From assembly GCA_024711345.1 (NCBI GenBank), contig JANJTA010000025.1, positions 1 to 64,000 on the forward strand: a DNA stretch of 64,000 bases, in the 5' to 3' direction. The translations under genes and the position numbers were made by a program. This DNA is from Rhodanobacter sp. Lineage in GTDB: Bacteria; Pseudomonadota; Gammaproteobacteria; Xanthomonadales; Rhodanobacteraceae. The notes under the pieces were generated by a model. The model searched no databases. It was given only the letters and a program-made list of their open reading frames with translations, and was not told where the DNA came from. Of this stretch, positions 1-64,000 are shown piece after piece; within the stretch, counting starts at the first letter, position 1, and the number at the start of each line of letters is the position of its first letter.

Positions 1-163
1 GGTGGCCACCGGGCGGATGCAGGGCGACGTGTTCGTGGCCGAGGAAGTGCTGGCCAAGCACGACGAGACCTACATGCCCAAGGAAGTGGCCGACAAGATG
101 GGCGCCGCGCACAAGAAGCACAACGTGCAGGACAAGACGACGCCTGCGGAAGGCGCACAGTAA
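1..163 (+). CDS. ccmE: Cytochrome c-type biogenesis protein CcmE, C-terminal fragment
   Basis: Only the last 53 codons lie in the window, read from base 2. CcmE is the periplasmic heme chaperone that takes heme from CcmC and hands it to the CcmF/CcmH lyase. The visible part contains [10 protein letters not shown], matching the conserved HDExYxPxEV segment just after the heme-binding histidine region of the family, followed by a flexible polar tail. The stop codon TAA overlaps the ATG of ccmF by one base (TAATG at 161-165), so the two are translationally coupled. The heme-binding His itself lies outside the window. Confidence 0.9.
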
Positions 164-2142
164 TGCTTCCCGAACTCGGCCAGATCGCGCTGCTGCTGGC
201 GCTGCTGGTGGCGGCGCTGCAGGCGCTGCTGCCCCTGCTGGGCGCGCAGCGCGACGTGCCGGTGCTGATGGCGGTGGCGCGGCCCGCGGCCTGGATGCAG
301 CTGCTGCTGGTGGGCCTGGCCTTCGCCATCCTCACCCACGCCTTCGTGGTCAACGACTTCTCGGTGCAGTACGTGGCCGAGAACTCCAACTCGCTGCTGC
401 CGACCCTCTATCGCTACACCGCGGTGTTGGGCGCGCACGAAGGCTCGCTGCTGCTGTGGGCGCTGGTGCTGGCGCTGTGGACCGCGGCGGTGGCGCGGTT
501 CTCGAAGGCATTGCCGCTGCCGGTGGTGGCGCGGGTGCTGGGCGTGATGGGCGTGGTGTCGGTCGGTTTCCTCGCCTTCCTGGTGTTCACCAGCAATCCG
601 TTCATCCGCATCCTGCCGGCCGCCGGCGAGGGCCGCGACCTCAACCCCCTGCTGCAGGACCCGGGGCTGATCGTGCATCCGCCGATGCTGTACGCCGGCT
701 ACGTCGGCTTCGCGGTGCCATTCGCCTTCGCCATCGCCGCCCTGCTGGAGCGCCGCATCGACGCCCAGTGGCTGCGCTGGACGCGGCCTTGGACCAACGT
801 GGCCTGGGCCTGCCTGACCCTCGGCATCGCGCTGGGGTCGTGGTGGGCCTACTACGAGCTGGGCTGGGGCGGCTGGTGGTTCTGGGACCCGGTGGAGAAC
901 GCCAGCTTCATGCCGTGGCTGGTCGGCGTGGCGCTGATCCACGCGCAGGCGGTGACCGAAAAGCGCGGCTCGCTGCGCGCCTGGACCATTCTGCTGTCGA
1001 TCTTCGCGTTCTCGCTGTCGCTGCTCGGCACCTTCCTGGTGCGCTCGGGCGTGCTCACCTCGGTGCATGCGTTCGCCTCCGACCCGCGCCGCGGCGTGTT
1101 CATCCTGGCCTTCCTGACCATCGTGGTCGGCGGCTCGCTGCTGCTGTATGCCCTCAGGGCACCGAAGGTGTTGGGCGGCAAGCCGTTCCAGGTGGTGTCG
1201 CGCGAAACCGCGCTGCTGATCAGCAACCTGATGTTCGCGGTGGCCGCGGCGATGGTGCTGCTGGGCACGCTGTTCCCGCTGATCGGCGACGCGTTGAACC
1301 TGGGCCGCATCTCGGTCGGCCCGCCCTACTTCGGCTTCCTGTTCCCGCTGCTGATGCTGCCGGTGGTGCTGCTGCTGCCGTTCGGTCCGTTCCTGCGCTG
1401 GGGCAAGGGCGACGCGCCGGTGCTGAAGCAGCTGCTGCTGCGTGCCGGCATCGCCGCCGCAGCCTGCGCGATCGTGGCGGCATTCCTGGTCGACGGCCAG
1501 CCGAAGGCGATCGCCGGCGTGGCGGCGCTGGTATGGCTCGTCGTCGGCGTGCTGCTCTACGCGCTCAAGCGCTGGCGCGAGATGCCGCGCGGGCGCCGCT
1601 ACCCGGCCGAGATGGCCGGCATGCTGCTGGCGCATCTGGGCGTGGGCGTGTTCGTGGCTGGCGTGCTGTTGTCCGAGTCGCTCAGCGTGACCCGCGACGT
1701 GCGCATGGCGCCGGGCGAGAGCCAGCGCATCGGCAGCTATGAGTTCCGTTTCGACGGCGTGCACCACACCACCGGGCCGAACTGGACCGCCGACCAGGGC
1801 GCGGTCACGGTGACCCGCGGCGACAAGCAGATCGCGGTGATGCACCCGCAGAAGCGCACCTACCCGCGCGGCCAGGTGCAGACCGAATCGGCGGTGGATG
1901 CCGGCGTCACCCGCGACCTGTACGTGGCGCTGGGCGAGCCGATGGACGCGAACGACCTCGAGGGCGCCTGGGCATTGCGGCTGTACTACAAGCCGTTCGT
2001 GCGCTGGATCTGGGCCGGCGGCCTGCTGATGATGCTGGGCGGCCTGGTCTGCGCCGCCGACAAGCGTTTCCGCCTCAAGCGCAGCGCCGCCGTCAGTGCT
2101 GCGGCGAGCGATGGCCTGCTGGCGCAGGAGACGCGCGCATGA
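163..2142 (+). CDS. ccmF: Heme lyase subunit CcmF
   Basis: A 659-aa polytopic inner-membrane protein that, with CcmH, attaches heme from CcmE to apocytochrome c CXXCH motifs. The tryptophan-rich heme-handling WWD motif is clear at residues 234-245 (GWGGWWFWDPVE). Flanking membrane helices and the long periplasmic loop near the C-terminus (about 505-610) before the last helix are as expected, and the length is usual for bacterial CcmF. The start ATG overlaps the ccmE stop and the stop overlaps the next ATG (ATGA), so it sits in a tightly coupled ccmE-F-G-H-I operon. No anomalies seen. Confidence 0.97.
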   Translation: MLPELGQIALLLALLVAALQALLPLLGAQRDVPVLMAVARPAAWMQLLLVGLAFAILTHAFVVNDFSVQYVAENSNSLLPTLYRYTAVLGAHEGSLLLWALVLALWTAAVARFSKALPLPVVARVLGVMGVVSVGFLAFLVFTSNPFIRILPAAGEGRDLNPLLQDPGLIVHPPMLYAGYVGFAVPFAFAIAALLERRIDAQWLRWTRPWTNVAWACLTLGIALGSWWAYYELGWGGWWFWDPVENASFMPWLVGVALIHAQAVTEKRGSLRAWTILLSIFAFSLSLLGTFLVRSGVLTSVHAFASDPRRGVFILAFLTIVVGGSLLLYALRAPKVLGGKPFQVVSRETALLISNLMFAVAAAMVLLGTLFPLIGDALNLGRISVGPPYFGFLFPLLMLPVVLLLPFGPFLRWGKGDAPVLKQLLLRAGIAAAACAIVAAFLVDGQPKAIAGVAALVWLVVGVLLYALKRWREMPRGRRYPAEMAGMLLAHLGVGVFVAGVLLSESLSVTRDVRMAPGESQRIGSYEFRFDGVHHTTGPNWTADQGAVTVTRGDKQIAVMHPQKRTYPRGQVQTESAVDAGVTRDLYVALGEPMDANDLEGAWALRLYYKPFVRWIWAGGLLMMLGGLVCAADKRFRLKRSAAVSAAASDGLLAQETRA

Positions 2143-2681
2143 GCCGACTGCTGCCGTTCATCGGCTTCATGCTGCTGGTGGGCCTGTTCGGCTTCGGCAT
2201 CTGGTGGAACACCCAGCACGATCCGAACGCGATCCCGACGCCGCTGCTGAACAAGCCGGCACCCGAGTTCAACCTGCCCAAGCTGTACGAGCCCGCGCAG
2301 ACGGTCAGCAAAGCCGATCTGCTCGGCCGACCCTACCTGCTCAACGTGTTCGCCAGCTGGTGCGTCGAATGCGGCGTGGAGCACCCGGTACTGACCGCCG
2401 AGGGCCCGACCCTGGGCGTGGAGCTGGTCGGCTACAACTACAAGGACGCGCCCGACGACGCCAAGGGCTGGCTGGCGAAACACGGCAACCCGTACGCCCT
2501 GCTGATCGCCGACGAGCCCGGCCACACCGCGATCGACTTCGGCGTGTACGGCGCGCCGGAGAGTTTCCTGATCGACGCCAAGGGCGTGATCCGCTACAAG
2601 CACATCGGCCCGCTGACGCCCGAGGTGGTGGCGAAGGAACTGAAGCCGGCGATCGCCGCGATGCTGAAGGAGGCGCCGTGA
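2139..2681 (+). CDS. ccmG: Thiol:disulfide interchange protein DsbE/CcmG
   Basis: A 180-aa membrane-anchored periplasmic thioredoxin that keeps the CXXCH cysteines of apocytochrome c, or the CcmH cysteines, reduced for heme attachment. One N-terminal helix (residues 5-23) is followed by a thioredoxin fold with a WCVEC redox site at residues 74-78. The family GVYGAPESFLID segment with its cis-proline lies near residue 135. It starts at the ATGA overlap with ccmF and its TGA overlaps the next ATG (TGATG at 2679-2683). Confidence 0.96.
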   Translation: MSRLLPFIGFMLLVGLFGFGIWWNTQHDPNAIPTPLLNKPAPEFNLPKLYEPAQTVSKADLLGRPYLLNVFASWCVECGVEHPVLTAEGPTLGVELVGYNYKDAPDDAKGWLAKHGNPYALLIADEPGHTAIDFGVYGAPESFLIDAKGVIRYKHIGPLTPEVVAKELKPAIAAMLKEAP

Positions 2682-3247
2682 TGCTGCTTCGCCATCATCG
2701 CAGGAGCCCGCTCGCGGGCGATGCCTTTGCTTTTGCGAACGCCGACTCCCGAATCCCGAATCCCGGCACGAAAGCATCGCCCGCGAGCGGGCTCCTACGC
2801 GTGTTGTTGCTGCTTGTGCTCGCGTTCGCCGGCCTCGCCCACGCGCAGGCGATCGAGCCGATGCCGTTCAAGGACCACGCGCAGGAACTGCGCTTCCAGC
2901 ACCTCACGCGCCAGTTGCGCTGCCCGATGTGCCAGAACGAGACGCTGGCCGATTCCAACGCGCCGATCGCACGCGACCTGCGCAACCAGATCTTCCGGAT
3001 GATGCAGCAGGGCAAGAGCGACGAGCAGATCAAGCAGTACCTGGTCGCGCGCTATTCCAGCTTCGTGCTGTACGACCCGCCGCTGGGTCCGCACACCTGG
3101 CTGCTCTGGTTCGGCCCGCTGCTGATCCTGCTCGGCGGCGCCGGCGTGGTGCTGGTGGCGATCCGCAGACGCAGCCGCGCCAACAGCGCGGCCACCACTG
3201 ATGCAGCGGCCGGCAACGGGCCGGCCGACAACGGGGACGACTGGTGA
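2681..3247 (+). CDS. ccmH: Cytochrome c maturation protein CcmH with REP-encoded N-terminal extension
   Basis: The mature part is a canonical CcmH: exported, with a redox-active RCPMCQNE motif (Cys81, Cys84), a helical bundle and a C-terminal membrane helix (about 148-168) ending in an acidic tail. The oddity is the N-terminus. The only ATG coupled to the ccmG stop (2681) is followed by a 95-bp palindromic repeat (2702-2796) that encodes residues 8-39 in frame and places a charged segment ahead of the hydrophobic signal core (about 41-54). A GTG at 2801, directly after the repeat, would give a normal-length signal peptide but lacks an evident ribosome-binding site. I chose 2681 because of the TGATG coupling. 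Function should be retained if the long leader still exports. Confidence 0.9.
   Translation: MLLRHHRRSPLAGDAFAFANADSRIPNPGTKASPASGLLRVLLLLVLAFAGLAHAQAIEPMPFKDHAQELRFQHLTRQLRCPMCQNETLADSNAPIARDLRNQIFRMMQQGKSDEQIKQYLVARYSSFVLYDPPLGPHTWLLWFGPLLILLGGAGVVLVAIRRRSRANSAATTDAAAGNGPADNGDDW
2702..2796. repeat. REP-like palindrome inside the ccmH coding sequence
   Basis: A perfect 23-bp inverted repeat: the left arm at 2702-2724 begins AGGAGCCCGCTCGCGGGC, and the right arm at 2774-2796 is its exact reverse complement. The spacer of 49 bp contains short direct repeats of the type CCGAATCCCGAATCCC. The element has no stop codon in the ccmH frame and 95 bp plus flanks keep the frame open, so the host gene was extended rather than broken. 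A second member of the same family lies at 61890-61992. Confidence 0.9.
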
Positions 3248-4299
3248 AGACCGTTTTTGTGATTGCCGCCGCCGTGATGGTCGCGGTGGCGCTGGCCACG
3301 CTGTTGCTGCCGCTGTTGCGCCAGGGGCGCCGGTCCGGCCGACCGCGCGGCGTGTTCGCCGTGGCCCTGCTGATCGCGCTGGTGCTGCCGCTGGGCACCG
3401 GCGCGCTGTACCTGCTTGTGGGCACGCCGGCCGCGTTGAACGGCGTGACCGCCGCGGCTGCCGCGCCGATCAGCATGCAGCAGGCGCTGACCGAATTGCG
3501 CGCCCACCTCAAGCAGCAGCCGGACGACCTGCAGGGCTGGATGCTGCTGGCGCAGACCAGCAGCATGCTGCGCCAGCCGGCCGAGGCGCGCGGCGCGTTC
3601 GACCAGGTGCTGCGGCTGGCGCCGAACAACGCCGAGGCGATGGTCGGCTGGGCCGAGAACGATTCGATGATGCGCAGCGACCACCTGATCGAAGGCCGTG
3701 CGCTGGAGCTGCTCAAGCGCGCCGTGCAACTGCACCCGGACAGCCAGCGCGGCCTGTGGCTGCTCGGCATCAGCGATTTCCAGCGCGGTGCCTACCGCGA
3801 AGCCGCCGCCACCTGGCGCCTGCTGCAGCCCCAGCTGGAGCCGGGTTCGAACGTGGCCAAGGCCGTCGCCGAACAGATTGCCGTGGCCGACGCCCGCGCC
3901 GGCGGCGCCCCGGCCGGCGCATCGAGCAGCCCCGCGGCGACGAGCGCTGCCCAGGGCGCCTCGCTGCAGGTGCAGGTTGCGCTGGCACCAGCGTTGAAGG
4001 ACAAGCTCGCTCCCGGCGACGCCTTGTTCGTCTACGCCCGCGCGGAGAACGGGCCGCCGATGCCGCTGGCGGTGGCCAAGCTCGACCCGGCCCGGTTGCC
4101 CGCCACCGTCACGCTGAATGACGCGATGGCGATGACGCCGGCCTACCGGCTGTCCTCGGTCGAGCGCGTCTTCGTCGGCGCGCGGATCAGCCACAGCGGC
4201 CAGCCGGTCGCCCAGCCCGGCGACCTGGAAGGCGACGCCGGCGTGGTCGCGGTGGACCGCAAGACGCCGGTCAAGATCAGCATCGACAAGGTGCACTGA
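3244..4299 (+). CDS. ccmI: Cytochrome c biogenesis TPR protein CcmI (CycH)
   Basis: A 351-aa protein starting with GTG inside the ccmH stop (GTGA overlap). CcmI holds apocytochrome c for the CcmF/CcmH heme ligation complex. Two N-terminal membrane helices (about 1-24 and 37-57) are followed by TPR-like repeats (about 75-210; for example the stretch around WMLLAQTS and AEAMVGWAEN), an Ala/Gly/Ser-rich linker near 220-240, and a C-terminal beta-rich domain (about 240-348) typical of the long CcmI type. It ends the ccm operon; the next gene begins 3 bp after its stop and may be co-transcribed. Confidence 0.93.
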   Translation: MKTVFVIAAAVMVAVALATLLLPLLRQGRRSGRPRGVFAVALLIALVLPLGTGALYLLVGTPAALNGVTAAAAAPISMQQALTELRAHLKQQPDDLQGWMLLAQTSSMLRQPAEARGAFDQVLRLAPNNAEAMVGWAENDSMMRSDHLIEGRALELLKRAVQLHPDSQRGLWLLGISDFQRGAYREAAATWRLLQPQLEPGSNVAKAVAEQIAVADARAGGAPAGASSSPAATSAAQGASLQVQVALAPALKDKLAPGDALFVYARAENGPPMPLAVAKLDPARLPATVTLNDAMAMTPAYRLSSVERVFVGARISHSGQPVAQPGDLEGDAGVVAVDRKTPVKISIDKVH

Positions 4300-4302
4300 C
4301 CC

Positions 4303-5427
4303 ATGGGCGACGCGCGCCGTTATTTCGCCCTGCCCTCGCCGTTCCCGATGAAGCGTGGCGGCGAACTGCACGGCGCACACGTCGCCTACGAGACCTGGGG
4401 CACGCTGAACGCGGCGCGCGACAACGCCGTGCTGGTGCTCACCGGGCTGTCGCCCAGCGCGCACATGGCCTCGTGCGAAGAAGACCCCACGCCCGGCTGG
4501 TGGGAAGGCATGGCCGGCCCCGGCAAGGCGATCGACACCACGCGCTGGTTCGTGATCTGCGTGAACTCGCTGGGCAGCGACAAGGGCTCAACCTGCCCTG
4601 CCTCGATCGACCCGGCCAGCGGCGAACCGTACCGCCTCGGCTTTCCCGAGCTGGCGCTGGAGGACGTGGCCAACGCCGCCCACGGCGTGGTCGCCAGCCT
4701 CGGCATCACGCGCCTGGCCTGCCTGATCGGCTGCTCGATGGGTGGCATGAGCGCGCTGGCCTACATGCTGCTGCACCCGGGCAGCGTGCGCGCACACATC
4801 AGCGTGGACACCGCGCCGCAGGCGCAGCCGTTCGCCATTGCGATCCGCTCGCTGCAGCGCGAGGCGATCCGGCTCGACCCGCAGTTCGACGACGGCAACT
4901 ACGACATCCATGCGGAGGAAGGCGGCCGCTACCCCGAGCTCGGCATGAGCATCGCGCGCAAGCTCGGCGTGATCACCTACCGCTCGGCGATGGAATGGAA
5001 CGGCCGCTTCGCGCGCATCCGGCTCGACCCCGAGCAGCGCGAGGACGAGCCGTTCGGCCGCGAGTTCCAGGTCGAGTCCTACCTGGAAGGCCATGCCCGC
5101 CGCTTCGTGCGCCACTTCGACCCGAACAGCTACCTGTACCTGTCGCGCGCCAGCGACTGGTTCGACGTCGCCGAGTACGGCCATGGCAGCGTGCTGGAAG
5201 GACTCAAGCGCATCTGCGTCGAACAGGCGATGGTGATCGGCGTGAGCACCGACATCCTGTTTCCGTTGCAGCAGCAGGAGCAGATCGCCGAAGGCCTCGA
5301 AGCGGCCGGCGCCCGGGTGGAGTTCGTGGCGCTGGATTCGCCGCAGGGCCACGATGCGTTCCTGGTCGACATCGACAACTACAGTCGCGCGATCGGCGGC
5401 TTCCTGAACCGGCTGCCGGCCGGCTGA
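4303..5427 (+). CDS. MetX-family acyltransferase, probably serine O-succinyltransferase
   Basis: A 374-aa alpha/beta-hydrolase acyltransferase. The nucleophile elbow is GCSMGG with Ser145; Asp317 (STDILFP) and His350 (PQGHDAFLVD) complete the triad. Generic annotation would be homoserine O-acetyltransferase. However, the TGLSPSAH segment near residue 47, the NSLGSDKGST segment and the overall pattern match, from memory, the Xanthomonadales branch shown to succinylate L-serine for cysteine synthesis. Substrate choice cannot be proven by reading alone. It starts 3 bp after ccmI and is followed 49 bp later by a cysteine dioxygenase gene, which supports a role in cysteine rather than methionine metabolism. 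Confidence 0.85.
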   Translation: MGDARRYFALPSPFPMKRGGELHGAHVAYETWGTLNAARDNAVLVLTGLSPSAHMASCEEDPTPGWWEGMAGPGKAIDTTRWFVICVNSLGSDKGSTCPASIDPASGEPYRLGFPELALEDVANAAHGVVASLGITRLACLIGCSMGGMSALAYMLLHPGSVRAHISVDTAPQAQPFAIAIRSLQREAIRLDPQFDDGNYDIHAEEGGRYPELGMSIARKLGVITYRSAMEWNGRFARIRLDPEQREDEPFGREFQVESYLEGHARRFVRHFDPNSYLYLSRASDWFDVAEYGHGSVLEGLKRICVEQAMVIGVSTDILFPLQQQEQIAEGLEAAGARVEFVALDSPQGHDAFLVDIDNYSRAIGGFLNRLPAG

Positions 5428-5476
5428 CCGTGGCGCTGCTAAGATCCGCTCCATCACGCATCACACCGAGACCGCC

Positions 5477-6058
5477 ATGCTCACCCTGGATTTTCCCGGC
5501 AGCCGCCTGCTGATCGACGCGATCGACACCGCGGTGGCCAAGCCGACCACCCACGAGCTCACCGACAGCCTGCGCCACAGCCTGTGCAAGCTGATCCGCG
5601 AGAACGCCGTCACCCTGCCCGACTGCGTGTTCGAGGCGAACGCCGAGCACTACGCCCGGCGCGAGCTGTACCGCAGCGAGGAGCACGGCTACTGCGTGGT
5701 GGCGATGACCTGGGGCCCGGGCCAGGGCACGCCGATCCACGACCACGACGGCATGTGGTGCGTCGAGGGCGTGTGGAACGGCGCGCTGGAGATCGTGCAG
5801 TACGAACTGATCGAGCACGATGCGCAGCGCTACTGCTTCCAGCCGGTCGGCTCGATCCAGGCCGGCGCCGGCTCGGCCGGCAGCCTGATCCCGCCGCACG
5901 AGTACCACAGCATCCGCAACCCCAGCGACAGCGCGGTCACCGTCAGCCTGCACGTCTACTCCGGCCCGATGACCCGCTGCTCGGTGTTCCAGCCGCTGCC
6001 GGAAGACCGCTGGTACGGCCGCGACGTGCGCCAGCTGGGTCTCGACCGCGTGCACTGA
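5477..6058 (+). CDS. Cysteine dioxygenase-type cupin (thiol dioxygenase)
   Basis: A 193-aa cupin of the cysteine/3-mercaptopropionate dioxygenase family, which oxidises a thiol to its sulfinate using Fe(II) and O2. The first cupin motif GTPIHDHDGMWCVEG supplies His88 and His90, and the third ligand is probably His144 in HEYHSIRN. Trp/Cys residues follow the HDH motif, and the C-terminus has the CSVFQPLPEDRWYGR segment. Bacterial members act on cysteine or 3-mercaptopropionate and the sequence does not separate these with certainty. The neighbouring serine acyltransferase-like gene suggests a cysteine-balancing pair. Confidence 0.9.
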   Translation: MLTLDFPGSRLLIDAIDTAVAKPTTHELTDSLRHSLCKLIRENAVTLPDCVFEANAEHYARRELYRSEEHGYCVVAMTWGPGQGTPIHDHDGMWCVEGVWNGALEIVQYELIEHDAQRYCFQPVGSIQAGAGSAGSLIPPHEYHSIRNPSDSAVTVSLHVYSGPMTRCSVFQPLPEDRWYGRDVRQLGLDRVH

Positions 6059-6087
6059 ACCCGGCATAATTCCCGCCTCGCGCACGT

Positions 6088-6173
6088 GCCGGTGTGGCGG
6101 AATGGTAGACGCGGCGGACTCAAAATCCGCTTGTGGTGACACAGTGGAGGTTCGAGTCCTCTCACCGGTACCA
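6088..6173 (+). tRNA. tRNA-Leu (anticodon CAA)
   Basis: An 86-nt class II tRNA. The acceptor arm GCCGGTG pairs with CACCGGT followed by A and an encoded CCA. The anticodon loop CTCAAAA lies in a GCGGA/TCCGC stem and gives anticodon CAA. A long variable arm (TTGTGGTGACACAGT region) and the TTCGAGT T-loop are present. A rho-independent terminator follows at 6184. Confidence 0.97.
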
Positions 6174-6183
6174 GCTCACGAAG

Positions 6184-6207
6184 AACCCCGCCCCGCGCGG
6201 GGTTTTT
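6184..6207 (+). terminator. Rho-independent terminator after tRNA-Leu
   Basis: The stem AACCCCG/CGGGGTT is followed by a run of five T. It lies between the end of the tRNA and the convergent stop codon of the next gene at 6213. Confidence 0.85.
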
Positions 6208-6212
6208 CATGC

Positions 6213-8147
6213 CTACAGCTCGCGCACCACGCGGAAACCCACGCGGCCGCTGCGCAGATCGACGTCGGCGCCCTGGCGATAGGACGAATCCACCTGCTCC
6301 GGCGAACTGCCCCACGAGCCGCCGCGCACCACATGGGAGCGGCAGCCGGGGTTGACCCAGGCGCTGCCGTCGTCGGGGGCGCGGATGTAGTTGTCGTGCC
6401 AGCAGTCCAGCGCCCACTCCGAGACGTTGCCGTTGATGTCGTACAGGCCGAACGGATTGGCGGCGAAACTCATCACCGGCGCCGGGCCCCAGTAGCCGTC
6501 GCGGTAGTTGCGGAAGGCGTGGCTCCAGCGGCGGCCACTGCGCGAGCGGTCGCCGGAACCGGTCAGGTTCTCCACCGTATGCTTGGGCGCGTCGTCGCCC
6601 CACCAGTAGCGGCTGCTGGTGCCGCCGCGCAGGGCGTACTCGAACTCGGCCTCGCTGGGCAGCCGATAGGTTCTGCCGGTGCGCTGGCTGAGCCAGTCGG
6701 CGTATGCCTTGGCGTCGTTCCAGGAAACGTTCACCACCGGCAGGTCGTCGGCGGCCTTGCGCCCGGCGTAATCGTCCTGCCAGGTGGCCGCGCTGTCGTC
6801 GCGCAGCGCACCGCTGCGCTCGTCGTACACGCTGGCGCCGCCCAGCTTGACCGAGTCGGGCACGTAGTTGCTGGCGCGCACGAACTCGCGGAACTGCGCC
6901 ACGGTCACCGCGCTGCGCGCCATCGCAAAGCCCTTGGCGATGGTGACCGTATGCTGCGGCTGCGCGGTGCCGCCGTGGTCGTCGTCGGCGGAGGCGCCCA
7001 TGCGGAAGCTGCCGGTGGGGATCACCACCATCGCCGGCGTCTTGCCCGGTAGGTCGACGTAGCGGTCGGTGAATACCTGGCCGGGCTTGTAGCTGGCGTA
7101 CAGGCGCGCGTTGGTCAGCTGCTCGTCGAACGCCGCCAGCGCCGCCAGGCCGGGGGCGATCGCACGCACCTGCGCCGCCAGCTTCGTCGCCAGCGCGAGA
7201 TTGCCGGCATCCAGCGCCGTGTGCGCCTGCGCCAGCATGCCGCTGGCGCGCTGCTCGCGCATGTCGTCCACGCGCTTGTGCGCGTCGATCATCTGCTGCG
7301 AGCCGGGGCGGATCGCCTGCGCCGCGGCCAGTTCGCGGTCGGCCCCGGCGAAATCGTTCTGCGCCACCGCCGCCAGCGCGCGATCGAGCACCGCCCGCTG
7401 CACCTGGAAGATGCCCTGCTCGGCCACCGCATTCTGCGGATCGAGCTGCTGCACCTCGCGGTACAGATCCAGCGCGCTGCCGCCCGCGGGCCGGTCGGCC
7501 TTGCCCTGCCGCAGCCGCGCGGCGGCCTCGGCCAGCATCGGGCGCACCTGCTCCAGCACCTTCAGGCTCGCCTCCAGCTGCGCCACGTCCTTCTCGGCGT
7601 TCGGCAGCGTGCGCAAGGCTTCGAGCAGATCCTTCGCGGCATCGGCGTCGCCCACCGCGATGTCCTGGTCGATCTCCGCCACCAGCCGTGCGCGCACGTC
7701 GAACATGCCCTGCGCGGCGCGGCGGCTGTCCGGCTTGTCCTTCAGCGCCTGCTGGAACAACGCGGCAGCGCTGTCGGTGGCGCCGACCAGCCGGCCGGCA
7801 TGCAGCGCCCGCGCGGCCTGCTCCAGCAGCGCGCGCACCTCGGGCGGGTCCGCGCCCAGCTGCTCGGGCAGGTTCGCATTGCGGCTGCTGCGCGCGGCGA
7901 TCACCGCCGCCGGCGCCAGCGTCAGCGGCGGCCCGGCATTCAGTTCGCTGATCGCCGACAGCCGTTCCGGCTGCGGGCCGCTGCCCGGCGTGACCGTGCC
8001 CAGCGACATCGAGCGGCGCGGCGCCTGCTCGGGGTTGACGTGGAACAGCCGCGGAAAGAAGTGGTACAGCAGCGCGAACCCCAGCACGATCACGCCCAGC
8101 GCCCCGCCGAGCGCGCGCTGACGGCGCAGGGTTGCGTTGTTCGGCAT
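6213..8147 (-). CDS. Membrane-anchored SUMF1/FGE-sulfatase-domain protein
   Basis: 644 aa. One N-terminal membrane helix (about residues 11-30, GGALGVIVLGFALLYHF) is followed by a long helical, TPR-like region (about 60-365) rich in Ala/Leu/Gln repeats. The C-terminal FGE-sulfatase (C-type-lectin-like) domain runs from about 385 to 643, with FRMGA, VSWNDAKAYADWL, RLPSEAEFEYA and RVGFRVV blocks. True formylglycine-generating enzymes carry two catalytic cysteines in the block after RGGSW; here that block reads RGGSWGSSPEQVDSSYR, so the cysteines are absent and FGE activity is unlikely. It probably has a binding or scaffold role at the envelope. The start is supported by AAGGA upstream of 8147. 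Confidence 0.85.
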   Translation of the reverse strand: MPNNATLRRQRALGGALGVIVLGFALLYHFFPRLFHVNPEQAPRRSMSLGTVTPGSGPQPERLSAISELNAGPPLTLAPAAVIAARSSRNANLPEQLGADPPEVRALLEQAARALHAGRLVGATDSAAALFQQALKDKPDSRRAAQGMFDVRARLVAEIDQDIAVGDADAAKDLLEALRTLPNAEKDVAQLEASLKVLEQVRPMLAEAAARLRQGKADRPAGGSALDLYREVQQLDPQNAVAEQGIFQVQRAVLDRALAAVAQNDFAGADRELAAAQAIRPGSQQMIDAHKRVDDMREQRASGMLAQAHTALDAGNLALATKLAAQVRAIAPGLAALAAFDEQLTNARLYASYKPGQVFTDRYVDLPGKTPAMVVIPTGSFRMGASADDDHGGTAQPQHTVTIAKGFAMARSAVTVAQFREFVRASNYVPDSVKLGGASVYDERSGALRDDSAATWQDDYAGRKAADDLPVVNVSWNDAKAYADWLSQRTGRTYRLPSEAEFEYALRGGTSSRYWWGDDAPKHTVENLTGSGDRSRSGRRWSHAFRNYRDGYWGPAPVMSFAANPFGLYDINGNVSEWALDCWHDNYIRAPDDGSAWVNPGCRSHVVRGGSWGSSPEQVDSSYRQGADVDLRSGRVGFRVVREL

Positions 8148-8248
8148 GGATGGGCGTCCTTGGTGCGGCCTGTTATCGTGCGCTGTCCACCATAGGCAGA
8201 AACCGCCAACAGGGCAATCCGCGCCCGAACCCGTCCCAAGGAGTACCG

Positions 8249-9364
8249 ATGTCGCCACCCGAAGCCGCCGCCGCCGACTGGATCGAACGCCCCGATGATC
8301 TGCAGGCGTGGCTGGCCGCGATACCCGCCGACGTCGCTGTCGGCCTCGACACCGAGTTCATGCGTCGCCACACGTTCTATCCGCAACTGGCGCTGCTGCA
8401 GCTGGGCTGGAACGGCCGTCACGCGCTGGTCGACCCGCTCGCGTTCGACATCGGCGCGGCGCTGCAGCCGCGGCTCGGCAGCGACGCGGCGATCACCGTC
8501 ATGCACAGCGCCGGCGAGGATCTGGAAACCCTCGCGCCGCTGCTGCCGGAGGGACCGGGCCAGCTGTTCGACACGCAGCTCGCCGCCGCCTTCGCCGGCA
8601 TGGGCCTGGGCCTCAGCTATCGCGCGCTGGTCGCCGAACTGGCCGGGGTGGAGCTGGACAAGGGCGAGACCCGTTCGGACTGGCTGCAGCGCCCGCTCAC
8701 CGACTCGCAGCGCAACTACGCCGCGCTGGACGTGGTGTACCTGAAAACCATCCACGAACAGCTGGCCGAACGCCTGCAGCGGCGTGACCGCAGCGCCTGG
8801 CACGCCGAGGACTGCGCGCGCCTGAAGCTGCGCGCCAGCCGCCGCGAAGGCGACCCGCAGCCGCAGCGCGCGCTGCGCGGCGCCGCCGACTGGCCGATCG
8901 CGCAGCAGGCCCTGCTGCGCCGCCTGCTGCTGTGGCGCGAACGCAGCGCACGCCGCCTCGACGTGCCGCGCCCGTGGCTGCTCGACGACGCCCTCGCGCT
9001 CAACCTCGCCCAGCAGCCGCCGCGCAACCTCGGCGACCTGGAACAGCGCAGCCGTGGCCAGCGCGCGCTGCGCTCGGCCCAGCGCGGCGAACTGTTCGAG
9101 CTGCTCGCCGTGCCCGTCGGCGACGAGGAAACCGCCGCCACCGCGCGCATCCACGGCCACCCGCAGGGCGAGGCGAAGAAGGCGCTGGCGGCGATGAAGA
9201 CGCTGGTCGACAACCTCGCCGGCGAACTCGACCTGCCGCCCGGCCTGCTGTGCCCGCGCAAGGTGCTGGAGGAGTACGTGGTCACCGCCGAGTGGCCGGA
9301 ATTCCTCGCCGGCTGGCGCCGCGAGGTGCTGCATGAGCGCCTGCCCGGCCTGCTGCCCGGCTGA
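8249..9364 (+). CDS. rnd: Ribonuclease D
   Basis: A 371-aa 3'-5' exoribonuclease that trims tRNA precursors and other small RNAs. DEDD-y exonuclease motifs are all visible: GLDTEF (Asp34, Glu36), the HSAGEDLETL block with its Asp, and NYAALDVVYL with Tyr and Asp. An HRDC domain follows (about 210-290), and the C-terminal region is as in E. coli Rnd. The start ATG at 8249 has AAGGAG at 8238-8243. It is divergent from the SUMF1-like gene and is followed by a tRNA gene. Confidence 0.95.
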   Translation: MSPPEAAAADWIERPDDLQAWLAAIPADVAVGLDTEFMRRHTFYPQLALLQLGWNGRHALVDPLAFDIGAALQPRLGSDAAITVMHSAGEDLETLAPLLPEGPGQLFDTQLAAAFAGMGLGLSYRALVAELAGVELDKGETRSDWLQRPLTDSQRNYAALDVVYLKTIHEQLAERLQRRDRSAWHAEDCARLKLRASRREGDPQPQRALRGAADWPIAQQALLRRLLLWRERSARRLDVPRPWLLDDALALNLAQQPPRNLGDLEQRSRGQRALRSAQRGELFELLAVPVGDEETAATARIHGHPQGEAKKALAAMKTLVDNLAGELDLPPGLLCPRKVLEEYVVTAEWPEFLAGWRREVLHERLPGLLPG

Positions 9365-9425
9365 GTTTTCGTCGGCGGGGTCTTGGCGAACCCCCGCCAC
9401 GCTGCTAACATGCGCCGCTTGCCGT

Positions 9426-9501
<76 letters not shown>

Positions 9502-9512
9502 TTCCATGCATG

Positions 9513-9542
9513 AAAGAGCCTCCGGTCCCCGGAGGCTTTTTT
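9513..9542 (+). terminator. Rho-independent terminator after tRNA-Ala
   Basis: The GCCTCCGG/CCGGAGGC stem with loop TCC is followed by six T. It is flanked by A on the other side, so it could also serve the convergent hydrolase gene ending at 9560. Confidence 0.9.
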
Positions 9543-9559
9543 GTTGCGCCAACGCCGCC

Positions 9560-10498
9560 TCAGCGGCCGTCGAGGACGCCCGCCACTGCGGGGCCGAGCC
9601 CGCGCAGGAACATCTCGACCCGGGTCGTGTAGTCGCCGTCGGTACCCAGCTGCTGGTTGATCTGCTCGTGCGACAGATCCTCGGGCAGCACCTGCGCACG
9701 CGTGCCCAGCGCAACGGCCTTGTCCACGAAGGCCTGCGCCTGCGGGCAGGAGTCCACGCGGCGGCTGGAGCACACCGCCAGCAACGGCGCGGTCGGCGCC
9801 TGCAGCAGCTGCAGCGGCGAGGCGGCGAGCCAGTCGGCGCGGTCGTTGCCGAAGGCGCGGTCGTACAGCCGCAGGTGGCGCGATTGCATGATCTGCACCA
9901 CGTCCAGCGCAGCACTGTCCAGCGCCACCGTCCCCAGCCACGGTTCAGCGCCGCGCTCGCGGGCGATGGACGGCGCGGCGGCCAGCAGCGCGACCAGGTG
10001 CGCGCCGGCGGAATGGCCGACCAGGATGAAGTCGCGGCGGTCGCCGCCCCATTCGGCCGCCCGCCGCTGGGCCAGCGCCAGCGCCTGCGCCACGTCCTGC
10101 GCCTGCTGCAGCGGCGCCGTGTCCGGCAGCAGGCGATAGTTGGTCGAGATCACCACGAAGCCGCGCGGCACCCAGCGCGCCACCTTGTTCTGCACCACGT
10201 TGCGCATGGCCTTGTCGCCGCGGCTCCAGCCGCCGCCGTGCACCAGCAGGATCACTGGCGCGTGCTGCGCGTGGGGCGGCATGTACACGTCGAAACGCTG
10301 GCGCGGGTCGCTGCCGTAGGCCACGTCGCGCAGCACGCGCACGCCGGCCGGCGGTGCCACGTCCGCCGTGTCGGCGGTGGCGTGGCGCTGGCGCCAGCTC
10401 TCGCGCCAGGCGCCCGCCGACGCATCGCGCCACGGCAGCACCGCCGCCAGTACGCACAGGGCGATGGCGACCGCCATCGAGGGTTTCGGTTTCGGCAT
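9560..10498 (-). CDS. Exported alpha/beta hydrolase (esterase/lipase-like)
   Basis: 312 aa with an N-terminal hydrophobic signal (about residues 8-25). It has an HSL/carboxylesterase-type oxyanion motif HGGGW (around residue 88) and a nucleophile elbow GHSAGAH (Ser near 165), with Asp and His candidates in the C-terminal third (His in LSHEQIN). The natural substrate is not evident. I chose the start MPKPKP because the longer open frame upstream (to 10585) adds a non-protein-like Arg/Trp-rich stretch; the next Met, seven codons on, is an alternative. Confidence 0.82.
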   Translation of the reverse strand: MPKPKPSMAVAIALCVLAAVLPWRDASAGAWRESWRQRHATADTADVAPPAGVRVLRDVAYGSDPRQRFDVYMPPHAQHAPVILLVHGGGWSRGDKAMRNVVQNKVARWVPRGFVVISTNYRLLPDTAPLQQAQDVAQALALAQRRAAEWGGDRRDFILVGHSAGAHLVALLAAAPSIARERGAEPWLGTVALDSAALDVVQIMQSRHLRLYDRAFGNDRADWLAASPLQLLQAPTAPLLAVCSSRRVDSCPQAQAFVDKAVALGTRAQVLPEDLSHEQINQQLGTDGDYTTRVEMFLRGLGPAVAGVLDGR

Positions 10499-10590
10499 CA
10501 CGCGTGCTCCATGGCGAACCAGCCGGCGACACCCGCCGCCTGCCCACGTCCACGACCAACGCGGATCATGGCCATCCGTGTACACGCCGG

Positions 10591-10608
10591 AGCCCCGCGG
10601 CCGGGGCT
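10591..10608. terminator. GC-rich hairpin downstream of ppk
   Basis: AGCCCC-GCGGCC-GGGGCT inverted repeat lies 10 bp past the ppk stop, without a T tract. A stabilising 3' hairpin or weak terminator is possible. Confidence 0.4.
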
Positions 10609-10618
10609 GCCCTGCGCT

Positions 10619-12775
10619 TCAGTGCGCGCTGCCGGCCCCCACCCCGCACAGCTTCTCCATCAGCTCGGCCTGCACGTTGCGGACGGGCTCGCCGGCCGCT
10701 GGCGCCAGGCGCAGGTACTCGCCGTCGGGCTGCAGCAGCGAGGCGTTGGTATTGTCCTCGAGGTAGCGCAGCAAGGCGTTGTGGATGCGCTGCTGCAGCT
10801 TCTTGCCCTCGATCGGGAAGGCGGTCTCGACGCGGCGGTCGAGGTTGCGTTCCATCAGGTCGGCGCTGGACAGGTACAACTCGGGGTCGCCGGCGTTGGC
10901 GAACCAGTAGGCGCGGCTGTGCTCCAGGAAGCGGCCGATGATCGAGCGCACCCGGATGTTCTCCGACACGCCTGCCACGCCCGGGCGCAGGCAGCAGATG
11001 CCGCGCACGATCAGCTCCACCTGCACGCCGGCGATGCTGGCCTTGTACAGCGCGCGGATGACCTTCGGCTCGGTCAGCGCATTGACCTTGAGGATGATCT
11101 GCGCCGGCTTGCCCGCCGCCGCGTGCTCCGCCTCGCGCGCGATCAGTTCGAGCAGGGCCTTCTTCAGGGTGAATGGCGCGTGCAGCAGCTTCTTCATGTG
11201 CAGCACCTTGCCCATGCCGGTGAGCTGGCTGAACAGCTTGTGCACGTCCTCGCACAGGGCCTCGTCGGAGGTGAGCAGGCTGTAGTCGGTGTACAGCCGG
11301 GCGTTGCCGGTGTGGTAGTTGCCGGTGCCCAGATGCGCATAGCGCACCAGCTCGCTGCCCTCGCGGCGCTGGATCAGCATCAGCTTGGCGTGCGTCTTGA
11401 TGCCAACCACGCCGTAGATCACCATCGCGCCGGCCTGCTGCAGGCGCGAGGCGAGGCTGAGGTTGGATTCCTCGTCGAAGCGCGCACGCAGTTCGACCAC
11501 CGCGGTCACTTCCTTGCCGGCGCGGGCGGCGTCGACTAGCGCGTCGACGATCTCGGAGTTCGCGTTGGTGCGGTACAGCGTCTGCTTGATCGCCAGCACC
11601 TTCGGGTCGGTCGACGCCTGGCGCAGCAGGTCGACCACCGGCGCGAACGACTCGTACGGGTGCAGCAGGAGCACGTCCTGCTTGCCGACCACCTCGAACA
11701 GGTCCTCGGCGTGCTGCAGCGCCTTGGGCAGCGCCGGCGTGAACGGCGGGTACTGCAGCTTCGGGTAGCTGACGTTGTTGGCGATGCGGAACAGCCGCGC
11801 CAGGTTCACCGGGCCGTTCACCTCGTACAGTTCCGATTCGGCAAGGCCGAACTGCTTGAGCAGGTAATCGGTCAGCTCCTTCGGGCAGTTGTCGGCCACC
11901 TCCAGCCGCACCGCGTCGCCGAAGCGGCGCGAGTACAGTTCGCCGCGCAACGCCAGCGCCAGGTCCTCGACGTCTTCCGGGTCGAGCGTGAGGTCGGCGT
12001 TGCGGGTCAGCCGGAACTGGTAGCAGCCGAGCACGGCCATGCCGGGAAACAGCTCTTCCGCGTGCGCATGGAGGATCGAGGACAGCAGCACGTAGTTGTC
12101 GCCGCCCTCGCAGATCTCCAGCGGCAGGCGGATCAGCCGCGGCAGCACGCGCGGCGCCGGCACGATGGCCAGGCCCGAATCGCGGCCGAACGCGTCCACG
12201 CCGTCCAGCCGCACGATGAAGTTCAGGCTCTTGTTGACCAGCAGCGGGAACGGATGGGTCGGGTCCAGCCCGATCGGCGTGACCAGCGGCGCCACCTCCT
12301 CGCGGAAGTAGCGGCGCACCCACAGCTTCTGCTTGTGCGTCCACTGCGTGCGCCGCACGATGCGGATGCCGTGCGTGGCCAGCTCCGGCAGGATGCGCTC
12401 GTTGAGAATGGCGTATTGCCGCGCGATCTGCCGGTGCGCGACCTCGCTGATCTCGGCCAGCACGCGCTTGGGCGTCATGCCGTCCGGCCCGATCATCTCG
12501 TGGTCCAGCGCGATCTGCCCCTTCAGGCCGGCCACGCGGATCTCGAAGAACTCGTCCATGTTCGCCGAGAAGATCAGCAGGAACTTCAGCCGTTCCAGCA
12601 GCGGCGTGCGCTCGTCCAGCGCCTGGTCCAGCACGCGGATGTTGAACTTCAGCTGCGACAGCTCGCGGTGCAGGTACAGGCGGCTGTCGCCCAGGTCCGG
12701 GCCGGGCGCCGAAGCCGCGCCATCGTTGGCGGCGACGTCGGTCGGCAGGGTTTCGCGAATCAGGCGGCTGGTCAT
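10619..12775 (-). CDS. ppk1: Polyphosphate kinase 1
   Basis: A 718-aa enzyme that reversibly polymerises ATP gamma-phosphate into polyphosphate. The N-terminal domain (LSQLKFNIRVLDQA, FSANMDEFFEIRV), head domain and two PLD-like catalytic domains are in the usual order. The autophosphorylated His is His481 in RYAHLGTGNYH, and the second catalytic His is in GRFLEHSRAYWF. Length fits PPK1. The ATG at 12775 begins MTSRLIRET; further upstream the frame is open but Arg/His/Cys-rich and unlikely. It is divergent from an Fsr-type transporter with 238 bp between. Confidence 0.96.
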   Translation of the reverse strand: MTSRLIRETLPTDVAANDGAASAPGPDLGDSRLYLHRELSQLKFNIRVLDQALDERTPLLERLKFLLIFSANMDEFFEIRVAGLKGQIALDHEMIGPDGMTPKRVLAEISEVAHRQIARQYAILNERILPELATHGIRIVRRTQWTHKQKLWVRRYFREEVAPLVTPIGLDPTHPFPLLVNKSLNFIVRLDGVDAFGRDSGLAIVPAPRVLPRLIRLPLEICEGGDNYVLLSSILHAHAEELFPGMAVLGCYQFRLTRNADLTLDPEDVEDLALALRGELYSRRFGDAVRLEVADNCPKELTDYLLKQFGLAESELYEVNGPVNLARLFRIANNVSYPKLQYPPFTPALPKALQHAEDLFEVVGKQDVLLLHPYESFAPVVDLLRQASTDPKVLAIKQTLYRTNANSEIVDALVDAARAGKEVTAVVELRARFDEESNLSLASRLQQAGAMVIYGVVGIKTHAKLMLIQRREGSELVRYAHLGTGNYHTGNARLYTDYSLLTSDEALCEDVHKLFSQLTGMGKVLHMKKLLHAPFTLKKALLELIAREAEHAAAGKPAQIILKVNALTEPKVIRALYKASIAGVQVELIVRGICCLRPGVAGVSENIRVRSIIGRFLEHSRAYWFANAGDPELYLSSADLMERNLDRRVETAFPIEGKKLQQRIHNALLRYLEDNTNASLLQPDGEYLRLAPAAGEPVRNVQAELMEKLCGVGAGSAH

Positions 12776-13013
12776 GCGGTACACCGGGTTCGGCAAGGGC
12801 TGCAACGCCCCATGGTAGCCCGCCAGGAGCGGCGCCGGCCGGGCGTGGCGCCCGCGGGTCAGGCCATGCTCAGCCTGCGGCATTTTCCTTGCCGCGGCAT
12901 GACAGCCGCACCGGCCGAACCGGCGGCACATGCGGGCCCATGGTGGTTTGCCCTATGGTGGCCGCTCCCCGCCGGCCTCCGCGGCCGGACCGCCCCACCG
13001 TCAAGCCCGCCCC

Positions 13014-14264
13014 ATGCAGACCCGCGCCGAGCCCGTTCCGCTGTCCCCTGTTGCCCTCATCCCACCGACGGCTGCCGTACCGGCCGCCGAGCGCACCCAG
13101 TTCGCGGTACTCGGCGGGATCAGCTTCGCGCACATGCTCAACGACATGATCCAGTCGTTGATCCTGGCGATCTATCCGATCCTGAAGAACGACTTCCGGC
13201 TCAGCTTCGTCCAGGTCGGCCTGATCACGCTGACCTTCCAGCTCACCGCCTCGCTGCTGCAGCCGCTGGTAGGCATGGTCACCGACCGTCGGCCGATGCC
13301 GTACTCGCTGCCGGTGGGCATGGGCTTCACCCTGTGCGGCTTGCTGCTGCTCGCCACCGCACCGAATTTCCCGGTGCTGCTGGCCGCCGCGGCGCTGGTC
13401 GGTACCGGCTCGTCGGTGTTCCACCCCGAATCCTCGCGCGTGGCACGGATGGCCTCGGGCGGGCGGCATGGCCTGGCGCAGTCGCTGTTCCAGGTCGGCG
13501 GCAACACCGGCTCGTCGCTGGGACCGCTGCTGGCCGCCTGGATCATCGTGCCGCACGGACGCGGCAGCGTGGCGTGGTTCTCGCTGGCCGCACTGCTGGC
13601 GATCGTGGTGCTGCTGCAGGTGGGGCGCTGGTACGGCCGGCACCACGCGGCGCGCCGCAAGGCCGCAACGGGACGCTTCGAGATCCTCCCGCTGTCGCGC
13701 AACCGGGTCATCGGCGCGCTGGCGGTGCTCGGGCTGCTGATCTTCTCCAAGTATTTCTACCTGGCCAGCCTCAGCAGCTATTACACCTTCTACCTGATCC
13801 ACAAGTTCGGCGTGTCGGTGCAGAGCGCGCAGGTGCACCTGTTCGTGTTCCTGTTCGCGGTGGCCGCCGGCTCGCTGATCGGCGGCCCGGTCGGCGACCG
13901 CATCGGACGCAAGTGGGTGATCTGGGTGTCGATCCTCGGCGTGGCCCCATTCACGCTGCTGTTGCCGCACGTGGGCCTGATGTGGACCGGCGTGCTGACG
14001 GTGCTGATCGGCCTGGTGCTGGCCTCGGCGTTCTCGGCGATCCTGGTCTACGCGCAGGAGCTGATTCCCGGCCGCGTCGGCATGATCTCGGGGCTGTTCT
14101 TCGGCCTGGCGTTCGGCATGGGCGGCATCGGCGCCGCCGTGCTCGGCGGGCTGGCCGACACGCACGGCATCGAGTACGTGTATCGCCTGTGCGCCTATCT
14201 GCCGCTGATGGGATTGATCACGGTGTTTTTGCCGGACATCGAGAAGCGGGTTCACGCCGCGTAG
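13014..14264 (+). CDS. MFS exporter, fosmidomycin-resistance (Fsr) type
   Basis: A 416-aa twelve-helix major facilitator. The N-terminal AHMLNDMIQSL segment, the GMVTDRRP loop between helices 2 and 3, SSVFHPESSR and GDRIGRKW between helices 8 and 9 are hallmarks of the Fsr family. Fsr exports fosmidomycin in E. coli; the natural substrate is unknown. I used ATG 13014, after a proline-rich stretch that reads open but looks untranslated. It is divergent from ppk1. Confidence 0.88.
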   Translation: MQTRAEPVPLSPVALIPPTAAVPAAERTQFAVLGGISFAHMLNDMIQSLILAIYPILKNDFRLSFVQVGLITLTFQLTASLLQPLVGMVTDRRPMPYSLPVGMGFTLCGLLLLATAPNFPVLLAAAALVGTGSSVFHPESSRVARMASGGRHGLAQSLFQVGGNTGSSLGPLLAAWIIVPHGRGSVAWFSLAALLAIVVLLQVGRWYGRHHAARRKAATGRFEILPLSRNRVIGALAVLGLLIFSKYFYLASLSSYYTFYLIHKFGVSVQSAQVHLFVFLFAVAAGSLIGGPVGDRIGRKWVIWVSILGVAPFTLLLPHVGLMWTGVLTVLIGLVLASAFSAILVYAQELIPGRVGMISGLFFGLAFGMGGIGAAVLGGLADTHGIEYVYRLCAYLPLMGLITVFLPDIEKRVHAA

Positions 14265-14294
14265 CTTCGCTTCAGCCTTTTGTTGTTCCAAAGC

Positions 14295-14959
14295 AAGAGC
14301 TTTCGTCCTCCTTCGGAGGCCGAGTCACTTTCTCTTTGCGTGCTCAAAGAGAAAGTAACCAAAGAGAAAGAGCACCCCGCTTGGCGCTTGCCGGGCGTCG
14401 GGCAACTGCTCCCTGCGTTGCCTCAACTCGGGCATCCATGCCCTCGCCTGCCCGGCAAGTCCGTGAGTCGGGGTCGGGCTTTTCGAGCGGGCATCGTGCC
14501 CGCGCGAAAAGGCGTTGCCATCCCTGGCAACGCCCGCTGCGCGGCCTGTCGACCCCGCCTCACCGCCGCGCAAGGGACCCCGGGTAGAGCGGCGGGCCAT
14601 CCTGGCCCGCACTCGGTGATGAAGCTGAAGAGCCAAAGCGGCAGAGCAGCGCTTTGCCGCTTTGCTCTTGATCTGGTTCTTCTGAAGAGTGCGCGCCGGG
14701 AGCGCGCTGCTCTACCCGGGGCCCCTATGGCGCGGCGGGTGGGCGAAGGAAAGGCCCCGCAGGGGTGGCCGGCAGGGATGCCGGCCAGTTCGACGTCAGG
14801 GCAGGAGCCCTGTCGGCGAACCCCCGTAGCCCACCCGCGCACCCGCAGGGCAGGATGCCCGGAGGGCGCGCCATCGGGGTGGCCTTTCTCCTGGGTTACT
14901 TTCTCTTTGGCCACGCAAAGAGAAAGTAACTCGGCTGCCGCAGGCAGACGAAAGCTCTT
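14295..14959. repeat. Large imperfect palindromic element with 84-bp terminal inverted repeats
   Basis: This 665-bp stretch carries no convincing gene. Its ends (14295-14378 and 14876-14959) are inverted copies sharing AGCTTTCGTC, then GCCGAGT, ACTTTCTCTTTGCGTG and CAAAGAGAAAGTAACC. The interior is also symmetric: GACCCCGGGTAGAGC on the left against GCTCTACCCGGGGCC on the right, and a central CCAAAGCGGCAGAGC / GCGCTTTGCCGCTTTG pair near 14630. Nested smaller hairpins include CAGGGATGCCGG. From memory, such stretches recur in Xanthomonadaceae genomes and are often mis-annotated as small proteins. No transposase is present, so it would be a non-autonomous (MITE-like) element. Confidence 0.8.
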
Positions 14960-14993
14960 CGCTCTAAAACTCTTCGCCTTGAATGAAGCAAGA

Positions 14994-15019
14994 GCATCGC
15001 GCACACAGTGCGCTCCTAC
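14994..15019. repeat. Short REP-like hairpin next to murB stop
   Basis: GCATCGCGCAC-ACA-GTGCGC-TCCTAC has the GCATCGC...CTCCTAC ends seen in the longer palindromes elsewhere in the window, but only a single hairpin. It lies 6 bp after the murB stop codon and may act as its 3' hairpin. Confidence 0.6.
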
Positions 15020-15025
15020 AAAAAC

Positions 15026-16075
15026 TCAGTGGGCGTCGATCACCACCGGCTCCGGCTCCAACATGACACCGAACCTGTCGCGCACGCCGTGCATTACCTG
15101 CTGCGCCAGCGCCCACAACTGCGGGCCGGTGGCATGGCCGTGGTTGACCAGTACCAGCGCGTGCCGGTTGGAGATGCCGGCATCGCCTTCGCGCAAACCC
15201 TTGAAACCGGCGGTTTCGATCAGCCATGCGGCAGAAAGCTTGCTGCGGCCATGGGGTTGCGGCCATGCAGGGAGGCCAGGGTGCTCGCGCTGCAACGTGT
15301 CGGCCAGTGCGGCGTCGACGATCGGGTTCTTGAAGAAGCTGCCGGCGTTGCCGATCACCGCCGGGTCCGGCAGCTTGCGCATGCGCAGGCGCATCACCGC
15401 CTCGGCGACGTGGAACGGCGCGGGCCGGTCCACGCCCATCCGCGCCAGCTCTTCGTCGATGCCGGCGTAGTCGGTGCGCAGCGGGCGGCTGCGCGGCAGC
15501 ACGAAGCGCACCGCGGTGACCACGTAGCGGCCAGGCTCGTGCTTGAACAGCGAGTCACGGTAGCCGAACGCGCAGGCGGCGCGGTCCAGCGTCACCACGC
15601 GGCGTTCGCGGGTGTCCCACGCTTCCACGCTCTCGACGAACTCGGCCACCTCGCAGCCGTAGGCGCCGATGTTCTGGATCGGCGCGGCGCCGACGGTGCC
15701 GGGGATCAGGATCAGGTTCTCCAGGCCGGCGTAGCCCTGGCCCAGCGTCCAGCGCACGAAATCGTCCCAGCGCTCGCCGGCGGCCACCGCGATGCGTGCG
15801 CTGTCGCCGCCCTCTTCCACCTGCACGCCGCGGGTAGCCATGGCCAGCACGGTGCCGTCGAAGTCGCCGGTGAACAGCAGGTTGCTGCCTTCGCCCAGCA
15901 CCAGCAGGCCGCTGCTGCGCACGGCGGGGAAGTCCAGCAACTCGGGCAGTTTCGCCGCGTCGCGGATCTCTGCCAGCAACTTCGCGCGCGCGTCCACGCG
16001 CAGCGTGTTGCGCGCGGCGAGCGAGGCGTTTTCGATGAGCGTGTAGCCGCCCATGTCGGTACGTTCAGACGACAT
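15026..16075 (-). CDS. murB: UDP-N-acetylmuramate dehydrogenase MurB
   Basis: A 349-aa FAD enzyme that reduces UDP-GlcNAc-enolpyruvate to UDP-MurNAc in peptidoglycan synthesis. The FAD-binding segment [11 protein letters not shown], the [17 protein letters not shown] block and the catalytic [10 protein letters not shown] serine region are present, and the layout is type I as in E. coli. The start at 16075 has GAGG upstream and overlaps the end of pyrD by 11 bp; a second Met seven codons later (16054) has a weaker upstream context. It is co-directional and overlapping with pyrD, so probably one transcript. Confidence 0.96.
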
Positions 16076-17102
16076 CGGCGGCCTCGTGCTGGCGACGGAT
16101 CTCGTTGACGCATTCGGCGACCAGCGCCGGCCCGCGGTAGATCAGGCCCGAGTACAGCTGCACCAGCGAGGCGCCCAGTTCCATCTTCTCGGCGGCATCG
16201 CTGCCGTCCAGGATGCCGCCCACGCCGATCAGCGGAATGCGCCCCTGCAGCCGCGCGTGCATGCCGGCCAGCACTGCGGTGGAGCGATCGAACAGCGGCT
16301 TGCCGGACAACCCGCCGACCTCGCTGCCGCGCGGGTCGTCGGCCACCGCGGTGTGGTCGATGGTGGTGTTGGTGCAGATCACGCCGTCGATACCGGTGCG
16401 CAGCAGCACCTCGGCGATCGCATCCAGCTCCGTCTCGGACAGGTCCGGCGCAATCTTCAGCAGCATCGGCTTGCGCCGACCGTGCTGCGAACCGAGCCGT
16501 TCCTGCGCTTCGCGCAACACCGCGATGAAGCGGCGCAGCGTGGCCTCCTGCTGCAGGTCGCGCAGGCCCTGGGTGTTCGGCGAGGAGATGTTCACCGTGA
16601 CGTAACTGGCCAGCTCGTACACGCGGGTAAGGCACAGCAGGTAGTCGCTGACCGCCTTCTCGTTCGGCGTGTCCTTGTTCTTGCCGATGTTGATGCCGAG
16701 CACGCCGTGGTAGCTCGACTGCTGCACGTTGCGCACCAGCGCATCGACACCGGCGTTGTTGAAGCCCATGCGGTTGATGATCGCCTGGTGCCGCGGCAGG
16801 CGGAACAGGCGCGGCCGCTCGTTGCCGGGCTGCGGTTTCGGCGTCACCGTGCCGACCTCGATGAAGCCGAAGCCCAGCGTGTCGAGCGCGTCCAGGTGCT
16901 CGGCGTTCTTGTCCAGGCCGGCGGCCAGCCCGACCGGATTCGGGAAGGTGATGCCGAAGGCCTTGGTCGGCAGATCGCCGGGCGGCCTGACCAGTCGGTG
17001 GGCGAAACCGCTGCGCTGGGCCACGCCCAGCGCATACAGGGTGGCGCGGTGGGCGGTCTCGGCGTCGAGCCTGAACAGCAGCGGGCGCAGGATGTCGTAC
17101 AT
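16065..17102 (-). CDS. pyrD: Dihydroorotate dehydrogenase (quinone), class 2
   Basis: A 345-aa membrane-associated FMN enzyme that oxidises dihydroorotate to orotate in pyrimidine synthesis with quinone as acceptor. The N-terminal amphipathic helices ([15 protein letters not shown]) typical of class 2 are present. [24 protein letters not shown] with the catalytic Ser region, and the C-terminal GVGGI and [10 protein letters not shown] phosphate-binding blocks follow. It lies directly upstream of murB on the same strand. Confidence 0.97.
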
Positions 17103-17253
17103 GGGTCAGACCAGTTGGCCCGCGAACGCGCGGGCAGAGTGATCGAAGGGTGCCATACCGCTTCCGCCAACACCCTCGAGCCACCGGCACGGGCGCATGT
17201 GGCGGGTGCCGCGTACGGGCGCGCCGGCGTGTAACCACGGGATCGTGCGCCAC

Positions 17254-18015
<762 letters not shown>

Positions 18016-18022
18016 GCCGGCG

Positions 18023-18325
18023 TCAGTGCCAGCCCGCAAACGCGAAGCCGAACACCAGCACCGCAATCAACAGGAACATGCCCAGCACGCACAGGGCGAG
18101 TTGCACGTAGCCGAGCACCAACCCGGCCACCGCCATGCCATCGCCCTCGGGGCGGTTGTCGAGCGGGCTGCGGCGGATCTCGCCGCGCGCCAGGTGGCCG
18201 CAGATGATCGCCACGATGGCGCCGATGAACGGCAGCACGCACCAGGCCAGAATGCCGAAAACCAGGCTCACCACGGCCAGCGAGCTGGTCGTGGTGCCCG
18301 GACGGTAGGACGGTTGGTAGCTCAT
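18023..18325 (-). CDS. DUF4190 domain membrane protein
   Basis: A 100-aa small membrane protein. A short Ser/Thr-rich N-terminus is followed by two hydrophobic segments (about 16-43 and 64-98) around the conserved loop GHLARGEIRRSP, and GMAVAGLVLGY matches the DUF4190 pattern. Function unknown. It is immediately upstream of the SDR gene on the same strand. Confidence 0.85.
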   Translation of the reverse strand: MSYQPSYRPGTTTSSLAVVSLVFGILAWCVLPFIGAIVAIICGHLARGEIRRSPLDNRPEGDGMAVAGLVLGYVQLALCVLGMFLLIAVLVFGFAFAGWH

Positions 18326-18413
18326 CGGGTCGCTCGCTCAGGCAGGAGATGGATCGGCGCCGTCGTGTACTGCCGGCCACGGGCGGCGAACCGCCCGCGG
18401 CCGGCGCATGCCA

Positions 18414-19949
18414 TCACAGGTCGAACTTGATGCCCTGCGCCAGCGGCAGCGCGTTCGAATAGTTGATGGTGTTGGTCTGCCGGCGCATGTAGACCTTCCA
18501 CGCGTCCGAGCCGGATTCGCGGCCGCCGCCGGTTTCCTTCTCGCCGCCGAACGCGCCGCCGATCTCCGCGCCGGAGGTGCCGATGTTGACGTTGGCGATG
18601 CCGCAGTCGGAACCGGCTGCCGACAGGAACTGCTCGGCCGCCTTCAGGTTGTTGGTGAAGATCGACGAGGACAGGCCCTGCGGCACGTCGTTCTGCATCT
18701 CGATCGCCTCGTCGATGGTCTTGAACGGCATCACGTAGAGGATCGGCGCGAACGTCTCGGCCTGCACCACCTCGTCCGAGTTCTTCAGCCCGGTGACGAT
18801 GGTCGGCAGCACGAAGTTGCCCTTGCGCTCGGTCAGCGCCTTGCCGCCGGTACGCACCGTACCGCCCGCGGCCTTGGCCTTCTCGATCGCGGCGAGGTAG
18901 CCCTGCACCGCCTCGGCACTGTTCAGCGGCCCCATCAGCGTGGTGGCCAGGGTGGGATCGCCGATCTTGCCCTCGACCTGCTGGTAGGCCTTGACCAGGG
19001 TATCGAGCACGCTGTCGAAGATCGACTCGTGCACGAACAGGCGGCGCGTGGTGGTGCAGCGCTGGCCGGCGGTGCCGACCGCGCCGAACACGATGCCGGG
19101 AATCGCCAGCTTCAGGTCGGCCGTCTCGTCCAGGATGATCGCGTTGTTGCCGCCCAGCTCCAGCAGCGAGCGGCCCATGCGCCGGGCCACGCGCTCGCCG
19201 ACCATGCGGCCGACCTTGGTGGAACCGGTGAAGCTGATCAGCGCGATGCGCTTGTCGTCCACGAAGGCCTGCGCAAGGTCGCTACCGGCGTCGTTGAACA
19301 GGAAGAACAGGTCGGGGAAACCGCCGGCCTTCAGCGCCTCGTTGCAGATCTTCATGGTGGCGATCGCCGACAGCGGCGTCTTCGGCGACGGCTTCCAGAT
19401 GCAGATGTCGCCGGCGATGGTGGCCAGCATGGCGTTCCACGCCCACACCGCGACCGGGAAGTTGAACGCGCTGATGATGCCGACCAGGCCGAGCGGGTGG
19501 TACTGGTCGTACATGCGGTGGCCGGGGCGCTCCGAGTGCATGGTGGCGCCGTACAGCATGCGGCTCTGGCCCACCGCGAAGTCGGCGATGTCGATCATCT
19601 CCTGCACTTCGCCGTCGCCCTCGGGTTTGATCTTGCCCATTTCCAGCGCCACCAGCGAGCCCAGCGCGTCCTTGTGCTTGCGCAGCGCCTCGCCGCACAG
19701 CCGCACCGCCTCGCCGCGGCGCGGCGCCGGCGTGGCGCGCCACAGCTTGAACGCTTCCTGCGCGCGCTTGACGATCACCTCGTAGTCGGCGGCGCTGGAG
19801 GCGTGCACGGTGCCGATCACCTCGCCGGTGGCGGGGTTCACCGGCTGCAGCGTGCCGGCGTCGGTGGTCTTCGACCACTCGCCCTGGCCAAGGTAGCTGC
19901 CGGACTGCTCGCCATGGAGGCCGAGCGCGCTGAGGATTGCATGGGACAT
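18414..19949 (-). CDS. ALDH7-type aldehyde dehydrogenase (aminoadipate-semialdehyde/P6C dehydrogenase)
   Basis: A 511-aa antiquitin-family enzyme that likely oxidises alpha-aminoadipate semialdehyde (in equilibrium with piperideine-6-carboxylate) in lysine or pipecolate breakdown. The catalytic Cys298 lies in [12 protein letters not shown], Glu264 in LELGGNNAI, and the family C-terminus reads [19 protein letters not shown]. The start at 19949 is preceded by AGGAG. The longer open frame upstream runs through a repeat and is not used. No other lysine-degradation gene is visible next to it. Confidence 0.9.
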
Positions 19950-20032
19950 GGATGTCTCCTGGACGTGCGGCGCCCGCAGGCGCCGTGGGTGAAATCGGCA
20001 ATTGCCCATTCTAGCAGGCCACAGGCATGGCA

Positions 20033-20100
20033 CCCTCCCCTGCAACGCAGGGAGGGGCTGGGGTGGGGTCGCTCCGGAGCCCGCTCTCCGGCATCCCCCG
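20033..20100. repeat. GC-rich dispersed repeat upstream of the ALDH gene
   Basis: CCTCCCCTGCAACGCAGGGAGGGG forms a hairpin and is followed by GGCTGGGGTGGGGTC and CCGGAGCCCGCTCTCCGG, a second hairpin. The composition resembles short dispersed repeats of related genomes. It is non-coding in the 194-bp gap between the ALDH gene and tRNA-Arg. Confidence 0.45.
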
Positions 20101-20143
20101 CGCAATCGCACCCTCGCACGATCCATGCGAAAATCCCGCCGCT

Positions 20144-20220
<77 letters not shown>

Positions 20221-20267
20221 ATTCCGCAATGCGAGGGCCGGCCACGCCGGCCTTCGCTGTTTCCGCT

Positions 20268-21827
20268 TCAGGAACTGCACGACAGCATCGAACAGCCAGC
20301 CTTGTGCCGTGCCCAGTCCGGGCGCCGGCGCGCGTACGCCTCGCGACCCGGCTGCTCTTCGTACGGGTGGCGCAGCACGTCGAGCAGTTCGTGGATGCCA
20401 GTGAGGTCGCCCTGCTCCGCACGGTCGATCGCCTGCTGCGCCAGGTAGTTGCGCAGCACGTAACGCGGGTTGGCCAGGCGCATGCGTTCGCGGCGCTGTT
20501 CCGGCGCCAGCGGATCGTCGGCCAGCCGCGCCGCGTAGCGGGCCAGCCAGTCGACCAGCGCGGGTTCGGCCGCGCGCCGCTTCGCCTCGTCGTAGAACGC
20601 CTCGGCGAACGGCGCCAGCGTGGGCGCCTGCACGTCGAGGTCGGCCAGCGCGCGGAACCACAACGTCATGTCGACCTCGGCCTGCTGCAGCAGAGTCTGC
20701 AGCGATTGCATCAGCGCCGCGTCGTCGTCGCGGCACTCGGCCAGGCCCAGCTTGGCGGCGACGTTGGCGCGGTCGGCGGCGGCATACGTGGCGGCGTAGT
20801 GCTGCAGGCCTTCCTCCAGCGCTCCGACCCCGTCGAACAGCGGCGCCAGCGCGCCGGCCAGGCAGCTCAGGTTCCACCACGCCACGTTCGGCTGCTGGCC
20901 GTAGCGGTAGCGGCGGCGCTGCGCGTCGGTGGTGTTCGGGGTCCAGTCGGGGTCGTAGTCGTCGATCCAGCCGTACGGGCCGTAGTCGATGGTGAGGCCG
21001 AGGATCGACATGTTGTCGGTGTTTATCACCCCATGCACGAAACCCACGCGCATCCAGTGCGCCAGCAGCGTGGCGGTGCGCTCGCACACCCGGCGGAACC
21101 ACGCCGCATACAGCGCCTGGCCGACGCCTTCCAGTTCGGGGAAGTCGCGGCGGAGGGTGAACTCGACCAGCCGGCGCAGCAGCGCGACGTCGCCGCGCGA
21201 GGTGGGCAGCTCGAAGTTGCCGAAGCGGATGAACGAGGGCGCCGCGCGGCACACGATCGCGCCTGGTTCGGGCGCGGCGTGGCCGTCGTAGAACATGTCG
21301 CGCACCACGGTCTCGCCGGTGCCGACCAGGCTAAGTGCGCGCGTGGTCGGCACGCCCAGGTGGTGCATCGCCTCGCTGCACAGGAATTCGCGCACCGAGG
21401 ATCGCAGCACCGCGCGGCCGTCCGCGCCGCGCGAGTACGGGGTCAGGCCGGCACCTTTCAGCTGCAGTTCCCAGCGCTCGCCGGCGGCGTTGACGACCTC
21501 GCCCAGCGAAATCGCGCGGCCATCGCCCAGCTGCCCGGCCCAGTGGCCGAACTGGTGGCCGCCGTAGTTCGCCGCGTACGGCTGCATGCCCTCGAGCAGC
21601 GCATTGCCGCCGAACACCTGCGCGAACTCCGGCGCGGCCACGTCCGCCGCGCTGAAGCCCAGCGTCGCCGCCATCTCGGCCGAATGCGCCAGCAGGCGCG
21701 GCGCAGCCACCGGCGCGGGATCGACCCGCGAATACAGCGCGCCCTCGACCTGACGCCGCCGCGCGCCCTGCTCCGGGTCGCCGGGCAGTTCGCGCACGAA
21801 CGCATTGTCGAAACGTAGATCGAGCAT
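20268..21827 (-). CDS. selO: Protein adenylyltransferase SelO (YdiU/UPF0061)
   Basis: A 519-aa pseudokinase-fold enzyme that transfers AMP to Ser/Thr/Tyr of target proteins, linked to redox stress in E. coli. Hallmarks are [46 protein letters not shown], the [19 protein letters not shown] active-site block and WIDDYDP. The C-terminus ends in CSMLSCSS, the cysteine version of the eukaryotic selenocysteine tail. Start at 21827 (MLDLRFDN). Confidence 0.95.
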
Positions 21828-21891
21828 GGGACCGCCTCGGAAGCTGCCACCTATATCCGGGCGCCGCTGGCCCGATGCAAGGCCGCAGCGG

Positions 21892-22935
21892 CTAGCGCGC
21901 CACCGCCCGTGCGCGGCGCGCCGGGCGGTGGATCGCCTGCAGCCGCTGGTAGACGGTCAGCACGGCGCTGCCGTAATCCCGCGCCCGGCTCGGCGTGTGG
22001 CTGTGGTAGTAGCCCACGCCGAGTACGCGGTCGCGGGTCTGGCGCATGCCGTCGCGCAGGATCTTCGCCGCCACCGTGATGTTGGTGCGCGGATTCAGCA
22101 GGGTCAGCGGGTCGCGCACCGCGTCGCGATGCATCGGGTAGTAGACCTGCATGATGCCGACGTCCTGCACCGCCGAACCGAACTGGCTCGCCGCCGCCAT
22201 CGCCAGCTGCACGTCGTGGCGATCGCCGCGCACGAGATGGTCGTTGACGCGGAACAGCCACGGCGTGGGCGCGACCTTGCCGTCCGGGTACAGCGCCTTG
22301 GACTCCACCAGGGCGATGGCGTACAGCAGCAGCGGATCGACGCCGGCGCTCTCGCCGATCTGCGACCACAGGCTGTCGCGCGAGGTGATGTCCAGGTCGG
22401 GCTCCTCGACCGGCATCATCAGGTCCATCGTGCTGACCTCGGACAGCAACTTGCGCTCGGCCGCGCCCGCGCCGGGGCGGCCCGTGGGCGAAACCGCCGG
22501 CACGTCCGTCGACACGGGGGCCCTCCGCGCGGGCGCCGGCCTGGCCGGCAAGGCTGCCGCGCGCATGGCCGATGCCGGCTGCGCCGGGGCAGCGAGTGTC
22601 TCGCTGACCGGCCTCGATCCCGTATCGGGGTGCGCCATGCCGAAGCGCAGCAGCACCAGGGCAACGCCGGCGACGGCGCTCATCGCCACACCCGCCAGCA
22701 GCCGGCGCCGCTGCACGTATTTCCCTCCGAACCACGCCGGCAGACGCGCCCGCATCCACGGCAGCACGTGCATGCCGGCAAAGCCACGCAGGCTGGCGGC
22801 CAGCACGGCGTGCCAGTCGTCCAGCGGCCACATGGGCGGCAGCAGCCAGCGCTCCGCCCGCGGCTGCGACGCACACGGGAACCGCCGCCCGAGCATGCGC
22901 CGCGAACGCATCCACTGGACCGGCGCCGGCATCAT
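21892..22935 (-). CDS. Lytic transglycosylase (SLT) domain protein
   Basis: 347 aa from the chosen start. A membrane helix (about residues 82-100, [18 protein letters not shown]) and a Pro/Ala-rich linker lead to a C-terminal SLT-like domain: [10 protein letters not shown] with the catalytic Glu, [22 protein letters not shown] and [11 protein letters not shown]. It would cleave the MurNAc-GlcNAc bond in peptidoglycan from the periplasm. The start is uncertain: no good ribosome-binding site is seen, and Met codons at 22833 and 22998 are alternatives. The substitution-rich N-terminus upstream of about 22830 may be non-coding. Confidence 0.75.
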
Positions 22936-23324
22936 GACCGGTGCGGCAAGCGGACCGCATGCCGACGAATCGCCGCATTTCCAGCGCGCCGGCGCCATCA
23001 GATGGACGCGGCCCGATACTCGCAGGGTGCTCCGCACCGTCACGGCAGCCGTGGCCGGATGCCGGCCATCGCCCGCGACGCGGCCACGGCGACTGCCGTG
23101 CGAGGCCTGTGCGGTCACTGGGGTCGAGCCGTCCACGGGGGATCCTGTTCAAGGGCACGGTCGCGGCCAGCTCGCGGTGCCGGAGCCCGCCATTAAATCA
23201 GGTTTGCCAAGCCAGTTCCCGCATCTGGCCGCACGACGTTCACGGACGGTCACCGTTACGGCATGCCCGAACCGCTGCGCCAACCAGCCGCTATAGTCGG
23301 CTGCCGCATCCTCGCAAAAACCGC
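22936..23324. other. Intergenic region between divergent genes
   Basis: 389 bp between the lytic transglycosylase gene and the DUF1415 gene. Both strands stay open for long distances, but with Arg-rich frames that do not resemble proteins. A possible minus-10 like TATAGT lies at 23292-23297, ahead of the DUF1415 gene. Otherwise nothing recognisable. Confidence 0.5.
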
Positions 23325-23915
23325 ATGAAGCCGACACCCGCCAACGACCTCAACGCCGATGCGCTGCCCGAGGACGCGCCCTACCTCGCCGCCACCATGC
23401 GCTGGCTGGAACGCGCGGTGATCGGGCTGGACCTGTGCCCGTTCGCCCGTGCCCCGCACGAGCAGGGCAAGCTGCGCCTGCGGGTGAGCCATGCGCGCGA
23501 CACCGACACGCTGCTCGACGATCTCTGCGGCGAGCTGCAGTCGCTCAATGCACTGACGCCGGAGGAATGCGAGACCGGCCTGCTGATCCACCCGTTCGTG
23601 CTGGGCGACTTCCTCGACTGCAACGACTTCCTCGACGTGGCCGACGCCGCGCTGCAGACGCTGGGGCTGGAAGGGGAATGGCAGGTGGCCAGCTTCCACC
23701 CCCGCCACCAGTTCGCCGACACCCTGCCGGACGACGTCGGGAACCTCGCCAACCGCTCGCCGTATCCCACGCTGCACCTGCTGCGCGAAACCAGCATCGA
23801 GCGCGCGACGGAAACGATGAGCGACACCGGCAGCATCTGCCGGCGCAACATCGAGACGCTGCAACGGCTGGGCATCGATGGCTGGCAAAAGCTGTGGCGC
23901 AACGACACGGATTGA
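23325..23915 (+). CDS. DUF1415 family protein
   Basis: A 196-aa cytoplasmic protein of the DUF1415 family. The conserved RWLERAVIGLDLCPFA at its N-terminus, LIHPFVLGDFLDCNDFLDVAD, ASFHPRHQFAD, NRSPYPTLHLLRE and a final NIETLQRLG are all present. Function unknown. The start ATG at 23325 follows a short AT-richer leader. The next gene begins 58 bp later on the same strand. Confidence 0.9.
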   Translation: MKPTPANDLNADALPEDAPYLAATMRWLERAVIGLDLCPFARAPHEQGKLRLRVSHARDTDTLLDDLCGELQSLNALTPEECETGLLIHPFVLGDFLDCNDFLDVADAALQTLGLEGEWQVASFHPRHQFADTLPDDVGNLANRSPYPTLHLLRETSIERATETMSDTGSICRRNIETLQRLGIDGWQKLWRNDTD

Positions 23916-23973
23916 ACACGGCCATCCAACCCGGAGTTCACACTCGCGTCGGGCGAAGCTGTCACACTGACGA

Positions 23974-24306
23974 GTGAAAAATCTCCCCGACCCCTACGCC
24001 GAAAGCGTCGATCCCCGCGTGCAATGCACGACCTGCGAAGCCGTGTGCTGCCGCCTCACCGTGGTGCTGATGCCCGAGGACCGGGTGCCCGCCTGGCTGG
24101 TCGATCATGACGAGCACGGCATGGCGACCCTGGCCAAGGGCGAGGACGGCTGGTGCGCCGCGGTCGACCCGAACACTTCCCGCTGCACCATCTATGCAGA
24201 CCGCCCCACCATCTGCCGCAAATTCGCGATGGGCAGCCCCAGTTGCCGCGACGAACGGCGCAAGTGGTTCGGCAACGCGATTCCCACCGCGGTGCACGTG
24301 TTCTGA
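23974..24306 (+). CDS. YkgJ-family Cys-cluster protein
   Basis: A 110-aa protein starting with GTG. It has the CxxC...CC and C...C...C pattern of the zinc/iron-chelating YkgJ (UPF0153) family: QCTTCEAVCC near residues 18-26, WCAAVD, CTIYADRPTICRKF and a final Cys near 92. Such proteins probably bind a metal or an Fe-S cluster; the function is not established. It sits downstream of DUF1415 and ahead of a palindromic repeat. Confidence 0.85.
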   Translation: MKNLPDPYAESVDPRVQCTTCEAVCCRLTVVLMPEDRVPAWLVDHDEHGMATLAKGEDGWCAAVDPNTSRCTIYADRPTICRKFAMGSPSCRDERRKWFGNAIPTAVHVF

Positions 24307-24330
24307 CGGCGTTCGTGGCCGCTGCATCGC

Positions 24331-24396
24331 AGGGCGGGCACCGCCCGCCGCTCGCGTCCCGCCAAAGTGGAAAAGCCGGCGGGTAGTGCCCGCCCT
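24331..24396. repeat. Dispersed inverted repeat overlapping the rsuA stop
   Basis: The left arm at 24331-24350 (AGGGCGGGCACCGCCCGCCG) and the right arm at 24377-24396 match in 18 of 20 positions as inverted copies. Each arm is itself nearly palindromic. The right arm covers the TAG stop of the converging rsuA gene. The same family occurs at 29876-29951, also between two converging genes. Confidence 0.85.
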
Positions 24397-25093
24397 ACGC
24401 GAAGATTTGCGCGACCTCGGCGGCGTCGAGCGCACGCCATTCACCCGGCGGCAACTCGCCCAGCACGAGCGCGCCGATCGAAATCCGCTGCAGCGTCTCC
24501 ACGTGGTTGCCGACGGCGGCGAACATGCGGCGCACCTGGTGGTAGCGGCCTTCGGTGACGGTGAGGCGCGCGTGCCGCGGCCCCAGCACCTCCAGCGCGG
24601 CCGGTGCGAGCGGCGTGGTTTCCCCTTCCAGCATGAGCGTGCCGCTGGCGAACAGTGCGCCCTCGTCGCCGCGCAGATCCTGTGCGAGGGTGGCCTCGTA
24701 GACCTTGGTAACGTTCGCCTTCGGCGAAATGATCCGGTGCAGCAGCGCGCCGTCGTCGGTGAACAGCAGCAGGCCCGAGGTGTCGCGGTCGAGCCGGCCC
24801 ACCGTGGACAGCGCCGGCGAGCGCACGCGGTAGCGCGGCGGCAGCAGGTCGTAGACCACCCGGCCCGGATCCTTGCGCGAGCAGGTGACGCCGAGCGGCT
24901 TGTGCATCATCAGCGTGAGCCCCGGCGGCGGGTCGAGCGGCTCGTCGTCGACGCGGATGGTTTCGTACGGCACCACGTCGTCGGCATACAGCACCTCGCC
25001 CGCGGCATCGGTGATGCGCCCGGCGCGGAACAGCTGGGTCACGTCCTTGCGGCTGCCGTAACCGAGGTTCGCAATCAGCTTGACCAGTTTCAT
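24395..25093 (-). CDS. rsuA: 16S rRNA pseudouridine(516) synthase RsuA
   Basis: A 232-aa protein. An S4 RNA-binding domain (about 1-45; GYGSRKDVTQLFRAGRI) is followed by the catalytic domain with GRLDRDTSGLLLFT, whose catalytic Asp is residue 102. MMHKPLGVTCS and the C-terminal GRYHQVRRMFAAVGN block also match. This is the RsuA/RluB/E/F family; RsuA is favoured by length and by the neighbouring 16S methyltransferase. Its ATG overlaps the stop of the rsmC-like gene by 4 bp. Confidence 0.88.
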   Translation of the reverse strand: MKLVKLIANLGYGSRKDVTQLFRAGRITDAAGEVLYADDVVPYETIRVDDEPLDPPPGLTLMMHKPLGVTCSRKDPGRVVYDLLPPRYRVRSPALSTVGRLDRDTSGLLLFTDDGALLHRIISPKANVTKVYEATLAQDLRGDEGALFASGTLMLEGETTPLAPAALEVLGPRHARLTVTEGRYHQVRRMFAAVGNHVETLQRISIGALVLGELPPGEWRALDAAEVAQIFA

Positions 25094-26160
25094 CCGCGCA
25101 CCCCGACCGCCTCGATCACCTTGAACCCTTCCTGCACGACCAGCGTGCGCACTTCGTGGAAACGCGAAGCCAGCACCGCCTCGTACGGCAGGTGCCGGTT
25201 CGCCACCATCAGCAACCGGCCATCCGGCAGCAGGGCCTCGGCCGCACTGACGATGAACGCGCGACCCAGCTCGGGCAGGTCGGCGCGCCCCTGGTGGAAC
25301 GGCGGGTTGCTGACGATGGCGTCGTAGCGCTGCGCCAGGCCGCGGGTCACGTCGTGCCAGTGCAACGCCACCGCCACGTCGCGCCCGCACTCGCGCTGCG
25401 CCCGCGCCAGGTTGAGCCGCGCCGGCTCCAGCGCGCGCGCTTCGGCTTCGTACAGGTCGATCGCTGTGACATGCGGGCAACGCGCCATGACTTGCGTGGA
25501 AAGATAGCCGTAACCGGCACCGAGATCGGCCACGCGGCCGTGCAGGTCCGCCGGCAGGTGTTCCGCCAGCAGCGCCGAGGCGCGATCGATGCGGTCCCAG
25601 GCGAACAGGCCGGGGCGGCTGACGTAACCGTCGGCGATGGCGCGCGGCGCGTCCAGCGCCAGCCATGCGGCCAGCAGGCTTTGGTCGATGCGCTCCGGCA
25701 ACGGTGTGCACCAGAACACCCGGCACTTGTGCTTGGACAGGTGCCGCACGGCGCCGGCCAGTTGTGCCAGATCCGCCTCGCCCGACTTCGCGCCTTCGGC
25801 ATTCGGCATCGCGGCCAGCAGCGTGCCGACCGGCGCCACGTGCGTCAGCGCGCGGGCGAACAAGGCGCGCGCCTCGTCGCGCTGGCGCGGCGGCAGCAGC
25901 AGCACCAGTGGAAATTTTTCCTCGGCAGCCGCTTCGCCCACGCGCAGGCCGCTGCGGCCCAGTTCGTCGGCGAACGGCAGGAAGCCCTGCTCGCACAGCC
26001 AGCCGGGCTGCGCCATCTCGCGCAGGCGCACGCCGGCGCGGGCGCGCAGGAACAGCACGCGGCCGTCCGCCGGCAACGGCAGCTCGCCAGTCTCGAACGG
26101 CACGAACAGGGCCGCCAGCGCCGCATCCGGCGCGGCCGAGAAAAATCCGCCAGCTGTCAC
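25090..26160 (-). CDS. rsmC: 16S rRNA guanine-N2 methyltransferase RsmC-like
   Basis: A 356-aa protein. The C-terminal half carries a class I SAM-binding motif VADLGAGYGYLS, an acidic post-I motif (AIDLYEAEARAL) and the NPPFHQG catalytic motif of N2-guanine methyltransferases. The N-terminal half is a degenerate methyltransferase-like domain, as in RsmC (G1207). It is tightly coupled to rsuA (ATGA overlap), forming a two-gene unit for modification of the small-subunit rRNA. Substrate assignment is by family only. Confidence 0.88.
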   Translation of the reverse strand: MTAGGFFSAAPDAALAALFVPFETGELPLPADGRVLFLRARAGVRLREMAQPGWLCEQGFLPFADELGRSGLRVGEAAAEEKFPLVLLLPPRQRDEARALFARALTHVAPVGTLLAAMPNAEGAKSGEADLAQLAGAVRHLSKHKCRVFWCTPLPERIDQSLLAAWLALDAPRAIADGYVSRPGLFAWDRIDRASALLAEHLPADLHGRVADLGAGYGYLSTQVMARCPHVTAIDLYEAEARALEPARLNLARAQRECGRDVAVALHWHDVTRGLAQRYDAIVSNPPFHQGRADLPELGRAFIVSAAEALLPDGRLLMVANRHLPYEAVLASRFHEVRTLVVQEGFKVIEAVGVRG

Positions 26161-26229
26161 GTCATCCCTTCCACGCCCGAAACGGTGGCGGCATTGTACG
26201 TGGCGGCCGGCCGGAGCTGGCCGACCGGC

Positions 26230-26571
26230 TCAACTTCCGCTGTGCTGGTGCACCGCGTCCATCACGCGGGCGGAGAACACCAGCGCCGCGCCGGCGTTGA
26301 GCGCCACCGCCACGCCCAGCGCCTCGGCGATTTCCTCGCGGGTCGCGCCGTGCTTCAGCGCCTCGCCGACGTGCACCGTGATGCAGCCGTCGCAACGGGT
26401 GGTGACCGCCACCGCCAGCCCGATCAGTTCGCGGGTCTTGGCGTCCAGGTGGCCGGTCTTCCCGCCGGCGTCGGTCAGTACCTGGTAGCCCCGCAGCGTG
26501 TCGGGGCTGAGCTTGCCGATCTCGCCGATGCGGCCGATCAGTTCTTTGCGGTATTGCAGCCAGTCGAACAT
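26230..26571 (-). CDS. Carboxymuconolactone decarboxylase/AhpD-like protein
   Basis: A 113-aa all-alpha protein with the AhpD-type redox motif TRCDGCITVH (Cys60, Cys63, His67), followed by the GATREEIAEALGVAVALNAG helix. It is likely a peroxidase-associated thiol protein rather than a true decarboxylase, because the CxxC-xxx-H pattern is intact. A separate transcription unit is likely, with gaps on both sides. Confidence 0.9.
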   Translation of the reverse strand: MFDWLQYRKELIGRIGEIGKLSPDTLRGYQVLTDAGGKTGHLDAKTRELIGLAVAVTTRCDGCITVHVGEALKHGATREEIAEALGVAVALNAGAALVFSARVMDAVHQHSGS

Positions 26572-26667
26572 GGGGATTCTCTCGCGGTCGTGCGGCTTGG
26601 CGACGCGCCAGACCGGAGGGGGATCCTGCGCCCGCGGACGTGAATTCCGGGCATCGGCGCGTGCGCC

Positions 26668-28677
26668 CTATACCGCCCGGCCCATGCGGCCGATCCAGCG
26701 GTACATCGCCCAGGTCACCGCCACGAACAGCACGCCGCCGATCCAGATCGCAGCGTCGTGGAAGTTGTCGCCCACCAGCGCCAGCGGCGCGTTGCGATCG
26801 GCGAAGCCGAGCTTGTCGGAGAACGCCACCAGCGCGGCCACCAGCACGCCGAGCAGGCTCTCGCCCACGATCAGGCCGGACGCCAACAGCACGCCGAGCT
26901 GCTTGGTCGCTTCCGCCTTCGGGCCGCGGTCGGCGCGCTTGTCGAACCATGCGCCGACCAGCGCGCCCACCACCACCATCAGCGTGGTGGACGTGGGCAG
27001 GTAGATGCCCAGGCCAACCGCCAGCGGCGGCAGGCGCATCGACTTGCCGGTCCGCGCCAGCGCCTCGTCCAGCACGATGATGCCCACGCCGATCGCGCCG
27101 CCGATGATGATCAGGCTCCAGTCGATGTTGCCGGTGATCACGCCCTGTGCCAGCGCCGAGATCAGCCCGGCCTGCGGCGCCGGCAACGCGCGCGACGGGT
27201 CCACGCCCGGTGCGCCGAGGAAGCCGTAGGCCTGGTTCAGGAGGTCCAGCACCGGCGGGATCACCAGCGCGCCGGCGATCACGCCGATCACCAGCGCCCA
27301 CTGCTGCAGCGACGGCGTGGCGTCCACCAGCTGGCCGGTCTTGAGATCCTGCAGGTTGTTGTTGGCGATCGAGGCCACCGCGAACACGATGGCGGTGATG
27401 AACAGCGCAAACGCCACCAGCGCCTTGCCCGCCTCCTCCGGCATCATCGACTTCACGCCCAGCACCAGCAGCAGCGCGGCGATGATCACCACCAGGATGC
27501 CCACGCCCGACAGCGGGCTGTTGGAGGAACCGATCAGGCCGGCCATGTAACCGCACACGGCGGAGACCAGGAAGCTCAGGATCACCACGAACAGCACGCC
27601 GCCGATCACCAGCAGCGCGGTGTGCTCGCCCAGCCCGCTGATGCCCGCAAAGTGGCCCAGCAGCCACGCCACCGGAATCAGGCACAGCAGGGTGATCAGG
27701 CCGACCATGCCGATCGGCATGTCGTGCTCGGTGCGCGGCAGCGTGGCCAGCTGGCCGGCCTTGCGCACGCGCGAGGCGGCCATCGCGCCGGCCAGCCCGC
27801 CGATCACCGGCTTGACCAGCTTGGCCAGCGTCCAGATCGCCGCCACGCCGATGGTGCCGGCGCCGACGAAGCGCACGTAATGGCTCCACGCGCCCTGCGC
27901 CACCGCGTCGGCGGCGCCGTCGGCCGGGTGCAGCAGCAGGAAGTGCGGCACCGCCCAGCCCCAGCCGATCAGCGCGCCGACCAGCATCGCCACACCCACC
28001 CACAGGCCGACCAGGTGGCCCACCGCGAACAGTGCGAACGACAGGCTGAAGTCGAAGCCGGTGGCGGCGCCCTTGTCACCCACGCGGAAATAGCTGGACA
28101 CCGCGGCGGCGAACAGCTTGGTCTGCACGACCACGTAGAACGCCGCCGAGACGACCGCACCGGCGACCACCGCCTTCAGCCCGGCGCCGCCCGACTCCAC
28201 CGAGCTGGCCGCCTCCTCCGAGCTGGAGCCGACCTTGAGCACCTCGGCGCAGGCCACGCCCTCGGGGTACGGCAGGTCCGAGTCGGTGACCAGCGCGCGG
28301 CGCAGCGGGATGGTGTACATCACGCCGAGGATGCCGCCGGTGGCGCAGATGCCGAAGCTCATCCAGAACGGGAAGCCGTTCCACCAGCCGATGATGATCA
28401 GGCCAGGCAGCACGAAGATGATCGAGGACAGCGTGCCCGCGGCCGAGGCCACCGTCTGCACGATGTTGTTCTCCTGCATGGTCGAGTTCTTCAGCGAACG
28501 CAGGATCGCCATCGAGATCACCGCCGCGGGGATCGAGGTGGCGAAGGTAAGGCCCGCCTTGAGGCCGAAGAACACGTTGGCCGCGGTAAACACCACGGTG
28601 ATCACGATGCCGATGATCACCCCGCGCAGGGTGAATTCGACGCGCGGCGATGCGCTGGACATGGGCTGTGCGCTCAC
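26668..28677 (-). CDS. OPT-family oligopeptide transporter
   Basis: A polytopic membrane protein of about 669 aa, usual for prokaryotic OPT members. The first helix region FTAANVFFGLKAGLTFATSIPAA and the following SIIFVLPGL and DLPYPEGVACAEVLK segments are family hallmarks. It imports peptides or metal chelates; the substrate is unknown. I chose GTG at 28677 because GGGGGAGAG lies 7 nt upstream; ATG at 28662 is the alternative and has no ribosome-binding site. Confidence 0.9.
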   Translation of the reverse strand: MSAQPMSSASPRVEFTLRGVIIGIVITVVFTAANVFFGLKAGLTFATSIPAAVISMAILRSLKNSTMQENNIVQTVASAAGTLSSIIFVLPGLIIIGWWNGFPFWMSFGICATGGILGVMYTIPLRRALVTDSDLPYPEGVACAEVLKVGSSSEEAASSVESGGAGLKAVVAGAVVSAAFYVVVQTKLFAAAVSSYFRVGDKGAATGFDFSLSFALFAVGHLVGLWVGVAMLVGALIGWGWAVPHFLLLHPADGAADAVAQGAWSHYVRFVGAGTIGVAAIWTLAKLVKPVIGGLAGAMAASRVRKAGQLATLPRTEHDMPIGMVGLITLLCLIPVAWLLGHFAGISGLGEHTALLVIGGVLFVVILSFLVSAVCGYMAGLIGSSNSPLSGVGILVVIIAALLLVLGVKSMMPEEAGKALVAFALFITAIVFAVASIANNNLQDLKTGQLVDATPSLQQWALVIGVIAGALVIPPVLDLLNQAYGFLGAPGVDPSRALPAPQAGLISALAQGVITGNIDWSLIIIGGAIGVGIIVLDEALARTGKSMRLPPLAVGLGIYLPTSTTLMVVVGALVGAWFDKRADRGPKAEATKQLGVLLASGLIVGESLLGVLVAALVAFSDKLGFADRNAPLALVGDNFHDAAIWIGGVLFVAVTWAMYRWIGRMGRAV

Positions 28678-28804
28678 AGGATGACTCTCCCCCGGGTGGA
28701 TGGCTGCGACGGAAGATAGCGTGGAATGGCCGCCGACCGTTACCCCCGGCGGCGCGGAACGCGGCTGGGCGTAGAATGGCCGGCTGTTGTCCCGAGAGAT
28801 CCCC

Positions 28805-29362
28805 ATGGCACTCAATGCCACCATTCACAAGGTCGAGCTGCAGGTCAGCGACATGGACCGGCACTACTACGCCAGCCATGCGCTGACCCTGGCGCGGCAT
28901 CCGTCGGAGACCGCCGAGCGCCTGATGGTGCGCCTGCTCGCGTTCGCGCTGTACGCGCACGAGCGGCTGGAATTCGGCAAGGGCCTCAGCGACGAGGACG
29001 AGCCGGCGCTGTGGCGCAAGGCGTACACCGACGAGATCGAGCTGTGGATCGACGTCGGCCAGCCCGACGAGGCGCGCATCCGCAAGGCCTGCGGCCGTGC
29101 GCGCCAGGTGGTGGTGATCAGCTACGGCGGCAACGCCGCGGAGCTCTGGTGGAACAAGGTCGGCACGGCGCTCGGCCGCCACGGCAACCTCACCGTGCTC
29201 GACATCCCCGCCGGCACCGTAGCCGAACTGGCCGCGCTGCTGCAGCGTGGCATGCGCCTGCAGGCGCTGGTGCAGGACGGCCAGTTGCAACTGATGAACG
29301 AGAGCGACGCGGTCGCGGTCGATCCGCTCAGGCGCATGGACGCGGCCGAGCTGATCAGCTGA
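28805..29362 (+). CDS. yaeQ: YaeQ family protein
   Basis: A 185-aa protein of the YaeQ family (PD-(D/E)XK-like fold). It begins [22 protein letters not shown] and has [38 protein letters not shown] and [11 protein letters not shown], all strongly conserved. The E. coli member was proposed to compensate for RfaH, but the molecular role is unknown. It is followed 74 bp later by the FKBP gene. Confidence 0.95.
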
Positions 29363-29436
29363 CGCCCCACGACCGGCCCCCATGCCGCGGTTTCCCGCAT
29401 AATCCCGCCGATATCTTCAACATCCCGGAGTCACCC

Positions 29437-29871
29437 ATGCGCTGGTTGCTGCCCCTGCTTGCCGTGTTCGCCCTCGCTGCCTGCAGCACCCCGCCGCCGG
29501 CGCAGGCCAGCGGACAGGTCGACAAGCTCACCGTGATCGACCAGAAGGTCGGCACCGGCGCCGAAGCGAAAGCCGGCATGGACGTGCTGGTGCACTACAC
29601 CGGCTGGCTCTACGACGAGCACGCGAAGGACAAGCACGGCGCCAAGTTCGACAGCTCGCTCGACCACGGCGCGCCGTTCAACTTCACGCTGGGCGCCGGC
29701 CGGGTGATCGACGGCTGGGACCAGGGCGTGGCCGGCATGCGCGTGGGCGGCAAGCGCACCTTGCTGATCCCCGCTGCACTCGGCTACGGCGAGCGCGGCG
29801 CCGGCGCGGACATCCCGCCGAACGCCTCGCTGGTGTTCGACGTGGAGCTGATCGACGTCAGCGCGCGCTGA
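29437..29871 (+). CDS. FKBP-type peptidyl-prolyl isomerase lipoprotein
   Basis: A 144-aa protein. The lipobox LAAC (Cys at residue 16) ends a short signal peptide, indicating a lipoprotein. A single FKBP domain follows: [56 protein letters not shown] and [14 protein letters not shown]. Residues that bind proline substrates in FKBP12 (Tyr, Phe, Asp, Trp) are kept. It acts in the envelope as a folding helper. A GGAG sits ahead of the ATG. Confidence 0.93.
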
Positions 29872-29875
29872 AGTC

Positions 29876-29951
29876 CGTAGGGCGGGCACTGCCCGCCGGC
29901 TTCTGCTTCGCGCGACCTTGTCGAGGAGCGGCGGGCGGTGCCCGCCCTACG
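29876..29951. repeat. Dispersed inverted repeat between converging genes
   Basis: 23-bp arms at 29876-29898 (CGTAGGGCGGGCACTGCC...) and 29929-29951 match in 22 of 23 positions as inverted copies. It is the same family as 24331-24396. It lies just after the FKBP stop and just before the stop of the RIO kinase gene, so it could serve as a bidirectional terminator. Confidence 0.88.
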
Positions 29952-29969
29952 AAGCATCGGTGCCGCCGG

Positions 29970-30827
29970 TCAGTCGCCTCGCGCCGCCGCCTCGCGTCCC
30001 TGCTGGCGGATCAGCGCCTCTTTTCGCGCGTCGATGATCGACTGCATCACGCTGTCGACGTCGGCGGCGGTTTCGTCGAACTCGAAACGGCCGCTGAGCT
30101 CGCTGTCCGGGTGCAGTTCGCCCTGTTCGTACAGCGCCCACATCTCCTCGCCGTAGTGGGTGTCCAGCAGCTCCGGCGCGAAGCGCGCCAGGCTGATGGT
30201 GAGGTTGCCCACGTCGCGGCGCAGCATGGTGCGTGCAGCGTTGTTGCCTGATGCGCTGACCACCTGCGGCAGGTCGATGATCACGGGACCATCCGGCCCG
30301 ACCAGCACGTTGTACTCGGACAGGTCTCCGTGGATCAGTCCCACGCACAGCATGCGAGCGACCTGCTGCATCAGGAAGCGGTGGTAGTCGCGCGCCGTGT
30401 CGGCCGACAGTTCCACTTCACCCAGCCGTGGTGCCGAATGGCCGTCCACGTCGGTGACCAGTTCCATCACCAGCACGCCGCCGAAGTAGCCGTAGGGTTC
30501 CGGCACGCGCACGCCAGCGGCGGCGAGCTGGTACAGCGCGTCGACCTCGGCATTCTTCCAGGCGGCCTCGGCCTCCTTGCGGCCGAACTTCGTGGCCTTG
30601 CCCATCGCCCGCATCTCGCGGCTGCCGCGCACCTTGCGCCCTTCCTGGTACTGCACGCGCGCCTGGAAACTGCGCTGCGCCATGTCCTTGTAGACCTTGG
30701 CGCAGCGGACGTCCTCGCCCGAACGCACGACGTAGACGGAAGCTTCCTTGCCGCTCTTCAGCGGCCTGAGCACCTGATCGATCACGCCTTCGTCGATCAG
30801 GTCCTGCAGGCCTTTGGGGGTTTTCAT
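29970..30827 (-). CDS. RIO1-family serine/threonine kinase
   Basis: A 285-aa atypical protein kinase. The RIO P-loop region LKSGKEASVYVV, the catalytic Lys in CAKVYK, the RIO signature block around REMRAMGKATKFGRK, the catalytic loop GLIHGDLSEYNVL and the metal-binding IIDLPQVV are all present, so it should be active. Eukaryotic and archaeal RIO kinases act in small-subunit ribosome maturation; the bacterial role is not established. The C-terminal 60 residues are acidic and charged. Confidence 0.92.
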   Translation of the reverse strand: MKTPKGLQDLIDEGVIDQVLRPLKSGKEASVYVVRSGEDVRCAKVYKDMAQRSFQARVQYQEGRKVRGSREMRAMGKATKFGRKEAEAAWKNAEVDALYQLAAAGVRVPEPYGYFGGVLVMELVTDVDGHSAPRLGEVELSADTARDYHRFLMQQVARMLCVGLIHGDLSEYNVLVGPDGPVIIDLPQVVSASGNNAARTMLRRDVGNLTISLARFAPELLDTHYGEEMWALYEQGELHPDSELSGRFEFDETAADVDSVMQSIIDARKEALIRQQGREAAARGD

Positions 30828-30860
30828 GCGTGGTGGACTTCGGCCATGGGGAACACGGCA

Positions 30861-31880
30861 TTATCCCTGATCGACGGCCGCCGCGCGGCGGACGTCAAGC
30901 CGCTCGCGCACCGCCGCGGCGATCTCGAACGAGTGCCGCCGCGCCGCGTGATCGAACACGTTGGCGGTGAGCAGCAGCTCGTCCGGGCGATGGCGGGCGA
31001 TGAACGCCTCGATGCCCGCCTCCACCGTGCCGGCGTCGCCAATCACGGCGCAGGCCAGCGCGCGTTCGACCATCAGCTTCTCCGGCGGCGTCCAGTACGA
31101 CTCGATGTCCTCGAGTGGCGGCGGGATCAGGCCCGGCTTGCCGCGGCGCAGGTTGATGAAGCTCTGCTGCTGGGTGGTGAACAGCCGGCGCGCCTCGGCG
31201 TCGCTGCCGGCGGCAACCACGTTCAGGCCCAGCATCGCGTACGGCCGCTGCAGCCGCGCCGACGGACGGAAATCGCGCCGGTACAACGCCAGCGCCTCGT
31301 CCATCGCGTCCGGCGCGAAATGCGAGGCGAACGCGTACGGCAGGCCGAGCCGGGCGGCCAGCTGCGCGCCGAACAGGCTGGAGCCGAGCAGCCACACCGA
31401 CACCTCGACGCCGGCACCCGGTACCGCGCGCACCGGCTGGCCGGGCGTGGCCGGTTCGAAATAGCCGAGCAGTTCCAGCACGTCCTGCGGGAATGCCTCG
31501 GCGCTGTCGAAGTAGCGGCGCAGCGCCCTTGCGGTGGGCTGGTCGGTGCCGGGCGCGCGGCCCAGGCCCAGGTCGATGCGCCCCGGGTACAGCGAGGCCA
31601 GCGTGCCGAACGCCTCGGCCACCTGCAGCGGCGCATGGTTCGGCAGCATGATGCCGCCGGCACCGACGCGGATGGTCGAGGTGCCGCCGGCCACGTGGCC
31701 GATCAGCACCGCCGTCGCCGCGCTGGCGATGCCCGGCATGTTGTGGTGCTCGGCCAGCCAGTAGCGGTGGTAGCCGAGCCGTTCGGCCAACCGGGCCAGG
31801 TCGAGGGTGTTGCGGAACGCCTGGCCGGCGTCGCTGCCTTCGGTAACCGGCGCCAGGTCGAGGATGGAAAACGGGATCAT
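30861..31880 (-). CDS. LLM-class flavin-dependent oxidoreductase
   Basis: A 339-aa luciferase-like monooxygenase of the MsnO8/YhbW type. The start reads [15 protein letters not shown], followed by [50 protein letters not shown] and WLLGSS. It would use reduced FMN and O2; the substrate is unknown. It lies upstream of the RIO kinase on the same strand with a 33-bp gap. Confidence 0.9.
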
Positions 31881-32010
31881 GTCGGGCTCTCGCCGAAAGG
31901 GATGGCCACGATGTGGGGACGGTCGCGCGGATTGCCACCGCCGTGCCCGCCCCGCGCCCGCCAAAACAGCCTAGACTCGTCACCATCATCCAACCCACCG
32001 GGAGAGCAGC

Positions 32011-32115
32011 ATGAGCAAGGGCATGGACACCAAGAAGGACGAGAAGAAGAAGCCGGCCAAGACCCTGAAGGAAAAGCGGGCCGCCAAGCAGGAAAAGAAG
32101 AAGAACGCCAAGTAG
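32011..32115 (+). CDS. Lysine-rich mini-protein (34 aa)
   Basis: A short open frame with ATG at 32011 and a good ribosome-binding site (GGGAGAG at 32000-32006). The product begins MSKGMDTKKDEKKKPAKTL; almost every other residue is Lys or Glu, with no aromatic residue and no Cys. It has no recognisable domain. Such short, highly basic proteins occur in related genomes as unnamed products; nucleic-acid binding is a reasonable guess but only that. The frame, the start signal and the strong composition favour a real gene. Confidence 0.6.
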   Translation: MSKGMDTKKDEKKKPAKTLKEKRAAKQEKKKNAK

Positions 32116-32213
32116 GCCCGGCCTGCGCCGCCCCCTCGCTAAACTTCCCTCGCCGGGCGCCGATAGCCCGGAACGGGTTGCCCGGGAGTCGGCGCGCGGG
32201 GATGAGGGGGACG

Positions 32214-33233
32214 ATGGGGAGCATATGGCGGCGCATTTTCCGCAGCCGACGGCCGAAGCCGCGCGCAGGGCGCACGCCGCCTGCCGCCACGACGCCAGCG
32301 CCCACCGCTCCCGCCGCCCGGGCGGTGCTGCCGCTGGCGGCCATCCGCGACCGCTTTCAGCGCTTCGTGCTCGGCCTGGCCGACAGCCAAACCAGCGAGC
32401 CCGACGCAGCCGAACTCGCCACGCTCAGGCAGCTGGAACTGCTCGGCAGCCGCTTCGACATGCACAGCCTGCCGCGCCTGCCCACGGTGCTGCCGCAGTT
32501 GCTGCGCGCGCTGCGCAATGACAACACCGGCGGCGGCGAACTGGCCCGGTTGATCGGTCGCGACCCGCTGATGGTCGGCGAGGTCATGCGGGTCACCGGC
32601 AGCGTGCACTACCGGGCGGCGCAGCCGATCACCAGCCTGCAGCAGGCGGTGGTGCTGCTGGGCCAGGACGGCCTGCGCCGGGTGCTCACCCAGCACGTGA
32701 TGAAGCCCATCCTGCAAGCCCACGCCGGTGCGTTCGGGCACGCCGCCGGGGAGCGCCTGTGGCACCACGCCGAGCGCTGCGCGCATGCCTGCGCCTGGCT
32801 CGGCCGCCACAACCACAGCGATGCGTTCGAAGCCTACCTGGCGGGCATCGTCTGCCACGCCGGCGACGGCGCGGTGATCCGCCTGCTGGACCGGCTCGGC
32901 CCGGCCGATGACGCCGAACCGCCGTCGCCCGGCTTCCTCGCCGGCTGCGCCGCCCTCGCCGCGCGACTTTCGCTGCAGGTGGCGCAGCACTGGGAGCTGC
33001 CGCCGCGCGTGGTCGACGCGTTGGCCGAACGGCAGGCGCCACCGACGCCGACGGCCTCGCCGCTGGGCAACGCGTTGGCGGTGGCCGACCTGCTGGCGAT
33101 GGCCCAGTTGCTGGCCGCGCACGAGTGCCTGGCCGAGAATCCGGATCTCAGCGAAAACTGGCCCGAGGTCTTCGCACCAAACCTGGTGGCGCGCTGCCGG
33201 CAGGACCTGCAGCGCAACTTCCCCGCGACCTGA
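32214..33233 (+). CDS. HDOD-domain protein
   Basis: 339 aa. A basic N-terminus (MGSIWRRIFRSRRPKPRAG) and an Ala/Pro/Thr linker lead to an HDOD domain (about 70-270): LPRLPTVLPQLLRAL, ELARLIGRDPLMVGEVMRV, ITSLQQAVVLLGQDGLRRVL. These domains are non-hydrolytic relatives of HD phosphodiesterases and act in signalling. ATG at 32214 has GAGGGG upstream; an in-frame ATG at 32202 is possible. Confidence 0.85.
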   Translation: MGSIWRRIFRSRRPKPRAGRTPPAATTPAPTAPAARAVLPLAAIRDRFQRFVLGLADSQTSEPDAAELATLRQLELLGSRFDMHSLPRLPTVLPQLLRALRNDNTGGGELARLIGRDPLMVGEVMRVTGSVHYRAAQPITSLQQAVVLLGQDGLRRVLTQHVMKPILQAHAGAFGHAAGERLWHHAERCAHACAWLGRHNHSDAFEAYLAGIVCHAGDGAVIRLLDRLGPADDAEPPSPGFLAGCAALAARLSLQVAQHWELPPRVVDALAERQAPPTPTASPLGNALAVADLLAMAQLLAAHECLAENPDLSENWPEVFAPNLVARCRQDLQRNFPAT

Positions 33234-33285
33234 GCGCTCGGCGAGTCGTCGCGGCGGGAGGCGATGGCGCCTCCCGCCGCCGGTG

Positions 33286-35730
33286 TCACTGGGCGGTGAC
33301 GCTGACGTCGTCGAGCACGAACGAGGTTTGCAGGCTGGCGTCTTCCACGCCGTAGAAGTTGACCCGCACGGTCTGCCCCTTGTACGCATCCAGGCTGAGC
33401 GTGTGGGCCTGGTAGCCGCTGGCGGCGTCCGCGTTGGAGAAGCTGTCCAGGGTGACGTACTTGCCGCTGGAGGTGATCAGCTGCACCTGCAGCTTGTCGT
33501 ACGCGGTGCTGCCCGACTCGGCGGTGTCGACGTGCAGCTGGAAATCCAGCGTGGCATGGGACACGTTGGCCGGGATGCTGATCGACTGGCGCACGTAGTC
33601 GCTATGCGTGCTGCCGTAGCCGTCGAGCCAAGCCTTCCAACTGCCGGCGTGGGCCGGTTCGCTGCTGTCGCTGGTGATGACGCCGCTGGTCTGCGTCCAG
33701 TTGGCCGTACCGCTCTCGAAGCCGCCGTTGAGGATCAGCTGCGCCGCCGTGCTGGCGTTGGAGACGCTGAACGCAACCGCGCTGCTGCTGCCCACGTTGC
33801 CGGCCGCGTCGTAGGCCTTGGCCACCAGGCTGTGGCTGCCGTCGGCCAGCGCGGTCGAATCCAGCGCAAGGCTGTACGGCGCGCTGGCGTCGCTGCCTTC
33901 GAGCACGCCGTCGACGTAGAACTCCACCCGGGTCACGCCGACGTCGTCGCTGGCGGTGGCAGCGAGCGTGATGCTGCCGCTGCTGCCGCTTTCGCTGGCG
34001 CTCACCGTGGGCGCGGTGACGTCGCCGCCGCCGGCGGAACCCTGGCTCACCCACACCGGCGCCGACCACAGCTGCAGGCCATCGGACTGGGTGATCTTGG
34101 CGTAGTAGAAATGCTCGCCCGCAGTCGGCGTCACCGTGGTGGTGGCGGTTTCCGACACGCTGCCCACGGTGCCGTTGCTGCCCGGCACGCCCTCGAACAG
34201 CTGCACCCGCTGCGCGGTCTTGCCCGTGCTGCTGGCGTAATCGACGGTGAGCGTGAGCGGGCCGCTGTTGGCGAAGCGCTCGCCCATAACATGGCCGTTC
34301 GCGCTCAACACGATCTGCGCGGTCTTGTCCTCGGTGGCGAACACGCGGCGCGCCCGCAATGCTTCGAGGAAGCTGTCCAGGCCGAGCGCGGTGCCGGAGG
34401 GAATCAGCACGCCGGTGCGGTTACTGAAGCTGGCACCCCAGTTTGCGCAGTGGTTGTCCTGGTCCGAACCCGGGGCGACGTGATAGCCGCGTTCCAGGAT
34501 GGTGTTGAACGCGGTCTCGTAGTTCGACCGGCTGGTCTCCGACTCGGTGGTGTTGGCCGAGAACGCCGAGCTGTTCAGCACCTCGGCCAGCACCATCACT
34601 TGGTCGCCGTCGGCGGTGTAGCCGAAGTTGGTGCCGTTGACCACGAACTGGCCGCTCGATGCCGGGTGGTTGAACTGGCCGACCCAGCCCTTGCTGCGCA
34701 TCAGCGTGTAGAGCGAGGCGTAATCGCCCTTGGCGATGTAGTAGTCGCCGATCAGCTGGCCGGCGCTGTTCTTCTCCCATTCGATCAGCCCGTCGGCATT
34801 GAAGATGTTCAGGTGCCCGCCGTTGCTGATCACGCCCCACTCCTGGCCGTAGACGGCGAGGAAGTTCGGGTGCGCGGCACGGAACGTGGCGGCCGCCTGC
34901 AAGCCGGAGGCGAACAGGTTCTTCGCGGTGGCCGGGTCGGCCGACAGGTTGGTGCTGGTGGAGCCGTCGAACATATGGTTGTGCTCGGAGGTCATCAGCA
35001 TGTCCAGGCCGCGGTTCATCGCGTACTGGTAGGCGTCGGCCGGGCCGTAGGCACTGCTCTGCGGAGCCTGCTCGCTGTGGCAGGTGGCGAGGTCGCCGCC
35101 GCCGTCGCTGTGGTTGGTCTGGCTGTGCAGGTCGCCGTACCAGATGGTGTACGGCAGCGACCCGGCGGCGACCGCCAGCGTGTTCGCCGTTGCCGCGCCA
35201 TGCCGCGGCAACGCGGTGAAGGCCGGCATCGCCGCGGCGGCGACGTGACCCACCTGGATGTCGTAGCGCTGCTCGATGATCCGCTCTGGCGCACGCTGCG
35301 CGGCGAGCTGCAGCGCCTGCGCCGCGATGCCGGTGCCGATCCGTCGCGCATTGTCGTCGTCCAGCGCGATCGCACGCAGGCGCACGGTGTAGTAGCCCGC
35401 CGGCAAGGCCTGGTGGCGGCTGTCCAGCCCGTCCCAGTCCACGCGCAGCTGCGTCGTGCGCGGGTGCAGCGTCGCGCCGCCGTCCCACTCGCGCAGCACT
35501 TGCCCGCCGCGGTCCAGCACGGCCACCTGCCACGCCACCGGCGTGCCGCTGGCGGCGCCGGGGTACTCGAAATGCATCACGATGGCCCGCCCCGCATGGG
35601 CCTGGAACGGCACCTGCAGGGCGACATCGAATTCCTGGTGATCCGGCAACACCGGCGTGGCCGGCGCCGGGCAACAAGCTACCCATCCCGCGAGCATCAG
35701 GCTGCGGGTGATCCATGTCTTCAATCGCAT
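33286..35730 (-). CDS. Exported PHP-domain (CehA/McbA-type) metallohydrolase with Ig-like and carbohydrate-binding-like domains
   Basis: 814 aa with an N-terminal signal (about residues 1-25). A beta-rich N-domain (about 30-190) precedes a PHP-type metal site: WYGDLHSQTNHSDGGGD, TSEHNHMFDG, GQEWGVISNGGHLNIF, FNHPASSGQF and GSDQDNHCANWG. This follows the CehA/McbA pattern of hydrolases. After about 560 there is a Gly-rich linker, a bacterial Ig-like domain (VTAPTVSASESGSSG..., DDVGVTRVEFYVDGV) and a C-terminal jelly-roll-like domain (LILNGGFESGTANW...). The likely target is a phosphoester or glycan outside the cell; the substrate is unknown. AAGGA precedes the ATG at 35730. Confidence 0.82.
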   Translation of the reverse strand: MRLKTWITRSLMLAGWVACCPAPATPVLPDHQEFDVALQVPFQAHAGRAIVMHFEYPGAASGTPVAWQVAVLDRGGQVLREWDGGATLHPRTTQLRVDWDGLDSRHQALPAGYYTVRLRAIALDDDNARRIGTGIAAQALQLAAQRAPERIIEQRYDIQVGHVAAAAMPAFTALPRHGAATANTLAVAAGSLPYTIWYGDLHSQTNHSDGGGDLATCHSEQAPQSSAYGPADAYQYAMNRGLDMLMTSEHNHMFDGSTSTNLSADPATAKNLFASGLQAAATFRAAHPNFLAVYGQEWGVISNGGHLNIFNADGLIEWEKNSAGQLIGDYYIAKGDYASLYTLMRSKGWVGQFNHPASSGQFVVNGTNFGYTADGDQVMVLAEVLNSSAFSANTTESETSRSNYETAFNTILERGYHVAPGSDQDNHCANWGASFSNRTGVLIPSGTALGLDSFLEALRARRVFATEDKTAQIVLSANGHVMGERFANSGPLTLTVDYASSTGKTAQRVQLFEGVPGSNGTVGSVSETATTTVTPTAGEHFYYAKITQSDGLQLWSAPVWVSQGSAGGGDVTAPTVSASESGSSGSITLAATASDDVGVTRVEFYVDGVLEGSDASAPYSLALDSTALADGSHSLVAKAYDAAGNVGSSSAVAFSVSNASTAAQLILNGGFESGTANWTQTSGVITSDSSEPAHAGSWKAWLDGYGSTHSDYVRQSISIPANVSHATLDFQLHVDTAESGSTAYDKLQVQLITSSGKYVTLDSFSNADAASGYQAHTLSLDAYKGQTVRVNFYGVEDASLQTSFVLDDVSVTAQ

Positions 35731-35849
35731 CGTCAAATCCTTACGTGTTGGCAAGGATTCCCCGGGCGCGTTTTATAGGCGACCGGTGATGGCAACGGTA
35801 TGACCAAAATTCTTAGCGGCCACCGCGCGGCGACGGCGCGTGGCGCCGG

Positions 35850-36347
35850 TCAGGGCCGCTCCAGCCGCATCGGCTGGGTCAGCAGGCCGCTGCGGCTGAC
35901 CGTCGGCGGCCCGCTGTCCACGAAGCCGAAGCGCCGGTACACCGGCACTGCCATGGCCGACGCATTCAACGTGAACTGCCGGGTCCCGGCGCGCCGCACC
36001 GCATCGCGCATCGCGCGCCGCCACAGCTGGCGCGCGATGCCGTGACCATGCAGGCGGGTGCTGACGAAAAACTGGAACAGGTGGCAGTCGTCGCGCATCG
36101 CCGCCACGCCGGCCAGGCGCCCGTCCGCGCAGCAGGCCAAGTGGAAGCGCTGACCGGCGAGGATCTTCTTGCGGATCACCCGCGCGCTCATCCCGTGCAG
36201 CAGCTCCGGCGCCGCGCTGGCCGGTTGCTCCGGCAGGATCCAGCGCCGCGTCACCCGGCGCGCCAGCCGACCGATCGCCAGCGCATCGTCCGGGCCGGCA
36301 AGGCGATAGCGGATCGCCGCGGGCCTGCGCTCAGGGGTGACGCGCAT
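35850..36347 (-). CDS. GNAT-family N-acetyltransferase
   Basis: A 165-aa protein with the GNAT core: QFFVSTRLHGHGIARQLWRRAM forms the acetyl-CoA loop (R-x-x-G-x-G/A type), followed by TLNASAMAVPVYRRFGFVDSG, the usual beta-bulge and final strand. The substrate is unknown. The start at 36347 overlaps the end of the small Oxidored-like gene by 17 bp, which implies a shared transcript. Confidence 0.85.
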   Translation of the reverse strand: MRVTPERRPAAIRYRLAGPDDALAIGRLARRVTRRWILPEQPASAAPELLHGMSARVIRKKILAGQRFHLACCADGRLAGVAAMRDDCHLFQFFVSTRLHGHGIARQLWRRAMRDAVRRAGTRQFTLNASAMAVPVYRRFGFVDSGPPTVSRSGLLTQPMRLERP

Positions 36348-36516
36348 GCCACGCCGCCAGCGCTGCCCGGTAGCGCTCGAGCGCTTCTTCGTAGACGTCG
36401 TAAACGCAGTGCACGCAACCCTCGCCGCAGCAATCGGCGGCATCCGGCTCGCTCGGCGGTTGCGGCATCGGGTCGGCCGGATCGAACGGCGGCAGGATGG
36501 GCGGGACGGAACTCAC
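36331..36516 (-). CDS. Oxidored-like domain small protein
   Basis: A 61-aa protein. A proline-rich N-terminus is followed by the Oxidored-like motif CCGEGCVHCVYDVYEEAL, with four cysteines in a likely metal-binding arrangement, and a short helix. The same domain is found at the N-terminus of some eukaryotic oxidoreductases and as stand-alone bacterial proteins; its function is unknown. It overlaps the GNAT gene by 17 bp. Confidence 0.85.
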   Translation of the reverse strand: MSSVPPILPPFDPADPMPQPPSEPDAADCCGEGCVHCVYDVYEEALERYRAALAAWHARHP

Positions 36517-36614
36517 GGCACTCCGGACGGCATCAACTGCGGGCGGCAGGCCCGCCCGGCAGTTGATGGTGGCGCCAATCGGCGCCGCGGCTCAAGCGGC
36601 CGCGGCGCAGAGGA

Positions 36615-37388
36615 TCACTTCGCCGGCTTGCGGAAGCGGTAGACGAACTGGTCGGTATGGCCGCGTATCGACTTGTCGAACACCTTGACGTTGAGCGGGT
36701 CGGCCGGATTGCGCAGCGCGTCGCTCTCGCCGTCGAACACGAAGCCGGCCGCCTCCACTTCGCGCTTCACCACCGCCGGGTCAATGCGGTGCAGGGTGTC
36801 GGTGTCGGCAAGCCCGGAGCCGGCCGGGGCCGCGTGGTCGATCACCACGAACAGGCCGCCCGGCTTGAGCGCGTCGTAGACCCGCTTGTCGAAGCCGGCC
36901 ATGTCCACCGGGCCCATGAACGGGTCGTGGTAGTCGTGGTAGTTCTGGGCGGTGAACACCAGGTCCACCGGCTCCGGCGCGCTCAGCAGCGCCGCCGGCT
37001 GCTGCAACAGGGTGACGTTGGCGTAGTGCGGCGTGGCGGCCAGCTTCTGCCATTGCGCCAGGCTCTTGCTGGCGTACTTCGCCATCTCGCCTGGCCATAC
37101 CGTGTAGACATGACCCTGCGGGCCGACGACGGCGCTGAATACGCGCGTCCAGTAGCCGCTGCCCGGCACCAGCTCCAGCACTTTCTGACCAGGCTTCACT
37201 TCGGCGAAGGCCATCACCTGGGCCACCTTGCGACGCGCATCCTCGGCGCGGTCGGTCTGGCGGGCGGGATCGGCGAGCGCTTTCTGCACCGCAGCGGAAA
37301 CCGCCGCTTCATGCGGCTTCGCCGTCTGGGCCAACGCCACGGCAGGAAGGCTGGCGGCAAGCAACACGGCAAGGATGGCAGGACGCAT
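36615..37388 (-). CDS. Exported SAM-dependent methyltransferase-like protein
   Basis: 257 aa. A clear Sec signal peptide (residues 1-21, ending AVALAQ) precedes a class I methyltransferase fold: VLELVPGSGYWTRVFSAVVG (motif I), VYTVWPG (post I), VDLVFTAQNYHDYHD (motif IV region) and LKPGGLFVVIDH (motif VI). Related exported predicted methyltransferases are known in proteobacteria. SAM is not known to be available in the periplasm, so enzymatic activity there is doubtful. It is divergent from the next gene. Confidence 0.85.
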   Translation of the reverse strand: MRPAILAVLLAASLPAVALAQTAKPHEAAVSAAVQKALADPARQTDRAEDARRKVAQVMAFAEVKPGQKVLELVPGSGYWTRVFSAVVGPQGHVYTVWPGEMAKYASKSLAQWQKLAATPHYANVTLLQQPAALLSAPEPVDLVFTAQNYHDYHDPFMGPVDMAGFDKRVYDALKPGGLFVVIDHAAPAGSGLADTDTLHRIDPAVVKREVEAAGFVFDGESDALRNPADPLNVKVFDKSIRGHTDQFVYRFRKPAK

Positions 37389-37592
37389 GGTCGTACTCCT
37401 TCAGTGAGCCAAGGGTTTGCCGATTGTGCGCCCGATTCGGGCCGATGACCCCGTGCCGCTTGGCACAGGGCACCGCGGCGGTTCATGCTGCATGCTCGAA
37501 CGCCACGCCCCGGGCCGGACCCGTGGCCTGCGCAGCCTGGCGCCCTCCCGGGCAGCCAGACGACCTCCCGAACACCGTATCAGGAGTACCCG

Positions 37593-39002
37593 ATGCCAAG
37601 GCGCCGCCTCCTCCCCGCACTCGGCCTTGCGCTGGCACTGTGCCTGGGCGCCCGGTCGGGTCATGCGCAGTCGGCTTCGCAGTGGCAGGCGGCCCAGGTC
37701 GCCGCCGCGCAGAAGTCCGAGCAGATCATGCAGGAAGCCAACAAGCACAAGAGCCTGCTGGCCCAGTACCGGGTGATGCGCTACCCCTACGCCACCGATC
37801 CGGATCCGGCGTTCCACATCATTTTTGGCCAGTACCTGAGCTGGTACCAGACTTTCGTGGGCAACTACCCGGATGCCGCGGTGAGCTTTTCGATCAAGCA
37901 GCCGGCGCAGGCGGACGATCGTCCCTCGCCGCTGGGCAACTCCGACTACCGCGCCCGCCCGGCGCTGGAAGTGATTCCCGAGCTGGCCAAAAACTACCGC
38001 GCAGTGTTCCTCAACGAGGCGCACAACATCCCGCTCACCCGCACGCTGACCGTGCAGTTGCTGGGCAAGCTGCGCGCGGAGGGCTTCAACTATTTCGCCG
38101 CCGAGACGCTCTACCAGACCGACACCGGGCTGCAGGCGCGCGGCTACCCGGTCGCCAACAGCGGCTTCTATACCGAGGAGCCGATCTACGCCGAGATGGT
38201 GCGCACCGCGCTGAAGCTGGGCTTCAAGGTGGTCGCCTACGAGGCGCTCTCCGCAGCCACCGGCGACGCCCGCGAAGCCGAGCAGGCGCGCAACCTCTAC
38301 CGCGAAGTGTTCAAGAACGACCCGCAGGCGCGACTGGTGGTCAACGCCGGCTATGCACACATCCAGGAATCGGGCGTCTACCTGGGCGGCTCCTCGATGG
38401 CCCAGCATCTGCGCAAGCTCAGCGGCATCGACCCGCTCACGGTGGAGCAGACCATGCTGTACCCCCACCCGTCGGCCAGCGACGACCACCCCGACTACGC
38501 GCCGGTGATGCAGCAGCTGCGGCCCAGCGCGCCGATCGTGTTCGTGAACAAGCAGGGGCAGCCGTGGTCGCTGCGCCCAGGCTACGACGTCAGCGTGTTC
38601 TTCCCGCCCGAGCGAATCAAACGCGGCCGCCCCACCTGGCTGGACCTCGGCGGCAGCCGCAAGCCTTACCTGGTCAGCGGCGAACGCTGCAACCACGTCT
38701 ACCCCTGCATGGTCGAGGCGCGCTACGCCGGCGAAGGCGCCGACGCGATACCCGCCGACCGCCTGGTACTCGACCCGCTGCCGTTGAACCCCACCACCAG
38801 CGACCGCATCAGCAACGGGCTGATCGAACCCCACAGCCTGCTCTACCTGCGTCCGGGCAAGTACCGGCTGACCTACACCGATGCGGACGCCCACCAGCTG
38901 TTCGCCAACGACGTCACCATCCGCGACGGCGACGCGGCCCCGTCATCCGGCCTCGTCGACCCGTCGCCGGCGGAATCCACCACCACCATCCAGGGGAAAT
39001 GA
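37593..39002 (+). CDS. Exported protein with Tiki/EreA/ChaN-like motifs, function unknown
   Basis: 469 aa with a Sec signal (about residues 1-25). I do not recognise a named family. The central region shows a spaced set of acidic and His residues: FLNEAHN (Glu142, His144), FAAETL (Glu171), VVAYEAL (Glu217) and VVNAGYAHIQES (His256). This resembles the metal-binding pattern of the Tiki/TraB/EreA/ChaN superfamily of hydrolases. The C-terminal third is beta-like. AGGAG precedes the ATG, and 4 bp after its stop the M28 peptidase gene begins, so they are probably translated from one message. Confidence 0.75.
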   Translation: MPRRRLLPALGLALALCLGARSGHAQSASQWQAAQVAAAQKSEQIMQEANKHKSLLAQYRVMRYPYATDPDPAFHIIFGQYLSWYQTFVGNYPDAAVSFSIKQPAQADDRPSPLGNSDYRARPALEVIPELAKNYRAVFLNEAHNIPLTRTLTVQLLGKLRAEGFNYFAAETLYQTDTGLQARGYPVANSGFYTEEPIYAEMVRTALKLGFKVVAYEALSAATGDAREAEQARNLYREVFKNDPQARLVVNAGYAHIQESGVYLGGSSMAQHLRKLSGIDPLTVEQTMLYPHPSASDDHPDYAPVMQQLRPSAPIVFVNKQGQPWSLRPGYDVSVFFPPERIKRGRPTWLDLGGSRKPYLVSGERCNHVYPCMVEARYAGEGADAIPADRLVLDPLPLNPTTSDRISNGLIEPHSLLYLRPGKYRLTYTDADAHQLFANDVTIRDGDAAPSSGLVDPSPAESTTTIQGK

Positions 39003-39006
39003 TCCT

Positions 39007-41313
39007 ATGACCCGATCCGCGATACGGCCTCTGCTGAGCCTGGGCTGCCTGCTGGCGACTTTCGCCGCCGCTGCCGCCAACGTCACCGGTCACGCCGATG
39101 ACGGCACCCTGTTCGGTTTCAGCACCAGCGCGGCGACGGCCCAACAGGATCTGGAACGGCGTTTCGACGCCCAGCTCGATCCCGCCGAGCTGCGTGGCTG
39201 GCTCCGGCAGATGGCGTCGCAGCCCAACCAGGTCGGCTCGCCGCACGACAAGGCCAATGCCGAGTTCATGCTGGCGAAGTTTCGCGAATGGGGCTGGAAC
39301 GCGCACATCGAAACCTTCAGCGTGCTCTACCCCACGCCGAAGAAGGTGGCGCTGGAATTGCTGGGGCCCAAGCCCTATGTCGCGGCATTGCACGAGCCGG
39401 CCATCGAGGGCGACGCCACCTCCGGCCTCGGCGGCGCGCTGCCGCCGTACAACGTCTACGGTGCCGACGGCGACGTCAGCGCAGCGCTGGTCTACGCCAA
39501 CTACGGCATGCCCGACGACTACAAGGAACTGGCCCGGCGCGGCATCGACGTGCGCGGCAAGATCGTGCTCACCCGCTACGGCCACGGCTGGCGCGGCCTG
39601 AAGCCGAAGCTGGCGCAGGAACACGGTGCGGTCGGCTGCCTGATCTACTCGGACCCGCACGACGACGGCTACGCCATGGGCGACGTCTATCCGCAGGGCG
39701 GCTGGCGTCCGGCGCAGGGCGTGCAGCGCGGCTCGGTGGCCGACATGCAGGTCTACCCGGGCGACCCGCTGACGCCCGGCATCGGCTCCACGCCGGGCGC
39801 CAGACGGCTGACGCTGAAGGATGCCAGCACCATCCTGAAGATCCCGGTGCTGCCGATCTCCTACGCCGACGCCACGCCGCTGCTGCAGGCGCTGGGCGGC
39901 CCGGTGGCCCCGGCCGGCTGGCGCGGCGCGCTGCCGCTGACCTACCACGTTGGCCCGAGTACGGCGAACGTCCACCTGACCGTGCAGTCGGACTGGAAGC
40001 AGCAGCCGATCTACGACGTGATCGCCACGATCGCGGGTTCGGCCGAGCCGGACCAGTGGATCGTGCGCGGCAACCACCGCGACGGCTGGGTATTCGGCGC
40101 GTGGGACCCGCTCTCCGGCAGCATTGCGTTGATGGCCGAGGCCAAGGCCATCGGCGGCCTGCTCAAGCAGGGCTGGCGGCCGCAACGGACCCTGGTCTAC
40201 GCCAGCTGGGACGGCGAGGAGCCCGGTCTGCTCGGTTCCACCGAATGGGTCGAGACGCACGCCGCCGAGCTGCAGCGCAAGGCGGTGCTCTACCTCAATT
40301 CCGACACCAACGGCCGCGGCTTCCTCGGCGCCGGCGGCAGTCACTCGCTGCAGCACCTGGTCAACCAGGTCGCCGCCGGCGTGACCGACCCGGAAACCGG
40401 CGTCAGCGTGCGCGAGCGCCTGCGCGCGCACATGCGGGTGGCCGGCAGCCACCAGGACGCCAAGCCGGAAGCCAAGGCCATCGCCAAGCTGGCGGCGGCC
40501 GGCGGCGACCTGCCGCTGGCCGCACTGGGCTCGGGCTCCGACTACAGCGCGTTCCTGGAACACCTCGGCATCGCCTCGCTGGACCTCGGCTTCGGCGGCG
40601 AAGACGACGACGGCGGCATCTACCACTCGCGCTACGACTCGTTCGACCATTACGCGCGCTTCGGCGACCCGAGCTTCGACTACGGCGTGGCGCTGGCCAA
40701 GGTCGCCGGCCACGTGGTGCTGCGCAGCGCCGACGCCAACCTGTTGCCGCTGCGCTTCGGCGACTTCAGCGACACGCTGGACCGCTACGTCGGCGAACTG
40801 CACAAGCTGATCGACGACACCCGCGAGACCACCGAACAGCAGCACCAGTTGCTGGACAGCCATGCGTTCGCGCTGGACGCCGACCCGACCCGGCCGCTCG
40901 CCCCGCCCGCGCGCGACTCCGACATGCCGGCGATCGACCTGGCCCCGCTCGACCGCGCGGCGCAGCAGCTGGCGCAGAGCGCCAGGGCCTGCCAGGCCGC
41001 CTACGCCAAGCGTGCCGCCGCCGGCTTCGACCTCACCGCCGCGCAGCGCCGGCAGCTCGACCACCTGGCCGGCAGCATGGAGCAGCGCCTCACCGACCCC
41101 GCCGGCCTGCCCGGACGCAGCTGGTTCAAGCACTTCGTCTATGCGCCGGGCATGCTCACCGGCTACGAGGTGAAGACCGTGCCCGGGGTGCGCGAGGCCA
41201 TCGAGGCGCGTCGCTGGGACGAGGCCAACCGCTACGCCGTCGACACCGCCAGGGTGCTGGACCGCTACCGTGCGCAGCTCGACCGGCTGACCGCCCTGTT
41301 GCAGAACGGCTGA
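39007..41313 (+). CDS. Exported M28 peptidase, glutamate carboxypeptidase II-like
   Basis: 768 aa. A signal peptide (about 1-24) is followed by an M28 catalytic domain interrupted by a PA domain (about 120-310), then a C-terminal helical dimerisation-like domain (about 600-760). Candidate zinc ligands and catalytic residues are His357 (GNHRDGWVFG), Asp367 (AWDP), Glu404/Glu405 (WDGEEPGLLGS), the Asp in LNSDTNG and His540 (IYHSRYDSFDH). This is the order seen in GCPII and transferrin-receptor-like proteins. It probably releases C-terminal residues from peptides in the periplasm. Confidence 0.92.
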   Translation: MTRSAIRPLLSLGCLLATFAAAAANVTGHADDGTLFGFSTSAATAQQDLERRFDAQLDPAELRGWLRQMASQPNQVGSPHDKANAEFMLAKFREWGWNAHIETFSVLYPTPKKVALELLGPKPYVAALHEPAIEGDATSGLGGALPPYNVYGADGDVSAALVYANYGMPDDYKELARRGIDVRGKIVLTRYGHGWRGLKPKLAQEHGAVGCLIYSDPHDDGYAMGDVYPQGGWRPAQGVQRGSVADMQVYPGDPLTPGIGSTPGARRLTLKDASTILKIPVLPISYADATPLLQALGGPVAPAGWRGALPLTYHVGPSTANVHLTVQSDWKQQPIYDVIATIAGSAEPDQWIVRGNHRDGWVFGAWDPLSGSIALMAEAKAIGGLLKQGWRPQRTLVYASWDGEEPGLLGSTEWVETHAAELQRKAVLYLNSDTNGRGFLGAGGSHSLQHLVNQVAAGVTDPETGVSVRERLRAHMRVAGSHQDAKPEAKAIAKLAAAGGDLPLAALGSGSDYSAFLEHLGIASLDLGFGGEDDDGGIYHSRYDSFDHYARFGDPSFDYGVALAKVAGHVVLRSADANLLPLRFGDFSDTLDRYVGELHKLIDDTRETTEQQHQLLDSHAFALDADPTRPLAPPARDSDMPAIDLAPLDRAAQQLAQSARACQAAYAKRAAAGFDLTAAQRRQLDHLAGSMEQRLTDPAGLPGRSWFKHFVYAPGMLTGYEVKTVPGVREAIEARRWDEANRYAVDTARVLDRYRAQLDRLTALLQNG

Positions 41314-41450
41314 TCGCCGTGCCCAGGGGTGGCCCGTACGCCGGGCCACCCTGGCCCCCGATTGCTCCCGACGCCGCGGATCACTATAAGTGCTGCCGGG
41401 GGAAGCGCGGCGCAGCAGTGGCCGCCGGACAATTACCAGGGGGAAATCCG

Positions 41451-43451
41451 ATGAAGACGATGCGACGCTGGTTCGTTGCCATCCTGCTGTTGCCGCTGGC
41501 CGCTGCGCCGCACGCCCAGCCAGTCCCGTTCGCCGAACTGGCGCGGCATGCCCAGTACCAGACGGTGAAGATCTCCCCCGACGGCGAGTACCTGGCGGCC
41601 ACCGCCGTGGTGAAGGGACAGACCGTGCTGGCGCTGATCCACCTGTCCGACATGCAGGGCAAGCTGGTTCGTCCGCGCGAGGACGACGACGTCACCGACT
41701 TCTGGTGGGCGTCGCCCAAGCGCGTGCTGTACTCGGTCGGCACCCGCGTCGGCGGCTACGCGAGGCCGCTGGCGACCGGCGAACTGTTCGCGGTCAACGC
41801 CGATGGCAATGGTGTCAACATGCTGTACGGCTTCCGCCGGCCCGGCATGAGCACCGGCTCGCATATCCAGCGCGCTACCGCGGAATACGGCAGCGCCCAG
41901 TTCATCAGCGCCATCGCCGACGATCCCGCCCACGTGCTGGTGGCGATCAGCTCGTGGGCCGGCGACGGCAACGAGCTGAGCCTGCCCACGGCCTATCGCA
42001 TGGACGTGCGCGACGGCAGCAAGCACCAGCTCATCGTCGCGCCCATGCGCGGCGCGCAGTTCGTCGCCGACCATCGCGGCCGGGTGCGCTTTGCCGCCGG
42101 TTGGGACAACGACGGCAACCTCAAGGTCTACCAGCACCCGGTCGACGGCGACGGCTGGCAGCTGATGGCCGCGGAAAGCAGGAACCGCTCGCTCCCGATC
42201 GCCTTCGACCGCGACGACAAGGCGGCCTACTTCACCTGCCCCGACCGGGCCGCTTTCGGCGTCTGCCGGTGGGACCCGGCCAGTCAGGCGCAGACGGTGG
42301 TATGGAGCAACCCCACGGTGGAGCCGGACTACCTGCTGTGGGGCATGGCCGAGGACAGCATCCTCGGTGTGGGTTTCATGGACGGGCGTACCGGCACCGC
42401 GCTGTTCGACGGCCAGTCGACCGACGCGCAGACGCTGCTCGCCTTGATGAAGCAATTTCCCGGCGAGAGCGTGCGCTTCGTCTCCGGCACCCGCGACGGC
42501 AGCCGCAGCGTGGTGCACGTGGAGGCCGACGTCGATCCGGGCACCTTCCTGCTGTACGACGCAAAAACGCACAAGCTCACGCCCCTGCTCGCGCGCATGT
42601 CGTGGATCAACCCGGAGCGGATGGCCGCCAAGGAACCGATCGACTTCGCCGCGCGTGACGGCATGAAGCTGCACGGCTACCTGAGCCTGCCGCCGGGCCA
42701 CGAGAGCGCGAAACACCTGCCGATGGTAGTGCTGGTGCACGGCGGGCCGTTCGGCATACGCGACCGCTGGGAATACGACGACATGGTGCAACCGCTGGCC
42801 ACCCGCGGCTACGCCGTGCTGCAGGTGAACTATCGCGGCTCCGGCGGCTACGGCTACGACTACGAGCGTGCCGGCTGGCGCCAGTGGGGCGGCGCGATGC
42901 AGGACGACGTCACCGACGCCACCCGCTGGGCCATCGCGCAAGGCATCGCCGACCCGCAGCGCATCTGCATCTACGGCGCCAGCTACGGCGGCTACGCGGC
43001 ACTCGAAGGGGCGGTGAAGGAGCCGGACCTGTACAAGTGCGCGATCGGCTACGTGGGCGTCTACGACCTGCCGCTGATGTACCGTCGCGGCGACATCCCG
43101 CAATCGAGCTACGGCGAGGGCTACCTCAAGCGGCAACTGGGCGACGACCTGGCCGAGCTGGCCCGGCGCTCGCCGATCAACCAGCTCGACGCCCTGAAAG
43201 CCCACGTGATGCTGATCGTCGGCGGCAAGGACAAGCGTGTACCGCCGGTGCAGGGGCTGGACCTGCACGAGGCGCTGACGAAACGGCAGGTGGCGCACGA
43301 ATGGCTGTACCGGGCCGACGAGATGCATGGCTTCTACACCGAGGCGCACACTGCCGAGCTGTACGCGAAGGTGGCGCAGTTCCTCGACGCGAACATCGGT
43401 TCCGGCGCGACGGCGACCGCGGGCACCGGCCAGACCGCTGCCGTGCACTGA
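41451..43451 (+). CDS. Exported S9-family prolyl oligopeptidase
   Basis: A 666-aa serine peptidase. A signal peptide (about 1-22) and a beta-propeller-like N-domain (about 25-400) are followed by an alpha/beta-hydrolase domain with triad Ser511 (GASYGG), Asp594 (GGKDKRV) and His626 (DEMHGFY). VNYRGSGGYGYDYERAG is a hallmark of the acylaminoacyl/dipeptidyl peptidase branch. AGGGGGAAAT precedes the ATG at 41451. It is the second in a run of exported peptidases. Confidence 0.94.
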   Translation: MKTMRRWFVAILLLPLAAAPHAQPVPFAELARHAQYQTVKISPDGEYLAATAVVKGQTVLALIHLSDMQGKLVRPREDDDVTDFWWASPKRVLYSVGTRVGGYARPLATGELFAVNADGNGVNMLYGFRRPGMSTGSHIQRATAEYGSAQFISAIADDPAHVLVAISSWAGDGNELSLPTAYRMDVRDGSKHQLIVAPMRGAQFVADHRGRVRFAAGWDNDGNLKVYQHPVDGDGWQLMAAESRNRSLPIAFDRDDKAAYFTCPDRAAFGVCRWDPASQAQTVVWSNPTVEPDYLLWGMAEDSILGVGFMDGRTGTALFDGQSTDAQTLLALMKQFPGESVRFVSGTRDGSRSVVHVEADVDPGTFLLYDAKTHKLTPLLARMSWINPERMAAKEPIDFAARDGMKLHGYLSLPPGHESAKHLPMVVLVHGGPFGIRDRWEYDDMVQPLATRGYAVLQVNYRGSGGYGYDYERAGWRQWGGAMQDDVTDATRWAIAQGIADPQRICIYGASYGGYAALEGAVKEPDLYKCAIGYVGVYDLPLMYRRGDIPQSSYGEGYLKRQLGDDLAELARRSPINQLDALKAHVMLIVGGKDKRVPPVQGLDLHEALTKRQVAHEWLYRADEMHGFYTEAHTAELYAKVAQFLDANIGSGATATAGTGQTAAVH

Positions 43452-43659
43452 TCCGCCGCCAGAGGCGCGCACCGGCCCGGTTGCGGCCGGAGCGCGCCGA
43501 CGGGAATCGCCCCTGGGCCCCGGGGACCGACAGGTCACCCCGGCGCGGCGCGGCCGATGTCGCGGCGATCCCTACCCAACTGATGGGCTACACGCGGTCG
43601 CCGCCGTTCTGGCAGAGTGCGGCGATCGGCTGCCGCGCAACTTCAGGGGAAAACTCATC

Positions 43660-46407
43660 ATGCACGCGTCCATCCGGCTCTCGCTCGCCGTTCTGCTGGC
43701 GTCAGGCACTTTCGGCGCGTTCGCGGCAAGCGCCGCCGACAGTTCGAAACCCTATGCCCGCGACCCGGCCCAGCCGGTCGATCAGGCGTATACGGCGCAG
43801 ATCCTGAAGTTCACCACCGATCCTTCGTTCAACTCGCCGCTGACCGACTACCTGCCCGCCTCCGCCAGCGTGCCCACGCCGGACCAGGTGCTCGGCCACA
43901 TCGCCGGCGCGCCGGACTACCTGCCCCACGTGGCTGACGTCCACCGCTACTTCCGCGCACTGGCCGCGGCCAGTCCGCGGGTGAAGGTGTTCACCATCGG
44001 CAAGAGCGAGGAAGGCCGCGAGATGATCGCGGTGGCGATCGCCGACGAGAACCTGCTGGCCGACCTCGGCGCGAACAAGGCGCGCCTGGCCAAGCTGGCC
44101 GACCCGCGCCGCATCGGCATGGACGACGCCGTCGCCGACCAACTGGTCGCGCAGTCCACGCCGATCTACTACATCACCGGCTCGATCCACTCCACCGAGA
44201 CCGGCTCGCCCACCGCGCTGATGGAGCTGGCCTACCGCCTGGCGGTGGACAACGCGCCGTACATCCAGCGCATCCGCTCGCACGTGATCACCCTGATCAC
44301 GCCGGTGGTCGAGGTGGACGGCCGCGACCGCATGGTCGACCTGTACAACTGGCACCTGGCGCACCCGGGGCAGAACTATCCGCGGCTGCTGTACTGGGGC
44401 CACTACGTGGCGCACGACAACAACCGCGACGCGATGGGCATGTCGCTGAACCTGACCCGCCACGTGGCCGACACCTTCGTCGGCTGGCACGCGCAGGTGC
44501 TGCACGACCTGCACGAGTCGGTGCCGTTCCTGTACGACAACACCGTGGGCGACGGCCCGTACAACGCCTGGATCGACCCCATCCTCGCCGGCGAGTGGCA
44601 GCAGCTGGGCTGGGACAACGTGCAGCAGATGACCCGGCTGGGCATGCCCGGCGTGTTCGCCCACGGCGACTTCGACACCTGGAGCCCCGGCTACCTGATG
44701 TTCATCGCCGCCATGCACAACGGCATCAGCCGCCTGTACGAGACCTACGGCAACGCCGGCGCCGACACCGTGCAGCGCATCCTCGACCCGGAGGAATACC
44801 AGCGCACCTGGTACCGTCCGAACCCGCCGCTGCCGACCGTCAAGTGGTCGCAGCGCAACAACAACAATTACCAGCAGACCGGCCTGCTCACCGCGCTGAA
44901 CTACTTCGCCGGCAACGGCCAGCAGTTCCTGAAGAACTTCTACCTCAAGGCCAAGCGCTCGATCGAGAAGCCGCAGCTGGCCGGCCCGGCCGCCTACGTG
45001 TTCCCGGCCGACGACAAGCGCACCGGCTCGCGCGCGCAGCTGCTGCGCATCCTGCAGCTGCAGCACGCGGAGATCAGCCGCACCAGCGCGCCGGTCACGG
45101 TGACCCTGCCGAAACCGGGCGACGACAAGAAGAAAGCCGAGACGCGGACCTTCCCCGCCGGCAGCTACGTGGTGCGCATGGACCAGCCGTACTCGCGCAT
45201 CGCCGACACCCTGCTCGACCGCCAGTACTGGTCGCCGAAGGACCCGCAGCAGCACCCCTACGACGACACCGGCTGGTCGATGGGCGACCTGTTCGACGTG
45301 CAGGTGGTGCGGGTGACCGACACCGCGATCCTCAAGGCGCCAATGACCCGGCTCGACGGTCCGGTCGACGTCCCGCAAGGCCTGGCGGCGGTCGACATGC
45401 CGCAGGCGAAACTGCCGCGCATCGCGCTGATGCACACCTGGCTGAGCACCCAGACCGAGGGCTGGTGGCGCATGGCGCTGGACAAGCTCGGCGTGCCGTA
45501 CGACTACATCAGCACCCAGGACGTGGCCAAGGCCGGCAACCTGCGCGCGAAGTACGACGTGATCCTGTTCGGCCCGGTCGGCGAGGCCAGCACGCAGCGC
45601 ATCGTCGACGGTCTGCCGATGTGGGGCAAGCCGCTGCCATGGAAAACCACCGCGCTGACGCCGAACCTGGGCCGCATCGACGCCACCGACGACATCCGCC
45701 CCGGCCTCGGCGAAAGCGGCGTCGCCAACCTCAAGCGCTTCGTGCAGGCCGGCGGCCTGCTGGTCACCGCCGAGGACACCGCGCAGTTCGCCATCGACGT
45801 GGGCCTGGCGCCGGGCGTCTTCACCACGAAAACCGACAAGCTGAAAGTCGTCGGCAGCGTGCTGCAGGCGAAGTTCGTCGACCGCGCCAGCCCGATCGCC
45901 GCCGGCTACGGCAGCGACGACCTGGCGCTGTACAGCGCGGCCGGCCAGTCGTTCAAGGTGTCCAACCTGGTCACCGGGGACAAGGGCCTGCCGACCGCGA
46001 AGGAATACCAGCGCCCGACCGGACGCGGCGGCCCGCACGACACCGACATGCCCGAAGGCCGCGCCTCGCTCGCCCCGGCCGCGCTGCCCGACGTCAAGCC
46101 GTGGCAGCCGCTGCCGCTGAACGCCGAGCAGATGCGCAACAACCCGTGGGTGATCCCTGCCGGACAGCGCCCGCGGGTGATCCTGCGCTACGCCGACGCC
46201 AAGAACCTCCTGATCTCCGGCCTGCTCGACGGCGGCGACGAGATGGCCGAACGCGCCGCCGTGGTCGATGCCCGCTATGGCAAGGGCCACGTGCTGCTGT
46301 TCGCCAGCAACCCGATCTGGCGCGGCGGAACGATCGGCAGCTATCCGCTGGTGCTCAACGCCATCGTCAACTTCGACCGGCTGGATACGCCGACGACGAA
46401 ACCCTGA
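43660..46407 (+). CDS. Exported M14-family zinc carboxypeptidase-like protein
   Basis: 915 aa with a signal peptide (about 1-25). The M14 zinc motif HSTE (His177, Glu180) lies in GSIHSTETGSPTAL, and the third ligand is in LHDLHES (His282 or His285). NGDF-like and HGDFDTWSPGY segments follow, and the C-terminal half holds a long beta-rich region with a glutamine amidotransferase-like end. It belongs to the large M14 proteins common in Xanthomonadales. AGGGGA precedes the ATG. Confidence 0.9.
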   Translation: MHASIRLSLAVLLASGTFGAFAASAADSSKPYARDPAQPVDQAYTAQILKFTTDPSFNSPLTDYLPASASVPTPDQVLGHIAGAPDYLPHVADVHRYFRALAAASPRVKVFTIGKSEEGREMIAVAIADENLLADLGANKARLAKLADPRRIGMDDAVADQLVAQSTPIYYITGSIHSTETGSPTALMELAYRLAVDNAPYIQRIRSHVITLITPVVEVDGRDRMVDLYNWHLAHPGQNYPRLLYWGHYVAHDNNRDAMGMSLNLTRHVADTFVGWHAQVLHDLHESVPFLYDNTVGDGPYNAWIDPILAGEWQQLGWDNVQQMTRLGMPGVFAHGDFDTWSPGYLMFIAAMHNGISRLYETYGNAGADTVQRILDPEEYQRTWYRPNPPLPTVKWSQRNNNNYQQTGLLTALNYFAGNGQQFLKNFYLKAKRSIEKPQLAGPAAYVFPADDKRTGSRAQLLRILQLQHAEISRTSAPVTVTLPKPGDDKKKAETRTFPAGSYVVRMDQPYSRIADTLLDRQYWSPKDPQQHPYDDTGWSMGDLFDVQVVRVTDTAILKAPMTRLDGPVDVPQGLAAVDMPQAKLPRIALMHTWLSTQTEGWWRMALDKLGVPYDYISTQDVAKAGNLRAKYDVILFGPVGEASTQRIVDGLPMWGKPLPWKTTALTPNLGRIDATDDIRPGLGESGVANLKRFVQAGGLLVTAEDTAQFAIDVGLAPGVFTTKTDKLKVVGSVLQAKFVDRASPIAAGYGSDDLALYSAAGQSFKVSNLVTGDKGLPTAKEYQRPTGRGGPHDTDMPEGRASLAPAALPDVKPWQPLPLNAEQMRNNPWVIPAGQRPRVILRYADAKNLLISGLLDGGDEMAERAAVVDARYGKGHVLLFASNPIWRGGTIGSYPLVLNAIVNFDRLDTPTTKP

Positions 46408-46429
46408 GGCCGGCGCCGGGTTCGCCGGG

Positions 46430-48121
46430 TCATTTCGACGGCGGCGCGGCCGGCTTCACCGGCGGCTTCATCATGGCATCGCGCGCGGCCTTGAACGGGT
46501 TGCCGGCATACCACTGCGGCCACACGCCCGCATGGCTGAGGTACTGGCCCAATTCGTACAGTGCCTGGGTGTCCTGCAGGATGCCCTGCAGGTTCCAGTG
46601 CGGGTCGAACACGTCGTTCGTCGTGTGGTAGCGGTGCGCCGTGTAGTCGTCGGCCGCCTTCTGGCCGGCGGCACGGCCGCCCTCGAGCAGGTCGAGGCCC
46701 GAACTGGCCAGCAGCGCCGGCACGCCGGCCCGCGCGAAGTTGAAATGATCGGAGCGGAAGTAGAAGCCGTTCTCCGGCGTGGTCTCCGGCGAGATCGCCC
46801 GGCCCTGCGTCTTCAGCACGCCGGCAAGCAGGTCCTCCAGCTCGGACTGGCCCTTGCCGATCACCGTCATGTCGCGCGCGGGGCCGATGACCGGCAAGGC
46901 GTCGACGGCGATGTCGGCCACCGTGCGGTTCAACGGAAACACCGGCTTCGCCGCGTAGTACTGCGAGCCGAGCAGGCCCGATTCCTCCAGCGTCGGCATG
47001 AAGAACAGCACGCTGCGCTCGGGCGGCCGCGCCTGCTGCGCGAACGCGCCGGCGATCTGCAGCAGCATGCTCAGGCCGGTGCCGTTGTCGACGGCGCCGG
47101 CATAGACCTGGTGGTCCTTGCGGGTCGGGTCGGTGCCCAGGTGATCCCAGTGCGCGGTGTAGACCACCACCTCGTCGGGCTTGGAGCGGCCCTCGACCAT
47201 CGCCAGCACGTTCTTCGATTCGATGTGACCGATCTTGTTGTGCAGCGTGATGGACGCGGTCGCGTGCAGCGGCACCGGCTCGAAACCCGGCTTCGCCGCA
47301 GCCCGTTCGAGTTCGGCGAAATCGAGGCCGGCGGCAGCGAACAGCCGGGTGGCCGCGTCGCGCGTCAGCCAGCCGGCCACCGGCAACCGCGGCGACGGAT
47401 CGACGCTGGCCGGCAGGCTCAATTGCGGCCCGACCGCGCCGTTCTGCAGCACGCTCCACGGGTAGCCGGCCGCGGCGTCGCTGGTGTGCACGATGAAGCA
47501 CGCCGCGGCGCCCTGCAGCGCGGCCTGCGCGTACTTGTACGGCCAGCGGCCGTACCAGGTCATCGCGCGGCCGTTGAACAGCTTGGGGTCGCGGCTGGCG
47601 AAGCCGGGATCGTTGACCAGCACGATCACCGTCTTGCCCTTCACGTCGACGTTCCGGTAGTCGTTCCAGTGCCACGCTGGCGCATCCGCGCCGTAGCCGA
47701 GGAACACCACCGGCGAGTCCTTCAGCGCGACGTCCACTTTCGCCTGCAGCGTCTGCGCCACCATGTCGGTGCGGTAGGCCAGCTTCAGCGGCTTGCCGGC
47801 CGCGGTGACGTCCAGAGTGACATCGGTATTGAGCAGCAAGGTGGAGTCGGCCGGCACGGTCTGGTACCACGAGCCGTGGTTGCCCGGCTGCAACCCCATC
47901 CGCTTGAACTCGGCCACCAGGAAATCGGTGGTGCGCTGCGCACCGATGGTGCCGGGTTTGCGCCCGCCGAACGCATCGGAGCTGAGCGTCTGGTCGTAGC
48001 GGGCGAAATCGGCGGCGTTGATCGACGGCGACCGCGCCATGTCCACTGCGGCCGCTGCCGCCTGCAGCGGCAACATGACCAGGCCCAGCGCGGCCAGCAG
48101 GATGGAACTCCTCACGCGCAT
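46430..48121 (-). CDS. Exported M28-family aminopeptidase
   Basis: 563 aa with a signal peptide (about 1-25). A PA-like insert (about 130-250) precedes the M28 zinc site: His324 (TAHWDHLG), Asp345 (GAVDNGTG) and Glu379/Glu380 (TLEESGLLGS), with the last His in YHTTND. It is convergent with the M14 gene (22 bp apart) and lies downstream of a diguanylate cyclase gene on the same strand. The open frame continues upstream to 48235, but those residues are Arg-rich and precede the signal peptide, so I start at 48121. Confidence 0.93.
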   Translation of the reverse strand: MRVRSSILLAALGLVMLPLQAAAAAVDMARSPSINAADFARYDQTLSSDAFGGRKPGTIGAQRTTDFLVAEFKRMGLQPGNHGSWYQTVPADSTLLLNTDVTLDVTAAGKPLKLAYRTDMVAQTLQAKVDVALKDSPVVFLGYGADAPAWHWNDYRNVDVKGKTVIVLVNDPGFASRDPKLFNGRAMTWYGRWPYKYAQAALQGAAACFIVHTSDAAAGYPWSVLQNGAVGPQLSLPASVDPSPRLPVAGWLTRDAATRLFAAAGLDFAELERAAAKPGFEPVPLHATASITLHNKIGHIESKNVLAMVEGRSKPDEVVVYTAHWDHLGTDPTRKDHQVYAGAVDNGTGLSMLLQIAGAFAQQARPPERSVLFFMPTLEESGLLGSQYYAAKPVFPLNRTVADIAVDALPVIGPARDMTVIGKGQSELEDLLAGVLKTQGRAISPETTPENGFYFRSDHFNFARAGVPALLASSGLDLLEGGRAAGQKAADDYTAHRYHTTNDVFDPHWNLQGILQDTQALYELGQYLSHAGVWPQWYAGNPFKAARDAMMKPPVKPAAPPSK

Positions 48122-48240
48122 CGAAACACTCCAGGCAATGGCATCGGTCGCCTTTGTAGCGCGCACCTGCGCGGCTGTCCATGCGAGCGGTTGCGATCGC
48201 CGGCTGCGGCGGCAAACGTGCAAGCGCAGCCACACGGCAC

Positions 48241-50007
48241 TCAGCCGTGCGGGCCGGCCTCGAACAGCCTGATCCGGTTGCGTCCCTCGTGCTTGGCCTG
48301 GTACAGGGCGCGGTCGGCGTCGATCATCAGCTGCCGCAGCTCGTAGCCGCAGCTGACCGCGGCAGCCACGCCGAAGCTGGCCGAGATCGGGATGCCGGGC
48401 GCATCCCCGGCGTTCGAGGCAGCGGCGATCGCCGCGCGTATCTGCTCGACCCTAGGCAGCGCGCTGTTCAGCGTGCACTCGGGCAACAGCAGGCCGAACT
48501 CCTCCCCACCAAGGCGGCCGAACACGTCGGTGGAGCGCAGATATGCCTGGCAGGCATCGACCGCGCGCTTCAGCACCCGGTCGCCCACCGCATGCCCATG
48601 TGTGTCGTTGACCAGCTTGAAGTGATCCAGGTCGATCAGCACCAGGCAGGCGTCGCGCGCCGATTTGCGGCAGTAACGCAGCTCCCGCTCGGCCTCGTTG
48701 ACGAAGTGCTGCCGGTTGAAGATGCCGGTGAGGCCGTCGCGCCGCGCCAGCCGCATGAAGCGCAATTGCGAACGCTTGATGCGGTATGCCCACAGTCCAA
48801 TGGATGCCAGCACAAGCAGCAGCAGCGCGATGTACAAGCGGCTGGTTTCCACCGCCTTGCGGTCCAGCTCTCCCTGCAGGGTGAGGATCTTGTTCTTCTT
48901 GTCGAGCCCATCGATCTGCAGCTTTTTCGCCAACATCTGCTGCTTGACGATCTGATAGGCCAGCGCCTTCGCGCTGAGCCGGCTCTGGTAGCCGTCGTGG
49001 GCAGTCATGTACTTTTCAAGGTACGCCAGCGAGTCCTTGCTGTCGCCCCGTTCCTTGGCGACTTCGTAAAGCACCCGATAGGCGCTGGCCGTCGACTCCG
49101 AATACTGCCTGCTGGCATTCGTCACCAGGGCGCTATTGGCAAATTTCACTGCCGAAGCAAGGTCCCCACTTTTCCAGTAAGCCGTGGCCAAGGTAGCCTC
49201 GAACTGGGCAATCTGGGGCGGAAAGCCTGCTTGCCGAACCTTCGGATAGTGTGCCTGCAACAAGCGGATGGCATGCGCGAATTTCCCTTGCCGCATTGAG
49301 AAACTCGCCAATTCATGCTGGAAGCCGAAGGAGAACAAGGTGTCGCCGGCCTTGTCGCAGGCTTCCGAACCATCGCGAAGCTGGTTAGTGGATAGCTGCG
49401 TGGCGCCACTCTCGAATAACGCATCGGCTTTGGAGAACCAGCCCATACATGCATTTTTGGCGTCGGTGCTTTCCTCGATTATTTGATCGGCATAACGAAT
49501 GGACTCATCGTACTGGCCAGCCTCGCCGTACAGTTGCGTGGCGACACCAAACCCCTGTATGCGGACATCACTTTCCTTCATGGTCGGCAGCTGGTCCAGC
49601 AACGGACCAAGCTTGGCAAAAGCCTCCTCATACCGTGACTCAGCCACCAGAAGGTCGATCACCGTGGCACTGGCGCGAAACGCGAGAGTAGGGTCCATGG
49701 TTTGGTCGGCGATCGCCGTCAACGATGGCAGGGCTTCTTTGTAGTTGCCTGCAAAGGCAACCTGCCGTGCCATAAGGTAACGTTGATGCAGCTTCTGCTG
49801 CGGCGAGAGCTTCATTGCAACCGCATCGAGTTGCCTCATCAGCTCATTGAACTTGGCGTGATTGGAGGACTCGACGCTTTCGGCTTGTATCAGCAACTGC
49901 GCAGGATCGTCGGATACCGGCGCAGTCGCAGCCATCGCGCCAGCTTCAGATAAAAGCAGAAACATGCAGCACGCGAATACCAACCCGTATCGGCCCACCC
50001 GGCCCAT
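48241..50007 (-). CDS. TPR-sensor diguanylate cyclase 1 (signal peptide-TPR-TM-GGDEF)
   Basis: 588 aa. A signal peptide (about 1-26) is followed by an alpha-helical TPR-type sensor (about 30-370) expected in the periplasm, a heptad-rich coiled coil (about 355-395), a membrane helix (about 398-416) and a GGDEF domain (about 425-580). The active site GGEEF is intact at 500-504, and RSTD at 491-494 is a correctly spaced I-site for product inhibition. It makes c-di-GMP. It stands 52 bp downstream of a borosin-type precursor gene and is a close paralogue of the protein at 51565-53376. Base composition of the N-terminal half is visibly lower in GC than the neighbours. Confidence 0.93.
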   Translation of the reverse strand: MGRVGRYGLVFACCMFLLLSEAGAMAATAPVSDDPAQLLIQAESVESSNHAKFNELMRQLDAVAMKLSPQQKLHQRYLMARQVAFAGNYKEALPSLTAIADQTMDPTLAFRASATVIDLLVAESRYEEAFAKLGPLLDQLPTMKESDVRIQGFGVATQLYGEAGQYDESIRYADQIIEESTDAKNACMGWFSKADALFESGATQLSTNQLRDGSEACDKAGDTLFSFGFQHELASFSMRQGKFAHAIRLLQAHYPKVRQAGFPPQIAQFEATLATAYWKSGDLASAVKFANSALVTNASRQYSESTASAYRVLYEVAKERGDSKDSLAYLEKYMTAHDGYQSRLSAKALAYQIVKQQMLAKKLQIDGLDKKNKILTLQGELDRKAVETSRLYIALLLLVLASIGLWAYRIKRSQLRFMRLARRDGLTGIFNRQHFVNEAERELRYCRKSARDACLVLIDLDHFKLVNDTHGHAVGDRVLKRAVDACQAYLRSTDVFGRLGGEEFGLLLPECTLNSALPRVEQIRAAIAAASNAGDAPGIPISASFGVAAAVSCGYELRQLMIDADRALYQAKHEGRNRIRLFEAGPHG

Positions 50008-50059
50008 GAGCTAGTCAGTGATCGCAAGCGCAGGAGCGGCAAGTCGTGAAGCCTGGTTC

Positions 50060-50356
50060 TCAATCTCCATCGCTTTTCTTCTCCTTGTCCTTGTCATCCC
50101 TCTTCTCTTCATCCTCTTCGCAGCTGCCGTCACACTCCTCCTGCTCCTCGCCCGGTTTGGCAGGGTGGATCAGGCAGCAGAAAGGATCCTGACCCAGCAA
50201 CGCCTGCAATCCCTGTTTATCCCTGGCAATAATCGCCACCCGCAATTCCGGATCAATCTCTGCACTGGCCAGCGCAAACCCAACTTCATCCTGAGATGCA
50301 TGACGCAATTGCGCGTCCTGCCCAATCCTTTCCAGAAAATCGATGACGCCCATCAT
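50060..50356 (-). CDS. Borosin-type precursor peptide A (98 aa)
   Basis: The N-terminal part (about 1-55) is a predicted helical domain with VIDFLERIGQDAQLRHAS and a second helix near IARDKQGLQALLG; this matches the borosin-binding domain of split borosin precursors such as SonA. It is followed by a short hydrophobic core candidate FCCLIHPA and an acidic/Lys-rich tail with a second Cys pair (EECDGSC). No signal peptide. A GGGGGTAG ribosome-binding site precedes ATG 50356. It is one of five paralogues; the tail shares EECDGSC with peptide C. Confidence 0.85.
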   Translation of the reverse strand: MMGVIDFLERIGQDAQLRHASQDEVGFALASAEIDPELRVAIIARDKQGLQALLGQDPFCCLIHPAKPGEEQEECDGSCEEDEEKRDDKDKEKKSDGD

Positions 50357-50528
50357 TGGTCTACCCCCTACAACTAGCGATTTCGATACTGCCTGTGGTC
50401 AATGCCAGTAAATCGAAAATCTGTCTCCCCCAACATGTCGGACGCAGGTCCGAACCCTTGCGCCAACATCGATTCCCAACACGACGTCCTGAAACAGCGT
50501 GAATGTTAAGTAGTCACCCATCGGAGCT

Positions 50529-50828
50529 CTATGCTGCCCTTTTATCGCTGTTGTCCTTCTCGGCATCATTCTTCCCGTCTTTGTCATCTTTTCCCGTGTA
50601 CTTCTTTTTTTCTTCGTCTTCATCGACCTTGGCCGGGTTGATATAGCAGCAGAAAACATCCTGCCCAAGCATCGCTCCTAGCCCCTGCACATCCTTCGCC
50701 AGAATGGCATCGCAAAACTTCGAATCTATCGATTGGTCTGCCAAAGTGGCGACAACCTTCTCCGAAGAAGCGTAACGCAGCTGCGCATCCTGGCCCACAC
50801 TTTCAAGAAAATCGATCACGTCGAACAT
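50529..50828 (-). CDS. Borosin-type precursor peptide B (99 aa)
   Basis: It begins MFDVIDFLESVGQDAQLRYAS, almost identical to peptide C over the first 20 residues, with a helix near ILAKDVQGLGAMLG and the core candidate FCCYINPA. The 45-residue tail is very rich in Lys, Asp and Glu and has no Cys. An AAGGAG lies 6 nt ahead of ATG 50828; a longer frame upstream is not needed. It lies 172 bp upstream of peptide A on the same strand, in DNA with clearly lower GC than the surroundings. Confidence 0.85.
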   Translation of the reverse strand: MFDVIDFLESVGQDAQLRYASSEKVVATLADQSIDSKFCDAILAKDVQGLGAMLGQDVFCCYINPAKVDEDEEKKKYTGKDDKDGKNDAEKDNSDKRAA

Positions 50829-51050
50829 CAGCCACTCCTTTCCATTGATTTTTTGTACCGCTAGAATCACCAACAACGAATAGTTCTGACGAAAGACTCA
50901 GCGCTTTCAACACGCCTGCCCGCCTTCATGCGTGGAATTGGCGAATGCTAGCAAAACCGCAGCGTCCATGATTAGAAAACGGGCGACGTAATAATGCTGA
51001 GCCGCCCGGCTTATTCACCTGAAACATCGGCTAGTCAGTGACCGCTGGGG
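50829..51050. other. Lower-GC spacer between precursor genes B and C, with duplicated motif
   Basis: 222 bp. GCTAGTCAGTGA (51030-51041) is repeated exactly at 50010-50021, just ahead of the GGDEF gene start. At the corresponding place here an ATG (51027, minus strand) opens a 33-codon frame ending at 50926 that resembles no neighbour. This is best read as the remains of a duplicated peptide-plus-downstream-gene unit. No convincing gene. Confidence 0.5.
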
Positions 51051-51344
51051 CTAAGAAGCAAGTTCTGAAGCATGGTTTTCGTCACCGCTCTTGTCCTTGC
51101 CCTGTTTACAGCTGCCGTCGCACTCCTCCATCTCCTCACCCGGTATGGCAGGATTGATCAGGCAACAGAAGGGATCCTGCCCCAGTATCGCGCCAAGCCC
51201 CTGCGCATCCTTCGCCAGGATGGCGTCGCGAAACTTCGAATCTATCGACGGACCCGCCAAAGTGGCAACAATCTCCTCCGAAGAGGCGTAACGCAGCTGC
51301 GCATCCTGCCCCACACTTTCAAGAAAATCGATCACATCGAACAT
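51051..51344 (-). CDS. Borosin-type precursor peptide C (97 aa)
   Basis: N-terminal MFDVIDFLESVGQDAQLRYAS, second helix ILAKDAQGLGAILG and core candidate FCCLINPA, then EECDGSC and a polar tail. It has the same borosin-binding-domain layout as peptides A and B. No signal peptide. GGGGGAAT lies ahead of ATG 51344. It is the first precursor after the second diguanylate cyclase gene (gap 220 bp), so it may have its own promoter. Confidence 0.85.
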   Translation of the reverse strand: MFDVIDFLESVGQDAQLRYASSEEIVATLAGPSIDSKFRDAILAKDAQGLGAILGQDPFCCLINPAIPGEEMEECDGSCKQGKDKSGDENHASELAS

Positions 51345-51564
51345 CGGTCATTCCCCCATGTCAGGATGATAGATGGCTGGCGATGATGGCCGCATCATCT
51401 TTCGGCAGATCTTTCCCCATTCCACACGCACGGCGCGCCGCAGGCCTCAAACTCCGGCCGCCCGGCGGGCTAAAAGTACACCTTTCCTTTGACGTCGCGC
51501 CATCGCATGGGTACGGGCGATGCCACCCTCGAGGCGGCAGACGAAACGGCTGATCGGAACCGGG

Positions 51565-53376
51565 TTAGTGCAGGCCGTCGACCGTCGCGGCAACGGCGGC
51601 CAGCTGCGGTTTCGATCGGCCGTCGCTGACGCTGACCCGGTTGCGGCCCTCACGTTTGGCGCGGTACAGGGCGTCATCGGCGTGGATCAGCAGCTGGCGC
51701 AGGTCATGCCCGGAATGCTTGGTGGTCGCCACGCCGAAGCTGGCCGAGACGCAGATTTCCTCGGTGGCATCGCCGCGGACCACCTCCGCGATCGCCAGGC
51801 GGATCCGTTCGGTCCGGCCCAGCACCTGCTCGAGCGTGCAGTCCGGCAACACGATGCCGAACTCCTCCCCGCCCAGGCGGCCGAAGATGTCGGTGGAGCG
51901 CAGATGGGCCTGGCAGGCATCCACCGCGCGCTTCAGCACGCGATCGCCCACCGCATGTCCGTAGGTATCGTTGACCGCCTTGAAGTGGTCCAGGTCGATC
52001 AGCACCAGGCAGGCTTCCCGGCCCGACTTCCGGCAGTACTGCAACTGCTGCTCGGCCTCATTGACGAAATGCTGCCGGTTGAAGATGTCCGTGAGCCCGT
52101 CGCGCCGCGCCTGCCGCATGAAACGCAACTGCGAGCGCTTGACGCGGTAAGCCCAGAAAGCAATGAACGCGAGCCCGCCGAGCAGGAGCACGATGTACAG
52201 CCGGCTGGTCTCGGCGGCCTTGCGGTCCAGAGCCTGCTGCAGCTGGAGGATCTCGTTCCGCTTGCTGAGGGTATCGATCTGCAGCTTCTTGGCAGCTAGC
52301 TGCTGCTGCACAGTCTGGTAGGCGAGCGCACGGGCATTCACCGCGTTCAGGTAGCCCTTGTTTGCCAGCATGTACTGCTCGTGATAGGCGAGAGCTTCGT
52401 CCAGGTGTCCCTGCTGCTTTTCGATCAGGTACAGGACACGGTAGGCGATGCTGAGCGACTCCGCGTACTCGTTGTGTTTGCTCTGTTCGACGACCCGAAG
52501 AGCAAACCGTTTGGCCTTCGCCAGCTGACCGGTACTCATGTGCGCCTCGGCCAGCAAGGCATCGAACTCGGAGATCAGCACTTGGTAATTGCTGCGTGTG
52601 ACACTGGCGTAATTGCTCTCCAGCAAGCTGACAGCCTCGTCGGCATGGCCGCGCTGGAGCGCCAGGCTGGCCATGTAGAACCTGATGCCATTGCTGTAGA
52701 GGGAATCCTTTGCTTCCGTGCAGATTTCGACACCCTTGCGGAATTGCTCGTCGATGCCCTCCAACTTGCCGCTCTTGTAGAGCGCGGCCAACCTGGCATG
52801 CTCGGCCTTGCAGCTGTACGGGCCGGGGCTTTCCTTGAAGACCTGGTCGGCATATTCGAAAGCCAAGTCGTACTGCCCAGCCCCCGCGTAGAGGTAAGCC
52901 GCGATGACGAGGGCCTGCCCGCGTGCGTCCGGATCGGTAATCTCTGGCAACTGGGCGAGGAGCTGGCTCTCCAGTTGGAACGCCTCCTCATAACGCGATC
53001 GCTCCGCCAGCGTGTTGACCTTCAGCACCTTGGTCCGGAACAAGACGGCGGCACTGGGGGACTTCTCCAGCAGTTCGCCGATCATGGCATCGGAAGTCAG
53101 GTAATCGCCGCGATAGGCAGCCTGCCATGCTTGGAGATAATGCAGGTAATCAACTTGGTCCGGCATCAGCGCGGGGCTGGCCTTGTCCAGTCGGTCAAGT
53201 ATCCTCTGGAACTCTCCCTGATCGGACAACTTGATGCTGTCCGCGTGCTTGAGCGACATCGAATCGTCACCCGCAACAGCGGGTACGACCGCCAAGGCCG
53301 CACCCGCCGCGAAATGCATACCGAGCAGGACAAGTCCGGTGATCACCACCCCATGGCGCCTGCTGGATGTGCGCAT
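51565..53376 (-). CDS. TPR-sensor diguanylate cyclase 2 (signal peptide-TPR-TM-GGDEF)
   Basis: 603 aa, paralogous to the cyclase at 48241-50007 along its whole length. A signal peptide (about 1-28), periplasmic TPR helices (about 40-370), coiled coil, membrane helix (about 395-415) and GGDEF domain follow in order. GGEEF is at 502-506 with an RSTD I-site nine residues earlier, so it should be active and feedback-inhibited. It starts only 3 bp after the stop of precursor peptide D, so the two are translationally linked. The sensor halves of the two cyclases differ more than the GGDEF halves. Confidence 0.93.
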   Translation of the reverse strand: MRTSSRRHGVVITGLVLLGMHFAAGAALAVVPAVAGDDSMSLKHADSIKLSDQGEFQRILDRLDKASPALMPDQVDYLHYLQAWQAAYRGDYLTSDAMIGELLEKSPSAAVLFRTKVLKVNTLAERSRYEEAFQLESQLLAQLPEITDPDARGQALVIAAYLYAGAGQYDLAFEYADQVFKESPGPYSCKAEHARLAALYKSGKLEGIDEQFRKGVEICTEAKDSLYSNGIRFYMASLALQRGHADEAVSLLESNYASVTRSNYQVLISEFDALLAEAHMSTGQLAKAKRFALRVVEQSKHNEYAESLSIAYRVLYLIEKQQGHLDEALAYHEQYMLANKGYLNAVNARALAYQTVQQQLAAKKLQIDTLSKRNEILQLQQALDRKAAETSRLYIVLLLGGLAFIAFWAYRVKRSQLRFMRQARRDGLTDIFNRQHFVNEAEQQLQYCRKSGREACLVLIDLDHFKAVNDTYGHAVGDRVLKRAVDACQAHLRSTDIFGRLGGEEFGIVLPDCTLEQVLGRTERIRLAIAEVVRGDATEEICVSASFGVATTKHSGHDLRQLLIHADDALYRAKREGRNRVSVSDGRSKPQLAAVAATVDGLH

Positions 53377-53379
53377 GCT

Positions 53380-53670
53380 CTAACCCAACGAAACAGCAGC
53401 CCCCAAATTTCGGGCCACTTTCGCCGACACTCTGGGTGAAGAAACTGCTTCAGCGTCATCCCCCTGCTCTTTGCCAAACGCCAAGAACCCAATGTTTGGA
53501 ACCATGCCAAGCAAAGCCTCCAGTCGGATCTGGCTACCAGCGCGAATGGCCTCCTGGATTTGAGGATCGAAACCCGCCGAAGTCAGTGCAAGCTCGAACT
53601 CACCCCCTGTTCCGCGGCCCAGCCGCGCATCCTGACCGACTTGATCAAGAAATCCGATGACGTCTGACAT
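53380..53670 (-). CDS. Divergent borosin-type precursor peptide D (96 aa)
   Basis: It begins MSDVIGFLDQVGQDARLGRG, in register with the other precursors, with a second helix (AIRAGSQIRLEALLG). The core position reads MVPNIGFLAFG, hydrophobic and Gly-containing, without the Cys-Cys-Pro-Ala of its relatives. The tail is Ala/Val/Ser-rich and not strongly acidic. AAGGGAG precedes ATG 53670. It is immediately upstream (3 bp) of the second diguanylate cyclase. Confidence 0.78.
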   Translation of the reverse strand: MSDVIGFLDQVGQDARLGRGTGGEFELALTSAGFDPQIQEAIRAGSQIRLEALLGMVPNIGFLAFGKEQGDDAEAVSSPRVSAKVARNLGAAVSLG

Positions 53671-53762
53671 AAGCAGTCTCCCTTAGTTGATGTTGGCTAA
53701 AACAGCACGCCCGATAGAGTCGGAATTCTTCGTGCGCAGTGCGCCGCCGAATCCTTCCTGCC

Positions 53763-54026
53763 TCAGGCTCGCCGTTGGTGGTAGCACTCATCCTCACCGA
53801 TGCCCGAATCTCGGTCAGCCTGGACCATGGCGGGCACCAGCATGCAACACACGTTCTTCGCACCCGCCAATGCGGTCAGCCGAGCCTGATCCTTCGCCAG
53901 CACGGCATCGCGCACCTCGGGGTCGACCTGGATATCGGCAAGCATGTGCTGCAGCTCCCCGGCGGAAGCATAGCGCAAGCTGGCGTTCTGACCGACGTTC
54001 TCAAGAAAATCGACGATATTCGACAA
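53763..54026 (-). CDS. Borosin-type precursor peptide E (87 aa)
   Basis: It starts with TTG at 54026 (CCGGAG ribosome-binding site upstream), reading (M)SNIVDFLENVGQNASLRYAS, then the helix VLAKDQARLTALAG and the core candidate VCCMLVPAM, with a short tail ending in ECYHQRRA. The open frame continues upstream to 54131, but that part lacks the family pattern. It is the precursor nearest to the methyltransferase gene (141 bp downstream of its stop) and lies 92 bp upstream of peptide D. Confidence 0.8.
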   Translation of the reverse strand: MSNIVDFLENVGQNASLRYASAGELQHMLADIQVDPEVRDAVLAKDQARLTALAGAKNVCCMLVPAMVQADRDSGIGEDECYHQRRA

Positions 54027-54167
54027 GGCGTATCTCCGGGGATAGTCAATGGATTGGAATGACGCGGCTGGCCTGATGCAGGGTGGAATGGTTTGCCCCC
54101 GCAGCAAAGTCTCAAAACCGCGCCGATTCATCCTAGGGACGACGCCAATGCCAACTTGCCGACTCGT

Positions 54168-54989
54168 TCACAAAACGCCGGCATCCTGCTTGATTTCCGC
54201 CTTGTCCAGCGCGTCCAGCCGCGCGCGCATTTCCAGGTCGGGCTGCAGCGGGCCGACCGGTGGCAGCACCACGGTGTCTTCCATGCCGACCTCCGCCTGC
54301 GGCAGCTCCGCCAGCCGGATCCGGCGGATGCGCGGCTGCTGGATCGGCAGGGTGGCGCCGCGGTAGATGGTGATCTCGTGGTCCAGCGGATACTCGCGCG
54401 CCAGTACCTCGACCAGCAGCTCGCGGTAGAGGGGGCCGGTGGAGAAGCGCGCCAGCGACTGGTCGCCGACCAGGCCCACCTGCCACAGCACCAGGTAGGC
54501 GGTCGGGTCGATCCGGCGTTTGTAGAACAGCAGCTGGCTGGCCTCGAAGTGCTGGCAGCCGTAGCGGCCCGGGTCGATGCCCAGGTCGGCATACAGGCAG
54601 TCCTCGGCCGAGATGCCCGGCTCCATGTGCGCCTCGTAGCCTTCGCTGCGGGCCACCTCGATCGACTTGTGCGGCGCCCAGGCAAACACGCCGGGATGGC
54701 CGTAGAACACGCCGCATACCCGCTTGCCTGCGCGCACCTCGGTGAGGATGGCCTCGACCATCTCGCGGTAGGTTTTCATGCGCGACTTGCCTTCGCGGTA
54801 GTACGGCTGCAGGCTGCGCACGTCCGGGTGCATCTTGTGCAGCCACATCTCCACGATGCCGTCGGAGAGTCCGGCGAACACCACGTCGGCCTGCTCGATG
54901 TAGCTGCGCGCCAGTGGGCCGAGGTGCGAGCCGAGGGTCATGCCCAGGCCCACGCAGACCAGGCTGCCGGGTGAAGGTGCTGCATCCAT
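54168..54989 (-). CDS. Split borosin alpha-N-methyltransferase (SonM/OphMA-like)
   Basis: A 273-aa tetrapyrrole-methylase-fold SAM enzyme. It closely follows the borosin methyltransferases that methylate peptide backbone nitrogens of a precursor: GSLVCVGLGMTLG (SAM loop), SYIEQADVVF, VFYGHPGVFAWAPHKSI, EPGISAEDCLYADLGIDPG, FEASQLLFYKR and YPLDHEITIYRGATLPIQ. The OphMA catalytic set Tyr66, Arg72, Tyr76, Tyr98 is present as Tyr64, Arg70, Tyr74, Tyr96. There is no fused precursor at the C-terminus, so it is the split type acting in trans. Siroheme and cobalamin methylases lack this combination. ATG 54989 is chosen; ATG 55022 is possible. It lies 63 bp downstream of the slipin gene. Confidence 0.92.
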   Translation of the reverse strand: MDAAPSPGSLVCVGLGMTLGSHLGPLARSYIEQADVVFAGLSDGIVEMWLHKMHPDVRSLQPYYREGKSRMKTYREMVEAILTEVRAGKRVCGVFYGHPGVFAWAPHKSIEVARSEGYEAHMEPGISAEDCLYADLGIDPGRYGCQHFEASQLLFYKRRIDPTAYLVLWQVGLVGDQSLARFSTGPLYRELLVEVLAREYPLDHEITIYRGATLPIQQPRIRRIRLAELPQAEVGMEDTVVLPPVGPLQPDLEMRARLDALDKAEIKQDAGVL

Positions 54990-55052
54990 GGTGGGTCGCT
55001 CGTCTTGGCGGAAAGCGGGCATTATTCACCCGCCGCCGACGGCTGCGCCACT

Positions 55053-55829
55053 TCAGTGGTCCGACGCTGCCCCGGGCTTCGCCGGCAGCACCTCCAGCAG
55101 CGGCTTGATCAGCTCCAGCGGCAGCGGGAACACCACGGTGGACGACTTGCCGTTGTTGGACATGTCGGCCAGCGTCTGCAGGTAGCGCAGCTGCAGCGCC
55201 TGTGGCTGCTGCGACAGCAGCGCGGCGGCGTCGCGCAGCTTCTCGGCGGCCTGCAGTTCGCCGTCGGCGTGGATCACCTTGGCGCGGCGCTCGCGCTCGG
55301 CCTCGGCCTGGCGGGCGATCGCGCGCACCATGGTCTCGTTGAGGTCGACGTCCTTGAGCTCCACGTTGGCGACCTTGATGCCCCACGGGTCGGTGGCCTC
55401 GTCGAGGATCGCCTGCAGGGTGTGATTGATCGAATCGCGCTGCGACAGGATCTCGTCCAGCTCGTGCTGGCCCAGCACCGAGCGCAACCGGGTCTGCGCC
55501 AGCTGGCTGGTGGCCTGCAGGAAGTTCTCCACCTGCAGCACCGACTTGTCCGGCTCCACCACGCGGAAGTAGACCACCGCGTTCACCCGCACCGAAACGT
55601 TGTCGCGCGAGATCACGTCCTGCGGCGGCACGTCCATCACGGTCACGCGCAGGTCGACGCGGATCATCCGCTGCACGAACGGCACCAGCAGCACCAGCCC
55701 CGGACCCTTGGTGCCGGTGTAGCGGCCCAGGGTCAGCACCACGCCGCGCTGGTACTCCGGCAGGATCTTTACCGCGGAGAACAGCAGCAGCGCGCCGAGG
55801 ATTACCAGAACGCCGACGAATCCGAACAT
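55053..55829 (-). CDS. Slipin/SPFH (Band 7) membrane protein
   Basis: 258 aa. One N-terminal hydrophobic helix (about 2-20) is followed by an SPFH domain: [60 protein letters not shown] and a coiled-coil C-terminal part rich in Glu/Ala/Arg ([14 protein letters not shown]). It probably forms oligomers at the inner membrane and partners with the NfeD protein encoded 16 bp upstream. ATG 55829 has AGGAG 6 nt upstream; ATG 55835 does not leave space. Confidence 0.93.
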
Positions 55830-55845
55830 GGTCATCTCCTGCCTT

Positions 55846-57249
55846 TCATGGATGGGTCGCGTCGGCTGGCGCCGGCTCGACCCGCAACAGCAGCCCTTGC
55901 CGCGACACCACCCGCACCCGCGTGCCGGCCGGCAGCGCGGTGCCGCTGCGCACGCGCCAGCGTTCGCCGCGCACCAGCATCCAGGCTTCGCCACCGGCGC
56001 CCACCGGTTCCAGCAGCTCGCCGATGTCCGCCAGCAGCGCCGCGTCGCCGGTGGCCTGATGCGCGCGGCGCGCACGGAACACCAGCCATACGATCAGCGC
56101 CAGCAGCGCGGCCGCGCCCACCGCCATGCCGGCAATCACGCCGAGGTTGACGCTGTAGCCGGGCACGCCGGTATGCATCAGCATCACCGAGCCCGTCACG
56201 AACGCCACCAGTCCGCCGACGCCGAACGCGCCCACGCTGGGGTTGGCCGCCTCCGCCACCAGCAGGCCCACGCCCAGCGCCATCAGCGCCAGCCCGGCGT
56301 AGTTCACCGGCAGCAGCTGCAGCGCATACAGCCCCACCAGCAGGCTGATGCCGCCGGCGATGCCGGGCAGCATCGCGCCGGGGTGCATCGCTTCCAGCGC
56401 CAGCCCGAAGATGCCGGCCAGCAGCAGCAGGTAGGCGATGGTGGGGTTGGTGATGATGGCCAGGAAGCGCGTGCGCGCACCCGGCGCGTACTCGCGCACC
56501 GACGCGCCCTTCAGCTGCAGCGTGACCTCGCGGTCGCCCACCCGCACCTTGTGCCCGTCCGCCTTGGCCAGCAGCTCGGCCACGTCCGCCGCCACGAAGT
56601 CGATCACCTGCTGCTGCGCGGCCTCGCTGGCAGTCAGCGTGGCCGCGCCGCGCACCGCCTGCTCGGCCCAGGTTGCATTGCGTCCGCGCAGCTGCGCCAG
56701 CGAGCGGATGTAGGCAATCGCGTCGTTCATGGCCTTTTGCGACTCGGCGTCGTCGGCGGGCGTCTCGTCCTGCGCCGCCGTGGCGGCCGACGCCGGCTGC
56801 CGGCCGGGCTTCGGCAACGGCATCGGCCTGCCGCCGCCCAGCGCCACCGGTGTCGCCGCACCCAGGTGCGTGGCCGGCGCCATCGCGGCGATCTGCCCGG
56901 CATACAGGATATAGGTGCCGGCCGAGGCCGCGCGGGCGCCCTGCGGGGCGACGTACACCAGCACCGGTACCGGGCTGGCCAGCATGCCGGCGATGATCTG
57001 CCGCATCGAATCGGCCAGCCCGCCGGGCGTGTCCAGGCGCAGCACGATGGCTGCCGCGCCATCGGCCACGGCGCGTTTCGAGGCATCGTCGAAGTATTCG
57101 GCGGCGGCCGGGCCGATCGGGCCATCCAAAGCGATCTGCGCGACCATCGACCGGGGGGCGGCGGGCTGGCCGGTCGATGCCGCCAGCGCCGCGAGTACCG
57201 GCAACATGCAGCACAACACGATCCATGCCACCCTCGACCCGCGCTTCAT
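55846..57249 (-). CDS. NfeD-family ClpP-like membrane serine protease
   Basis: 467 aa. A signal or anchor (about 1-24) and a ClpP-class serine protease domain (about 35-230) are followed by five or so membrane helices (about 250-390) and a C-terminal OB-fold NfeD domain (about 400-460). The nucleophile is likely Ser109 in RAASAGTYI and the base Lys172 in SQKAMND, corresponding to the Ser-Lys dyad of archaeal PH1510. It is paired with slipin, as in many genomes (16-bp gap), for envelope protein quality control. Confidence 0.92.
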
Positions 57250-57355
57250 CGGACCTGCCTCCCGCCGATTCGTCATCGACGCAGCCATCCTAGCGCGGAC
57301 CGCGCGCGCAAACTCGTCCATCGCAACCACCGGCAATCATTCCAGGGAAACCGTC

Positions 57356-57811
57356 ATGCCAAAAATCGATATAGCTACCGTCCCGGAACGCAAGGGCTCC
57401 GGCTATCCGCCGCCGTTTGCGGCGTTCGCCGGCGAGCGCCGCAAGCAGGCGCTGGGCGACGCCGGCGGCCTGACCGACTTCGGCGTCAACCTCACCCACT
57501 TGCCAGCCGGCGCCTGGTCCAGCCAGCGCCACTGGCATTCGCACGAGGACGAATTCGTCTACGTGCTGTCGGGCGAACTGGTGCTGCTCAGCGACGCCGG
57601 CGAGCAAGTGCTGCGCACCGGCGATTGCGCGGCGTTTCCGCACAATGTGGCCGACGGCCACCACCTGATCAATCGCAGCGCGGAGATGGCCGTTTACCTG
57701 GAAATCGGCTCGCGCTCGAGCGAGGACAGCTGCACCTATCCCGACGTCGACCTGCATCTGGAACCCGGCGCGAGGCACTTTTCGCACAAGGACGGTACGC
57801 CCTACCCTTAA
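57356..57811 (+). CDS. Cupin-domain protein
   Basis: A 151-aa single-cupin protein. Motif 1 reads WHSHEDEFVYVLSGELVL, giving two His and a Glu as metal ligands, and motif 2 (GDCAAFPHNVADGHHLIN) gives the third His. The end, YPDVDLHLEPGARHFSHKDGTPY, is typical of a family of small sugar- or metabolite-related cupins. Function unknown. The last 4 bp overlap the convergent thpR gene. Confidence 0.88.
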   Translation: MPKIDIATVPERKGSGYPPPFAAFAGERRKQALGDAGGLTDFGVNLTHLPAGAWSSQRHWHSHEDEFVYVLSGELVLLSDAGEQVLRTGDCAAFPHNVADGHHLINRSAEMAVYLEIGSRSSEDSCTYPDVDLHLEPGARHFSHKDGTPYP

Positions 57812-58434
57812 GGTCCGGCGCTGTCGCCCGCCAACGGCCATTGCGCCAGCAGCTGGTAATCCGCCTGGCCGACCACGCTGTGCAGCAACGCGACGCGATC
57901 GACGGGCCACACCAGCGGCGCGATGGGCGTGACACCCGGCACTGTGCCGTGGCTGTAGGCGAGCGTGACGTGCGGCGTGAAGCCTGCTTCCAGATGACGG
58001 CCCTGCCCGGCCAGCAGCAGCGCGTGGCGCAGCTCATGCCACAGCTGCTGCAGCGGCGCGGGCACGCTGGCGCTGCGCAGGATGCATGGCGGCTGCCGGC
58101 CGCGGAAGCCCGCGGCCTGGTCCAGTACCCACTCGAACGCTGGCGTGCGCAACGCTTGCGCCGCCGTCGTGGCCGCGGCGACTACATCCTGCCGCAGCGA
58201 CGCGTGGTCGCCGAGAAAATGCAGCGTGGCGTGGTAGCGCGCCGGGTTCACCCAGCGCGCGCGCAAGCCGGGTTGGGCGGAACGCAGCGCGGCCGCGGCC
58301 TGCGCCAGCCGGGCGCGCGTGGCCGCGTCCGGCAGCAGGGCCAGGAACAGCCGATGCACCTCGGCCGCTTGCGCGTCGCTGCCGCCCAGCAGGTCGAGCT
58401 GGGCCGGGCCGGACGGCGGGAGTTGGCGGTTCAT
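57808..58434 (-). CDS. thpR: RNA 2',3'-cyclic phosphodiesterase ThpR
   Basis: A 208-aa 2H-phosphoesterase. The two HxTx motifs are HATLHFLG (near residue 67) and HVTLAYSHG (near 154). FLALLPDAATRARLAQAA at the start is characteristic of the LigT/ThpR group. It opens 2',3'-cyclic phosphates at RNA ends and can ligate tRNA halves in vitro. The tail overlaps the cupin gene. Confidence 0.93.
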   Translation of the reverse strand: MNRQLPPSGPAQLDLLGGSDAQAAEVHRLFLALLPDAATRARLAQAAAALRSAQPGLRARWVNPARYHATLHFLGDHASLRQDVVAAATTAAQALRTPAFEWVLDQAAGFRGRQPPCILRSASVPAPLQQLWHELRHALLLAGQGRHLEAGFTPHVTLAYSHGTVPGVTPIAPLVWPVDRVALLHSVVGQADYQLLAQWPLAGDSAGP

Positions 58435-58461
58435 CGTCAGCTGGCGGCCAGGGACGCGAAA

Positions 58462-59304
58462 CTAGCCCGCCGTGCCCGCCGGCGCGGGCAAAGCCTGCCC
58501 GACCAGCAGGCCGCGGATCGTGCGCAGCCTGGCCTTGATCCTCGCCTCGTTGGCCGTGCCAGCACGCAGCAGCAGCTTCTGCCCGGTCGACAGCGATTCC
58601 AGCGCGGGGTCGGCATAGACGTAGTACGCCTTCGAGCGCACCACGGCCGGCGGCTGGGCGGGTTCCGGCGCAGCCAGCATGTCGTCGATCGCCACGATCA
58701 GGCGATCGTTGAAATAGCCCTTCGGATAGCCCAGCTGCCGGTACGCCTGCTGGAACAGCGGATAGGCGTGCACGTACCAGGCCACCAGGGCCTGCGGATC
58801 GACGGCGTCGACCACCCGCATGTACGGCGCGTAGCGCGCCGCGTTCGCGGCGCCGGGAACCGTGACGCCGCCGGCCTGTTCGACCGCGAACGATCCCCTG
58901 GGCGCATGCGCCGGCAGCGTGAACGCCGCCAGCCCGTCGTGGCGCGGCAACGCATCGACGGTGGCGACGATGCGCGCGACCAGTTGCTGGCTCACCAGCA
59001 GCGAGGACAGCTCGCTGTCCCCGCCCAGCGCGACGAGCGCCGCGGCCACGCTGGCGTCGCTGTCGCCCAGCGCGGGCAATGGCACGGTCGATGCCGTGGC
59101 CGGGCCGGCCTCGACCCGTTCGATCGGATGCTGGATCGACGCCGCGGCGGGAGGCGCGGCGGTCGATGCCGTCGCCGCCGGCGCGGCGGGTGTCGGTATA
59201 CCAGGCTGCATCGCCTTGCGCGCGAGGTACACGCCGCCGGCCACGATGGCCACGACCACCACCCCTGCCGCGATCCAGCTGCCTGTCGATGACTGTCTGC
59301 GCAC
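58462..59304 (-). CDS. DUF3014 domain protein
   Basis: 280 aa. One N-terminal membrane helix (about 11-28, SWIAAGVVVVAIVAGGVYL) and an Ala/Pro-rich linker lead to the DUF3014 domain: LLVSQQLVARIVATVDALPRHDG, YAPYMRVVDAVDPQALVAWYV, YPLFQQAYRQLGYPKGYFNDRL and YVYADPALESLSTGQK. Periplasmic, function unknown. GTG at 59304 has CGGGAG 5 nt upstream; the longer open frame beginning with ATG at 59472 is Arg-rich and lacks a signal. Confidence 0.85.
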   Translation of the reverse strand: MRRQSSTGSWIAAGVVVVAIVAGGVYLARKAMQPGIPTPAAPAATASTAAPPAAASIQHPIERVEAGPATASTVPLPALGDSDASVAAALVALGGDSELSSLLVSQQLVARIVATVDALPRHDGLAAFTLPAHAPRGSFAVEQAGGVTVPGAANAARYAPYMRVVDAVDPQALVAWYVHAYPLFQQAYRQLGYPKGYFNDRLIVAIDDMLAAPEPAQPPAVVRSKAYYVYADPALESLSTGQKLLLRAGTANEARIKARLRTIRGLLVGQALPAPAGTAG

Positions 59305-59576
59305 GTTCACTCCCGGTCTGTCGAATGCGTATCGGCTATGGACTCGCTCGTCCGCGATTTGTTCATTGCGGGCGAGCCCGCTGCGCGAGCGTACCCGTTT
59401 CCTCGCCGCTCCACCGCGAAAGCGTCGCGCCTTTCCGGCCATAACAACCGGGTCACGCGCCCGCAACGTCACGGGGACTAAAGAGCCAGACGTGCAAGTC
59501 CGCCTTGCCGCGTAGGCCCGCGGAATCGATCGGCCCGCCCATGCGGCAGCCCATGCCGGAAGCGGAGGCCGCCCCG

Positions 59577-60074
59577 ATGAAAACCCGCTGCGTATTCAGT
59601 ACCAACGACCTGCCGGCCGCGCGCGCCGCGATGGCGGCCGCACGCGAGGCCGGCGTCGACGACCGCGACATCTCGCTGGTCGCCCGCGAGGACATCGAAC
59701 TTGCGAAGATTCCCGACCACCTGATGCAGGGGCGCAACGACTTCTACCCCGCCGCCGTGCGTGGCGGCCTCTGCGGCGGCGGCACCGGCCTGCTGCTGGG
59801 GCTGGCCGCGGCCGCCGTGCCGCCGCTGGGCGTGACGCTGGGCGCCGCCGCGGCGATGACCGTCGCCGGCGCCGCCTTCGGCACCTGCATCGGCGAGATC
59901 GTCGGCTTCGAGGTGCCCGATACGGTGAGCCGCAAGTTCAGCGACGAGATCGCCGCCGGACGCATCCTGGTGGTGATCGACGCCCGCCGCGAGCAGCTCG
60001 ATGCCGTCGAACCGGCGGTGCAGCGCACCGGCGCCCGCGAGCTGCCGTTCCATGCGCACACCGTGCTGACCTGA
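59577..60074 (+). CDS. Glycine-zipper stress-type protein (DUF1269-like)
   Basis: 165 aa. The N-terminal ferredoxin-like strand and helix (MKTRCVFSTNDLPAARAAMAAARE) and a C-terminal strand (ILVVIDARREQLDAVEPAV) flank two hydrophobic Gly/Ala-rich segments (about 62-84 and 86-110) that form a membrane hairpin or glycine zipper. The layout matches general-stress-type small proteins; the role is not established. AGCGGAGG precedes ATG 59577. Confidence 0.75.
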   Translation: MKTRCVFSTNDLPAARAAMAAAREAGVDDRDISLVAREDIELAKIPDHLMQGRNDFYPAAVRGGLCGGGTGLLLGLAAAAVPPLGVTLGAAAAMTVAGAAFGTCIGEIVGFEVPDTVSRKFSDEIAAGRILVVIDARREQLDAVEPAVQRTGARELPFHAHTVLT

Positions 60075-60086
60075 GCGGGCCTCTGA

Positions 60087-60844
60087 TCAGGCCTTCAGCC
60101 GGTAGCCGCTGCGGAAGATCCACCACACTGCCGCGAGGCAGAGCGCGAGGAACACCACGGTCATGCCCACGCTGATGCCCATGCCGACGTCGGCCTTGCC
60201 GTAAAAGCTCCAGCGGAAGCCGCTGATCAGGTACACCACCGGATTGAACAGGGTGACCTTCTGCCACAGCGGCGGCAGCATGTGGATCGAGTAGAAGCTG
60301 CCGCCGAGGAAGGTCAGCGGCGTCACCACCAGCAGCGGCACCAGCTGCAGCTTCTCGAAGTTGTCCGCCCAGATGCCGATGATGAAGCCGAACAGGCTGA
60401 AAGTGACCGCGGTGAGCAGCAGGAACGCCAGCATCCACAGCGGATGCTCGATGTCGAACGGCACGAACAGCCGCGCGGTGGCCAGGATGATCAGGCCCAG
60501 GATGACCGACTTGCTCGCCGCCGCGCCGACGTAGCCGGCCACGATCTCGAACGGCGACACCGGCGCCGACAGGATCTCGTAGATGGTGCCCACGAACTTC
60601 GGGAAGTAGATGCCGAACGAGGCGTTGGAGATGCTCTGCGTGAGCAGCGACAGCATGATCAGCCCCGGCACGATGAAGGCACCGTAGCTGACCCCGTCGA
60701 TGCCGTTCATGTGCGAGCCGATCGCCGCACCGAACACCACGAAGTACAGCGAGGTGGAGATCACCGGCGAGACGATGCTCTGCAGCAACGTGCGCCCGGT
60801 GCGCGCCATCTCGAAGCGGTAGATCGCGCGGATCGCGTAGAGGT

Positions 60845-60848
<4 letters not shown>
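60087..60848 (-). CDS. ABC-2 type exporter permease
   Basis: A 253-aa inner-membrane permease with six predicted helices and an ABC-2 layout (YadH/DrrB-like): N-terminal [33 protein letters not shown]..., [14 protein letters not shown] and the [13 protein letters not shown] segment before the last helices. Its ATG overlaps the stop of the ATPase gene by 4 bp. The substrate is unknown; the YadGH type may export lipids or drugs. Confidence 0.92.
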
Positions 60849-61771
<923 letters not shown>

Positions 61772-61889
61772 GCGATCTCCTGGGCCTGGGGACGGGCGGC
61801 GGGAATGGGCGATGGTATGCCCTTGGCCCCATCACGGCCAGCGCGCAGGCAAATCGAACCCTCAGCATGGAAAGCGCTGCCCCGCGCCT

Positions 61890-61992
61890 GTGGGAGCCCG
61901 CTGGCGGGCGATGCTTTTCTGCCGGGAACAGGGAATGGAGAATTAGGGAATCGCAGAGAGCTCAAAAGCATCGCCCGCCAGCAGGCTCCTAC
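61890..61992. repeat. REP-like palindrome between ABC exporter and antiporter genes
   Basis: 29-bp arms at 61890-61918 (GTGGGAGCCCGCTGGCGGGC...) and 61964-61992 are inverted copies with two mismatches. The spacer holds GGGAATGGAG and TTAGGGAATCG repeats. It is the same family as the element inside ccmH (2702-2796), here in its usual intergenic position. Confidence 0.9.
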
Positions 61993-62061
61993 AGAGGCGA
62001 CGGCAATTCGGGACTCCTTCGGGCGGTACCATTCGAGTCAAGCCCGCTCCCCGGAGCACGC

Positions 62062-63702
62062 ATGAACTCGATCGAAGTAGCCCTGGCCATGCTGCTGGCG
62101 GTGGTCGGCAGCGGCTACCTGGTCCGCCTGCTGCCGTTCTCGCTGCCGCTGCCGCTGGTGCAGATCGGGCTGGGCGCGGTGATCGCCGGCGTGTTCGGGC
62201 ACGGCGTGGCGCTGGACCCGGAGGTGTTCTTCCTGCTGTTCCTGCCGCCGTTGCTGTTCCTGGACGGCTGGCGCATTCCCAAGGACGGCCTGCTGCGCGA
62301 CCGCGGCACGATCGTGGCGCTGGCGCTGGGCCTGGTGGTGGCCACCGTGGTCGGCGCCGGTTTCCTGATCCACTGGATGATTCCGGCAATGCCGCTGGCG
62401 GTGGCGTTCGCGCTGGCCGCAATCGTGTCGCCGACCGACCCGGTGGCGGTGTCGTCGATCGCCGCACGGGTGCCGATCCCGAAGCGGCTGATGCACATCC
62501 TCGAGGGCGAGTCGCTGCTCAACGACGCCACCGGCCTGGTCTGCTTCCGCTTCGCGGTGGCGGCGGTGGCGACCGGCAGCTTCTCGCTGCTGTCCGCGTC
62601 GCTGACCTTCCTGTGGCTGGCGCTGGCCGGGCTCGGCGTGGGCGTGGGCTTCACCCTTGCGGTGAGCTTCGCGCAGCGCTGGCTGTCGCGGCATTTCGGC
62701 CAGGAGGCGGGTTCGCCGATCCTGATCAGCCTGCTGCTCCCGTTCGGCGCCTACCTGCTGGCCGAACAGCTGCATGCCTCCGGCATCCTGGCGGCAGTGG
62801 CGGCCGGCATCACCATGAGCTACGTCGAGCTCAGCGGTCGCCTGCTGGCGACCACGCGGGTGCAGCGCACGGCGGTATGGAACACCGTGCAGTTCGCCCT
62901 GAACGGCATCATGTTCGTGCTCCTGGGCGAACAGCTGCCCGCCAGCCTGCGCGAGGCGATGGCGTCGGTGGCGCAGAGCGGCCATCGCAATCCATGGTGG
63001 CTGCTGGTGTACGCGCTGGCGATCAACGCCGGGCTGGCGCTGCTGCGTCTGGCCTGGGTGTGGGTCTCGCTGCGCCTGGACCTGCTCAAGCTGCAGCACC
63101 AGGGTGCTCCGCTGCGCCGGCTGCACTGGCGCCTGCTGCTGGCCGTCTCGCTGGCCGGCACGCGCGGCGCAATCACCCTGGCCGGCGTGATGACGCTGCC
63201 GCTGCTGCTGCCCGACGGCACGCCCTTCCCCGCGCGCGAGCTGGCGATCTTCCTCGCCACCGCGGTGATCCTGCTTTCGCTGCTGGCCGCCAGCATCGGC
63301 CTGCCGCCATTGCTGAAGGGCCTGGAGTTGCCGCCGGAACCGGCGCGGCAGCGGGAAGAAAACCTGGCGCGCCTGGTCGCCGCCAACGCGGCGATCGCCG
63401 CCGTCGAGAAAGCCCAGCGCGAACTGCTGGGCAGGGCGCCGGCCGGCGACGTCGATACCTATACCAGCGCCGCCACGCGGGTGATCGCGCTGTACCAGCA
63501 CTGGCTGGACGAGGACGCTTCCAGCGAGGAGGAGGCGCGGCAGCTGCGCAAGGCCGACGCGGCCGAGCGCGAGCTGCGCCTGGCCGCGCTGCAGGGCCAG
63601 CGCGAGGCCATCTTCGAACTGGCCCGCCACCGCCGCATCTCCGACGAGGTCTCGCGCCGGCTGGTGCGCGAGATCGACCTGCAGGAAGCGCGCTACCGCT
63701 AG
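62062..63702 (+). CDS. CPA1-family Na+/H+ antiporter
   Basis: 546 aa with twelve or so membrane helices. Family motifs are [32 protein letters not shown] with the ion-binding Asp, [27 protein letters not shown] and [14 protein letters not shown] hydrophilic C-terminal domain (about 430-546) is predicted helical. It exchanges cytoplasmic Na+ (or K+) for protons. CCGGAGCACGC precedes ATG 62062. The intergenic region upstream holds a REP-like element. Confidence 0.94.
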
Positions 63703-63768
63703 ACCGCCTGCGGCGGTTCGACCATGCTTGGCGCTGCCCGCACCCTGCACGCTGCACGGAACCAGGCC

Positions 63769-64000
63769 ATGCACCTGTCTTGCCGATTGCTGATGGTGGC
63801 GACCCTGGCCTGCACCGGGCCGGTGGCCGCCGCCAACCTGCCGAACCGGCCGGTGCCGTCGCTGGACCTGCACCGCTACGCCGGCCAGTGGCACGAGATC
63901 GCGCGCCTGCCGATGTACTTCGAGCGCAGGTGCCTGGATGGCGTGGTCGCCACCTACACGCCGAACCCCGACGGCACCGTACAGATTCACAATACCTGCC
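63769..64000 (+). CDS. Lipocalin (Blc-like), 5' part
   Basis: The first 77 codons only. A signal peptide (about residues 1-22) is followed by the lipocalin entry motif DLHRYAGQWHEIARLPMYFERRC, with the conserved GxW triplet, then strand segments VVATYTPNPDGTVQI. Such proteins bind lipids in the outer envelope. The gene runs past the end of the window. An ATG 45 bp earlier (63724) is an alternative start. Confidence 0.9.
   Translation, partial: MHLSCRLLMVATLACTGPVAAANLPNRPVPSLDLHRYAGQWHEIARLPMYFERRCLDGVVATYTPNPDGTVQIHNTC

What the first reader, a model, noticed from the sequence alone, without database searches (positions are those of the whole stretch)
48241..54989. A split borosin RiPP locus with five precursors interleaved with two diguanylate cyclases
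All eight genes run on the minus strand: alpha-N-methyltransferase, precursors E and D, TPR-GGDEF 2, precursors C, B and A, TPR-GGDEF 1. The methyltransferase and precursor assignments rest on motif-level resemblance to SonM/SonA and OphMA recalled from memory. What looks new is the number of precursors and their alternation with c-di-GMP synthases that carry periplasmic sensor domains. I know of no described borosin system with this arrangement. It could be a peptide-to-c-di-GMP signalling device or a RiPP whose production is tied to lifestyle switching.
Basis: partly seen in the sequence, partly recalled or inferred. Interest (0 to 1): 0.95.

Follow-up and report, generated by a model that had tools for sequence, protein, structure and literature searches.

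The report
Methylated-peptide genes paired with c-di-GMP enzymes
This is a real borosin-type peptide locus in which each group of precursor peptides sits directly before a membrane enzyme that makes the lifestyle signal c-di-GMP; the pairing recurs in many related bacteria, which suggests that the methylated peptide talks to that enzyme, although this was not tested here.

Summary
In detail: eight minus-strand genes at 48241-54989, one methyltransferase, five precursors, two TPR-GGDEF proteins. The methyltransferase is 51% identical to SonM and keeps the six active-site or lock residues checked. The precursors resemble SonA weakly in sequence and in predicted five-helix fold. It is a type IV split borosin locus. 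The arrangement is not unique: of 97 distinct related loci, 97 carry a precursor and 94 a TPR-GGDEF gene; SonM-like Shewanella loci show the same order in 7 of 7. In 197 family genomes methyltransferase and TPR family agree in 195 (128 both, 67 neither). Precursor + TPR-GGDEF looks like the repeated unit: it duplicates, changes order, and occurs without a methyltransferase in the fetched stretch (15 of 16 places). The predicted sensor resembles peptide-bound Rap receptors. Best reading: the N-methylated peptide is the dedicated signal for its co-encoded, periplasm-facing diguanylate cyclase. Methylation, export, processing, binding and output are inferred. One published figure legend already names GGDEF among borosin types, so the pairing is not wholly unreported.

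The parts
54168..54989 (-). SonM-like peptide alpha-N-methyltransferase (273 aa)
   Evidence: PDB 7ltc (SonM) E 2e-78; 129 of 251 aligned residues identical; residues equal to SonM Y58, R67, Y71, Y93, F99, W166 kept; Pfam TP_methylase E 7.6e-20
53763..54026 (-). precursor E, TTG start; SonA-like leader, core region NVCCMLVPA
   Evidence: alignment A1, profile hit E 7.6e-26; start supported by ATG in relatives
53380..53670 (-). precursor D; core region GFLAF lacks the usual Pro; tail unlike relatives
   Evidence: profile hit E 2.3e-19; comparison by eye with L032 and L111
51565..53376 (-). TPR-GGDEF 2: signal-peptide-like start, TPR sensor, transmembrane helix, GGEEF cyclase
   Evidence: Pfam GGDEF E 3.6e-44; TPR family profile E 6.5e-144, of which it is a member
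51051..51344 (-). precursor C; core region FCCLINPA
   Evidence: profile hit E 1.2e-24
50529..50828 (-). precursor B; core region FCCYINPA; near-duplicate of C (48 of 55 leader residues identical)
   Evidence: profile hit E 3.7e-26
50060..50356 (-). precursor A; core region FCCLIHPA, acidic tail
   Evidence: profile hit E 5.8e-30; the only 7 distinct PDB sequences at E<=10 are SonA or its variants; predicted helices H2-13, H15-19, H22-31, H36-43, H47-54
48241..50007 (-). TPR-GGDEF 1: signal-peptide-like start, TPR sensor (about 30-355), long helix 323-422 with the membrane stretch, GGEEF cyclase with RxxD I-site
   Evidence: Pfam GGDEF E 4.2e-41; model with mean pLDDT 88.5, pTM 0.60; fold matches

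Best explanation
This is a type IV split borosin locus whose job is signalling. The SonM-like enzyme methylates backbone amides in the short core just behind the five-helix leader of precursors A-E. The peptide, whole or cut, reaches the periplasm and binds the TPR solenoid of the TPR-GGDEF protein encoded directly behind it. Binding is passed through the transmembrane helix to the GGEEF domain and changes c-di-GMP synthesis. Precursors E and D would serve cyclase 2; C, B and A cyclase 1. Shown by computation: the identity of the enzyme, a SonA-like leader, an intact cyclase motif, the pairing and its conservation. Inferred: methylation itself, export, processing, binding, which precursor serves which cyclase, and the sign of the response.
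Against: No exporter or peptidase family was common to the loci in the neighbour comparison (54 loci); no precursor has a signal-like hydrophobic stretch (0 of 147) while the TPR domain is predicted periplasmic, so the two may never meet. The core does not co-vary with the TPR domain once methyltransferase distance is held (partial r -0.03); the leader does (0.43), which does not suit a core-only ligand; the core follows the methyltransferase (0.40) and slightly the GGDEF domain (0.16). Without a margin, module assignments agree in only 76 of 125 comparisons. TPR folds resemble each other generically, and the sequence profile matches designed TPRs and LGN better than Rap. Linked genes co-inherit without direct contact. 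7 of 127 TPR-GGDEF ORFs lack an upstream precursor, as does L136. Six of 128 methyltransferase genomes gave no precursor at E<=1e-6: G098, G109, G122, G130, G150, G159.
Confidence: 0.55

Rival explanations
1. The cyclases regulate the pathway, not the reverse: TPR-GGDEF proteins sense some other periplasmic cue, and c-di-GMP controls production or release of a borosin that acts elsewhere (toxin, metallophore, matrix component).
For: Cyclases can regulate neighbouring biosynthetic genes (general knowledge, no call). A GNAT acetyltransferase gene lies within 1.5 kb of the methyltransferase in 47 of 101 loci, and a pepsin-like protease gene is found in 16 of 101, in Shewanella, Bowmanella and Aliiglaciecola, as in a biosynthetic cluster. 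Cys-rich cores could bind metal (speculation).
Against: One regulator per pathway would do; here the cyclase duplicates together with a precursor and sits beside precursors even where no methyltransferase is in the stretch. Precursor divergence tracks the TPR sensor more than the cyclase domain.
Confidence: 0.25
2. The precursor is a protein partner rather than a released peptide: the leader domain itself, methylated or not, binds the TPR-GGDEF protein and sets its activity or assembly, with no mature natural product.
For: The leader, not the core, co-varies with the TPR domain (partial r 0.43 against -0.03); no peptidase or exporter was common to the loci compared.
Against: A Pro behind the core is kept (83% at that column, 155 sequences) and the checked enzyme residues are intact in 99 of 99 sequences, so modification seems to matter. 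Opposite sides of the membrane by prediction.
Confidence: 0.15
3. The co-occurrence is only inherited linkage of three unrelated genes.
For: Flanking genes are also conserved among Rhodanobacter loci, and kinship was not removed from the counts.
Against: The set recurs in different orders and settings in many genera, and presence and absence agree in 195 of 197 genomes.
Confidence: 0.04

Closest known systems
Type IV split borosin SonM-SonA of Shewanella oneidensis (PMC8429565; section 6 and passages seen)
   Same: Separate methyltransferase and precursor; 51% identical enzyme with the same checked residues; SonA-like leader. Seven other Shewanella loci with SonM-like enzymes also have a TPR-GGDEF gene behind the precursor.
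   Different: The window has five precursors and two cyclase modules, longer acidic tails and Cys-rich cores. The main text held does not contain the words GGDEF or diguanylate. S. oneidensis itself was not examined.
RRNPP (Rap/NprR/PlcR/PrgX/Rgg) peptide receptors of Firmicutes
   Same: TPR solenoid with a small peptide gene beside it (the latter recalled for RRNPP); predicted fold matches Rap structures with peptides.
   Different: Here the TPR domain is predicted periplasmic, membrane-anchored and joined to a cyclase; Gram-negative host; the peptide is a backbone-methylation candidate without a secretion signal.
Membrane diguanylate cyclases with periplasmic sensors (for example YfiN/TpbB, architecture recalled)
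   Same: Periplasmic sensor, transmembrane helix, GG(D/E)EF output with I-site.
   Different: TPR sensor of a subfamily that, in the genomes searched, occurs almost only with the borosin methyltransferase.

Membership tests
Type IV split borosin | Discrete methyltransferase homologous to SonM/OphMA | tested here: met
   E 2e-78 to SonM, about 1e-48 to OphMA structures
Type IV split borosin | Catalytic residues (SonM Y58, R67, Y71) | tested here: met
   Y64, R70, Y74 in P0001; kept in 99 of 99 aligned methyltransferases, P0001 included
Type IV split borosin | Separate adjacent precursor with five-helix borosin-binding domain | tested here: met
Type IV split borosin | Core directly behind the leader at the SonA L63/I65 position | tested here: inconclusive
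   Ungapped alignment puts C60 and L62 of precursor A opposite SonA L63/I65 if the paper's numbering is offset by three from the chain (my inference); pattern conserved
Type IV split borosin | Backbone N-methylation of the precursor | not testable with these tools
   needs co-expression and mass spectrometry
Diguanylate cyclase | GGDEF domain with intact GG(D/E)EF and I-site | tested here: met
   Pfam E 3.6e-44 and 4.2e-41; GGEEF with RxxD in 102 of 107 distinct modules; GGEEF invariant in 31 aligned
Diguanylate cyclase | Synthesis of c-di-GMP | not testable with these tools
   needs an enzyme assay
RRNPP peptide receptor | TPR solenoid shaped like Rap | tested here: met
RRNPP peptide receptor | Cytoplasmic receptor with HTH or phosphatase-type output (definition recalled) | tested here: not met
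   Output is GGDEF; a transmembrane stretch before GGDEF in 104 of 107 modules. It may work like one but is not a member

The most novel reading that the evidence does not exclude
A widespread Gammaproteobacterial signalling system in which a backbone N-methylated ribosomal peptide is the dedicated ligand of a co-encoded transmembrane TPR diguanylate cyclase: a Gram-negative, RiPP-based counterpart of RRNPP pheromone sensing that writes directly into c-di-GMP. One trans-acting methyltransferase serves several peptide-receptor modules, some far away on the chromosome, and arrays of precursors give one receptor several alternative signals.
Probability: 0.45. Interest if true: 0.92.

Novelty: new variant of a known kind. 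Interest (0 to 1): 0.68.

Why it matters
[quoted passage not shown] later work was not available to me). The close partnership with one sensor-cyclase subfamily offers a concrete, testable role, a receptor to assay, and many natural peptide-receptor pairs to compare. If right, it would link RiPP chemistry to the motile-sessile switch.

Tried and rejected
Five precursors as a record: rejected, L163 has seven. SonM-type loci without the cyclase: rejected for the seven Shewanella loci fetched; S. oneidensis itself was not examined. M28 peptidase next door (46433-48142, Pfam) as maturation enzyme: found in 22 of 101 loci, 19 of them Rhodanobacter loci; the hits in L055, L094 and L102 lie 5 kb or more upstream, so it is not counted as part. 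A close GNAT in this genome: only one partial match, 36% identity. Core-TPR co-variation: sought and not found. Module matching without a margin: 76 of 125. Promoter and terminator scans: 3 and 4 sites against 1.5 and 5.6 expected. Four distant methyltransferase loci (27-40% identity) showed no precursor or GGDEF. The structure list of the full-length model is dominated by GGDEF; the TPR part was not modelled or searched alone.

Literature limits: searches for borosin, borosin+GGDEF (21), TPR with cyclase and RiPP (22), shewanellamide (35), SonM/split borosin/GGDEF (36), SO1478-1480 (69), cyclase with signalling peptide and TPR (70), borosin with c-di-GMP words (99: three of five terms, 1,378 papers, the five listed hold no 'borosin', so uninformative) and RRNPP with cyclase (100) cover only the open PMC library. 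Imani 2022, Cho 2022, Lee 2024 and Crone 2023 were not read (Lee and Crone looked up and not held; their content is unknown to me beyond recall); they may already describe the cyclase link. Seen of other papers: PMC11285071, PMC12710340 passages; PMC9765709 a word search without hits and its abstract start.
Full report
OBSERVATION. Reading the sequence again gives eight minus-strand genes from 54989 down to 48241: methyltransferase, precursors E and D, TPR-GGDEF 2, precursors C, B and A, TPR-GGDEF 1. D and TPR-GGDEF 2 are 3 nt apart, A and TPR-GGDEF 1 52 nt. The locus is 60% G+C against 70% for the rest of the window, the C-B-A block 54%. In the held genome there is one methyltransferase of this kind, five precursors and two TPR-GGDEF proteins; 20 other GGDEF places match P0008 only from residue 360 on.

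HOW COMMON IS THE ARRANGEMENT. I examined the window, 80 named loci (the best 80 of 118 relatives) and 20 stretches that I picked from genomes of the same genus: 101, or 97 after removing four duplicates. All 97 have a precursor (1: 67 loci, 2: 23, 3: 4, 4: 2, 5: 1, the window). 94 have a TPR-GGDEF ORF; L063 and L093 stop at a contig end, L072 lacks it. The loci were found through the methyltransferase, so they say nothing of precursors elsewhere. Of 127 TPR-GGDEF ORFs, duplicates included, 120 have a precursor upstream. In the same 197 family genomes the methyltransferase is in 128 (E<=1e-20), the TPR family in 130 (E<=1e-15) and the precursor in 123 (E<=1e-6). The first two agree in 195: both 128, neither 67, TPR only G120 and G180 (Fisher p 5.5e-51, which ignores kinship). 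The precursor was missed in six of the 128 methyltransferase genomes (G098, G109, G122, G130, G150, G159) and seen in one without it (G180). In 274 genomes of the class the TPR family occurs only in the window's genome; four others have distant methyltransferases without it.

SHEWANELLA. Twelve Shewanella genomes, chosen because they hold loci, have a methyltransferase 60-64% identical to P0001 and a second one 47-53% identical; the TPR profile finds a protein near each of the 24. The second kind is SonM-like: the one enzyme compared, of L156, scores 457 bits to SonM. In the seven such loci fetched, the order methyltransferase, precursor, TPR-GGDEF holds in seven, with a duplicated piece in L161. 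So the arrangement includes close relatives of the characterised system.

THE UNIT THAT REPEATS. I chose 20 TPR-GGDEF places that looked unlinked to the methyltransferase. Four proved to have it nearby; of the other 16, 15 have a precursor directly upstream, L136 none. L140 lies at a contig end, so a methyltransferase beyond it is not excluded. The cyclase-1-type module is second from the methyltransferase in the window, L031, L113 and L115 and first in L117 and L118, each time with the A-type precursor (TPR identity 73-77%, precursor identity 66-86%). For 17 two-module loci (136 pairs) I asked whether TPR and precursor similarity match modules alike: 76 of 125 usable pairs without a margin, near chance, but 34 of 37 and 31 of 31 where the TPR difference exceeds 0.05 and 0.1. 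The pairs are not independent, and linkage alone would do part of this. Precursor distance, with methyltransferase distance held, follows TPR distance (0.35; highest of 200 permutations 0.16) and hardly the GGDEF domain (0.09), while TPR and GGDEF, one gene, give 0.33. By segment the leader carries this (0.43); the core does not (-0.03), which counts against a core-only ligand; the core follows the methyltransferase (0.40).

THE SENSOR-CYCLASE. GGEEF with an RxxD I-site is present in 102 of 107 distinct modules. A transmembrane stretch precedes GGDEF in 104 of 107, more positive on the cyclase side in 104 of 104; an N-terminal hydrophobic stretch is seen in 88 of 107; 102 of 107 TPR regions have exactly two Cys (simple hydropathy script). 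These are C187 and C217 in P0008, invariant in 31 aligned sequences, both kept in six of seven SonM-type loci. A periplasmic disulfide is a fair inference. The model (mean pLDDT 88.5) shows a helical solenoid and one long helix into GGDEF. Of the 50 rows shown by VIA-align the seven TPR rows are APPBP2 with a degron (2) and Rap proteins (5): three titles name a pheromone, one the inhibitory peptide and one the competence and sporulation factor. The sequence profile of the TPR domain matches designed TPRs and LGN better than RapF (5e-4). TPRs look alike, so this is a lead, not a proof.

MECHANISM AND DOUBTS. The conserved three genes fit a cytoplasmic methyltransferase, a peptide, and a receptor-cyclase. 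The weak link is transport: no precursor has a signal-like stretch (0 of 147), and the neighbour comparison of 54 loci showed no exporter or peptidase common to them. A pepsin-like protease gene occurs in 16 of 101 loci (Shewanella, Bowmanella, Aliiglaciecola) and a GNAT gene within 1.5 kb of the methyltransferase in 47 of 101, so maturation may differ between lineages. Alternatives (cyclase as regulator of the pathway; precursor as protein partner) are scored in their sections.

NOVELTY. The IJMS 2024 paper (PMC11395268; part 1 of 5, section 9 and passages seen) lists GGDEF in the legend of its figure of borosin types; its two occurrences in the main text are in that legend. PMC8429565 (section 6 and passages seen) does not contain the words GGDEF or diguanylate in its main text. 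The key survey papers were not available. I therefore call this a new variant of a known kind. I did not find the module view or the receptor idea in print with the searches, which is a small part of the literature.

Noticed in passing
window 53380-53670: Precursor D lacks the usual core Pro and its tail differs from close relatives in a way that, by eye, looks like a frame change, so it may be decaying.
   Followed up: partly
window 50529-51344: Precursors B and C are a near-duplicate pair (48 of 55 leader residues identical; 78% over the first 240 nt).
   Followed up: yes
L163:4846-9854: One methyltransferase followed by seven tandem precursors and one TPR-GGDEF; the first six lack the acidic tail; the genome has 13 precursor matches in all.
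   Followed up: partly
L039:10759-11373; L082:9318-9887: A GNAT acetyltransferase gene lies near the methyltransferase in 47 of 101 loci and may be a second tailoring enzyme.
   Followed up: partly
L082:7505-9310: A pepsin-like aspartyl protease gene, without an obvious signal peptide by eye, is found in Shewanella, Bowmanella and Aliiglaciecola loci (16 of 101); possible leader peptidase.
   Followed up: partly
L161:6576-7480: A piece joining a TPR-GGDEF start to a methyltransferase end beside a second precursor: trace of a tandem duplication of the unit.
   Followed up: no
window 48241-54989: The locus is poorer in G+C (60%) than the rest of the window (70%), most so in the C-B-A block (54%).
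   Followed up: no
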